Part shown: positions 1 to 42,241 of the stretch, in pieces
Numbering within the stretch: the stretch's first letter is position 1
Layout: every line of letters begins with the position of its first letter
Assembly: GCA_021802205.1 (NCBI GenBank)
Contig: JAKAAT010000009.1
Location: 1 to 42,241, forward strand
DNA: 42,241 bases
Direction of reading: 5' to 3'
DNA from: Thermoplasmata archaeon
GTDB taxonomy: Archaea > Thermoplasmatota > Thermoplasmata > Thermoplasmatales > Thermoplasmataceae
Notes under the pieces: generated by a model
What the model saw: only the letters and a program-made list of their open reading frames with translations
Told to the model about the DNA's origin: nothing
Database searches by the model: none
Translations under genes and position numbers: made by a program

Positions 1-46
1 TTCTGGCTTGGTCTTTCAGATAAAAAATAATTTAAATATTTTATAA

Positions 47-1195
47 TTAATTTTTACCTACTTTCCATGAATACTGGTAATTTTTATCCTTTATGGATTC
101 AGCCTTTTCTGTAGGCAGAAGCCATTTATAGGATTCCACCATTATGGCTACTTCATCGGTCTTCTCCGCACCTATACTCTTTTCAATTACACCTGGCTGT
201 GGTCCATGTGTCATTCCATGAACATGCATTGTAATTGATTTTTCTCCTATGCCCTCCCTGCTCATGAAATTCCCCGATGAATAGAAGATGAGTTCATCTG
301 AATCTATATTGTTGTGATAATATGGAACAGGAATAGCCTTCTCGTGGAAATCAAATAGCCTGGGAAGGAAAGCCCCGATCATGAAATACTTCGATTCAAA
401 TACAGTGTGTACCGGAGGTGGCATGTGTAGTTTTCCTACAATCGGTGCAAATTTATCGATGTTGATGGAAAACGGGTAAAGATAACCATCATAACCTTCC
501 AGATCAAATACCGGATTATTTCTCACCGTATTAAGATAATAATTACTATAATCGACCCTTATACGGTATTCACCTTTCTTATTTTCAGGCTCTACAAATT
601 CAGGTATCTGTATATCCCTGGAATAGTAGGGCATACCTTCTTTCAACTGTCCATATTTATTCATGTAATGATCTGGAATCTCCATGTGATCTGTTGAAAT
701 AGTAAAGAAGAAAAATGACCTTTCATTCATTATTGCTCTGTAGGTTGTACCCTTAGGAATATATATAAAATCCCCTTTTCTGAATTTCAGTATCCCGAAC
801 GGGGATCTAATTGCACCGGAACCGGAATGGACAAAGAAAACCTCATCACAGAGTGCGTTCCTGAAGTACTCATCTGTATTTGCATCGGTATCTATGATCC
901 CGGTTCTGATTGAATTATTGAAGAACAGAACCTGCCTGCCAGTATAGAAGTTATCCAGCTTACCAAGTTCTCCGGTACGGAGATGCCTATGCTCCATTAA
1001 CTCCACAGGTGATAATTTCTCACGGTACTGGACATCTGTACTCTCGATCTCTGCAGGGTCAAACCTGTGGTATAACAAAGAATATCGCCCGTCAAAGGCA
1101 TTCAGACCGAAAAGCTCCTCCTTCTGTATGTGATTTCTATCATCATACGTGTGCCTCTGTTCGGGCACCCTTCCCATTTTTACATAGTAAACCAT
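47..1195 (-). CDS. hmgA: Homogentisate 1,2-dioxygenase
   Basis: Predicted to open the ring of homogentisate to maleylacetoacetate in tyrosine catabolism, using a mononuclear iron in the cytoplasm. The 382-residue protein is a bicupin. Candidate iron ligands are His294 and Glu301 in PYYHNNIDSDE and a His in the HVHGMTHGPQPG stretch (about 323-335), matching the His-Glu-His set known for the family. It is the third gene of a minus-strand operon: the fah stop is immediately before this ATG, and an AGGGTGG ribosome site lies inside the end of fah. Length is a little shorter than the roughly 440-residue animal enzymes but usual for prokaryotic forms. Family call is firm; activity is inferred from family and neighbours. 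Confidence 0.93.
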   Translation of the reverse strand: MVYYVKMGRVPEQRHTYDDRNHIQKEELFGLNAFDGRYSLLYHRFDPAEIESTDVQYREKLSPVELMEHRHLRTGELGKLDNFYTGRQVLFFNNSIRTGIIDTDANTDEYFRNALCDEVFFVHSGSGAIRSPFGILKFRKGDFIYIPKGTTYRAIMNERSFFFFTISTDHMEIPDHYMNKYGQLKEGMPYYSRDIQIPEFVEPENKKGEYRIRVDYSNYYLNTVRNNPVFDLEGYDGYLYPFSINIDKFAPIVGKLHMPPPVHTVFESKYFMIGAFLPRLFDFHEKAIPVPYYHNNIDSDELIFYSSGNFMSREGIGEKSITMHVHGMTHGPQPGVIEKSIGAEKTDEVAIMVESYKWLLPTEKAESIKDKNYQYSWKVGKN

Positions 1196-2077
1196 TCATA
1201 CCACCCTGTTAACAAGTGTCCCCAGCTGCTGGGATTCAAACCTCACTTCATCGCCGGATTTAAGCCATGGATATTTACCAAGCTCAAGGAGGCAACCAGT
1301 TCCGAATGTACCGCTTCCAATTACATCACCGGGGAGCAACGGAACCGATTCAGAAGCCCGTTCAAGCATTGAATCGAAACTGAAATATATATTTTTCAAA
1401 TTATTCTGAGAATAGAGTTTGCCGTTGACATAGCCCCTCATTTCGATATTTATCTTTCCATTTTCCTCATCTCTGAGAATTTCATCTCTGGTCACAAGAA
1501 ACGGCCCGAATGAAGTTGCATAGTCCTTTCCCTTTGCAGGTCCCAGCATAATTTTCATCTCTTCTTTTTGAATGTCACGGAGACTCCAGTCATTCATGAT
1601 TATAAACCCAAAGATTGAATCCATGCAATTTTTATGGCAATCCTCAACCTTTTTACCTATAACTGCTGCGACCTCCATTTCATAATCAAAAGCCCTGCTC
1701 TTATCCGGATATTTGATAACATACCCGGATGGGTATATATTAGGCGTGCATGAAAAGTAAAATACAGGGAATTTATACCATTCTGGAATCATTTCAAGCC
1801 CCTTATTTTTTCTCGCATTCTTTACATGGTCTTCAAACGAGTAGAAATCCCGGACGGATCGCATTCCGGGTATTGGGACGCTGTACTTTACGTTCTCCGG
1901 TTTTATTTCCGAGCTTAACTCAGGCTTCAATTTTATTATATCATCATATAGACTGTAAAATTTTTTCTCAAGTTCTTTTTCATCGATTCCCAGCATGGAA
2001 GCAATACTGAAATACTTCTCATTGTTATAAATACAGTAAATAGATTTATTTGACAGCTCCAGCAAGCAGATTTTCAT
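1196..2077 (-). CDS. Fumarylacetoacetate hydrolase family protein
   Basis: Likely cleaves fumarylacetoacetate (or maleylacetoacetate directly) to acetoacetate and fumarate/maleate. The 293 residues end in the FAH fold. Visible are the candidate catalytic His84 in FEDHVKNAR, acidic metal ligands in DYEMEVA (Glu133, Glu135) and Asp163 in NDWSLRD, and the lysine-containing KGKDYATSFGP loop. It overlaps hppD by four bases (ATGA) with a GAGAGGT ribosome site, so it is translationally coupled and placed between the two ring-processing dioxygenases. No maleylacetoacetate isomerase is seen nearby. FAH-fold proteins also include other hydrolases and decarboxylases, but the operon strongly favours the tyrosine-pathway role. 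Confidence 0.88.
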   Translation of the reverse strand: MKICLLELSNKSIYCIYNNEKYFSIASMLGIDEKELEKKFYSLYDDIIKLKPELSSEIKPENVKYSVPIPGMRSVRDFYSFEDHVKNARKNKGLEMIPEWYKFPVFYFSCTPNIYPSGYVIKYPDKSRAFDYEMEVAAVIGKKVEDCHKNCMDSIFGFIIMNDWSLRDIQKEEMKIMLGPAKGKDYATSFGPFLVTRDEILRDEENGKINIEMRGYVNGKLYSQNNLKNIYFSFDSMLERASESVPLLPGDVIGSGTFGTGCLLELGKYPWLKSGDEVRFESQQLGTLVNRVV

Positions 2078-3153
2078 AAATTACCTCTCTGAGCCTGTTC
2101 CCTTTCTATGGATTCAAACAGTGCCTTAAAGTTCCCTGCACCGAAGGATTTTGCGCCCTTTCTTTCTATAATTTCAAAGAATACAGTGGGCCTGTCAGTC
2201 AGTGGTTTTGTGAAGATCTGGAGTAAATAGCCATCCTCGTCACGATCTACCAGAATATTGAGTTTTTTCAACTTTTCTATATCCTCGTCAACGTCTCCAA
2301 CCCTTTCGGTGAGGTTATCATAATAGGATGCAGGTGTATCCAGGAACTGTATTCCGTTCTCTTTCAGTCTGGAAACAGTATCAATAATATTGTCGGTCTT
2401 CAGAGCTATATGCTGTACGCCCTGGGAGTTGTAGTAGTCCAGGTATTCTTCAATCTGCGATTTTTTTAAGCCCTTTGCAGGCTCATTCAGGGGAAATACT
2501 ATGTTATCATTGTATTTTACAACCTTGGATCTCAGTGCGGAGTAGTCTGTACGTATCATTTTATCATCAAAGGTTATCAGCTGGCTAAAATTCATATTTT
2601 TAATATAATAATTCACCCACTGGTCCATCTCCCCCTCATAAACATTACCAACTACATGGTCTACCTTGTAAATACCTGTATCTTTTGCTTCTGATTCCAT
2701 TTGTGCATATCCAGGTAAGAAACCCTTATAATCGCCTCTTTCAATAAGTGTGTGCAATGTATCTCCATAGGTCTTTGTTACCGCCTTCCTTATCTTGCCA
2801 TTTTCATCCTTCTCTTCCATAATCGCAGAGACCTTTACATTTTTTGATTCCAGATGTTTTTTTGTAAAATCCAGATCATCAACCTCGAGAGAAATATCCC
2901 GGACGCCGTCTCCGTGATTTGCTATTGATTTATTTATATCGGAATCTGCATTGAGTGAACTTGTAAAAACTAGATTTATATCTCCACGATTAAGGAGAAA
3001 CGAAGAGTTTTGTCTGTTTCCTGTTTCAAGCCCTGAATATGCTTTTAAATTCAATCCGAGTCCGTTCTTCATAAAGTATGACCATGTTTTTGCGCTACTT
3101 ACATAGAATTCTATATGGTTTATTTTTTTAAACAGTTCATCATTATCGTACAT
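2074..3153 (-). CDS. hppD: 4-hydroxyphenylpyruvate dioxygenase
   Basis: Converts 4-hydroxyphenylpyruvate to homogentisate, the first committed step of this degradation operon. The 359-residue protein has two vicinal-oxygen-chelate halves. The C-terminal half carries the expected iron triad: His166 (VDHVVGNV), His248 (GVQHIALKT) and Glu327 (FFEIIER). Length matches the family. ATG at 3153 is preferred because an archaeal TATA element lies about 24 nt upstream, predicting a leaderless transcript. It is the first gene of hppD-fah-hmgA and is divergent from an acetoacetyl-CoA synthetase. Confidence 0.95.
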   Translation of the reverse strand: MYDNDELFKKINHIEFYVSSAKTWSYFMKNGLGLNLKAYSGLETGNRQNSSFLLNRGDINLVFTSSLNADSDINKSIANHGDGVRDISLEVDDLDFTKKHLESKNVKVSAIMEEKDENGKIRKAVTKTYGDTLHTLIERGDYKGFLPGYAQMESEAKDTGIYKVDHVVGNVYEGEMDQWVNYYIKNMNFSQLITFDDKMIRTDYSALRSKVVKYNDNIVFPLNEPAKGLKKSQIEEYLDYYNSQGVQHIALKTDNIIDTVSRLKENGIQFLDTPASYYDNLTERVGDVDEDIEKLKKLNILVDRDEDGYLLQIFTKPLTDRPTVFFEIIERKGAKSFGAGNFKALFESIEREQAQRGNL

Positions 3154-3171
3154 ATAAACATATTTACATTT

Positions 3172-3180
3172 GTTTATATT
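3172..3180 (-). promoter_or_regulatory. TATA box of the hppD operon
   Basis: AATATAAAC on the minus strand is centred about 24 nt before the hppD ATG, the distance expected for an archaeal TATA box driving a leaderless mRNA. Confidence 0.55.
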
Positions 3181-3243
3181 AACCTTTCGTTAATTATAAA
3201 TGCATGTTATTCTCTCGCATAGTAGATGAATGTAGGCAAGATA

Positions 3244-3253
3244 TTTATATATA
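3244..3253 (+). promoter_or_regulatory. TATA box of the acetoacetyl-CoA synthetase gene
   Basis: TTTATATATA is centred about 22 nt before the ATG at 3270. With the hppD box it makes a compact divergent promoter region of 116 bp, which could allow shared control of tyrosine degradation and acetoacetate activation. Confidence 0.6.
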
Positions 3254-3269
3254 ATTATGTTGAAGCATT

Positions 3270-5207
3270 ATGAGTCTGGAGGAACAACCCCTGTGGGTAC
3301 CGGATGAAAATTATAAAAAAGATTCTGCCATGGAACATTTTTTAAAGTATATTAATCACAAGTACGGGTATCATTTCAGGAATTATCAGGAGTTATGGGC
3401 GTGGTCCGTAAATAATACTGAGGATTTCTGGGTCTCTCTTTCAGGGTTTTATAATTTAAATATCCATGGCTATAAATATATCCATAGGGGGCAAAATGTA
3501 AATAGCACATGGTTCGAAGGATCTAAATTGAATTATGCAGGTTACGTTTATAGAAACAGAAATCTAGAGAAGGCAGCTATAATCCAATATAATGAATGTG
3601 GAAATGAACTCAGCATATCATATAAGGATCTCTGGAAAAAAGTGTCTTCCATGGCATATTATTTATTAAGCCAGGGTATAGAAAAAGGGGACAGGGTATG
3701 TGCCTATATCGGTAATATTCCAGAGGCGGTTATTTCTTTTCTGGCATCGGCGGCAATAGGGGCAATATGGTCATCATGCTCACCTGATTTTGGTGTAAAA
3801 GGAGTTATCGAGAGATTTTCGCAGATTGATCCTTCAGTATTAATTGTTTCACCTGAATACTCTTATAATGGCAGGAAATTTGAGAGAACACACAATGCAT
3901 CCGAAATTCTTAAAAACTTGCCAAATGTAAGGCTGGCTATTTCCACGGGAGATATAAAAATAAACCATTTCATAAATTTTAAGGATATACCTGAAAATCC
4001 GGGAGAATTTATCCCTGTCAACGTTGACTTTTCCCATCCATTATGGATACTCTATTCCTCAGGAACAACGGGAAAACCCAAAGCCATAGTTCACGGGCAC
4101 GGAGGTATTGTACTGGAGCATTTCAAGGTTCTCGGCCTGCATATGGGCATATCTGAAAATAGTGTATTCACATGGGCAACTACCACCGGATGGATGATGT
4201 GGAATATACTCGTCAGTGGTCTTATAATGGGTTCTACAATAGTTATGTATGATGGGAGTGTCAGTTATCCCGATATATCGATTCTATGGAAAATAACTGA
4301 AAAATTTAAAATTACCCATCTGGGCATAAGTGCTGCATACATAGAATCAATGATGAAATTGAATTATTATCCAGCAGAAATCTATGAATTGAAAAATCTT
4401 GAGTTTATGGGTTCCACAGGAAGTCCCCTGTCAAAGGAAGCTTTCAGATTTGTTTATTTCAGGGTCAAGAAAAATATTTGGCTATCATCACTGAGTGGCG
4501 GAACTGACTTATGCTCCGCCATATGCCTGGGATCTCCTATTCTTCCGGTTTATCCTGGAAAAATTCAGTGCAGGGGGCTGGGTGCTGCTGTGGAATCACT
4601 GGACGAAAATGGAAAATCGATCACAGGCATGAAAGGTGAACTGGTAATTACTAAAGCCATGCCGAATATGCCCGTTTTCTTCTGGAACGATCCGGAAAAG
4701 GAAAGATACTATAAAAGTTATTATGACTTTTATCCGGGAATATGGAGGCACGGTGATTTTATATCAATATTCAAGGATGGAAGCATCGTTATTTACGGAA
4801 GGTCCGATGCAGTACTCAACAGAAACGGAATCAGAATAGGAACCGGAGAAATTTATTCAACTGTTGAGGCTATAGATTTTGTTAAGGATTCTATTGTAAT
4901 TGGATACAGGAATAATAATAAGTATATCATAGTTTTATTTGTGGAACTCAAGGAGGGATTAACTCTGGATACTGATAAAGAAACAGAAATAAGGAAACAT
5001 ATAAGGGAAGACCTATCCCCAAGGCATGTGCCCGATATTGTACTGGAGGTACCGGAAATACCTGAAACACTTAATGGTAAGAAAATGGAGGTGCCGTTGA
5101 CCAGGATAATGGAAGGAGAACCAGTAAACTCTGTAATAAATACGGAATCCCTGAAAAATCAATCTGCGCTGGACTATTTCCTCAGGTTAAAACAACAAAT
5201 ACAGTAA
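3270..5207 (+). CDS. Acetoacetyl-CoA synthetase (acetoacetate-CoA ligase)
   Basis: ATP-dependent, AMP-forming activation of acetoacetate to acetoacetyl-CoA. The 645-residue protein has the adenylate-forming enzyme layout: an N-terminal acyl-CoA synthetase cap, the phosphate loop YSSGTTGKPKAIVHG near residue 262, the GRSDAVLNRNGIRIGTGEIY hinge region near 510, and a C-terminal catalytic lysine motif LNGKKMEVP. The extended N-terminus and the WAWSVNNTEDFW segment favour acetoacetyl-CoA rather than acetyl-CoA synthetase. The neighbouring tyrosine operon yields acetoacetate, which supports this substrate. Substrate specificity is inference. Confidence 0.87.
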   Translation: MSLEEQPLWVPDENYKKDSAMEHFLKYINHKYGYHFRNYQELWAWSVNNTEDFWVSLSGFYNLNIHGYKYIHRGQNVNSTWFEGSKLNYAGYVYRNRNLEKAAIIQYNECGNELSISYKDLWKKVSSMAYYLLSQGIEKGDRVCAYIGNIPEAVISFLASAAIGAIWSSCSPDFGVKGVIERFSQIDPSVLIVSPEYSYNGRKFERTHNASEILKNLPNVRLAISTGDIKINHFINFKDIPENPGEFIPVNVDFSHPLWILYSSGTTGKPKAIVHGHGGIVLEHFKVLGLHMGISENSVFTWATTTGWMMWNILVSGLIMGSTIVMYDGSVSYPDISILWKITEKFKITHLGISAAYIESMMKLNYYPAEIYELKNLEFMGSTGSPLSKEAFRFVYFRVKKNIWLSSLSGGTDLCSAICLGSPILPVYPGKIQCRGLGAAVESLDENGKSITGMKGELVITKAMPNMPVFFWNDPEKERYYKSYYDFYPGIWRHGDFISIFKDGSIVIYGRSDAVLNRNGIRIGTGEIYSTVEAIDFVKDSIVIGYRNNNKYIIVLFVELKEGLTLDTDKETEIRKHIREDLSPRHVPDIVLEVPEIPETLNGKKMEVPLTRIMEGEPVNSVINTESLKNQSALDYFLRLKQQIQ

Positions 5208-5224
5208 TTAAATAATCGTCATTC

Positions 5225-5233
5225 TTTTATATT
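5225..5233 (+). promoter_or_regulatory. TATA box of the cyclase-family gene
   Basis: TTTTATATT is centred about 23 nt before ATG 5252, suggesting that this gene has its own leaderless transcript despite sitting 44 nt after the synthetase gene. Confidence 0.45.
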
Positions 5234-5251
5234 CTGTAATTATGTATAATA

Positions 5252-6178
5252 ATGGATAACAATGGATCTGTAAAAGAGAAAATGTATAACACTGATTCTG
5301 ATCTTTCTTCCAGTTTTGGTCCTGAAGATCAAAGGGGAAATTTGAATTATATTGACAGTAAAAAAGTGCTGAATGCCCTGAAAATACCAGAGAAGGGAAA
5401 ATTATACAGGATGTCGCATACCGTATACAACGGCATGGCCGATCGGCAGACACACGGACCTTATTTCTTTGATATAATGCTCAGACCATATGATAATGGC
5501 TTTACCGAGAAATATGAAAACAGGTACGGTCCTTCCCTGGGAAGACTAGAAATGTGCGACCACACGGCCACACATATTGACGCATTGTCCCATATGGCAT
5601 ATGACGGTAAATTTTTCAACAATATTCCGGTCAAGAGTGTTATATCCAATACCGGATATTCTAAAATGGGAATAGAGAATGTGGGACCCATAGTTACCAG
5701 AGGTATAATGGTTGATATAGCAGGATACAGGGGAGCAGATATACTGAATGGAGGCACAACAATTGAAGTTACAGATGTGAAAGATTTCCTTAAGGATAAT
5801 GATATAATTCCAGAAAAAGGAGACGCAATGTTTTTTCACACCGGAGCCTCTGCGCTATTCTCAAAGCCGGATAAGTATGATAAATTCTATGATTCTGCTC
5901 CCGGGATAGGCTTCCATCTGGCAGAATATCTGCGGGAAAATAATATCTCAGTAACTGGGAGTGATACTCCATCATCAGAGGTTGTTCCCCCTGAAGCCAA
6001 AAATACAAGGCTTCCGGTTCATCAGTTCCTGATTGCCCGCGCAGGAATACATATTATAGACAATTTGAGCCTCCACCGGATGGCCAAAGACAAAGTTTAC
6101 GAATTCATGTTTGTCTGCTCCCCTATACCATTCCTTGGTGCTACTGCGTCGCCTGTTTCGCCTGTTGCTATAATTTAA
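5252..6178 (+). CDS. Cyclase-family (kynurenine formamidase-like) metal-dependent hydrolase
   Basis: A 308-residue member of the cyclase family (Pfam Cyclase type). The signature DHTATHIDALSH near residues 107-118 corresponds to the HxGTHxDxxxH metal-binding motif, and a second conserved region follows at FFHTGASALF. Family members hydrolyse N-formylkynurenine, isatin or related amides/lactones, so the substrate cannot be fixed. Placement after the acetoacetyl-CoA synthetase and near the tyrosine operon hints at aromatic compound breakdown. No tryptophan dioxygenase or kynureninase is visible to support a kynurenine pathway. Confidence 0.78.
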   Translation: MDNNGSVKEKMYNTDSDLSSSFGPEDQRGNLNYIDSKKVLNALKIPEKGKLYRMSHTVYNGMADRQTHGPYFFDIMLRPYDNGFTEKYENRYGPSLGRLEMCDHTATHIDALSHMAYDGKFFNNIPVKSVISNTGYSKMGIENVGPIVTRGIMVDIAGYRGADILNGGTTIEVTDVKDFLKDNDIIPEKGDAMFFHTGASALFSKPDKYDKFYDSAPGIGFHLAEYLRENNISVTGSDTPSSEVVPPEAKNTRLPVHQFLIARAGIHIIDNLSLHRMAKDKVYEFMFVCSPIPFLGATASPVSPVAII

Positions 6179-6179
6179 A

Positions 6180-7100
6180 TCATTGTAATTGTTTATTTTT
6201 CTCCATCTCATTGTTATATAATTTTTTCATTGCCAAATTTTTGAAAAAGATCGAGGATATCATAACCTTAAACTCGTAACTCCTCGGTTCCATTGACCCT
6301 GTGAAAAGTATTTTTATATAATCTTTTATGAAGGGTTTCGGTCCTCCGAATAGGTTAATTCTTATTCTTGTGAAGCTTTCCCTGTGATTTATTATCTTTA
6401 ATGCCCTGCCGGACGTAAATATTGATTTCATAGTAACATATGATTGCAATATTTTTGAAAGGGAATTTATAGAAAATTCTCTGAATGATTCTATACTATT
6501 AAATGAATGAGTTACACTATTTTCTGTTACCCTGTAGTATGTAAGTACTGTATCATCAATTTCAATCTTCATACCTGATTCCCGAGCATACATGTACATT
6601 AATGTATCAATACTCTTCGAAACCATTGTGAGCGTATCAACATTTATAATATCCTTTCTTATTGAAATAGATGAGATGTTAAAATCCGGATTGATATTTT
6701 TATATTTTATAGGTTGATTATTATCGTCAATTGATGAAAAATTATTATGTAGATACACAAGATTTTTCGTTGTTTTAAATTTATTATAAACATATTCCAG
6801 TTTATTCTCATAAAATTTGTCGTCGTCGTCAAGGAAACATATTACATTTCCCGTTGCATATGATAATGCCTCTCTTATTTTTCCGGACAGGGAAATATCC
6901 TGACTAATTAGTGATTTTACTTTGTTTTGGGATGCGAAATCATCTATATTACTATCCGCAAAATTTTTAATAAGTATAATTTCGTAATTTTCCCTGGAGA
7001 GGCTTTGATGAATCACGGACTTCAGGGCATTTAATATGTATAGTTTTCTATTATAATCGGAAATAATTACAGAAATATACGTTCTTTTTTGTTCTTCCAT
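6180..7100 (-). CDS. Glycosyltransferase family 2
   Basis: Predicted GT-A fold sugar transferase acting at the cytoplasmic face of the membrane. The N-terminus ISVIISDYNRK is the typical GT2 start, and the acidic CFLDDDDKF motif (residues 91-94 from the chosen start) would bind metal and nucleotide-sugar. The ORF track begins at a TTG at 7127, but the ATG at 7100 fits the family start better (306 residues). It lies 37 nt after the flippase gene on the same strand, so the two are probably co-transcribed for surface glycan assembly. The acceptor and sugar are unknown. Confidence 0.82.
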   Translation of the reverse strand: MEEQKRTYISVIISDYNRKLYILNALKSVIHQSLSRENYEIILIKNFADSNIDDFASQNKVKSLISQDISLSGKIREALSYATGNVICFLDDDDKFYENKLEYVYNKFKTTKNLVYLHNNFSSIDDNNQPIKYKNINPDFNISSISIRKDIINVDTLTMVSKSIDTLMYMYARESGMKIEIDDTVLTYYRVTENSVTHSFNSIESFREFSINSLSKILQSYVTMKSIFTSGRALKIINHRESFTRIRINLFGGPKPFIKDYIKILFTGSMEPRSYEFKVMISSIFFKNLAMKKLYNNEMEKNKQLQ

Positions 7101-7137
7101 AATGATCAACAGTAAAGAATATAACAAATAAACCTTA

Positions 7138-8730
7138 TTATTTTATGAATCTGAAGAGCCGATCGTATCTTTTTTTCCTTTCCGTGTATTCCAGATTTCT
7201 TAATATATATTTCAATGTGCCAAATCTGTTCGGTATTACGGAAAGAATATAATCCATTTCTTCAGCACTGATAAGGCGGAAAGCCTTTATTTCTACCATA
7301 TAGATAGCAAGCCCAAGCAGGATGTAAATAAATATGTTCAGCATGCTGTACGGGAACATTCCCTGGAGTACAAATATTGCACCGAACATTATAAGGGAAG
7401 ATAGCCATATTCTTATAACTCTCGGTATATCATAGTTATTCACACCAAATTTCCTTGCATAGTGATAAACAATTGCAAAGTTAACAGCATTCATGGATGA
7501 GTATGCTATGGCTGCACCTATTATATTGAACATGGGTATAAGCACTATGGATAAAACTACATTGGAGGAAAGGGAAAGGGCGGATGAGTAAACAAAAATC
7601 TTTGTTTTTCTGATGCTTGAAATACCGGATGATAGGACAACGGATCCTATGAAGAATGAGGTAATGAACATGATAATCATCAATGGTATATATGCAATTG
7701 TGTATTGGTTACCTGCAAATTCATACAATATAATTCTGGACAATGCTGCAATGCCCAGTGCTGCCGGAATGTATATAAGAGAAACTATATTGAGAAGTAT
7801 TCTTATGCTGCTTCTGAAACCCTCCTTATTATCCAGGGAAAAGAATGTGGATAATTTTGGAATCAGGAGGTTTGATACTGGAACCACAAGGAATGTAGCC
7901 GCAGATGCAATAATCAATGCAAAGTTGTATATTCCCAGGTATGATAAATTGATAAAGTATGAAACAACTATTCTGTCAATATAAGTGGCACTGGTTCCCA
8001 TTATAGAGGATAAAAACAGGGGAACAGAATAATAGATCAAATTACGGTAAGGCTCCTTTGCTGCGTTCTTTGTAAGATTTCCGAGCCTGTTATAGGCACG
8101 GTAAACAAAAATAAAGAATAATATTGCGCTTAAAACGTTTATTGAAGCAAGGCCCGCTATAAGATAAACGGCTTTTCCTGTTAAAAATAACATGGAAAGG
8201 GGGAAGAAATATGTGAATATATTGATAAATATATAAATTAAAGAATATTTTTTATACTGGTTAAGCCCCAGAAGCATGGAACCCAGTATATTTATCATTA
8301 CCGATCCTGCTATTGCTATGCCTATGAGTTTTATGGAAAGTATGTACGCAGTGCTGTGGAAAAACAGTAATGCTATTTCCCCTGAGGCAAAATACATGAA
8401 GACAGATGCGGAGAGGGCAAGGAGAATTGCAAAGGCCATGGTCTGTTTCATCAGTTTCATAATTGCTTTATGATTTTCCCTGACAAGATGATATGAAATA
8501 TAATGCTGTATTCCATTGGAAAGGCCGAAAACAAAGACAACAGCCATAATGTTCATAATGGCATACAGTAACGATATGGAACCTACAATGTTTACCGGTA
8601 AAATATGGGCAATGAAAAAATAAAATAGACTGGACGATATAAACATGGACGCCACAGCCGAATACTGAAATGTTACCCCGGAACTGAATGATTCAGTTAT
8701 GCTACTCAATAAACGGTTATATAAATTCAC
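7138..8730 (-). CDS. Polysaccharide/lipid-linked oligosaccharide flippase (MATE/Wzx-like)
   Basis: A 530-residue polytopic membrane protein with roughly 12-14 hydrophobic helices, in the polysaccharide biosynthesis/MurJ-MATE superfamily. The N-terminal layout (FQYSAVASMFISSSLFYFF, then GLSNGIQHYISYH) and central YIDRIVVSYF are typical of Wzx-like flippases that move lipid-linked sugars across the membrane. It uses a GTG start with no obvious ribosome site. It is followed by a GT2 glycosyltransferase and is divergent from a DUF2079 protein, forming a small surface-glycan cluster. Confidence 0.82.
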   Translation of the reverse strand: MNLYNRLLSSITESFSSGVTFQYSAVASMFISSSLFYFFIAHILPVNIVGSISLLYAIMNIMAVVFVFGLSNGIQHYISYHLVRENHKAIMKLMKQTMAFAILLALSASVFMYFASGEIALLFFHSTAYILSIKLIGIAIAGSVMINILGSMLLGLNQYKKYSLIYIFINIFTYFFPLSMLFLTGKAVYLIAGLASINVLSAILFFIFVYRAYNRLGNLTKNAAKEPYRNLIYYSVPLFLSSIMGTSATYIDRIVVSYFINLSYLGIYNFALIIASAATFLVVPVSNLLIPKLSTFFSLDNKEGFRSSIRILLNIVSLIYIPAALGIAALSRIILYEFAGNQYTIAYIPLMIIMFITSFFIGSVVLSSGISSIRKTKIFVYSSALSLSSNVVLSIVLIPMFNIIGAAIAYSSMNAVNFAIVYHYARKFGVNNYDIPRVIRIWLSSLIMFGAIFVLQGMFPYSMLNIFIYILLGLAIYMVEIKAFRLISAEEMDYILSVIPNRFGTLKYILRNLEYTERKKRYDRLFRFIK

Positions 8731-8891
8731 GATAAAAACTTATCCATTGCTAATTAATAATGGATAATACTTTAAAATATTCATTAAACCTGAAATATTT
8801 TGACATTAATTAATACAGTCACTGTTTTTTCCATCTATATCTATCCTCTAAAAATTCAATTTCAATTATTTTCTCACCTTTTCAGTAAAAT

Positions 8892-8904
8892 AAATATATA
8901 AATA
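8892..8904 (+). promoter_or_regulatory. TATA box of the DUF2079 gene
   Basis: AAATATATAAATA is centred 23 nt before ATG 8921, a strong archaeal TATA match that predicts a leaderless mRNA. Confidence 0.65.
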
Positions 8905-8920
8905 GATACTGACCAATTAA

Positions 8921-10927
8921 ATGCATTCTGGTAGCAAATCATTTTCAATTCAACTGCGCAATATTAAGGACAGTATAACATATGGCAAACTGGTTGTATT
9001 TATTGCTGCGCTTTTCTCAATTCTATTTTCATTTTATTCAATATTAAAGGCATATACAATTAATGCTTACGGATGGGACCTTGGATTGTATTCCCAGGCA
9101 TTTTATTCAACTCTTCACGGTAAGTTATTTTACACTAACCTTGCAGGTGGGAGTTATCTAGCAGAGCACTTCTCACTCTTCATGTTTGCAATTCTGCCAT
9201 TATTCTATCTGTATCCGAGTCCTTATATCCTGCTTGTTCTGCAATCGATATTTATAAGCTTTGCCTCTATTCCCTTATATTACCTTTCATTGAAAATTTT
9301 TTCTAAATACAGGTTCAATAATAGAAATCCTGAATTTTATGCCTTTATAATATCTATTGCCTTCATTCTTTCCCCATTAACTGAAAGCCCGGTATACTTT
9401 GATTTTCATATTATGATATTTTTACCATTTTTCTATTTCATGGCTATTTATTTTTATTTAGAAAAAAAAATATTTTTAAATATACTATTCCTCGCCCTAA
9501 TAGTTAGCCTCCATTCATCATTTATTTTTATAGTAATTATGACTATTTTAATGGAATTAATTCTTTTTTTAAGAAATAATACTGTGGATAGAAAAAATAT
9601 TAAAAAATTATATCTATTTTCCTCTGTTAGCATTATAATTCTTTTAATTTATTATGTTCTGGCTGCATTAATAAAGGGCAATATTAGTAATTCCTCAAGT
9701 ATACCCGTGTTTGTCAGCGGGCAGTCCGGATCAGCATCAAGAAATCTGGAAGGACTGCTGATAACCATGATTTACCATCCGGTAAAATTTCTTAATTTTA
9801 TTGTCTCCAATTATGAGATAAAGATAGTATTCCTAGTTCTGGCATTTATGTCTCTTGATTTTATCTCCTTTGATTTTCCCATTGGCCTTCTACCGGCTAT
9901 ACCATACTTAGCCTATGCAATGACATCATCATATATACCTTACTATTTCATGGGATATCAGTATTCCATGATGTTTATTCCCTTTGTTTTTGTAGCGGGC
10001 ATATTTGGAATAGAGAAACTAATGATTTCACAATCTACCAGCAATAAGGCAAAAAAGCACAAATTTAAGAATTTGAGAAATACATTTATAGCCATCACTG
10101 CATTTGCTATTGCATCTTTTATTGTTATATCACCAATATCACCTATTTCTGTTGAACCTTCTTCTATACATTCTATATACAGTGATTCCACAGGTTACAG
10201 GGAAATGGAGAACCATTTCATCTATTCTATTGCGGGTAACATTGATATGAACGCATCCCTGGTAACTGGTAACAGTCTTTATCCATTATTCTATAAGGAT
10301 TTGAATGCGACGGCATTCCCATACGGGAATATATCAATAGATACCCATTATAAATATATAATTGCAAATTTCAACGATGATCAGACGTATTTAAAAGACG
10401 GAAATAATATTTCCCTATCATATCTTGCAGTGAAGGACATGAATGATGGCTCATACGGTATATTTGCAGAGGGTTATGGAATTATAGCACTGGAATACAA
10501 TTATAAGGGCAGTCCAGTCCTGCAAGCACCATTTTCCATGAATTATACAAATGCAAAATTCAATACCACAGATAATACCCTATATGGTCCATTTCCAGAT
10601 AAAGGAATTTCAGAGTACCAGAAATTGAAACTGGAAGGAGATAATATATATACGGGTAACAGCACGTATTTACTTCCTGGGAATTACACATTTTCTTTTC
10701 AATTCAACGCAACCCGCAGTATTCCTGATATGAACATAACAGTGTATAGCAATCATGGAAAAAATATAATAGGGTATATGAATAATTCTTCCGAAATTAT
10801 TTCAGGGAATACAATTACAGTACATTTAACTATTGATAAGATTTATACAGGAGTTTTATATAAAATAAATAATATAAGTTCCAGCATGGTACTGTATAGA
10901 ATGTCTATATTTCGTTCGGCTCAATGA
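8921..10927 (+). CDS. DUF2079-like polytopic membrane protein
   Basis: A 668-residue protein: about ten hydrophobic segments in residues 25-430, then a polar, Asn/Ser/Thr-rich C-terminal region (about 430-668) likely outside the cell. The YGWDLGLYSQAFYSTLHGKLFY stretch near residues 47-68 and the HFSLFMFAILPLFYLYPSP segment resemble DUF2079 proteins, which have a GT-C glycosyltransferase-like fold. Many NxS/T sequons in the tail suggest it is itself glycosylated. Divergent from the flippase/GT2 pair, it may transfer a lipid-linked sugar at the outer face. Its enzyme activity is not established. Confidence 0.7.
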   Translation: MHSGSKSFSIQLRNIKDSITYGKLVVFIAALFSILFSFYSILKAYTINAYGWDLGLYSQAFYSTLHGKLFYTNLAGGSYLAEHFSLFMFAILPLFYLYPSPYILLVLQSIFISFASIPLYYLSLKIFSKYRFNNRNPEFYAFIISIAFILSPLTESPVYFDFHIMIFLPFFYFMAIYFYLEKKIFLNILFLALIVSLHSSFIFIVIMTILMELILFLRNNTVDRKNIKKLYLFSSVSIIILLIYYVLAALIKGNISNSSSIPVFVSGQSGSASRNLEGLLITMIYHPVKFLNFIVSNYEIKIVFLVLAFMSLDFISFDFPIGLLPAIPYLAYAMTSSYIPYYFMGYQYSMMFIPFVFVAGIFGIEKLMISQSTSNKAKKHKFKNLRNTFIAITAFAIASFIVISPISPISVEPSSIHSIYSDSTGYREMENHFIYSIAGNIDMNASLVTGNSLYPLFYKDLNATAFPYGNISIDTHYKYIIANFNDDQTYLKDGNNISLSYLAVKDMNDGSYGIFAEGYGIIALEYNYKGSPVLQAPFSMNYTNAKFNTTDNTLYGPFPDKGISEYQKLKLEGDNIYTGNSTYLLPGNYTFSFQFNATRSIPDMNITVYSNHGKNIIGYMNNSSEIISGNTITVHLTIDKIYTGVLYKINNISSSMVLYRMSIFRSAQ

Positions 10928-10970
10928 GATATATTTTATTGGAGGAAAGCCGGCGAATACTTTTAACCAA

Positions 10971-12689
10971 TCATTTTTTCAAGAATTTCATTAAATTCTT
11001 TAAATCCATTGTATTAATTACATCGTTCCTGGTAAGCCAGCCTCTTCTCGCAGTGCCCACACCGAGTTCCATATTATCATATCCATATATATTATGGGAA
11101 TCAGTGTTTATACAATAATAAACTCCATATTTGGAAGTTTTTAGAATGTTTTCATCGTTTAGATCCAGGCGTTCCGGGGAAGCGTTTATTTCCATTGCAG
11201 TTTTATATTTATAACAGTATTTTGCAACCTCATCTAGGTCAATTTGAAATGGCTGTCTTTCATTTATTAACCTGCCTGTTGGATGACCTAAAATATTTAC
11301 CATATTTGTTTTGATTGCATTTATAACCCTATCAGTCATATCATTTGTATCCATGTTGGTATCCATATGCACAGAAGCTATAACCACATCCATGGACTTC
11401 AATGTATTTTCATCCAGATCTAAACTTCCATCCTTGAGTATATCAACCTCAGCTCCCTTTAAAATTTTTATGTTATATCTATCAGCTAAACTGTCAATTT
11501 TTTTGAAATATTCCATGAACTGGTTATCATCTAGCCCATGGGCTATTTTTAAGTTTTTTGAATGATTTGTAATAGCTATATACTCATAATGCCTTTTTAT
11601 TGCTGCGGTTGCCATCTCTTCGGTGGTGTTCATACCATCACTTTCTGTTGTATGCAGATGCAGATCACCTCTTATCTCAGATAATTCAACTAATGAAGGA
11701 ATTTTATGTGATAATGCAATTTCTATTTCTCCACGGTCTTCACGCATTTCAGGCGGAATATAATCCATGCCCAGTTCTCTGTATATCGCATCTTCGTCTT
11801 TGCCCTCTATTATATTTTTATCACCGGAATACAATCCATATTCATTTAACTTATAATTGTGATCAATTGCAATCTTACGTACCTTTATGTTATGATCCTT
11901 GCTACCTGTGAAATATTGCAATGCTGAACCGAAGCTTCCAGGTTTTATCACCCTTAGATCACATGTGGTTCCTATATCAAGGAGCACGGTAGTTTTTGAT
12001 TCGCCCCTGACAACTATAGATTTTACACCTCCGTACTCAGTGAATAAATCCATTACCCTTTCCGGCCGTTCAGATATAACAAGTATATCAATATCTCCCA
12101 CCGTTTCCCTCATTCTCCGGGTTGATCCAGCTATCTCACATCTGGATACTATGTTTTCAGATAAGAGATACGATACAATCTTTCTGGCTTCATTTAATCC
12201 AGTGCTCAATAAAATTCTAGATCCTGTGGCAGATATCATTGATATGTTTTTCAGGATAAGGGCCTCGCTTTTTTCTCCAAAACCAGGGATATCCCTTATT
12301 TTATGTTCCTCCGCGGCTTTTTTTAGGTCAGCAATATTTTTTATGCCAAGTTTATCATATAGAATCATTGCCTTTTTAGGCCCAAATCCCTCCATGCCGG
12401 AAAATTCACTGAAATCCACCGGAAACCTGTGTTTTAAATCCTCATATTTAGCAATTTTTCCGGTTGTTAGATACTCTTCAATGTGTTCTGCAAGTCCTTT
12501 TCCGATTCCGGGGATCTCCATCAATCCCTTTATTCCATTCTTTTCATAGATTTCTGAAATGTCATCCTGCATTGATTCTATGGATCTTGCAGCCCTCTGG
12601 TAAGCAAGTGCCTCAAAACGTGCTTTCTCATCAGTGCTCAGCATATAATACATTTCATTGAACATGCGGGATAGTTCCACATTCTTCAT
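10971..12689 (-). CDS. polX: Family X DNA polymerase with PHP domain (PolX)
   Basis: Probable gap-filling repair polymerase with 3'-5' exonuclease or AP-processing activity. In order: helix-hairpin-helix motifs (IPGIGKGLAEHI near 59, MEGFGPKKA near 99), the nucleotidyltransferase palm with GSTRR (188-192) and Asp199/Asp201 in VGDIDIL plus Asp244, then a PHP domain with HLHTTESDG (343-352), NHSK (His376), GAEVDI (Glu414), SVHMD (His441), GHPTGR (His469) and NTDSHN near the end. All expected metal ligands appear present. The 572 residues match bacterial and archaeal PolX. It stands alone on the minus strand and converges with the DUF2079 gene. Confidence 0.92.
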   Translation of the reverse strand: MKNVELSRMFNEMYYMLSTDEKARFEALAYQRAARSIESMQDDISEIYEKNGIKGLMEIPGIGKGLAEHIEEYLTTGKIAKYEDLKHRFPVDFSEFSGMEGFGPKKAMILYDKLGIKNIADLKKAAEEHKIRDIPGFGEKSEALILKNISMISATGSRILLSTGLNEARKIVSYLLSENIVSRCEIAGSTRRMRETVGDIDILVISERPERVMDLFTEYGGVKSIVVRGESKTTVLLDIGTTCDLRVIKPGSFGSALQYFTGSKDHNIKVRKIAIDHNYKLNEYGLYSGDKNIIEGKDEDAIYRELGMDYIPPEMREDRGEIEIALSHKIPSLVELSEIRGDLHLHTTESDGMNTTEEMATAAIKRHYEYIAITNHSKNLKIAHGLDDNQFMEYFKKIDSLADRYNIKILKGAEVDILKDGSLDLDENTLKSMDVVIASVHMDTNMDTNDMTDRVINAIKTNMVNILGHPTGRLINERQPFQIDLDEVAKYCYKYKTAMEINASPERLDLNDENILKTSKYGVYYCINTDSHNIYGYDNMELGVGTARRGWLTRNDVINTMDLKNLMKFLKK

Positions 12690-12764
12690 GATTGATAAAC
12701 AGGTATAAAGATAAAAAGCTATTGCATAATTTTATTGTTATTGAATCAGAGGAACTTCTCATGA

Positions 12765-13145
12765 TTATTTCAGATCTAAAGTCCTTTTGATTCCTAGCAT
12801 GACAGCATAGTTGCTGATTATACCAATTGATAAGAGCATTTGAATGTATGGCATAAATTCACCGTAAAAATTACTGGATTTGAATATTATAAATCCGGTT
12901 CCTGTTAATATTGTTGTTATTATCAGTATAGTATTTACTGTTGCAAGATGTTTCAATCTAGATATGTTTTTTACCATGAGATAGGACACTGCAGCCATAA
13001 TGAGAAGCAATATTCCGGTGAATATATGGAAAACTAAAACTGGTGAATTAATTGCATCATATATCTGGGATAAATAAAATCCTGTCATAATCTGCAAAAG
13101 TGTTATTCCGGACGTTGCCCAAAGAATTTTTTCTATATTATTCAA
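12765..13145 (-). CDS. Small four-helix membrane protein, unknown function
   Basis: A 126-residue protein with four hydrophobic helices (about 8-28, 36-60, 68-88, 100-118). I do not recognise the family. Two histidines (VFHIFTG and LKHLAT) sit at helix edges and could bind haem or metal, but this is speculation. The TTG start is supported by a GAGGT ribosome site seven bases upstream. The gene begins 25 nt after the S9 peptidase stop on the same strand, so it is probably co-transcribed. Confidence 0.65.
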   Translation of the reverse strand: MNNIEKILWATSGITLLQIMTGFYLSQIYDAINSPVLVFHIFTGILLLIMAAVSYLMVKNISRLKHLATVNTILIITTILTGTGFIIFKSSNFYGEFMPYIQMLLSIGIISNYAVMLGIKRTLDLK

Positions 13146-13170
13146 ATATGTACCTCTTAATCACCATTCT

Positions 13171-14934
13171 TTATTTATATTCATTAAAGAAATCTATTGT
13201 TTCCTTATATTGCTGAATCATATGATCCTTTTCTCTGAAACCGTGGCCCTCCCTTGGATAAACCAGAAGTCTGACCTGTTTTCCCTTTTCCTTGAGGAAT
13301 CTATAAAACTCATAATACTGTCCAATAGGCACATAAGGGTCTTCAACGCCATGCATGAGAAGTATCGGAGTTTTTACATCATGATCCATTCTTATGGCAG
13401 AAAACTTATCGTAAAGATTAAAACTATATGGATCCTCATTCATATGTATCCTATCCCAGTTATACAGATTCGATACCCCGTGGAAACTTATCCAGTCCGA
13501 GATTCCATATAAGGACACGGAGGCCCTGAATATATCAGATTTCATGATAGCAAGTGCGGACATATAACCTCCGTAGGATCCACCTGTTATGTAAATCCTA
13601 TCAGTATCCACCAGTCCGGAAGCTTTGAGATATTCTATTCCGGAAATGATATCCTCAAAATCCATCCCACCGAGATCGCCTATGTTGGATTCTGCATAGT
13701 TTCTCCCCACGCCAATGCTACCGCGGTAATTAGGAAGAAATACTGAGAATCCGGCTCCTGAATAAAGAGTAGTTCTATCCATGAAAGCTGAGTATGAAAA
13801 TGATGTGGGTCCACCGTGTATATATACTATCAATGGATTTTTCTCGTTCTCACATCTGAGGAATCCGTAAATGATTTTCCCATCTTTGGATTTCCACTCA
13901 ACCCTTCTGGAGGGATAAGCCTTCAATTTCTGGAGTTCGCTGTTTATTGATGACCTTACCATACGATTTTTATTTATGAGAACCACTTCGGCTATGTCAT
14001 TTTCATTGGAGTATGAAAATACAGCAAGTTCTCCATTAATTGCAAATGACGGTGAAAACACAGGATAAACTATGCCAGATCCTTCCCATATTATATTGTT
14101 ATCCTCTAGCGACCTTATTTTGAAACCGCCCATCTTATTTTCAAGAACATACGTTTTATTATTGTTGAATATTACATGTGAAATAGTAAATTCTGAATTT
14201 TCTGTGAGATTTTTTGCCATCCCATTCTCAATAAGGATTATGTCACCGGATATTACGCCCCTATCGCTCATTATTGACTCGAGAACAGAAACCCTGCTTC
14301 CGGAAACTGAAATTTTGCCTATCTGCCTGAATCCGGGGTCATAAACGGTTTCTACTTTTCCATTAAGGTCTATTCTGGATAATTTTGCGGTATACCAGCA
14401 GCTCTCCATGGGATTTTCAGATGTTACTGCATATATTGAGCTGCCATCGGTATTAAATTCCCATATATGGATATTCTCTGTTATTTTTTTTATTCCGGTA
14501 TTTAAGTCAAGCATGTACAATTCAATTAACCGATCGCTCTCTTCGAAGAAATATGCATCAGCTTCTTTCTTTTCCTTCTTTGCCTTCCCTGAAAAAATAA
14601 TTCTTTTTCCCATCCATAGAGCCTGATCTATATCTCCATTGAAATTTATCTCCAATCCTGTTCCTTCTGTGCTGAATATATTAATTTTCCCGCCGGTCGT
14701 ATAAAGCAATCTTCCATCAGCGGAAAAATCCATATATCCAATTCCGGATGCATCTATTCTATGCTGAAGCTTTAACTCTGGATCGTAGATATAAATGGAT
14801 TTATTTACTTCCTTTTTTCTGTAAAGCTTATAATTGTCAGAAACCAGGGCAGCAATGGCTGTTCCATCTTTGTTTATAATTACGCTCTCTATATTTTTAA
14901 ATTTTAAAAAATCTTCAACAGTTTGGTCTTCCAT
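13171..14934 (-). CDS. S9-family serine peptidase (acylaminoacyl/oligopeptidase type)
   Basis: A 587-residue prolyl-oligopeptidase-clan enzyme with an N-terminal beta-propeller-like region (about 1-340) and a C-terminal alpha/beta hydrolase. The nucleophile elbow GGSYGGY, the acid in HGVEDPYVP and the histidine in REGHGFREKDH form the expected Ser-Asp-His triad, and IVYIHGGPTSFSY forms the oxyanion region. No signal peptide is seen, so a cytoplasmic role in peptide recycling is likely for this protein-scavenging lifestyle. It is the first gene of a two-gene unit with the small membrane protein. A TTAAATAAT box lies about 24 nt before the ATG. Confidence 0.88.
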   Translation of the reverse strand: MEDQTVEDFLKFKNIESVIINKDGTAIAALVSDNYKLYRKKEVNKSIYIYDPELKLQHRIDASGIGYMDFSADGRLLYTTGGKINIFSTEGTGLEINFNGDIDQALWMGKRIIFSGKAKKEKKEADAYFFEESDRLIELYMLDLNTGIKKITENIHIWEFNTDGSSIYAVTSENPMESCWYTAKLSRIDLNGKVETVYDPGFRQIGKISVSGSRVSVLESIMSDRGVISGDIILIENGMAKNLTENSEFTISHVIFNNNKTYVLENKMGGFKIRSLEDNNIIWEGSGIVYPVFSPSFAINGELAVFSYSNENDIAEVVLINKNRMVRSSINSELQKLKAYPSRRVEWKSKDGKIIYGFLRCENEKNPLIVYIHGGPTSFSYSAFMDRTTLYSGAGFSVFLPNYRGSIGVGRNYAESNIGDLGGMDFEDIISGIEYLKASGLVDTDRIYITGGSYGGYMSALAIMKSDIFRASVSLYGISDWISFHGVSNLYNWDRIHMNEDPYSFNLYDKFSAIRMDHDVKTPILLMHGVEDPYVPIGQYYEFYRFLKEKGKQVRLLVYPREGHGFREKDHMIQQYKETIDFFNEYK

Positions 14935-15082
14935 AATCTGATAATGGCTTTCATTATTTAATTTTATACGTTGCTCTTCTCTGTAGAGTCTCTGAATTTA
15001 CTGCCATATCCCCATAGTATAATATAGACATTTGTTGCATGTATTCAGGAATGTAGATATTTATAATCACATTGGCTGTTAC

Positions 15083-15149
15083 ATTGCAAATATTTTCAAA
15101 AATATTTTAATTAATTAAATTTTATTGCATATTTGATTCCTTTATTGCA
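15083..15149. promoter_or_regulatory. Three spaced ATTGCA repeats in a divergent promoter region
   Basis: ATTGCA occurs at 15083, 15124 and 15144. The last two sit in TTTATTGCA copies 20 bp apart, and the first is 41 bp from the second, close to whole helical turns. The 283-bp gap between the S9 peptidase and XdhC-like genes has no ORF, so this is a plausible operator; the regulator is unknown and the region is very AT-rich. Confidence 0.3.
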
Positions 15150-15232
15150 AAGAAATATAACAAATTTGATATTTTAGCTTGTATCGGAATAATTTTTGAA
15201 AAAAGCTTTAAGTAATTATGTATTTGAAAAAT

Positions 15233-15979
15233 ATGTATGATGATATAATTTCCATGCAAGCTGACCTGCAGGCGGGCAGGAAGGATTATGCTATTGCAAC
15301 TGTAATAAAAACAGCTGGCTCTTCCATAGCAAAGCCGGGATTTAAAATTCTGATAACAGGGGGAACGGTGATATACGGAACCCTGGGCAGTCCATCACTG
15401 GATAATGTTGTTTTAAAAGAGGCTGAAAAAGTAATAGAAAAAAATGAAACAAAATATTTAAAAATCGCACTGGACAAAGATAATACAACCTCGGATTATG
15501 CAATGAATACTACCTGTGGCGGCATGATAGAGCTTTTTATTGAGCCATATGTGCACCGAAGGAGCATGGTTATACTCGTCGAATCATTTAACGATAAACT
15601 GCTTGATGCACTTAAGGCGCTTGTATCATACACAGGCTTGACCCCTGAGGTCTATAATATTAATAATGAAAATGACTCAAAACATATAATGGAATCCGAT
15701 TTCACCGATGATTTCGTATTATTAATTACAAAAACAGAAAATGAAATACCGTATATATCGCACTTTCTTATTAAAAAACCCAGATATCTGGCAATTGTCT
15801 CCAGCAGAAACAGGTTTAACAGAGACATGGAAACTGTACTCAGAGAACACCCGGATGCTGATAAAAATGCCATAAAATGCCCGGCGGGATTATCCATAAA
15901 TGCTATTACAGTTAAAGAAATTGCAGTGAGCATAGTGGCTGAAATAATAATGGAAAAAAATAATAATAATTTAAAATAA
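15233..15979 (+). CDS. XdhC/CoxI-family protein
   Basis: Resembles XdhC/CoxI, which prepare or insert the sulfurated molybdenum cofactor in xanthine or CO dehydrogenases. The N-terminal ATVIKTAGSSIAKPGFKILI and GSPSLDNVVLKEA segments match the XdhC_CoxI domain; the C-terminal half (ILVESF onward) looks like the associated Rossmann domain. The ORF track starts at ATG 15218; I prefer ATG 15233 (248 residues) because TTTAAGTAA lies about 21 nt before it, but this is uncertain. No molybdenum hydroxylase subunits are in the window, so its client enzyme lies elsewhere or its role differs. It converges with queD, with one base between the stops. Confidence 0.72.
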   Translation: MYDDIISMQADLQAGRKDYAIATVIKTAGSSIAKPGFKILITGGTVIYGTLGSPSLDNVVLKEAEKVIEKNETKYLKIALDKDNTTSDYAMNTTCGGMIELFIEPYVHRRSMVILVESFNDKLLDALKALVSYTGLTPEVYNINNENDSKHIMESDFTDDFVLLITKTENEIPYISHFLIKKPRYLAIVSSRNRFNRDMETVLREHPDADKNAIKCPAGLSINAITVKEIAVSIVAEIIMEKNNNNLK

Positions 15980-15980
15980 T

Positions 15981-16451
15981 TTATTCTGTATAGGAGGCCA
16001 GATTTCCCGGTCCTTCATGTATAACAATTTTCATCCTAAAATCCTTTAAGATATCCTGGATTTTCTTATGAATTTCAATATAGCAATATTTTGCTATGTA
16101 TTCTGCCGTATCCGCCGGATAGGGGAATATAAAAACATCATTTTCTGGCATCGTTCCCCTGTATCTTCCCCTTACTACTATATCAAGCATGCCGTTAATA
16201 CTGCTGTCACGTATGTCCTTCTCAGGTACCATGAATTTATGATCCATATTATCTATTACCGGTTTTATGGCCTTCTTGACTATGGTAAAATCCATTAACA
16301 TGCCCGAATCTTCTATAATCCCGGAGTCAATCAGAATATCTATTGAATAATCATGCCCGTGGAATTTTTTGCATTTTTCGTTGTCCGGGACATAATGTCC
16401 TGAGCTCCAGGTTAACCCTTTCAGTCTTCCTGTAATTTCTATACCGTACAT
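15981..16451 (-). CDS. queD: 6-carboxy-tetrahydropterin synthase / PTPS family
   Basis: Expected to convert dihydroneopterin triphosphate to 6-carboxytetrahydropterin on the way to preQ0. From the preferred start, zinc ligands are His19 (SGHYVP), His31 and His33 (FHGHDY), with catalytic Cys27 just before. The C-terminal VIHEGPG carries the conserved Glu. The ORF track begins at a GTG (16460) that lies inside a GGGTGA ribosome site; ATG 16451 follows at proper spacing, giving 156 residues. Last gene of the queE-folE-queD run. A pterin-making PTPS role is possible, but the neighbours favour QueD. Confidence 0.87.
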   Translation of the reverse strand: MYGIEITGRLKGLTWSSGHYVPDNEKCKKFHGHDYSIDILIDSGIIEDSGMLMDFTIVKKAIKPVIDNMDHKFMVPEKDIRDSSINGMLDIVVRGRYRGTMPENDVFIFPYPADTAEYIAKYCYIEIHKKIQDILKDFRMKIVIHEGPGNLASYTE

Positions 16452-16452
16452 T

Positions 16453-17028
16453 TTATTCACCCATCATCTTCAAAGCTTCTGACTTCAGCGATTCCAGTTC
16501 CTTCTTCACGATATCATTATACTTAACAGATGATGTCACCATTGTGGCACCTTCCTGCCTGACACCGCGCATCATCATGCACATATGCTGCCCCTTGGCT
16601 GTAACCATTACAAAGAGCGGATTCAGATTTTCATATAACAGTTCAACTATTTCGGATGTCATATTTTCCTGCAACTGGGGCTTGCTGGCTATCTTGTTAA
16701 CCGCCCTGACAAGTTTGCTCACCCCTGCTATATACCCTGATGGTTTCGGCAGATATGCTATATTTACCGTGCCGAAAAACGGAAGCAAATGATGGGAACA
16801 CATTGAATAAAATGAAATATTCTTCATGATAACCATGCTCTCATGGCCAGAAACCTTGAATTTTGTAAAGGCAAAATTCCTTGTCCCGTACCATTCTCTG
16901 TAAAAATTTTCAATTCTGCCGGGTGTATTCTTTAATTCTTCTTCATTGAACCATCCATACTCATTATGCAAGTTGTATACAAGCTGTTCTATGCTGTCAC
17001 GCAGTATTTTTTCGTTTTTTTGTTCCAT
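16453..17028 (-). CDS. folE: GTP cyclohydrolase I (type IA)
   Basis: Makes 7,8-dihydroneopterin triphosphate from GTP, the entry step for preQ0 and pterins. In 191 residues, zinc ligands Cys77 and His80 (SMCSHHLLPF) and Cys150 (HMCMMMRGV) are all present, as is the GYIAGVSKLVR motif, so this is the classical FolE fold and not the MptA/FolE2 type that many archaea use. The ATG directly follows the queE stop with an AGAGGTG site in the end of queE, indicating coupled translation. Gene order queE-folE-queD places it in 7-deazaguanine synthesis. Confidence 0.92.
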   Translation of the reverse strand: MEQKNEKILRDSIEQLVYNLHNEYGWFNEEELKNTPGRIENFYREWYGTRNFAFTKFKVSGHESMVIMKNISFYSMCSHHLLPFFGTVNIAYLPKPSGYIAGVSKLVRAVNKIASKPQLQENMTSEIVELLYENLNPLFVMVTAKGQHMCMMMRGVRQEGATMVTSSVKYNDIVKKELESLKSEALKMMGE

Positions 17029-17670
17029 TTAAACACCTCTTTTGTTTCCGAATATATATTTATGCTCCTGTAGCATTAATCTTGCATTTGCGGGAGCACA
17101 TTCTATAAATTTGTCTGCAAGCCATTCAATATCAGTGCCGTACACAGGTTGAATGACTATTCCTATATCAGGTGGTATTCCTTTTATCTCTTTCATTGCA
17201 ACGTTAAAATCATCTATGTCATTTACAACAAATTTCAAATAATCTCTATGCTCCATGTATTTTAAATTATTATTATTGAACTTCCTGTACATCCCTGATG
17301 ATGGCAATTTGAAATCAATATCTTTTCTTACACGTCTGTAATCAGGAAGAAATTTTTTGATATCCAGGCTCCCCGAGGTTTCTAGAAGTATGTTATATTT
17401 ATTTGATAAAATACTGACCAGACTATTAACTTCATTCTGTAATAATGGCTCACCCCCTGTAAGGCAAATCCATTTTACCATTTTCTTTGAAAGATTGTTC
17501 ACTGCATCGACAATTTCATTCAGGTTCATTTCCTTTCCCTCATTGAATGAATACTTTGTATCACACCATGAACATCTCAGGTTGCAATACTCTGTTCTCA
17601 CAAATACCATTTTTTCTCCGGTGTAGTAACCTTCTCCCTGGACGCTTAAAAAAATTTCATTGATTTTCAT
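17029..17670 (-). CDS. queE: 7-carboxy-7-deazaguanine synthase (radical SAM)
   Basis: Radical-SAM ring contraction of 6-carboxytetrahydropterin to 7-carboxy-7-deazaguanine. The 213-residue protein has the CxxxCxxC cluster motif at Cys29, Cys33 and Cys36 (YCNLRCSWCD) and the glycine-rich TGGEPLL SAM motif, and starts with the typical KINEIFLSVQGEGYYTG. Length is normal for QueE. It lies 14 nt after the PPC-domain gene and directly before folE. queC, needed for preQ0, is not in the window. Confidence 0.93.
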   Translation of the reverse strand: MKINEIFLSVQGEGYYTGEKMVFVRTEYCNLRCSWCDTKYSFNEGKEMNLNEIVDAVNNLSKKMVKWICLTGGEPLLQNEVNSLVSILSNKYNILLETSGSLDIKKFLPDYRRVRKDIDFKLPSSGMYRKFNNNNLKYMEHRDYLKFVVNDIDDFNVAMKEIKGIPPDIGIVIQPVYGTDIEWLADKFIECAPANARLMLQEHKYIFGNKRGV

Positions 17671-17684
17671 ATAATTTCAATAAT

Positions 17685-18101
17685 TTATTTTATATTCAGC
17701 TCCTTGAGGGTTGATTTATCATTATATTTTCTGGTAAATTTAACCGTTTCAAATTTTGTAATTTTTATCTCCATCAAGGGATCTGCAACACCGTTGAAGA
17801 AATGTCCCCCGTAAAGCTGATGATCCTTCCTTGCAACTCCTATATGTATATGAAACCTGTTCTCGTCATCGGCAATTGAGCCATGGAATGCAACAAGTTC
17901 ACATCTTTCAACTATGGTCAGTTCATCGTATTTATTTATATTCCAGTAACCAATTTTTAGGTCCTTTACCATTCCGATGCCCATGTCTATAAAACCGGAT
18001 TTTATTTTATATTTATCAACAAGTTTGTTTAAATTTTCAATTACATCTTCACCTGCATCGAATTTAGCAACTATTATATTATTTTCAATATTATCCTGCA
18101 T
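17685..18101 (-). CDS. PPC-domain (DUF296) protein
   Basis: A protein of about 138 residues made of a single PPC/DUF296 domain, a trimeric fold also found in plant AT-hook DNA-binding proteins. The FHIHIGVARKDHQLYGGHF segment holds the conserved histidines that may bind metal. Bacterial and archaeal stand-alone members have no settled function. I prefer ATG 18101 over the TTG at 18110. It lies between a small membrane protein and queE in one apparent operon, but nothing in the sequence links it directly to queuosine chemistry. Confidence 0.75.
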   Translation of the reverse strand: MQDNIENNIIVAKFDAGEDVIENLNKLVDKYKIKSGFIDMGIGMVKDLKIGYWNINKYDELTIVERCELVAFHGSIADDENRFHIHIGVARKDHQLYGGHFFNGVADPLMEIKITKFETVKFTRKYNDKSTLKELNIK

Positions 18102-18123
18102 AGTTTGCAATTCAAAAGCAATA

Positions 18124-18324
18124 TTAAGCCTTTGTTATTCCAATAACCCACAGAAACATGGTTAGGGCAAACGACATGCCGAGGATGATTGCAAGCACGT
18201 CAATTAATAAAAAATTGGCGAGGTAAAATTTGAAATTGGAAATTATATATACGACGAAAATAACTGTAATAACTCCTATAATGACATTTGCCCTTATCAA
18301 ATTTTTAACAGTCTTATTTTTCAT
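18124..18324 (-). CDS. Small two-helix membrane protein, unknown
   Basis: Sixty-six residues with two hydrophobic helices (about 10-30 and 36-62) and a basic N-terminus. The family is not recognised. An ATATTATTTTAT box lies about 21 nt before the ATG, so this gene probably begins the operon running through the PPC protein, queE, folE and queD. Support is codon continuity, position and promoter rather than homology. Confidence 0.5.
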   Translation of the reverse strand: MKNKTVKNLIRANVIIGVITVIFVVYIISNFKFYLANFLLIDVLAIILGMSFALTMFLWVIGITKA

Positions 18325-18369
18325 TATTGTGTATCATAAAATAATATAACTATTTTTTTTAAATTAATT

Positions 18370-18942
18370 TCAATTATCAATCATGGAAACAAAATATTCA
18401 TGTATTCTGTTATCTCCTGTGAGTTCAGGGTGAAACGTCATTGCAAGTATATTATTTTCCCTGACAATTACGGGGCTACCGTTCACAGTGGCCATGATCA
18501 TAGAATTGCCCGGTGATTCTATTCCAGGTGCTCTTATAAAAACAGCATTGAAATTCCCTATGTCTTCAATGTTAATGGATTGTATAAATGAGTTAATCTG
18601 TCTCCCATAGGCATTTCTCTTTATTGTTATATCTATAAGGTTCATACCATTTACCCTGTTATCTCCGGTATCCCTGGAGATGAGTATGGCACCGGCACAG
18701 GTTCCCATTACAGGCATTCCTGACACGGCCATTTCATAAATTTTTTCATACATACCTGATTTCTTCAGGATTTTGTATATTACCGTGCTCTCGCCGCCGG
18801 GTATAATCAAACCTGAAAGACCATGAAGATTTTCAATGGTTTTAACGTTTACAGGGTCAACATTATATTTTTTATGCAAATGCATTATCATCTGGAAATG
18901 CTCTGAAACATCACCCTGAATATTCAGTACACCAATCTTCAT
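18370..18942 (-). CDS. pdxT: Pyridoxal 5'-phosphate synthase glutaminase subunit
   Basis: Class I glutamine amidotransferase that supplies ammonia to PdxS for de novo vitamin B6 synthesis. The 190 residues contain the oxyanion GGEST motif (49-53), nucleophile Cys82 in MGTCAG, and the His171/Glu173 pair in FHPEL. It starts with the canonical MKIGVLNIQGD. It follows pdxS by 14 nt on the same strand. Every expected catalytic residue is present and the length is normal. Confidence 0.95.
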   Translation of the reverse strand: MKIGVLNIQGDVSEHFQMIMHLHKKYNVDPVNVKTIENLHGLSGLIIPGGESTVIYKILKKSGMYEKIYEMAVSGMPVMGTCAGAILISRDTGDNRVNGMNLIDITIKRNAYGRQINSFIQSINIEDIGNFNAVFIRAPGIESPGNSMIMATVNGSPVIVRENNILAMTFHPELTGDNRIHEYFVSMIDN

Positions 18943-18956
18943 TGTTATATCATTCC

Positions 18957-19949
18957 TTATCTATTCTGTAATTTTTCTATTTCTGATATGTCCAGTCCAT
19001 GCATTCCCTCAAGGCCGGAGGATATATCACCAAGCAGTTTGTAATCTTCGAAATTCTCCGTGGCATCTACTATGGCATTCGCCATTTTTTGTGGGTCCTG
19101 CGATTTAAATATTCCACTCCCTACAAATACACCATCCATACCCATTTTCATCATGAGTGCAGCATCAGCCGGTGTTGCAATTCCACCAGCGGCAAAATTA
19201 ACAAGTGGTAATCTTTTCAGACGTTTGATTTCCTTTATTACTTTAAATATCTCGTTTGATATCTCCCGGAAATCCATGCCGTAATAAACGTTATTATATG
19301 GCATTTTGCCTGATTCCCCGTAGAGGTCCTCTGATGTCAGTTCCCTGAGAGTAACATAACTCTTGGAAATATTTTCTGTAATTTTAAATAATTCATCGTT
19401 TGTAAGTGAATTCAATATGTATATTCCATCGGTTACCGTCCTTATATGCCTTACCGCTTCTATTATATTGCCCGTGCCTGCTTCTCCCTTTGTTCGAATC
19501 ATTGCAGCACCCTCGAATATTCTCCTGACCGCCTCGGGGAAGGTTCTGGCTCCGCAAACTACCGGTACTTTATAGAGTTTTTTGTTTATATGGTAAAACG
19601 GATCTGCCGGTGTGAGAACCTCACTTTCATCCAGCATATCAACTCCAAGCGATTCAAGTATTGAAGCCTCGCTGAGATGACCTATTCTGACCTTGGCCAT
19701 TACTGGTATTGAAACTGCGTCAAGGATTTCCTTTACCTTTAATGGATCAGACATTCTCGCTACACCGCCCTGTGCCCTTATATCGGATGGAACCCTTTCC
19801 AGAGCCATTACAGAAACTGCTCCCGCCTTTTCTGCTATTTTAGCCTGTTCGGCATTGGTTACATCCATAACAACACCGCCCTTGGTCATCTTTGCAAAAC
19901 CACGTTTTAAAAGTTCATCGCCGAATTTCATATTTTTAAGGTCTAACAT
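18957..19949 (-). CDS. pdxS: Pyridoxal 5'-phosphate synthase lyase subunit
   Basis: Condenses ribose 5-phosphate (or ribulose 5-phosphate), glyceraldehyde 3-phosphate and ammonia to PLP in a dodecamer with PdxT. The 330-residue TIM barrel shows Asp29 (VMDVTN), the Schiff-base Lys86 (VMAKVRIGH) and the [11 protein letters not shown] and RTKGEAGTG phosphate-binding loops. It is somewhat longer than the roughly 295-residue bacterial forms, as in other archaea. First gene of pdxST, with a palindromic CGTATATACG TATA element about 25 nt upstream, divergent from mdh. Confidence 0.95.
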
Positions 19950-19969
19950 AATAAAACATTATCATTATT

Positions 19970-19979
19970 ACGTATATAC
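19970..19979 (-). promoter_or_regulatory. TATA box of pdxST
   Basis: CGTATATACG is centred about 25 nt before the pdxS ATG, the expected spacing for a leaderless archaeal transcript. Confidence 0.55.
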
Positions 19980-20030
19980 GCTTTATTAGAGCTTCTTAAA
20001 AATCCCGAATACTTTCAGGTTAATACAAAA

Positions 20031-20039
20031 ATATTTAAT
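20031..20039 (+). promoter_or_regulatory. TATA box of the malate dehydrogenase gene
   Basis: ATATTTAAT is centred 25 nt before ATG 20060 and back-to-back with the pdxST promoter. Confidence 0.6.
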
Positions 20040-20059
20040 TTTAATGACTATATCATATC

Positions 20060-21028
20060 ATGGACAAAACGATTTCTATTATTGGGGCAGGAGCAGTAGG
20101 AGCAAGTGTGGCACAGGTTCTGGCTATTAAGGACATTGCAGATATCAAAATCTTTGATATTGTTGATGGAGTAGCACAGGGAAAGGCACTGGATATCCAG
20201 GAGGGAGCTCCACACTTCGGTTTTGATTGCAAATTGCAGGGATTCTGCACACAGGATTCCACGGTATACAAGAATCTGAAAGGATCAGATGTTATAGTTG
20301 TTACTGCAGGTTTAGCAAGAAAACCAGGCATGAGCAGGGATGACCTTCTAGTAAAAAATATAGGAATAATGAAGGATGTGGGAGAGCAGATAAAGAAATA
20401 CTCACCTGATTCAATTATCATAGCTGTAACAAATCCGGCCGATATAATGGCATATGCACTTCAGAAGGCATCCGGAATCAGCCCTGAGAGGGTAATAGGC
20501 CTTGGTGGTTCACTGGATAGTTCAAGATTCAGAACGTTTCTGGCAGAGGCTCTCGATGTATCGGTCAGGGATGTTAACGCGTTCGTTATCGGTGGACATG
20601 GTGATGATATGGTTCCATTCATACATTATTCCAGTGTTTCAGGAATACCGATTTCCAATCTACTGAGCAAGGAAAAGATCGATGAAATCATAAAGAGAAC
20701 AAGATTCGGCGGTGGAGAAATCCTGAATTATTACAAAACAGGAACGGCATTCTATGCACCTTCCATATCCATATCTGTCATGGTTGAATCAGTGATAAAC
20801 GACGAGAAAAGGGTAATTCCCTGTGCTGCCTATCTCACTGGAAAGCACGCTGAGAAGTATAAGATAAGCAATAAATTCATCGGGGTTCCCATAAAAATCG
20901 GCAAACACGGGGTTGAGGAGATATATGACCTTGAGTTCAGTGAAGAGGATGCAAAGGAATGGATCAAAAGCGTTGATTCAGTGAACAAAAATTGCAAACT
21001 GGCTGATGACTACTTCGCATCTCACTGA
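20060..21028 (+). CDS. mdh: Malate dehydrogenase (LDH-like type)
   Basis: Oxidises malate to oxaloacetate in the TCA cycle. The 322-residue protein has the Rossmann GAGAVGAS motif (10-17), an acidic end to the second strand (KIFDI) predicting NAD preference, the substrate loop ARKPGMSRDD whose arginines bind malate, TNPAD, and the catalytic HGD in GGHGDDMVP. The arginine in the loop, rather than glutamine, favours malate over lactate. It is directly upstream of the succinate dehydrogenase genes, and its leaderless promoter may also supply them. Confidence 0.94.
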   Translation: MDKTISIIGAGAVGASVAQVLAIKDIADIKIFDIVDGVAQGKALDIQEGAPHFGFDCKLQGFCTQDSTVYKNLKGSDVIVVTAGLARKPGMSRDDLLVKNIGIMKDVGEQIKKYSPDSIIIAVTNPADIMAYALQKASGISPERVIGLGGSLDSSRFRTFLAEALDVSVRDVNAFVIGGHGDDMVPFIHYSSVSGIPISNLLSKEKIDEIIKRTRFGGGEILNYYKTGTAFYAPSISISVMVESVINDEKRVIPCAAYLTGKHAEKYKISNKFIGVPIKIGKHGVEEIYDLEFSEEDAKEWIKSVDSVNKNCKLADDYFASH

Positions 21029-21084
21029 AAACAGTGTTAATCAAAAATTTTATATTTTATTTCATACTAACATAAAAAATATAT

Positions 21085-21095
21085 ACTGGTGGTAA
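21085..21095 (+). promoter_or_regulatory. Ribosome binding site before sdhA
   Basis: A TGGTGGTAA stretch lies a few bases before ATG 21100, preceded by a TTTTATATTTT box near 21048. Unlike its leaderless neighbours, sdhA has a short leader and a ribosome site. Confidence 0.45.
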
Positions 21096-21099
21096 TTTC

Positions 21100-22794
21100 A
21101 TGGAAAAAAAAGAATATGATGCAGTTATTTTAGGAGGAGGTTTGGCAGGTCTCATGGCCGCCAATATAGTTGCAGCTGCAGGTTTTTCAGTGGCTGTTGT
21201 TTCAAAGGTGTTTCCTACGAGGTCACACTCAGCAGCTGCAGAAGGTGGCATAGCAGCATATATAATGGGAAATTCAGATCCCAATGATGATCCGGATTTC
21301 ATGTCATACGATGAGGTAAAGGGTGGCGACTATCTTGTGGATCAGGATGCAGCTGAATTACTCTCAAAGAAATCCGGGGATATAGTAAACCTTCTGGATG
21401 CATGGGGGGCTCCTTTCAACAGGCAGCCGGACGGAAGAATTGCACTGAGGTATTTCGGTGGGCAGACATACCCGAGAACAAGATTCATCGCAGATAAAAC
21501 CGGTATGGCACTTTTACACACATTGTTTGAACATTCAACAGGATTCAAAAACATAGAATATTATAATGAATACTATGTTCTGGATATAGTAAAGGAAGGA
21601 AATAATGTCAACGGACTTGTTGCAATGGAAATGAAAACATTGAATCCCATATACCTGAAATCCAGGGCACTGCTGATTGCATCCGGCGGAATAGGAATGA
21701 TGTACAAGCACACAACAAACAGCTATATTAATACCGGAGACGGGCAGGGCATAGCCTTAAGGTCCGGAGTTGCGCTGAAAGATCCTGAATTTGTACAGTT
21801 CCATCCCACCGGACTCTATCCATCAGATATTCTTATCAGTGAGGCTGCAAGGGCAGAGGGAGCTATATTAAAGAACAATAAGGGAGAAAGGTTCATGGCA
21901 AAGTATGCCCCACATAAATTCGACCTGGCGCCAAGAGATATAGTGTCAAGGTCAATGACCATTGAAATAAGAGAGGGTAGGGGTTTTGAAGGCGGTTACC
22001 TTGGACTTGATTTAAGGCATCTAGGAAAGAAGTATATAATAGAAAGACTTGCCCTGGCATACGATGCTGCAAAGAATTTCTCCGGTGTGGACGCCTCTGA
22101 GGAAATGATACCGGTAAGGCCTGCACAGCATTATTTCATGGGCGGCATAGATGTGGATACCACCGGAACAAATCATGATCTAAATGGTGTATTTTCCGCG
22201 GGCGAGTCTGCCTGTGTTTCAGTACACGGCGCAAACAGGCTCGGTTCCAATTCCCTGCTTGAAACTGTTGTATACGGAAGAGAAACGGGAAATACCATGG
22301 TCGAATTCCTGAAATCACATAAAAATGTTGAAACAAACAGCAACGTTGATCCCATTGTTGACGCAGCCTATGCCTACATAAAGAGGGAAACAGGAGAACA
22401 TTTCGGTGTGCTTACCGAAGAGCTCAGGGATATAATGTGGGATAACGTAGGAATATTCAGGGATAATGACAAGCTGGCTGAAGCAGTCTCAAAAATCAAA
22501 GATCTGAGAGTAAGAGCCAGGTCCATGTATGTTACAGATAAAACATCCAATTATAATACTGAATTATTCAATGCACTGGAAACCAGAAACATGCTTGATG
22601 TTGCATACACAATGGCAACAGCAGCACTCAACAGAACTGAAACAAGGGGTGCCCACTTCAGGGATGATTACCCCACAAGGGATGACCAGAACTGGATGAA
22701 GCATACATTAACCTACCTAGCGGGTGATGAAATTAAAATATCATATAAGCCTGTAACATATACAAGGTGGAAGCCTGAAGCGAGGGTGTATTAA
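21100..22794 (+). CDS. sdhA: Succinate dehydrogenase/fumarate reductase flavoprotein subunit
   Basis: Oxidises succinate to fumarate at a covalently bound FAD. In 564 residues: the dinucleotide motif GGGLAGL near 12, the flavinylation histidine in [11 protein letters not shown] (about residue 46), the HPTG substrate motif, the catalytic arginine region REGRGF and the C-terminal [13 protein letters not shown]. Stop and sdhB start abut, so translation is coupled. Forms a four-gene operon sdhA-B-C-D after mdh. The set lacks conventional haem-b anchor genes. Confidence 0.95.
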
Positions 22795-23736
22795 ATGGAA
22801 GAAAAAGAAATAACCGTGAATATAAAGAAATATAATGATAAGGACGGTGCATTCTGGAAGTCCTACAAACTCAAGGCAGATAAATACACGCAGATGACAG
22901 AGGTGCTCAGAAGAATAAAATCAGAACAGGACCCATCTCTGGCATACCGTGCATCCTGCCATATGGCGGTCTGTGGAAGCTGTTCAATGAAGATAAATGG
23001 TATTCCATCACTGGCATGCAGGACAATTGCATTGCAGGCAGTCAATGAAAAGAATGAAATAAATGTTGAGAGCATGGATTATTATCCCGGAGTCAGGGAC
23101 CTCATTACAGATATAGACGGCTTCTACGATAAAATCTACAAGGTAATGCCCAGACTCATAGCAGATGAATCGGTACTTATGGGAGAGAACGAGCAGCGCA
23201 TGACCCCGGAAGATCAGACTGAAGTCTGGAAGTTCCAGGAATGCATATACTGCGGATTATGTGTATCGGCATGCCCATCCGTAAAAGAGGATGAAAAATT
23301 CCTTGGTCCTGCGGCTCACGCCAAGGGATTCAGATTTATCGATGATGTTAGGGATACAAAAAAGCAGGAGCGTATAGAACTTCTCATGGACAGTGCATAC
23401 AGATGCACATCATGCTATATGTGTTATGAGGTATGCCCACAGGATGTGCAACCTGTAATCGCAATCAAAAAAACAAAGAACTATCTTGATCAGTATAAGG
23501 GAGATACCCCTGTAACAGTCATGGCCAGAAAACATGATGATACTATAGTAAATCTGATAGAAACAACAGGCAAGATAAAGGAATCAACGCTCTTCCTGAA
23601 AACTTTTGGATTCGGCGAAGCAATGAGAGACGCAGTAGATATGCTTAAAACAGGTAAATTTAAATATGCCTTTGAGAAAGACAGTAAAGTCAAAAACATG
23701 AGTGAAATAAAAAATATGATGGGTGAAAAGAAATGA
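22795..23736 (+). CDS. sdhB: Succinate dehydrogenase iron-sulfur subunit, 4Fe-4S-type third centre
   Basis: Carries electrons from FAD through three clusters. The 2Fe-2S cysteines are 55, 60, 63 and 75; a 4Fe-4S motif is 150, 153, 156 and 160 ([12 protein letters not shown]). The last motif is [12 protein letters not shown] (204, 207, 210, 214). Classical SdhB has no cysteine at the position equivalent to 207 and holds a 3Fe-4S centre, so a second 4Fe-4S cluster is expected here, as described for Sulfolobales enzymes with SdhE-type subunits. The roughly 90-residue C-terminal extension after this motif is longer than in E. coli. Confidence 0.92.
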
Positions 23737-24608
23737 AAGTAGCATATTATCCGGGATGTGCTTCCCATGGAATAGCAAAGGATGTGGATATAGCGACGCA
23801 AATGATAGCAAAGGATCTTGATCTGGAACTTATGGAGGTTGATGACTGGAACTGCTGCGGTGGGGGCTTCATGGATGATAAGAACGAGGCAGTCCACGCA
23901 TCCCTTAATCTGAGAAATCTGGAGAAGGTTGAGAAGATGGGCTATAATAAGATGGCAACTCCATGCAGCGTATGCCTGAATTCCCATAAGATAGCCGCTG
24001 ACAAGTATGAAAATGATCCTGTACTGAAGGAGGATGTTGACGAAAGGCTCAAGGAAGCCAACATGGAAGAATACGACAACGGCGTTGAATCAGAGCACTT
24101 CATATGGGTTCTGATCCGGGATGTTGGTATTGACAATATAAGGAAACACGTCAAAAGGCCGCTTACAGGACTAAAGGTTGGAACATACTATGGATGCCAG
24201 CTTCTCAGACCATCCAATGTTATGGGCTTTGAATCGGCATTCAATCCCCACAGTGTCATGGATCTTGTGGCTGCAACAGGTGCGACTCCCGTAGCTTTCC
24301 CAATGAAAACAGCATGCTGCGGCTTTCCACTTATGGGGTCAAACCCCACGGTTGCACTGAAGATGGCAAATAATATACTGTCCAGTGCAAGAAACGAGGG
24401 TTCTGAAATTCTTGTGCATCCCTGCTCGCTGTGCCACCTGCAGCTGGATGTTACACAGGATAAAATCCAGAGGCAGTTCAAACAGGACTGGAGGCTTCCA
24501 GCTGTATACATAACACAGCTCATAGGTCTATCCTTCGGGTACACGCCGAAGCAGCTGGGAATGTCAAAGGGATCCATAGAATATCTGAAGTCCAGAGGGA
24601 TATCATGA
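23733..24608 (+). CDS. sdhC: Succinate dehydrogenase HdrB-like CCG-domain subunit
   Basis: A 291-residue protein with two cysteine-rich CCG domains, like heterodisulfide reductase subunit B and the SdhC/SdhE subunit of archaeal class E succinate dehydrogenases. The first domain has PGCASHG, NCCGGGF and PCSVC; the second has YGCQLL, ACCGFP and HPCSLC, so both sets look complete and would hold noncubane iron-sulfur centres. It overlaps sdhB by four bases. No transmembrane helix is seen, so it would attach the enzyme to the membrane peripherally or pass electrons to a soluble or quinone partner. Confidence 0.9.
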
Positions 24609-24952
24609 ACTACGCAGACCTTTTAAAGGGTACGGAAGTTACCGGGCAATCAGAAATACCTCCTAGACCTGGGGATAAACCCTTTGCAACGGAGGTTTAT
24701 TACAAGAAGGATGACCTATTCTACGGTAAATTACATGTACGGAAGTTGAACAACGCAATGTATCTATCTGTAATATCAAAGATTCCATTCAACTGGAAAC
24801 AGCTTGTTGGGGACATGAAATTTGCAGGTACGGTTGTAGATTCTGCAGGCGGTCTTCTCTGGTTGAAGGAGAATGAAAATACAATAGGAAATGATCTAGC
24901 ATATCTTGAAAAATACCTTACCGATATGAAAAACAAAGAAACTAAAAATTAA
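24605..24952 (+). CDS. Small fourth subunit of archaeal-type succinate dehydrogenase (putative)
   Basis: A 115-residue soluble protein that overlaps sdhC by four bases (ATGA), so it is almost certainly part of the same complex. Class E succinate dehydrogenase operons usually carry a small fourth gene called sdhD or sdhF. The sequence has no transmembrane helix, no cysteine and no haem ligand pattern. Assignment rests on position and size; the role, perhaps membrane docking or assembly, is unknown. Confidence 0.7.
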
Positions 24953-24975
24953 ATTTTTATATTAAATTAATAAAT

Positions 24976-25920
24976 TTATTCAACGTCCTTTTCAGAGAAT
25001 GTTTTAATAGGGTCTACTATGGTATATCCATCCTTATCTGCTACTTCCTGCAAAGCAGGTGGATATTTCAGATACTCCGGAACTATTCCTGCAAGTCTGT
25101 TGGTATAGCTTGGAATAGTGTTGTTTTCATAGAATATGCCTATGGGTATATGGTCTCCCCATTCCAGTGATTTTCTGTAACCAGTGTCAAATTTTTCCTC
25201 ATCTTCTTCTTTCTTATTAACAACCGGATCCCATGATTTATCATCCTCAAGTTTGTAGACACGCTGCCTGTACCAGTCCAGTGTATTTACATCATTGTAT
25301 GTAGGGCATGGCTGTAATACCTCTATTACTGCTGACCCCTCATGTTTTATAGCCCTTTCTATAATATATGACAACTGCTTTATTTCTGATGAGAATGCTC
25401 TTGCCACGAATGAATATCCGGAAGCCATAGCAAGTGTGATAGGATTTATCTTCCCCATTATATTTGGCCTTGCAAGGCTTTTTACCTTCTCTCCAAGTGG
25501 TAGTGTCGGTGCTGCCTGTCCCTTCGTCAGTCCGTAAACCGAGTTATTATATAGTATTACCTTTACACCGGAATTCCTTCTACCCTCTCCCACGAAATGT
25601 CCTGCTCCAATGCTGAGAAGGTCTCCATCCCCTCCCATTACCAGAACATTCAAATTGGGATTGGAAAGTTTAACGCCCACTGCATAGGGTATAGCCCTTC
25701 CGTGCAGTGTATGGACTCCCGCAATATTCAAATAATGTGGAGTTTTTCCCGAGCAGCCTATACCTGATACTGCAACCACATCATCAGGATCCATTTTCAT
25801 GTTGGAAAGTGCCTGTGTAACTGCGCTAACTATACCGAAGTCACCGCATCCAGGGCACCAGTCAATTGTTATATTATTCCTGAAGTTGTATTTGCCCTTG
25901 TCTTCTACTCCTTTCTGCAT
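24976..25920 (-). CDS. 2-oxoacid:ferredoxin oxidoreductase, beta subunit
   Basis: Thiamine-diphosphate and 4Fe-4S subunit of the CoA-acylating ketoacid oxidoreductase. The cluster cysteines lie in [10 protein letters not shown] and GIGCSGK, with a fourth further on (QPCPTYND), and [10 protein letters not shown] plus [11 protein letters not shown] bind ThDP-Mg. The ORF track starts at GTG 25929, which lies inside an AAGGTGAT ribosome site; ATG 25920 follows it, giving 314 residues. The alpha gene ends ten bases before. Substrate is probably 2-oxoglutarate and possibly pyruvate, as the Sulfolobus-type enzyme is broad. Confidence 0.92.
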
Positions 25921-25930
25921 TTTTATCACC

Positions 25931-27829
25931 TTATGACCCTTCCTGGAGTACTTCCAGCGCGGTCTTCTTTTCCATTATATTCTTTGTAGACTTCAGAACC
26001 TCATCTAATGTCATATGCCTTCCATTGTATTTAAGGATAAAGTTTTCTATATTTATCCCTGTAAACATTCTGATTACCTTTGCTGCCTGCCCGGTCATAT
26101 TGCTTTCGACATCTATTATCAGATGGGAGTTCTTTAATACCTTTGCCACATATTCAGCCGGGAATGGCTCAAACATTCTGAGATACAGAAGATTTGCCGA
26201 TATTCCCTGTTTCTTCAGTTCACTTATTGTATCGATGAGCAGGCTCTTCTGGCTTCCCCATGTAACATATGTTATATCTGCATTTTCATCTCCGTAAAGA
26301 ACTGCCTTGTCTTCCAGTGGTATTTCCCTGTCAGCTGTAACCAGTTTCTGCATTCTTTTTTCCATCATCTTATCCCTCATTGCAGAATCCTCTGTTACAT
26401 GACCGAGTTCATCGTGCTCATCACCGGTCATCCAGAATATATCCTTTCCGAATACACCGTATGGGGAAATTCCATTCTCAGTATCAAGGGAATATCTCTT
26501 AAAATTCTCATGGTTTGTATTCTCATTGTATTTTACGATTTTTACCTTTTTCACATCTATTTCAGGAACAAGGTCCATTGTGTTTGCCAGTGTTTTATCA
26601 ATTAAATGTATTACCGGCATCTGGTATCTCTGGGCATAATTAAGTGATTTCATACCATCGTAGATGCATTCTTCCATGTCTCCCGATGATATTACCATTT
26701 TCGGGAACTCACCGTGTCCTGTATTCAGTGCGAATAATAGATCCGCCTGTCCGTTCCTTGTGGGTAAACCTGTTGACGGACCACCTCTCTGGTAGAATGT
26801 GATTACCACGGGTATTTCTGTCATTCCTGCATATCCTATTCCCTCTGCCATGAGCGAGAATCCAGGTCCGGAAGTTGCTGTTGCGCTTCTTGTTCCGGTC
26901 AGTGCAGCACCGTTTGCCATATTGATTGCCGATAATTCATCCTCACACTGGACAACAACAAGGCCTGCCTTGTTTACTATTTTATCAGCGTTTTGAAGAA
27001 ATTTCATATCCTCATGACTTTCCAGCAGGGTGCTTTCATCGCTTGCAGGTGTAATTGGATAGTAAGTCTGGAATCTTAGGCCACCCATTAATTTGCCCAG
27101 AGCTGTTGCATCATTGCCCGTTAATAGCATTCTGGGTATTGCGGGATATGTGGGAAGTGTTGCCACTTTCAATGGTGATTTCTCAACATAGTCATATGCC
27201 GCCCTTATAACCTTTATATTGGATTCCACTACCTTGGGTTTTTTCTTGAATGCGAATTTAATACCATCATCAGCGTGTTCCTCATCAAGCCCCAGTAGTG
27301 CAAGGGTTGTGCCTGCGCCCAGTGTATTGTAATACCGGTTTGCCGGGCCATCATGTACATTCTCATTTATGAGCTTATCAAACGGTATGGCGATTACATC
27401 AATTCCGGTGCTCTTAAAGTAATCCAGAACTCCCTTAACATCAAATGAAAGATTTTTTTCAGCCAGTTCATCCTGGATTCTGCCCATTGTATCGGATGTG
27501 ATCATTCTTGCATTTTTAAGGTTGAATGTATTGAAAGCCGAATCATAAACAACTTTGGAACCCTTCGCCACATCGAACATATGTTCGAAAAGCGTATCAG
27601 GATCCAGAGCCACCATAATATCGACAGGATATTTCAGTGATTTTGGCCTCTCATGCATTATTCTAAAATGTATATAGCTATGTCTTCCCTTTATATTGGA
27701 ATGGAATTCTCTTATTCCGTAAATATTATAGCCTGCCAAAGAAAATGCCATGCTAATCATATTTGCAGCACTATCTATTCCTCCCCCCTGTGGACCTCCC
27801 ACAAGTAGATTGATATCAGTTTCCTGCAT
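25931..27829 (-). CDS. 2-oxoacid:ferredoxin oxidoreductase, fused gamma-alpha subunit
   Basis: A 632-residue fusion: a gamma-like domain (about 1-190; [10 protein letters not shown] at the start) joined to the alpha domain (about 220-632) with the YPITP signature at 257-261. This ab-type arrangement with its separate beta gene is typical of aerobic archaea such as Sulfolobus, and reduces ferredoxin while making acyl-CoA from 2-oxoacids. Placed between the sdh and suc genes, it would act as the 2-oxoglutarate step of the TCA cycle. ATG 27829 fits the family N-terminus. Confidence 0.93.
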
Positions 27830-27952
27830 TGTTACCGTATGATAAGCCTAATTTAATTTAAAAACTTTACCATCGGATTATAAGTATACGATTTTAAATA
27901 GATGAATTTTTCAGCGCAAAAATCTGTATTTTATGTATAAATATTGAATATT

Positions 27953-28237
27953 TTATATATATTTCAACCATTCCATGACAGGATCATCATCACCAATGTT
28001 AATTTCCGTCTGCCCCAGTGCAGATGTTGTTACGAATTTTGTAAAATACGCTATACCATTACTGATATATCCATACATTACATGCTCTACACTTTCTCCG
28101 TCGGGAAAATGCGCCTCCGCCTCCGGTGTATTTGGAACAAAGTGAAGGTCAAAGTCATTTCCATGTATGTACAATCTATATGATGAATTCTCCATGACAT
28201 AGTTCTGTAATTTTTCTAGGTTTATATTAGGTTGCAT
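27953..28237 (-). CDS. Hypothetical 94-residue protein
   Basis: Not recognised. An acidic, soluble single-domain protein with a YRLYIHGNDFDLHFVP core and alternating hydrophobic pattern that suggests beta strands. A strong TATA box sits 25 nt upstream of the ATG, so it is probably expressed alone, between sucD and the oxidoreductase genes and on the same strand. A link with the TCA genes is only positional. Confidence 0.55.
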   Translation of the reverse strand: MQPNINLEKLQNYVMENSSYRLYIHGNDFDLHFVPNTPEAEAHFPDGESVEHVMYGYISNGIAYFTKFVTTSALGQTEINIGDDDPVMEWLKYI

Positions 28238-28255
28238 AGGATGAAATCAAAGCAA

Positions 28256-28270
28256 AATATATAAATATAA
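28256..28270 (-). promoter_or_regulatory. TATA box of the 94-residue hypothetical gene
   Basis: TTATATTTATATATT on the minus strand is centred about 25 nt before ATG 28237, predicting a leaderless transcript. Confidence 0.55.
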
Positions 28271-28281
28271 CATTTTAAAGA

Positions 28282-29136
28282 TTATTTTCTCAGGAGATCC
28301 GGTATATCATCGGGATAGCTGGCTACCTTAATTCCTGCATCCTTAAATGCCTTTATTTTGGATTCTGCCGTTCCTGTCCCCTTTTCGATGATTGCCCCTG
28401 CATGCCCCATTTTCTTTCCCGGTGGTGCACTGATTCCTGTAATATAACCGGTAACCGGTTTTTTGACATAATCCTTTATGTACTTTGCAGCCTTTTCCTC
28501 CTCATTGCCACCTATTTCTCCTACAAGGACTATCTGCTTTGTCTGGGGATCATCGTTGAATATCCTTATTATGTCAGAAAACGTGGTTCCTATAATGGGA
28601 TCACCGCCAAGCCCTATAACAGTGCTTTCACCGAATCCAGCATCTGTAACAGCCTTGACAATCTCGTATGTCAGTGTACCGCTTCTTGATGCAATTGCAA
28701 CATCGCCAACACGGAATATGTTATTCGGCATTATTCCTATCTTGGCCTGGCCCGGAACGGTTATTCCTGGACTGTTGGGCCCTATCATGAATACTCCTTT
28801 TCTCCTTGCCTCGTGGTAAAGCTCCATTGTATCATGCACAGGCACATGTTCTGTAAGTATGTAAATTAATTTTATACCATTTTCCATGGCTTCCAGTGCT
28901 GCATCCTTAACAAATGGTGCTGGAACCGATATCATGGAAGCATCAGGTTTCAATGGCAATGTGTCCACAACATTGTTGTACACATCCACGCCGTTCACCT
29001 TTGTTCCTGCTTTTCCTGGAGACACTCCTGCAACAACTTTTGTTCCGAACTTGATCATTTCTCCAGAATGGAATGTTCCCTGGTGACCTGTCATCCCCTG
29101 AACTATTACTCTTGTTTCCTTACTGATTATAACCAT
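28282..29136 (-). CDS. sucD: Succinyl-CoA synthetase alpha subunit
   Basis: Binds CoA and carries the phosphohistidine in succinyl-CoA to succinate conversion with ADP or GDP phosphorylation. In 284 residues: the CoA loop QGMTGHQGTFH near the start, GPNSPG, and the active-site histidine in MGHAGAIIEKGTGTAESK. The start lies one base after the sucC stop, with a GGGGGTAG ribosome site in sucC. Together with the upstream beta subunit this completes the 2-oxoglutarate-to-succinate step. Confidence 0.95.
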   Translation of the reverse strand: MVIISKETRVIVQGMTGHQGTFHSGEMIKFGTKVVAGVSPGKAGTKVNGVDVYNNVVDTLPLKPDASMISVPAPFVKDAALEAMENGIKLIYILTEHVPVHDTMELYHEARRKGVFMIGPNSPGITVPGQAKIGIMPNNIFRVGDVAIASRSGTLTYEIVKAVTDAGFGESTVIGLGGDPIIGTTFSDIIRIFNDDPQTKQIVLVGEIGGNEEEKAAKYIKDYVKKPVTGYITGISAPPGKKMGHAGAIIEKGTGTAESKIKAFKDAGIKVASYPDDIPDLLRK

Positions 29137-29137
29137 T

Positions 29138-30238
29138 TTATTCTACCCCCTGTATCTTTGATAGCTCCTTTACGGCATCTGTCATATTGTTGAAAGCCTT
29201 TATGCCGCTATCCAGGAGAATTTTCTGACCCTCTTCCTCATGAACACCGCTGAGTCTTACAACTATCTGCTGCTTAATATCGAATTTCTTTTTTGACGAT
29301 ACTATTCCATTGGCAACTGTATCTGCCTTGGTCACACCGCCGAATATGTTAACAAATATTAGCTTCGGCCTCGCCCTCATTACATATGAAAAGGCATCCT
29401 CAACTATTTCTATATTATCGGTACCTCCAAGATCAAGGAAGTTTCTCGGCTTTAATTTGTGAAGTGTAAGAGCATCCATAGTTGCCATGGTCAATCCGGC
29501 TCCATTAGCTATTACCCCAATATCCCCATCCATCTCTATGAAAGTGAAGCTCTTTGAGGCTGCCTCGTTCTCCAGGTCAGTCTTATCCGGATCAGTTATC
29601 ATATAATCTTTATGTCTGTAAAGTGCATTGTCATCTATAACAACCTTTGAATCCCCGGCTATTATATTATTTTCTCCATCAATAACCAGTGGATTGATTT
29701 CTGTGAGCAAAGCATCTTCACCAACAAAGGCATTGTAGAGAGATTGCAGTAAACTGCTGAACTGTTTTTTATTGTCGACAGGAAGATAAGATAATGCTTC
29801 CCTTGCAATATAATCAGAATATCCCACCATTGGGTCTATGTAAATTTTATGTATGTTTTCCTCCGGTACACTCTCTATCTCCATTCCACCATCGGCTGAA
29901 AGTATTATAACAGGTTTTTTTGCGGCCCTGTCAAGTGTAATGCTAAGATAAAGCTCCTTTTTTATATTTAACATTCTTTCTATCAATAATTTTTTGACCG
30001 TAAGATTGTTTATTGTTGAATTCAGGAGCTGGTCCGAATAAGTTTTCAGATCTGCTTCATTCTTGGCGAATTTGATTCCACCGGCCTTGCCACGCTTTCC
30101 CGATAAAATCTGTGACTTGATGGCCACAGGATATTCAAAAGCTTTCAGTTCTCCAACATTTTCTATAACATATCCATCGGGAACGGGAATCCCGTATTTC
30201 CTGAATATTTCCTTGCCCATGTATTCATAAAGATTCAT
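29138..30238 (-). CDS. sucC: Succinyl-CoA synthetase beta subunit
   Basis: ATP-grasp subunit that binds nucleotide and forms the beta half of the synthetase. The 366-residue protein begins MNLYEYMGKEIFRKYGIPVP as usual, has KSQILSGKRGKAGGIKFA for nucleotide binding, LLTEINPL for metal and NIFGGVTKAD near the C-terminus. First gene of sucC-sucD. A TTTATTAAT element lies about 20 nt before ATG 30238. Confidence 0.94.
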   Translation of the reverse strand: MNLYEYMGKEIFRKYGIPVPDGYVIENVGELKAFEYPVAIKSQILSGKRGKAGGIKFAKNEADLKTYSDQLLNSTINNLTVKKLLIERMLNIKKELYLSITLDRAAKKPVIILSADGGMEIESVPEENIHKIYIDPMVGYSDYIAREALSYLPVDNKKQFSSLLQSLYNAFVGEDALLTEINPLVIDGENNIIAGDSKVVIDDNALYRHKDYMITDPDKTDLENEAASKSFTFIEMDGDIGVIANGAGLTMATMDALTLHKLKPRNFLDLGGTDNIEIVEDAFSYVMRARPKLIFVNIFGGVTKADTVANGIVSSKKKFDIKQQIVVRLSGVHEEEGQKILLDSGIKAFNNMTDAVKELSKIQGVE

Positions 30239-30465
30239 TGCAATCCATGATATATTAATAAAGCGTATTTAATATTATTTTTTAAGGAATAAGTTTTCTA
30301 CTTCCTGTATAATATCAATATTTCAAACCATTATTTGCTCTATAAATATATTATCTGGTTGGATGATGTTCAATCCATTAAATGAACTATAAATATACAT
30401 TAATCCTGTATATAATTGTATAACTACCGGGAAATTTTCAAAAAAAATAAAAATTAAAAATTAAA

Positions 30466-30924
30466 TTAATTTATTTTATTCAGGTTATCTGCAATGCCTT
30501 TTATTTTCTGTTTTTCATCAACATTCAATTTTTCCATGTTATCGAGCAAATACTGGGAATAATTATCCATTTGAACTATTATATCATCCAGATCATTCTT
30601 TTTCCCTGAAATTTCATCCCACGGAAAGTACGAATCACTGAGCAATTTTTTGCCTTCTTCAGTAGTTTTATAATATTTTTTATTATCTTTCTCTGAAAGC
30701 TGAAGATAATTGTCGTTGAACAATGAAGTTAACGTTGGATATATTATACCGGGTGATGGTACCCAGTTTCCCCTTGTAATTTCGCCGATTTTATTCGCTA
30801 TATCAGCTCCGGTAACCTCATTTTCCGATGCTATGCCCAGTATCCAGTACTTAAGCCCAAATCCACGCATACTATGCATATGATGCATTTCGCCGTGCAT
30901 ATATTTACCTCTTGGTCCAAACAT
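30466..30924 (-). CDS. PadR-family transcriptional regulator
   Basis: A DNA-binding repressor candidate. The preferred start is ATG 30924 (152 residues), because GGTGAG sits just before it and overlaps the stop of the upstream ORF; the ORF track start at 30951 lies further up. After a His/Met-rich leader (MHGEMHHMHSMRG) comes the PadR winged helix: GLKYWILGIASENEVTGADI, then PSPGIIYPTLTSLFNDNYL and a basic wing KKYYKTTEEGKK. A C-terminal helix (about 115-150) would dimerise. The His-rich leader could sense metal. Probably autoregulated through the GATATC array upstream. Confidence 0.85.
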   Translation of the reverse strand: MFGPRGKYMHGEMHHMHSMRGFGLKYWILGIASENEVTGADIANKIGEITRGNWVPSPGIIYPTLTSLFNDNYLQLSEKDNKKYYKTTEEGKKLLSDSYFPWDEISGKKNDLDDIIVQMDNYSQYLLDNMEKLNVDEKQKIKGIADNLNKIN

Positions 30925-30932
30925 TTTCTCAC

Positions 30933-31157
30933 CTAATATCTTCCATGGCATCCGTGGTGCTGTTCATGCCTGCAGCGATGTTCTTCATTATGGCACCCAC
31001 CATGCTGATGCATGTGTTCATGAAATTCATGGTGCATCCCCTCATCACCGTAGAACCCTCTTCCGGATTCCATGTTCCTGTATTCTCTGCCTTCTTCGCA
31101 GTCTCTTCCGTATCTCTTACCTTCCTCATTGTTTTCCATATATCTTCTTCCATACAT
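30933..31157 (-). CDS. Small His-rich protein, possible metal binder
   Basis: Seventy-four residues from ATG 31157, which follows a GGTGAT ribosome site. The first half is charged (Glu/Arg-rich); the second half is densely His-rich with two cysteines (HHEFHEHMHQHGGCHNEEH), as in metal-storage or metallochaperone tails. Its TAG stop overlaps the ribosome site of padR, so the two would be co-translated. An alternative overlapping frame (30929..31153, 74 residues, Met-rich) is also open; I favour the His-rich frame for its ribosome site and because the PadR N-terminus is also His-rich. No family recognised. Confidence 0.5.
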   Translation of the reverse strand: MYGRRYMENNEEGKRYGRDCEEGREYRNMESGRGFYGDEGMHHEFHEHMHQHGGCHNEEHRCRHEQHHGCHGRY

Positions 31158-31167
31158 TTCTATCACC

Positions 31168-31214
31168 AGATATCACTTAATGATATCTAATATAGATATC
31201 ACATTAAGATATTT
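31168..31214. promoter_or_regulatory. Operator-like GATATC repeat array before the His-rich/padR operon
   Basis: Four 8-bp half-sites start every 13 bp: AGATATCA (31168), TGATATCT (31181), AGATATCA (31194) and a weaker AGATATTT (31207). Neighbouring half-sites 1-2 and 2-3 form perfect 8-bp inverted repeats around 5-bp spacers. The array sits at the probable TATA/start region of the minus-strand operon, so binding would block transcription. PadR autoregulation is the simplest inference. Confidence 0.6.
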
Positions 31215-31407
31215 AAATGTTATCATTCCATTCTTATTGTCATTCCATCGCATATTCTTCTATCACCCCAATTACACAATATTTGGTGGTGCTTTTGAAT
31301 TAATAATTTTAATTATATTTTTAATTCTAATGAATTTAAAAAATCCTCTCTTGTTAACAGGCACGGCATAAAAAGAAATATTAATATGACAGTGAAAATT
31401 GATAGTT

Positions 31408-32949
31408 ATGGCAGATATAAAAAAAATAAGGAATGATGCATTTAAAGCCCTAGGCTTAACCCAAGAGAATTCGGGAGTTTATAACGGAAAGTGGGTGGAA
31501 TATAATAAGGAAAATGCTCTTGATTCAATAAGCCCCATAGACGGTACATTGCTTGGTTCTGTTTCTACAGCATCCCCTAATGATTATGATAAATCCATAA
31601 AGATTATAGAGAAGGCTTTTCTGGAATGGTCTGTCACACCCGCTCCTACTAGGGGTAATATAATAAGGAAAATTTCCAGAAGTCTGGAAGAGCAGAAGGC
31701 AAACCTTGGAAAAATTGTATCCCTTGAAGCAGGGAAGGTTATCAGCGAGGGTGAGGGTGAAATCCAGGAGATGATTGATGTTGGTTATTTTGCCAGTGGG
31801 TTATCCAGACAATTGTATGGATCCATGATGGTCAGCGAGAGACCACTGCACAGATTATATGATCAGTACGTACCACTGGGTCCTATAGGAATAATCTCTG
31901 CTTTTAACTTTCCAACTGCCGTCTGGTCATGGAACTCATTAATAGCAGCAGTGACCGGTGATACGTCCATATGGAAACCATCCAGTAAAGGGTCTCTCGC
32001 AGCTGTTGCGGTTATGAAAGTTATAGCCAAGGTTATAGAGGAGGAATCAGTTCCTCCAATATTTGCACTAGTTAATGGCAGAGGTTCAAAAATAGGTGAA
32101 CTCATGATATCTGATAAAAGACTCAAACTTATTTCTTTTACAGGTTCAGTAAAAACCGGTAAGAGGATATCCACTGTAGTTTCCGGGAGACTGGGAAGAA
32201 CTTTGTTGGAACTTGGGGGTAATAATTGTGCTATTGTCAGCGAAAAGGCAGATATGAATATGGCATTGAAGGGAGTTGCATTCGGGGCACTGGCAACCAC
32301 CGGGCAAAGATGCACAAGTACAAGAAGGATTGTTGTCAATTCTAAAATATACGATGAGTTTCTTTCAAAGCTAATTTCAATATATAAAACAACACAGATA
32401 GGCAATCCTCTAGACAAGGGAATACTGGTGGGTCCTTTAATCGATAATAATGCAATATCGAACTATGAACAGGCAATTCAAACAGCGATCAATCAGGGCG
32501 GAAAAATATTATATGGTGGAAAAGTGCTTTCCCGGGAGAAGGGATATTACGTACAGCCCACTCTTATAGAGGCAAGAGAGGATATGTATATAACAATGGA
32601 GGAAACCTTCGCACCCATACTTTACGTGTTTAAATACAATACAATGCTGGAAGCCATGAAAATCCATAATGATGTTCCTCAGGGACTTGCCTCCGCCATT
32701 TTCACAAATGACCTTAAAGAGGAAGAGTACTTTCTTTCTGCCCGGGGTTCTGACTGTGGAATAGCGAATATAAACACATCAACTGCAGGTGCTGAGATCG
32801 GCGGTGCCTTTGGCGGAGAAAAGGACACAGGCGGAGGAAGGGAAAGTGGAAGCGATGCTTGGAAATTATATATGAGAAGGCAAACGGTCACCAAAAATTA
32901 TGGAGATGACGTTCCACTTTCACAGGGGGTGACATTTGATATTGATTAA
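31408..32949 (+). CDS. Aldehyde dehydrogenase, ALDH7 (aminoadipate semialdehyde dehydrogenase)-like
   Basis: NAD(P)-dependent oxidation of an aldehyde to an acid. ATG 31408 is preferred to the TTG at 31399, giving 513 residues. Visible are the NAD-binding SAFNFPTAVW and FTGSVKTG regions, the general base Glu268 in LELGGNN, catalytic Cys302 in TTGQRCTSTRR, and EETFAPILYV near residue 395. LELGGNN and TGQRCT are typical of the ALDH7/antiquitin branch, which acts in lysine or choline-related metabolism. The true substrate here is unknown. It is divergent from the PadR operon, whose regulator might also control it. Confidence 0.85.
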   Translation: MADIKKIRNDAFKALGLTQENSGVYNGKWVEYNKENALDSISPIDGTLLGSVSTASPNDYDKSIKIIEKAFLEWSVTPAPTRGNIIRKISRSLEEQKANLGKIVSLEAGKVISEGEGEIQEMIDVGYFASGLSRQLYGSMMVSERPLHRLYDQYVPLGPIGIISAFNFPTAVWSWNSLIAAVTGDTSIWKPSSKGSLAAVAVMKVIAKVIEEESVPPIFALVNGRGSKIGELMISDKRLKLISFTGSVKTGKRISTVVSGRLGRTLLELGGNNCAIVSEKADMNMALKGVAFGALATTGQRCTSTRRIVVNSKIYDEFLSKLISIYKTTQIGNPLDKGILVGPLIDNNAISNYEQAIQTAINQGGKILYGGKVLSREKGYYVQPTLIEAREDMYITMEETFAPILYVFKYNTMLEAMKIHNDVPQGLASAIFTNDLKEEEYFLSARGSDCGIANINTSTAGAEIGGAFGGEKDTGGGRESGSDAWKLYMRRQTVTKNYGDDVPLSQGVTFDID

Positions 32950-33070
32950 AATAGTATCTTCTTGGGTTATAATATTTAATATCATTCTTTGCTCTTTATT
33001 GATATAAAAATTACTATTATTATTTTATATTTATTTATTATTTCTTCATTTCAATCATTTTTAAAACAAA

Positions 33071-33080
33071 ATATTTATAA
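33071..33080 (+). promoter_or_regulatory. TATA box of the MHS-type transporter gene
   Basis: ATATTTATAA is centred 27 nt before ATG 33103 and lies inside the longer ORF-track reading frame, which argues that the ATG at 33103 is the real start. Confidence 0.6.
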
Positions 33081-33102
33081 GCATCCAAATGGTAAGAGCA
33101 AG

Positions 33103-34368
33103 ATGAACGAAAAACAGGATGTAATAGCCGCTTCTATGATAGGTACAATAGTAGAATGGTATGGCATTTTCATTTTTTCTTCAGGTACTCTGTATCTTGC
33201 CCATGCATTTTATCCATTTGTAAGTTATTCTGAGGCTATACTATTAACATTGTTGACATTTGCGCTTGGATTCATCGCAAGACCTGTGGGGGCATTTGTT
33301 TTCGGTCACTTCGGTGATAAAATAGGAAGGAAAAAAATATTACTCATAACTCTTTTAATCTCGGGCTTATCAACAGGCCTTACAGGCCTCATACCTTCTG
33401 AGGCCAGTATAGGATACATGGCAATAGTGTTGCTCGTTTTACTCAGGCTTGTTCTGGGTTTTGGTCTTGGTGGTGAATGGGGAGGTGCAATGTTGCTAAC
33501 CCTGGAAACATTCAAAACTAGGAGGGGCTTTTATTCATCATTTATCCAGTCAACAGTTGGGATAGCACTTATACTGGGAACATTAGTATTTATACCCCTT
33601 GTTTATTTACTTCCCGCTTCTTTTATGTATTCCATCGGCTGGAGAATTCCTTTCCTAGCAAGTTTCGTAATATTGGTAGTAGGTGTCTTCATAAGACTGA
33701 AAGTTAAAGAAACGCCTGTATTTCTTGATGAAAAGAGAGAAAATAAAATTCTACAGCTACCTGCAAAGGAACTCTTCAAGTTTCACTGGAGAAAAGTCCT
33801 TGCAGGCATAATGCTGGCCGGGTCATTTGGCAATTTCTTTTATTTTGCATTTTCTCTCTTACCCGTTCTATTCGAATCAACTAAGGCTATAACCATTTTT
33901 CAGGGTCTGATAGGGTCTGCAATTTTTGGAATTGTTAATATAATATTTGTTTTTATGGGTGGAAGATTATCTGATAAGATCGGTAGAAGAATTGTCATTG
34001 CCGGAGCAAATATACTTGCACTTATAGTTCTATTCCCATCCATTTATTTAGTGGGATTTTATTATTTTGTACTATTTATATCCATTTTCTCAGCCGCAAA
34101 TGGTTTCGGAGCGACGGCTATGTCTGCAATGATATCTGAAATGTTTCCGACAAATGTAAGGTATTCAGGGAATTCAACGTGTTATCAGTATGGTAATTCA
34201 TTTATCGGGGGGCCTGCTCCATATGTGTCAGATTTTCTGGGCAGTATTAATTACATCTTATATCCTGTCTTTACTTTACTATTTATTTTGATAGCTCTTG
34301 GTGTAATATTTAAGTCTGCCGAAACGAATAATTTAAACCTCGAGGAAGATTCAGCATATACAACCTAA
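33103..34368 (+). CDS. MFS transporter, metabolite:H+ symporter type
   Basis: A 421-residue permease with 12 predicted helices. GTIVEWYGIFIF near the start, the loop 2-3 motif GHFGDKIGRKK and GFGLGGEWGGA in helix 4-5 mark the metabolite:H+ symporter (MHS, sugar-porter-like) group, which imports organic acids or osmolytes using the proton gradient. The ORF track begins 114 nt earlier, but that part overlaps the TATA box and is low-complexity. It follows the ALDH gene by 153 nt, so the transported compound may feed that enzyme; substrate unknown. Confidence 0.85.
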   Translation: MNEKQDVIAASMIGTIVEWYGIFIFSSGTLYLAHAFYPFVSYSEAILLTLLTFALGFIARPVGAFVFGHFGDKIGRKKILLITLLISGLSTGLTGLIPSEASIGYMAIVLLVLLRLVLGFGLGGEWGGAMLLTLETFKTRRGFYSSFIQSTVGIALILGTLVFIPLVYLLPASFMYSIGWRIPFLASFVILVVGVFIRLKVKETPVFLDEKRENKILQLPAKELFKFHWRKVLAGIMLAGSFGNFFYFAFSLLPVLFESTKAITIFQGLIGSAIFGIVNIIFVFMGGRLSDKIGRRIVIAGANILALIVLFPSIYLVGFYYFVLFISIFSAANGFGATAMSAMISEMFPTNVRYSGNSTCYQYGNSFIGGPAPYVSDFLGSINYILYPVFTLLFILIALGVIFKSAETNNLNLEEDSAYTT

Positions 34369-34432
34369 CCAGATGCGTGGACTATATTGGACATATTTCT
34401 AAAAATAAATGGAAATGATATCCTAAATTTTT

Positions 34433-34505
34433 TAACCTATAAAGCGCGAAATTCCACGGGCGAGCATAGAGAGGAGTCACGCATACACAGTTCCTTTCTT
34501 ATTGC
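34433..34505 (+). other. Compositionally unusual intergenic segment (possible ncRNA)
   Basis: In the 223-bp gap between the MHS transporter and the asparaginase gene, a stretch of about 50 bp is roughly half G+C, unlike the AT-rich surroundings. A CCTATAAAG box precedes it and T-rich runs follow. No ORF of note and no tRNA fold is visible. It may encode a small structured RNA; strand and ends are uncertain. Confidence 0.22.
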
Positions 34506-34591
34506 TATTATATTTGATTTTTCCAACAAATTGCTTTAGTGTGAATATTGGTATATCCGTAAATTAATTATTTTACATTACATTACTTGCC

Positions 34592-35410
34592 ATGGAAAAT
34601 GCAATTTTAATACACGGAGGTGCGGGAAGCCCATACTCCATGAATAGCGTACTTGAGGACATACTTAAGAATATAAAATTTGAAAATAATCCCCTGAATA
34701 TGGTTATAAACCCCGTAATATCAATGGAGGATAATCTATTATTCAATGCAGGAACAGGTTCAGTTCCCAGAATAGACGGAAGCATTCAGATGGACGCTGC
34801 CGTAATGTCAGGCAGAGAATTTGGTTCAGTAATATGCATAGAAAATGTGAAGAATCCCGTTCTTGTTGCAAGGGATGTGATGACTAAAAGTCCACATATA
34901 ATGCTCTCTGGTGATGGAGCAACAGAATTTGCCAGAATGATGGGACATGAATATTACAATCCTCAAACAGAAAGAAGTATGGAAAGATTAAGAAAATTCA
35001 TGGAGGAAACTGGAAAGACGGGGATGCCCGATAAGTTCAAGTTTCTTGAGAAAAAAACCGGAGATACAGTTGGTGCCGTTGTTAGAATAAATGGAAAATT
35101 TGCTGCTGCAGTCTCAACCGGTGGTGCATTTCCAATGTTAAGGGGGAGGGTTGGTGATTCCCCAATAATAGGTGCCGGAATATACGCAGGAGACAAAGGT
35201 GCAGTGGTAGCCACCGGAATAGGGGAGGAGATAGCCAGGAACCTTCTATCATATAGTATATATTCGCAGATAGGGCAACAAAGCCTTGAAACAATAGTGA
35301 AAAGAGAGGTTGACTCATTTGCAGTGAGTTGCGGTATAATAGCTATAACCGGAGATGAATACATATCATATTCAAACACAACAATGGCATATGCTTACCG
35401 GGAATTCTAA
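34592..35410 (+). CDS. Isoaspartyl peptidase / L-asparaginase (Ntn-hydrolase)
   Basis: Predicted self-cleaving plant-type asparaginase that hydrolyses isoaspartyl dipeptides or asparagine. In 272 residues, the autocleavage site and nucleophile is Thr159 in GDTVGAV, and the downstream STGGAF and GDSPIIGAGIYA motifs form the substrate pocket. The N-terminus ILIHGGAGSPYS is typical. An AAATTAATTATTTTA box about 25 nt upstream predicts a leaderless mRNA. Fits a protein-scavenging organism and repair of damaged proteins under acid and heat. Confidence 0.92.
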   Translation: MENAILIHGGAGSPYSMNSVLEDILKNIKFENNPLNMVINPVISMEDNLLFNAGTGSVPRIDGSIQMDAAVMSGREFGSVICIENVKNPVLVARDVMTKSPHIMLSGDGATEFARMMGHEYYNPQTERSMERLRKFMEETGKTGMPDKFKFLEKKTGDTVGAVVRINGKFAAAVSTGGAFPMLRGRVGDSPIIGAGIYAGDKGAVVATGIGEEIARNLLSYSIYSQIGQQSLETIVKREVDSFAVSCGIIAITGDEYISYSNTTMAYAYREF

Positions 35411-35452
35411 CAAAATAATTGTATTTTCTCCTGTATTTTAAATTTCTGGATT

Positions 35453-36154
35453 TTATATGTCAATCCAGTACGCTATGGGTTTTAGTACAGTTATAATTCT
35501 GGAATCGTCATGAACAGAAATGAATTCCCCAGCTATCAGTGCTTTCATAAGCTCTGAACCAAGGGAACCACCCAGATGGTATTCTTTTTCAGTAAGGTCT
35601 CTACATCCATATGCAAAAATTCTTCCATGTTTCCTTTTTACAGGTATTTTTACACCTAATTTGATCATATGGATTTCACCTGCATCAGTTAGGTCATATT
35701 CCGGTTTGTCGTTTATCTGTTTTAGCCATCCTTTTAATAAGAGCTTTTTCAGTAACATAACGCCCTGGGAACCTGCCAGGTGATCATAGCATCTTCTGCA
35801 TTCAGAAAAAGACGACTTATTAAAAGATTGTTTCACCGCTACAGACATTTTATGATTTCCGGCCATATCGTCAAGATACGTGGTTAGAAACTCAACCTGT
35901 TCCGGAATAATCTTATAAAATACCTTTCTTCCATACTGAAATTCATTAACAAAACCATATTCTGATAATATCTTTAAGTGAGACGATACCGATGGCTGTG
36001 ATCGAACCATGAATCCTGATATATCCATGACTGTTTTCATTCCATGTGAAAGAATTTTTATTATTTCCAGCCTTACAGGGTTTGATAGGCAGTAGAACAA
36101 TCGATCCATTGGAATTTCATTGATTTGTTCTGAATTGTTATTGTAATTGTCCAC
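35453..36154 (-). CDS. ArsR-type winged-helix regulator with C-terminal effector domain
   Basis: A 233-residue regulator. Residues about 18-85 form an ArsR-like winged helix (SNPVRLEIIKILSHG, then SQPSVSSHLKILSEYGFV and the wing YGRKVFYKI). The C-terminal region has two related half-motifs, CRRCYDHLAGSQG and CRDLTEKEYHLGGSLG, seen in a common ArsR subgroup; the cysteines could bind metal but need not. The GTG start has AAGAGGTGG at the same spot, so a start downstream at MDRLFYCLSN (36106) is possible. Divergent from an MFS exporter-like gene, which is the likely target. Confidence 0.8.
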   Translation of the reverse strand: MDNYNNNSEQINEIPMDRLFYCLSNPVRLEIIKILSHGMKTVMDISGFMVRSQPSVSSHLKILSEYGFVNEFQYGRKVFYKIIPEQVEFLTTYLDDMAGNHKMSVAVKQSFNKSSFSECRRCYDHLAGSQGVMLLKKLLLKGWLKQINDKPEYDLTDAGEIHMIKLGVKIPVKRKHGRIFAYGCRDLTEKEYHLGGSLGSELMKALIAGEFISVHDDSRIITVLKPIAYWIDI

Positions 36155-36222
36155 CTCTTATTATATTTTATTTGATTAATATACTTTGCCATTCATAAGG
36201 TTTTTATTATGTATAATTCATC

Positions 36223-36233
36223 TTAATTTATAA
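36223..36233 (+). promoter_or_regulatory. TATA box of the MFS gene at 36250
   Basis: TTAATTTATAA is centred about 22 nt before ATG 36250 in the 95-bp divergent gap shared with the ArsR-type gene. Confidence 0.5.
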
Positions 36234-36249
36234 CCGGAAATTAACCTGA

Positions 36250-37431
36250 ATGGAATACAAACAGGATAATTCAGGGGGCTCACGGTTTAAAGCAGGTAGT
36301 GCAGTTATAGTTCTCTTGCTGTTTTCCATAATGGCAGCCTCTAATGTGACAGCACCTATTTACGATCTCTATGCTTTGAAATACCATTTCGGGCCATTCA
36401 TTATCACGGATATTTTCGCCATATACGTTTTTCTGTTAATTCCATCACTCCTATTCTGGGGCCAGTATTCAGATAAATACGGAAGAAAACTGCCTATTAC
36501 TATAGGAGTTATTATAGAGCTAATAGGATTATTATCATTTCTACTCGCAAGAAATGTATATATGCTTTTCCTCGCACGTGCTTTTATGGGTATGGCAAGC
36601 GGAGCTATTGCGGGACCTGCTAGTGCATTATTATTCTCATATAGCCGGAAAGCTGGTGCTGTTCTTACATCCATAGGAACATCAGCGGGAACTGCCACGG
36701 GCCCTCTGATAGGTGGAATAATGGCCCAGTATTTGTCATATCCTTTAAAATTGGTTTATGTAATTTCTATTGTTCTAGTAATATTGCCTGCCATTGCAAT
36801 GTATCCTCTGAAGGATATATCAAGGGCGAATCCGGAATTGAAATTGCATTTTCCTTCTATTGACAGGGAAGTTATAAGGCCTTTCATGTTGAGTTCCTTT
36901 GCTGCATTTGTTGCATGGTCTATTACTGCGTTCTATATGTCCCTGGCTCCTGTATATATAATTAAACTTTCGGGAATAAATGATATAGCAATCGGTGGCA
37001 TTATTGTGTTTCTTATGCTGGGTGTAGCGTCTGTATTTCAGGTTATTTCCCTGAGATTTAAAATAAAAAGTTCAATGTTTTCAGGTATGGTTTTTATTGC
37101 ATTTGCAGTAATATTTATTCTCATTTCTATTATGAAAAATTCTCTCTATATTTTTGTTGCTGGAACTGTACTGGCCGGTATCGGGCAGGGATTCTCATTT
37201 ACTGGTGCAACCAGGGAAATAAAGGCGATTTCCCCACCGGAGAAAACAGGCGACACGCTTGCCAATTATTATATTATCATATACATAGGTGTCGGGCTCC
37301 CTGTAATCCTTCTGGGGTTACTGGATAAAATAACAGGGCTTTTTCATGGTATTCTATATTACGGCATAGCTTTTATTTTGCTATCAGTGTTTATGGGATT
37401 ACTGATTATCAAGGAGGATTTTAAAAATTAA
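36250..37431 (+). CDS. MFS transporter, drug/multidrug-like
   Basis: A 393-residue protein with 12 predicted helices and the motif A-like QYSDKYGRKLP between helices 2 and 3; ARAFMGMASGAIAGPASALLF is helix 4 and GTSAGTATGPLIGG in helix 5 resembles the antiporter motif C, which suggests efflux. It is divergent from an ArsR-type regulator, a layout typical of regulator-controlled exporters. Convergent with the NDH-2-like gene, with 10 bp between stops. The substrate is unknown. Confidence 0.82.
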   Translation: MEYKQDNSGGSRFKAGSAVIVLLLFSIMAASNVTAPIYDLYALKYHFGPFIITDIFAIYVFLLIPSLLFWGQYSDKYGRKLPITIGVIIELIGLLSFLLARNVYMLFLARAFMGMASGAIAGPASALLFSYSRKAGAVLTSIGTSAGTATGPLIGGIMAQYLSYPLKLVYVISIVLVILPAIAMYPLKDISRANPELKLHFPSIDREVIRPFMLSSFAAFVAWSITAFYMSLAPVYIIKLSGINDIAIGGIIVFLMLGVASVFQVISLRFKIKSSMFSGMVFIAFAVIFILISIMKNSLYIFVAGTVLAGIGQGFSFTGATREIKAISPPEKTGDTLANYYIIIYIGVGLPVILLGLLDKITGLFHGILYYGIAFILLSVFMGLLIIKEDFKN

Positions 37432-37441
37432 TACAAATTTA

Positions 37442-38449
37442 TTATGTTCTGATTATTTGATTTAATTTTTCCAGTGTTTTTTCAGTTTTTCCATTAACAT
37501 ATTTCTTTATGATGCCGGTAAATGGACCCTTGCTGAAGCTGTTTTCCTTTACCATTATGTACTTTCCATTTAAACTCAGTATATTTCCACTCCTATAATC
37601 ATTGAATTCTACCCGGGAGCCTGTAGCATTTCTCATTGCAATAGTTCCAGATTTCCTGGCTATAAATGCAGTCATAGGGAAATTCTTTCCCTCAATTTTC
37701 ATAGAATCTCCACAGGCATATACATCATCATAATCAACCGATTGCAAATATTTATTCACAATTATTCTTGAATTTTCTGATTTTATTCCCAGATTTTCAA
37801 TCAATGGATTTCCAGAAATTCCACCTGCATATACAGTTAAATCAGATTTAATTTCCCTGTCAGAAAGCAATACCGAACTACTTTTGACTTCCTGCACTGT
37901 AGCGCCTGTGACAATATTTACGCCGGTATTTTTCAAATACTCGGATATATAAACAGAGGCACTTTCTGGACCACTTTTAAGAATTCTTGATCCAGACTCA
38001 ATTACTGTAACATTCTTTACAGGCATTATGGATGCCAGTTCAACGCCAAGATAGCTACCGCCGACGATTGTGATGTTTTCCGCCTTTCTGATAAGTTCTT
38101 TTAAACTTAATGCATCTTCTATTGTTTCCAGTTTATGAAGGAACTGACTCCCCTCTATGGTTTTTATCGCCTGGTTATGTCCTAAGGCAATGATCAACTT
38201 TCCATAGGATATATTTCCCCTATCTGTTACAATCAGCCTGTTTGCAAAATCAATATCCATTACAGTCTCATTTCTATCTACAGGCCTCTGCTTATATGCG
38301 TAGCTTTTATCTGTGCTATTCACAACGTTGACCAATCTGGTAGATATAGTAAGATATTTTGATTTATCGATTAATATAGATTGTGGATTCTGCATCTTGG
38401 AATATATTCCGGAAAGACCTGCCCCGAGGATAAACACATTGCCAGCCAT
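37442..38449 (-). CDS. FAD/NAD-dependent oxidoreductase (NDH-2-like)
   Basis: A 335-residue flavoprotein of the pyridine-nucleotide-disulfide oxidoreductase superfamily. It has the FAD motif ILGAGLSG (7-14), a second Rossmann motif IVGGSYLGVELA for NAD(P)H, and the FAD-contacting VYACGDSM near 240. There is no redox CxxC, so it resembles type II NADH dehydrogenase or sulfide:quinone reductase-like proteins. The SQR cysteines are absent. It is shorter than usual NDH-2 and has no clear C-terminal membrane helix; partner and acceptor are unknown. Confidence 0.78.
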   Translation of the reverse strand: MAGNVFILGAGLSGIYSKMQNPQSILIDKSKYLTISTRLVNVVNSTDKSYAYKQRPVDRNETVMDIDFANRLIVTDRGNISYGKLIIALGHNQAIKTIEGSQFLHKLETIEDALSLKELIRKAENITIVGGSYLGVELASIMPVKNVTVIESGSRILKSGPESASVYISEYLKNTGVNIVTGATVQEVKSSSVLLSDREIKSDLTVYAGGISGNPLIENLGIKSENSRIIVNKYLQSVDYDDVYACGDSMKIEGKNFPMTAFIARKSGTIAMRNATGSRVEFNDYRSGNILSLNGKYIMVKENSFSKGPFTGIIKKYVNGKTEKTLEKLNQIIRT

Positions 38450-38563
38450 AAAAATCCAATCAGTAATAGATATATGTAATTTATGACTTAAATAAACATA
38501 TTTTTAAAGGTTTTAGCCTTATTCTCCGAAGTCCATAAATCTAAAGCAATCAATTTCATTCTA

Positions 38564-39505
38564 TTACTCTGTATTCCTCAATATATCTTCAATTTTCTTC
38601 AGGTCAAATAATAATACTTTATCCTGTTCTGCAATATCTTTCAATTTATCAGTAAAACCGGATTTGCTGAATAGTATAAAATATTCATTTCTGTTATCAT
38701 TATTCCACTGTACACTTGCCGACTTTCTTTTAAGGTCATCATACACCGGAACATCCACTGGCCTGTTAGTCCATTTACATTCTCCGAATATTACACTTTT
38801 CTTATCCTCATTCAAAGCTGCAATATCTATTTCTTCCTGATTTTTACCTTCAATTCCCGAATTGTTTTTTCCCCACCATCTTCCAATTTGCTGTATACTG
38901 AACGGTAAAATGCTGTGTTTTTGATTATTCATATACACTATTAATTCCCTGCATATCTCTTCGAATTTATGTGGAACGATTGAATCAATTGATTCTATTA
39001 ATAAATTAACCACGCCATTATAATTTCCCAGCTCGAATTGATTTATAATTGGATAAAATTTGCTGAACCAGAAATCCATGTAATTATCGCTTAATTTGTA
39101 AATTCCTTTTTTATCGATTTTATTATTTTTTTTGGTAACAGGTAATTCATAAACTATCAGGTTCAATATATCCTTCAATTCATATAAATAGGATTGCATG
39201 GATGTGGCCTTGATATCTGTAATAGAAGCAATATCCGATACTTTTGTGCGTCCTGTTGAAATTGCATACAGTATGGAGAAGTAAGTTTGCGATCTCCGTC
39301 CAAATTCCTCTGTTATAAAATCCCTTGGCTCGAACACAAATACACTGTTACTGTCCAGGAAAATACTTCGTATCATTGCCTCAACGTTTCTGAGATTATT
39401 TATATGAAAATATTTGTGAAACTGGGGGGATCCACCAAATATTGAATACATCCTGATCGCATCATAGATACCAATATTCAAAAATTTATATAATCCATAA
39501 TTCCA
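38564..39505 (-). pseudogene. C-terminal part of DUF234-family AAA ATPase, separated by IS607 insertion
   Basis: This is the 3' part of an archaeal AAA ATPase whose 5' part lies at 41407..41922. The frame is open upstream of the ORF-track start (TTG 39481) to a TGG at 39505, encoding WNYGLYKFLN, then the family-typical YSIFGGSPQ, a winged helix (TYFSILYAISTGRTKVSDIA) and DUF234, a PD-(D/E)XK-like domain with EEIDIAAL and GECKW. In this family the linker YGRRT...LKPFDF directly precedes this region, and that linker ends the other fragment. Whether the orphan C-terminal part is still translated is unknown. Confidence 0.88.
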
Positions 39506-39512
39506 CTAACTA

Positions 39513-39524
39513 TTTATATAAATA
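39513..39524 (+). promoter_or_regulatory. TATA box of tnpA at the left end of the element
   Basis: TTTATATAAATA is centred 26 nt before ATG 39544 but only 14 nt before ATG 39532, which supports the downstream start for tnpA. Confidence 0.55.
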
Positions 39525-39543
39525 ATGTATTATGTTATTAACT

Positions 39544-40140
39544 ATGAAGGCGAATGAGGTATTAAACCTATTAAGAATTTCCAGAAAAACACTACACGTC
39601 TATGCTTCAACAGGAAAAATAAGATTTAGAGTTATGCCCAATGGCTTCTATGATTACAATGATGAGGATGTTTATAAATTATTGAATAGGGATGTTAAAA
39701 GGAAAACAGTAATATATGCAAGGATATCAACAATAAAACAGAAGAACGATTTAAATAATCAGATAGAGCAGTTAAAGCAGTGGTGCTTTATGAATGGGTA
39801 TACAATAAATGCAATATATTCAGACATAGCATCCGGTATATCATTTGATAAGAGAAAAGGATTCTTTGATATGCTTGATGAAATTATAAACTATAGAGTG
39901 GAAAAAGTAATAATAACATACAGGGACAGGTTAAGCAGGATTGGTTTTGATTTATTCAAAAACCTCTTTGAAAAGTTTGGCACTGAAATAGTTGTTATAT
40001 CTGAAATTGGGAGTACAAAATTGGATTCAGAGGAAATATTTGAGGATATAATTTCAATGCTTCATTGTTATTCAATGAAAATGTATTCAAAAACAAAAAA
40101 TCATTCAATAGAGGTAGGCTATGAAGATAATCAGGACTGA
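39544..40140 (+). CDS. tnpA: IS607-family serine recombinase (transposase TnpA)
   Basis: A 198-residue transposase from ATG 39544. The N-terminal MerR-like helix-turn-helix (MKANEVLNLLRISRKTLHVY) comes before the resolvase catalytic domain, the order characteristic of IS607. The nucleophile serine is in YARISTIKQK (about residue 58), and YRDRLSRIGFDLF holds the conserved arginines. The C-terminal helix EEIFEDIISMLHCYSMKMY matches the family. It looks complete, so the element may still move. Its end overlaps the tnpB start by 20 bases. Confidence 0.92.
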   Translation: MKANEVLNLLRISRKTLHVYASTGKIRFRVMPNGFYDYNDEDVYKLLNRDVKRKTVIYARISTIKQKNDLNNQIEQLKQWCFMNGYTINAIYSDIASGISFDKRKGFFDMLDEIINYRVEKVIITYRDRLSRIGFDLFKNLFEKFGTEIVVISEIGSTKLDSEEIFEDIISMLHCYSMKMYSKTKNHSIEVGYEDNQD

Positions 40141-41374
40141 ACAGATTTTTATCCGTGATAATGGCACTGTATCTAAAATCTGCCATATGTCAAAGAACCT
40201 GTTCAACCAGACAAATTACATTCTAAGAAACTAGTTTTTCAGGAAGGAAAAGATGTCTCCATATAAAGAGCTTGCAAAAGAATTTGCAGAACCATCAGCT
40301 CTGGAGGAAAACAACAATTTCCAGAAACTGCCAGCACAGACAGCACAGTGGGCTATCAAAAAGGTAAAGCAGTCATGGAATTCATTCTTTGGGGCTCTGA
40401 GGTCGTATAAAAAGAATCCGGAGTTATTCAATGGAGTTCCTAAACCGCCCAGGTATAAGCATAAGAATGGGGAATTTATGCTTGTATTCACAAATCAGCA
40501 GTGCTCTATTGATGATGGAATTCTTAAATTCCCTAAAATAATGGATTTAGAGGTGGAAACAAGATTAGATAATAATGCAAATCTGAGAGAAGTAAGAATA
40601 ATACCAAATGGTGTCGGCTATAATGTAGAGATAGTATATGCTAAAGAGATAACAGATATATCAGATATAACACAAATAAAAGCAAACAGGATACTTGGCA
40701 TTGATATTGGGGTAAGGAACATCATAACCATTGGAAACAACATATCCGAAAAGGGTATTGCTGTCAAGGGTGGTGTTCTTAAATCCATTAACCAGTATTT
40801 CAATAAGGAATTATCAAGATTAAAATCTGTAAATGATAAACAGGGAAATAAAGAGAATACAAAAAGAATAAATAATCTCTACATGGTTAGAAACAGGAAG
40901 ATAAGGGATGTTATGCATAAAATATCAAGTGCAGTTATATCATATGCAATAACCAATGAAATAGATACAATTGTAATAGGCCATAACAATGGATGGAAGC
41001 AGTCTGTAGATATAGGAAAAAAGAACAACCAGAACTTTGTCCAGATTCCATTTAACATGCTTATAAATCAAATATACTATAAGGGCAAAGAATATGGAAT
41101 AAATGTAGTCAAGCAGGAAGAGAGTTATACATCTAAATGTTCATTCCTTGACAGTGAAGAAATAGATAAGCATAAAATATATTCAGGAAAAAGAATAAAG
41201 AGAGGAATATTCAGATCAGCAAATGGAACCCTTATACATGCAGACTTGAATGCATCATACAACATAATTAAAAAAGCAATCCCTGAAGCGTTTGCGAACG
41301 GGATAGAGGATATTGGGTTGTATCCAGGAAGTTTAAGCATCAAGGAGATGACAACTTCTAAAGGTGGATGTTAA
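40121..41374 (+). pseudogene. tnpB: TnpB (RNA-guided nuclease family) interrupted by an early amber codon
   Basis: Translation from ATG 40121 (GAGGT site at 40111) reads MKIIRTEQIF...NYILRN, then a TAG at 40232-40234, then FFRKEKMSPYKELAKEF in the same frame. The ORF track sees only the part after the stop (from 40253). The RuvC core follows: LGIDIGVRN (first Asp), TIVIGHNNGWKQ, EESYTSKCSF and HADLNASYNI (last Asp). The usual Glu of RuvC-II is replaced in the GHNNGWKQ motif and the four-cysteine zinc ribbon is mostly lost. Without readthrough, or a restart at ATG 40253 (373 residues), the protein lacks its N-terminal DNA-binding segment. Confidence 0.85.
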
Positions 41375-41375
41375 C

Positions 41376-41393
41376 ATGGTTAACAGAAACCAT
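41376..41393 (+). ncRNA. Right-end hairpin, candidate 3' part of omega/reRNA
   Basis: ATGGTT-AACAGA-AACCAT forms a perfect 6-bp stem just after the tnpB stop and 13 bases inside the inferred right end. In related elements the right end encodes the guide RNA scaffold for TnpB, with the guide read from the flank (here starting near 41407). The role is inferred from family knowledge. Confidence 0.4.
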
Positions 41394-41406
41394 AACCTGA
41401 TGTGGC

Positions 41407-41922
41407 AAAATCAAATTTTTTTAAATTCATGATCGAAGTTGCTCTTTTATATAGTGGTAAACTTATGTCCAGAAATATTCTCTTAATCAGACCTATAGAA
41501 GACCCTGAACAAACTATTGATAATTTTGAATGGTCAAGGTATAGATCAATATTCTTTTGAAGTGCTGTAAATAGTGATTTATTGATGTCCTCAAATCTCT
41601 AGAATTCATCAAAATAAACCACTGTCTCCTTATGTGTGGAGAGTTCAAATAAACCCATCACAAATAAATCCCAGTCCGGTGGATTGAAAAGTGCTGTATT
41701 AAAATATTCTCTAACTATCAATGAAAATTCCTGCAACAATAAATTTGAGCTTTTCGTGTTATCCACATATAAATATATGCCACCGATTTTATCCATCGTT
41801 TTTTTTATAAGTTCAGTTTTTCCTACCTTTCTCTTACCGTATAAAACAATTAAGGATCTGTATTTTTCTATATCTGATATTAATGCTTCTAATTCTGAAT
41901 CCCTATCAAAAAATATTTCCAT
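41407..41922 (-). pseudogene. N-terminal part of DUF234-family AAA ATPase with in-frame amber codon
   Basis: ATG 41922 begins a STAND/AAA-type ATPase with Walker A GKRKVGKT (29-36) and Walker B VVYFDEF (101-107). A TAG at 41601-41599 ends the ORF-track frame, but after it the same frame continues for 64 codons as RFEDINKSLFTALQKNID, SIVCSGSSIGLIKRIF and KRATSIMNLKKFDF up to the IS607 border. The family motif is DEFQR, so CAG to TAG is the likely change. With the other fragment the gene would encode about 485 residues, a normal length. These ATPases are often linked to mobile or defence functions, but the role is unclear. Confidence 0.88.
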
Positions 41923-41983
41923 GATTATATTTATAATGATTATATTAATAATCTTTTTTTATACATAATGATTATCTAATAAT
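41923..41983. repeat. Tandem 15-bp repeats upstream of the ATPase start
   Basis: GATTATATTTATAAT (41923) is followed at once by GATTATATTAATAAT (41938), and GATTATCTAATAAT recurs at 41970. Each unit is partly symmetric (ATTAT...ATAAT). They abut the ATPase ATG and cover its expected promoter, so they could be an operator or just low-complexity AT-rich sequence. Confidence 0.4.
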
Positions 41984-42137
41984 TTTTCAAGTCACACGGA
42001 AGAACTATAAGAACAATATATATAATAAAACCGGCTAAGATCATTTCACAATCTTTGGCGATGCATAATCCATATAAGAGAAATATATTAGAATAAAAGA
42101 GATTTTCCGTTATTTAAATCAAAAATATAAAATTATT

Positions 42138-42241
42138 TTAGAAGCTAACCGATGCTGTTGCCATCTTAGCTTTCTGTGTTGGCACTACAAGCGTAACCGT
42201 ATATTTTCCATGTAACTCCATTCCGGTGCTGCTGGTTAAGT
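42138..42241 (-). CDS. C-terminal end of an unidentified, probably surface-exposed protein (partial)
   Basis: The minus strand has an open frame running off the window edge and ending in TAA at 42140-42138. The visible 33 residues include GKYTVTLVVPTQ and end in ATASVSF, an alternating beta-strand pattern rich in Thr/Val/Ser, as in C-termini of secreted Ig-like, pilin-like or S-layer proteins. Too short for the ORF track and for identification. The 150 bp before it hold no other feature I can support. Confidence 0.45.
   Translation of the reverse strand, partial: LTSSTGMELHGKYTVTLVVPTQKAKMATASVSF

Follow-up and report, generated by a model that had tools for sequence, protein, structure and literature searches.

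A 13-bp-phased GATATC array at an archaeal padR promoter, a probable autorepression operator

Organization of the locus

The window is the whole 42,241-nt stretch of contig JAKAAT010000009.1 (assembly GCA_021802205.1), from a Thermoplasmata archaeon of the family Thermoplasmataceae. On its minus strand, an array of four half-sites extends from a TATA box to the Shine–Dalgarno sequence of a 74-aa ORF, which is followed by padR. The features in the direction of transcription are as follows.

31210..31217, minus strand, TATA box of the promoter of the His-rich ORF and padR (TTTAAATA, assigned from sequence), overlapping h1
31207..31214, minus strand, half-site h1, AGATATTT on the plus strand and AAATATCT on the minus strand, degenerate and fused to the TATA box
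31194..31201, minus strand, half-site h2, AGATATCA on the plus strand, internal, with the palindromic core GATATC
31181..31188, minus strand, half-site h3, TGATATCT on the plus strand, internal, with the predicted transcription start inside it
31168..31175, minus strand, half-site h4, AGATATCA on the plus strand, adjoining the Shine–Dalgarno sequence
31162..31167, minus strand, Shine–Dalgarno-like GGTGAT (assigned from sequence), conserved as GGTGA or GGAGG in most orthologues
30933..31157, minus strand, 74-aa His-rich ORF (12 His, 4 Cys) that comes first in the unit
30466..30924, minus strand, padR, 152 aa, a winged-helix PadR protein with its own Shine–Dalgarno sequence GGTGAG

The TATA box is found at the same position in the orthologues, as TTTAAATATC or TTTATATATC. 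Transcription would be expected to start about 25 nt from it, hence within h3. The 74-aa ORF runs from an ATG at 31157 to a TAG stop at 30933, and its differences from the orthologue in genome G003 are in excess at the third codon position (10/7/27). The ORF-finder start of padR at 30951 is not conserved; the starts of the orthologues align with M10, and the ATG at 30924 is the one that they use. A T-rich tract lies 3′ of padR, followed by succinyl-CoA-ligase-like genes. Sister PadRs carry the same MYG(K/R)R start as the 74-aa ORF, but fused to PadR itself, so that this ORF, situated between the array and padR, may represent a detached N-terminal extension of PadR, possibly with a role in metal binding.

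The PadR assignment was supported by both profile and structure comparisons. The protein matched Pfam PF03551 with an E value of 6.5e-13 and 48.9 bits, above the gathering cutoff of 27. An AlphaFold2 model of the monomer (mean pLDDT 79, pTM 0.52) had the N-terminal wHTH and C-terminal helical part of the PadR fold and was confident except for residues 1–20 and a stretch near residue 105. The best fold matches in the PDB were PadR structures (E 2.5e-5), and the structures matched included Rv3488, Bacillus subtilis PadR with its operator, LmrR and TA0346.

Structure of the array

A sequence-only reading of the window had placed four half-sites at 31168, 31181, 31194 and 31207, and these were present at a pitch of exactly 13 bp. 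It had also described all adjacent copies as perfect inverted repeats. Counting from 31168 upwards, this was correct for pairs 1–2 and 2–3; the fusion of the fourth copy to the TATA box (minus strand, TTTAAATATC) limits pair 3–4 to 6/8 matching positions. Since the GATATC unit is a palindrome, single copies are of ambiguous orientation. The most symmetric and most conserved unit of the array is the central 21-bp TGATATCTATATTAGATATCA (h2–h3), and the 1.75-Mb genome contains no second copy of the exact 21-bp palindrome. The two outer pairs (h1–h2 and h3–h4) are direct copies, 26 bp apart.

When the window was scanned for four GATATC units at pitch 13, a score of 23/24 was obtained at 31169, and the maximum anywhere in the window for the other pitches from 8 to 30 was 18 of 24. 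The best four-unit score in 2 Mb of first-order Markov sequence was likewise 18/24. The array is thus more ordered than AT-rich background, as had been asserted from the letters alone.

Conservation in relatives

Relatives collected by protein similarity share a fixed order of elements: a TATA box that runs into h1, the half-sites h2, h3 and h4 at 13 bp, a Shine–Dalgarno sequence and the ATG. This arrangement is present in Acidiplasma aeolicum and in Acidifodinimicrobium, Parvarchaeota and Nanoarchaeota bins, the DPANN arrays being less perfect than the others. Among close relatives the sequence upstream of the TATA box is divergent, and the stretch from the TATA box to the Shine–Dalgarno sequence is kept. 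The genes flanking the array and padR vary among orthologue genomes, and padR is the sole gene that accompanies the array across genera, families and phyla. This comparative evidence ties the array to padR and not to its neighbours. The array is unlikely to control the divergently oriented aldehyde dehydrogenase gene, since the orthologues have another neighbour in its place.

At the Parvarchaeota (L051, 2687–5230) and Nanoarchaeota (L053, 2911–5483) loci, padR with its GATATC-type array is directly followed by ABC-2 transporter genes, which suggests gene exchange with Thermoplasmata and a role in efflux.

The assembly of the window is 85 % complete and holds one contig, C74, that is probably mis-binned. 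Over 11.9 kb, padR and array included, this contig (positions 4000–16000) matches genome G004 at 99.7 % identity, and for this reason its padR–array copy was dropped as a confirming paralogue from the same genome.

Recovery from DNA alone and pitch of the array

A three-hexamer pattern holding no protein information was run on 390 Thermoplasmatota genomes. It returned many chance two-mismatch matches and one coherent group, TATATCG-N5-CGATATCG-N5-CGATATT, in families f27, f30 and f35, with a further match in f15. In these four families the arrays occupy the interval that separates the TATA box from the ATG, at the 5′ end of PadR ORFs; the scan thus recovers 13-bp arrays at divergent padR genes of four other families. 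A PadR ORF was present at the site in 8/30 scan matches for which loci were returned, and two more such sites were taken manually. Altogether, 13-bp arrays of the TATATCGAAATTCGATATCGAATTTCGATATT type were observed at PadR ORF 5′ ends in ten loci.

Half-site pairs were then counted in 39 PadR promoters, 9 of which had been chosen by the 13-bp pattern itself. Pairs 13 bp apart were present in 26/39 and pairs 26 bp apart in 26/39, against about 0.4 and 0.2 expected from mononucleotide shuffles, values whose significance is approximate and inflated because the sequences are phylogenetically related; 14-bp pairs were present in 8/39. Among promoters found by protein search alone, 13-bp and 14-bp arrays sit in different PadR groups, and in some PadR clades the array is absent or has a 14-bp pitch. 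GATATC hexamers at 14-bp pitch were seen in the PadR promoters of six loci, with three exact copies in one of them (L034). The pitch label clusters on the PadR protein tree, from which this clustering alone was used, as two long branches (L143 and L129), partly misread frames, are badly placed.

Specificity and other candidate targets

The sequence-only reading would have been refuted by the repeat being common in unrelated intergenic regions, and this was not the case. In 10 congeneric genomes, all but two isolated occurrences of exact GATATCN7GATATC were at padR promoters; a reversed control pattern occurred once in the same genomes. A 49-bp sequence-only profile run on 61 genomes gave matches of E<1e-6 at padR promoters only. 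Of the 22 weaker matches (E up to about 0.02) in genomes that had not been used for training, 11 were at PadR gene starts. The genome-wide motif search that had been proposed for defining a regulon recovered the array at the padR promoter and no further strong site in the same genome. The weak matches examined within the genus were mostly inside coding genes, such as hisH-like and metallo-hydrolase-like genes, and two very close genomes had in common a weak site 5′ of an aldo/keto reductase.

Two other weak profile matches, in relatives G016 and G018, correspond to GATATC arrays at the beginning of genes for ABC-transporter ATPases (L198 around 1493 and L199 around 3017). These genes are candidate PadR targets besides padR.

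Proposed mechanism and alternatives

The 13-bp-phased array is very probably the operator at which PadR, whose gene lies just 3′ of it on the minus strand, represses its own expression. The proposal of a PadR operator over the TATA and start region, and hence of autoregulation, gained support from comparative genomics, in that array and padR promoter are kept together while the neighbours change. In the proposed mechanism, PadR dimers would bind GATATC half-sites spaced 13 bp apart, and the array would accept more than one dimer through half-sites common to neighbouring dimer sites. Bound dimers would cover everything from the TATA box through the transcription start and along the leader as far as the Shine–Dalgarno sequence, a position from which autorepression by blocking of TBP/TFB binding and RNA polymerase recruitment would be expected. 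A ligand releasing PadR would derepress the promoter. Such a ligand could be a metal or some other toxic substance, in view of the His/Met-rich N-terminal part and the array-linked ABC-exporter genes in relatives; a possible response to metal is suggested by the His-rich ORF and the His/Met-rich N-terminus.

The claim that dimer sites overlap received indirect support from a difference between terminal and internal hexamers. Internal hexamers were perfect GATATC in 35/37 cases. First hexamers had lost the outer G in 22/23 and kept the inner base in 21/23, and last hexamers had kept the outer C in 16/23, lost it in 7/23 and kept the inner G in 23/23, an asymmetry that is partly confounded, as the TATA box may account for the deviation of h1, and the start codon or Shine–Dalgarno sequence may constrain the last hexamer. 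This pattern would be expected if a dimer recognized ATATC-N7-GATAT centred on each linker, with internal hexamers serving two sites; full palindromy of the internal hexamers would let neighbouring dimer sites share half-sites and the array hold more than one dimer. Neighbouring sites are offset by about 86 degrees around the helix and alternate sites by about 171 degrees, so dimers could conceivably load from different faces, or two of them could sit on opposite sides of the helix. As a generalization that we put forward tentatively, an archaeal PadR subclass present throughout Thermoplasmatota and in acidophilic DPANN could form a chain of dimers sharing palindromic half-sites at a fixed 13-bp pitch (14-bp in sister clades). 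Such a chain would clamp the entire region that extends from the TATA box to the start codon, and the protein clade would set the pitch.

A PadR operator bound without shared half-sites or cooperativity, by one dimer on h2–h3 or by two on h1–h2 and h3–h4, is somewhat doubtful but a serious contender. The prominence of the central 21-bp unit and the direct repetition of the outer pairs are both in keeping with independent binding, as is the 1:1 dimer:operator binding of LmrR at the lmrR operator (PMC5428041). However, the three-hexamer arrays of the distant families are too short for two full dimers without sharing, and palindromy is retained by internal hexamers and lost by terminal ones.

Use of the sites by a DNA-binding protein other than PadR is improbable. 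The link between PadR and the array is one of position and conservation, which leaves room for such a protein, but padR is the one gene that stays linked to the array when families and phyla are compared, and the clustering of 13-bp and 14-bp pitch on the PadR tree also argues for PadR itself.

Rather than acting as DNA, the transcribed h3–h4 could form an mRNA hairpin (AGATATCA-CTTAA-TGATATCT) that controls translation at the Shine–Dalgarno sequence, and the perfect 8-bp stem with its 5-nt loop directly before GGTGAT would suit this role. This reading is disfavoured and very unlikely, since 14 sequences contain no compensatory change and the terminal pair is broken, uncompensated, in three of them. 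Moreover, h2 is conserved equally although it lies upstream of the expected start, and distant families include arrays that reach the ATG, so that the transcripts there are probably leaderless.

Chance AT-rich repeats, for which the 37 % G+C of the window and its 24 GATATC might speak, are contradicted by the Markov simulations and refuted by the cross-genome conservation, leaving a negligible likelihood.

Comparison with known systems

YqjI/NfeR of Escherichia coli, a bacterial PadR-family regulator, has an N-terminal part rich in His and several sites around its own promoter, and it controls a divergent reductase gene. TA0346 of Thermoplasma acidophilum is a PadR-like protein of solved structure (PDB 3elk; fold match E 8.7e-4), described just as a putative regulator. 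PadR function in archaea was stated as unknown in a Pyrococcus study (PMC4706686), and the literature searched, with subscription papers mostly outside its scope, held no description of an archaeal PadR operator or GATATC array. Autoregulated PadRs are already known, and the phased archaeal array is without earlier description in that literature. What the sequence alone yields is a specific putative operator, a phasing rule and a link from array to regulator, and the cultivated relative Acidiplasma carries the array. The array can also serve as a query for other genes under PadR control, candidates for which are the ABC-exporter genes in two relatives.

RosR of Halobacterium salinarum, also an archaeal winged-helix regulator, recognizes a palindrome of 20 bp near the start codon (PMC4287449). 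It differs in being weakly similar to PadR/MarR (PMC3443676), in its GC-rich motif and in having no array. The canonical bacterial PadR motif is ATGT/ACAT (PMC3506622, PMC5428041); the array does not contain the ATGT-N8/10-ACAT inverted repeat, its half-site being GATATC at 13-bp pitch.

LmrR of Lactococcus lactis (PadR-s2) is, like the regulator proposed here, a winged-helix dimer of the PadR family and a repressor of its own promoter, and several dimers were reported on the lmrR promoter by atomic force microscopy (PMC4534193). In contrast to the present array, its motif is ATGT-N8/10-ACAT (PMC5428041), its promoter is of the bacterial −10/−35 type and no phased array of palindromic hexamers has been described for it. 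cdPadR1 of Clostridioides difficile has a promoter with two inverted repeats, one overlapping promoter elements, to which the protein itself binds in several shifted complexes (PMC5050560); its half-sites are TACT/AGTA with N11-12 and loose spacing, compared with GATATC at exact 13-bp pitch here. Binding of multiple dimers to the promoter of a PadR gene by its own product therefore has precedent in both LmrR (PMC4534193) and cdPadR1 (PMC5050560).

Follow-up and report, generated by a model that had tools for sequence, protein, structure and literature searches.

A DUF234-type ATPase gene split by an IS607-family tnpA-tnpB element in a Thermoplasmata archaeon

Genes and features at the locus

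The window, i.e. the whole stretch of DNA that was analysed (42 241 nt), carries an IS607-family tnpA-tnpB element within a DUF234-type ATPase gene of the opposite strand (Table 1). The two in-phase halves of a single ATPase_2/DUF234 gene flank the transposon genes, as a preliminary description of this DNA had proposed.

Table 1. Features of the interrupted gene and of the element (window coordinates)
Feature	Position	Strand	Remarks
DUF234-type ATPase gene, whole span	41922 to 38564	-	Split by the IS607-family tnpA-tnpB element
DUF234-type ATPase gene, 5' part	41398..41922	-	175 codons, TAG included
In-frame TAG of the ATPase gene, taken as nonsense codon	41599-41601	-	Residue 108, a conserved Gln; DEFQRF in orthologues
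DUF234-type ATPase gene, 3' part	38564..39490	-	308 codons and TAA; DUF234 (PF03008) 79.7 bits; orthologue alignment
IS607-family element	39492..41397	+	1906 bp; flanked by T39491 and T41398, of which one is the exchange base common to both borders
TAT of target at left end	39489..39491	+	Shared base is the final T; TAT is a candidate TAM for TnpB
Shared T at right end	41398..41398	+	T at 33 of 33 right ends
tnpA, IS607-family serine transposase	39532..40140	+	202 aa, intact; start may be ATG 39544 (MKANEV)
tnpB	40121..41374	+	In-frame TAG; open part 40253-41374, 373 aa
In-frame TAG of tnpB, taken as nonsense codon	40232-40234	+	Gln in nearly all other copies
Conserved RNA structure, probable reRNA (omega RNA) scaffold	41279..41398	+	Overlaps the 3' end of tnpB
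Predicted reRNA guide	41399..41418	+	Flanking host DNA; by analogy with ISXfa1

The TnpA product matched the NCBIfam equivalog model for IS607 (NF033518) with 176.4 bits against a cut-off of 110, as well as the Pfam Resolvase domain (PF00239); TnpB matched the guided_TnpB model (NF040570) with 170 bits against a cut-off of 100. Using the definitions of PMC10711439, we recognized by eye in TnpB a DIG motif as well as a glutamate that precedes the first zinc-finger cysteine by six residues; the zinc finger, also judged by eye, is degenerate. The nuclease frame of the window copy is interrupted by its TAG; two other copies (G000:C4 and G005:C14) have an open tnpB of 413 aa, and many copies of the element are present in the genus and the family. 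In having an IS607-type serine TnpA with tnpB downstream the element resembles members of the IS607 family (IS607, ISC1926, IS1535 and ISC1904; PMC6188088, PMC4058570).

When the halves of the host gene were scored apart, DUF234 was above its cut-off, while ATPase_2 (PF01637), scored on the open 107 aa of the 5' part only, reached 31.8 bits, just below the cut-off of 33.2. In the intact orthologue from genome G005 the ATPase_2 domain scored 61.6 bits and was followed by PF03008. This orthologue also matched the PADLOC candidate PDC-S27 (E-value 8.5e-35), and its ATPase part is similar to the solved ATPases 2qen and 2fna (PDB). The intact orthologues have the domain order and length of archaeal ATPase_2 and DUF234 proteins (PF01637, PF03008; PDC-S27; 2qen, 2fna), whereas the window copy, with its insertion and nonsense mutation, is a pseudogene. 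An ATP-driven role in defence or in an action on DNA is a plausible prediction for the product. A literature search on DUF234 did not help to assign a function, the top-ranked matches being mostly papers on secretion systems.

Uninterrupted orthologues and the empty site

We searched 100 relatives for the intact gene at the DNA and protein levels and found it uninterrupted in three congeneric sister genomes (G005, G006 and G007), each encoding 481 aa. The preliminary description had derived a probable empty-site sequence, and the uninterrupted orthologues support the existence of an empty site; in these three genomes we saw neither a large extra segment at the junction nor two separate conserved genes, the two arrangements that it had named as speaking against its proposal. 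The window is collinear with G006 and G007 from position 34560 to 39494 and then again from 41398; because collinearity holds on both sides, the gene of G006 and G007 is the same locus rather than a paralogue. In the part of G005 that was compared, the match was confined to the gene.

Contig C67 of G000 (L156, 6894 bp) carries the neighbourhood 34560-42239 a second time. Over 5984 bp this contig is 99.2% identical to contig C35 of G007, on which ground we rejected the possibility that it is a paralogue in the same genome; judging from the sequence, it was probably binned wrongly and derives from a sister species.

The four intact sequences (G005, G006, G007 and contig C67) align without gaps over the corrected junction, with 74-77% protein identity. 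The empty site derived for the window, inferred from orthologues in sister genomes ∼75% identical rather than from the same strain, is TTTATA[T]GATGTGGC; G006, G007 and C67 read TTTATATGATGT at that site. The junction expected in an empty allele of the window strain is TTTATATGATGTGGC. The corrected join reads FDF-ATS-YKFLN, and the rejoined gene has 483 codons and a stop, with the TAG still internal.

Degraded relatives of the gene were seen as well. Short remnants in three genomes (G000:C76, L158; G004:C1, L159; G009:C1:497292-497646) have the first ∼85 codons of a DUF234-type gene joined directly to the last ∼40; as the three share one structure, we read them as a shared internal deletion. 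In G009 (Ferroplasma acidarmanus Fer1, same genus) an orthologous-looking gene (G009:C1:53621-54490, L157) runs from an N-terminal segment of ∼40 codons straight into the DUF234 half, with the greater part of the ATPase domain missing.

Borders of the element and the exchange site

The borders given in Table 1 rest on the length-matched empty site in orthologues, on three further coding insertions with an identical exchange point and on ends conserved in ∼30 copies. These copies, from the same and related genomes, agree in ending with ATAACC on the right, next to a T, and in having TAT just before the left end. The TAT was present at all 35 left ends, 29 of them in register and six after a register shift of 1-2 bases, and homologues with the empty site show that it belongs to the target. 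Among the coding insertions, the same rule restores the frame SEYNIGFTIG at G005:C14 (eight uninterrupted homologues, equal length), the frame KQIESRLDYMEKHNIYNII at G000:C4 (two homologues) and LNDYGIAKLEIVF at G057:C23, where there was no homologue for comparison. The empty sites of copies L101, L104 and L113 were left out as too divergent or too rich in indels. A start of the element at ATAATCC, guessed from conservation of the ends, was rejected since real empty sites are two bases longer.

Comparison of the ends by eye revealed no inverted repeat at the termini, and the target duplication is limited to one shared T; likewise, in the IS607 family terminal inverted repeats are not found and the target duplication does not exceed one base (PMC6188088, PMC4058570). 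In characterized IS607 elements, GG is found both at the termini and at the insertion site (PMC6188088; PMC10711439). The window element, in contrast to IS607, ISC1926, IS1535 and ISC1904, has no shared GG at its termini and target; the shared base is a single T after TA. We do not claim the TA[T] exchange site as new, since most IS607 members, not all, are said to end in GG (PMC6188088). A one-base core and a two-base core with a tolerated mismatch both fit the sequence.

Beyond the exchange point we observed a purine bias in the flanks. The second base after the shared T in the right flanks of 33 copies was A in 19, G in 11, C in three and T in none; the base before the left TAT was A in 16, G in nine, C in three and T in one. 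The target preference may therefore be wider than TAT.

In-frame TAG codons

The 5' half of the host gene, which had been described as open from ATG 41922 to 41407, closes at TAG 41599-41601 after 107 aa. Two observations raise the question of recoding: this TAG and the one in tnpB both occupy the position of a conserved Gln, and TAG terminates none of the convincing genes of the window. Were TAG read as an amino acid, e.g. Gln, there would be no nonsense mutation either in the ATPase gene or in tnpB. Over ∼370 kb of the window's genome, however, TAG terminates 27 of 278 long ORFs, often with another stop within a few codons, and the anticodon CUA was absent among the tRNAs read in this genome. 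We regard the chance of recoding as practically negligible: as far as the sequence can tell, this genome uses TAG as a normal stop, and both in-frame TAGs are taken as nonsense mutations. The host gene is then a pseudogene on two independent grounds, the insertion and the stop at residue 108. Because of this TAG, clean excision of the element would leave the gene broken.

Right-end RNA structure

The conserved structure at the right end of the element has 33 pairs, with 97.1% of cells paired and 10 pairs showing two-sided changes; none of 500 shuffles scored as high. The covariation support is good, with the reservations that structure and test rest on one alignment, that a few divergent copies contribute most of the two-sided (compensatory) changes and that the region partly codes for TnpB. 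A search of the element against Rfam gave no family match. The structure fits a TnpB guide RNA scaffold, and this is its probable identity.

The closest parallel is ISXfa1, in which TnpB works with a structured right-end RNA whose scaffold includes the fixed base that flanks the right end (PMC10711439). The window element has the same kind of structured RNA and a fixed base directly after the right end, so by analogy the guide would begin after T41398 and would match the gene's own empty site. The two elements differ in several respects (PMC10711439): the fixed base is T in the window and G in ISXfa1; the candidate TAM is TAT here versus GGG there; and the window tnpB is broken by a TAG and has, as judged by eye, the alternative glutamate with a D-hydrophobic-G motif.

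Interpretation of the insertion

With high confidence we conclude that a 1906-bp IS607-family element was inserted at TA[T] inside a DUF234-type ATPase gene and that the host gene is doubly dead. Other readings of the junction were weighed against this one. An exchange at GG, as in IS607 itself, was first suggested by BLAST overlap; it would join the gene as ACATCA-GG-ATTATATAAA, with two extra codons. GG does occur near both ends on the minus strand, the resulting join is also in frame and such a core is used by characterized IS607 elements (PMC6188088). Yet the product would carry 6 bases too many in comparison with all four orthologous sequences, GG is missing at the left end of other copies, where T is invariant, and the three other coding insertions require the T exchange point; we find a GG exchange at this locus very unlikely. 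The preliminary description placed the junction at GATTTT/TGGAAT (empty allele GATTTTTGGAAT), with an insert of 1901 bp and an intact frame of ∼485 codons after excision. Its frame WNYGLYKFLN from 39505 and the downstream YSIFGG can be read as it said, but WNYGL is not host sequence: it corresponds to 15 bp on the element side (39505-39491), of which bases 39492 to 39505 lie within the end shared with other copies. The same join drops nine host bases (ATS, 41406-41398), so that it disagrees with all orthologues; the 6-bp difference between its two border errors is what keeps it in phase. The insert is in fact 1906 bp plus one extra copy of the shared T, the rejoined frame has 483 codons and is closed by the internal TAG, and the borders and empty site so derived are contradicted by the sister genomes, the ∼30 copies and the three coding insertions. 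The probability that this version is right is close to nil.

An artefact of assembly, with a copy of the element misjoined to unrelated gene halves, is a more general concern for an assembly of 105 contigs with ∼4% contamination, where the element is repeated and several of its copies lie at contig ends, the places where misjoins occur. Against it, the halves come from one orthologous gene, their order, strand and phase are correct and the exchange site has lost no base. The most similar other copy in this genome is only ∼88% identical to that of the window, so confusion between copies is unlikely. Such an artefact appears highly improbable, and insertion at TA[T] is retained.

The comparisons show that an IS607-family element with intact tnpA, TAG-damaged tnpB and the right-end RNA entered the ATPase gene in an archaeon of the Ferroplasma group; apart from one shared T, the target was not duplicated. 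TnpA would excise the element as a circle and insert the circle by serine-recombinase strand exchange; a circular double-stranded intermediate and transposition that needs only TnpA are among the characters of the IS607 family. Where tnpB is intact, TnpB with the right-end RNA, its guide being the flanking host DNA, could cut the empty site; such cutting would favour retention of the element.

The insertion is ordinary and well resolved, the TA[T] exchange site being its only point of wider interest. One could speculate that some IS607 elements, forming a Thermoplasmata lineage, target TA[T] and share a single T rather than a GG core; the fixed T would probably lie in the scaffold of the TnpB guide RNA, and TAT would be the TAM. 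We see about even chances for this proposal. Base-exact borders of an archaeal IS607 element, resting on four coding insertions, make the target choice and exchange of an IS607 serine transposase without a GG core testable. The locus also demonstrates that a gene may look fit for rejoining and yet be dead on another, independent count.

Shortened copies of the element were observed in two other genomes: L112 (G014:C44, 405 bp) and L105 (G008:C34, 1220 bp). Both have kept the two ends and the right-end RNA structure and, to judge from their sequences, may be mobilized in trans by TnpA.
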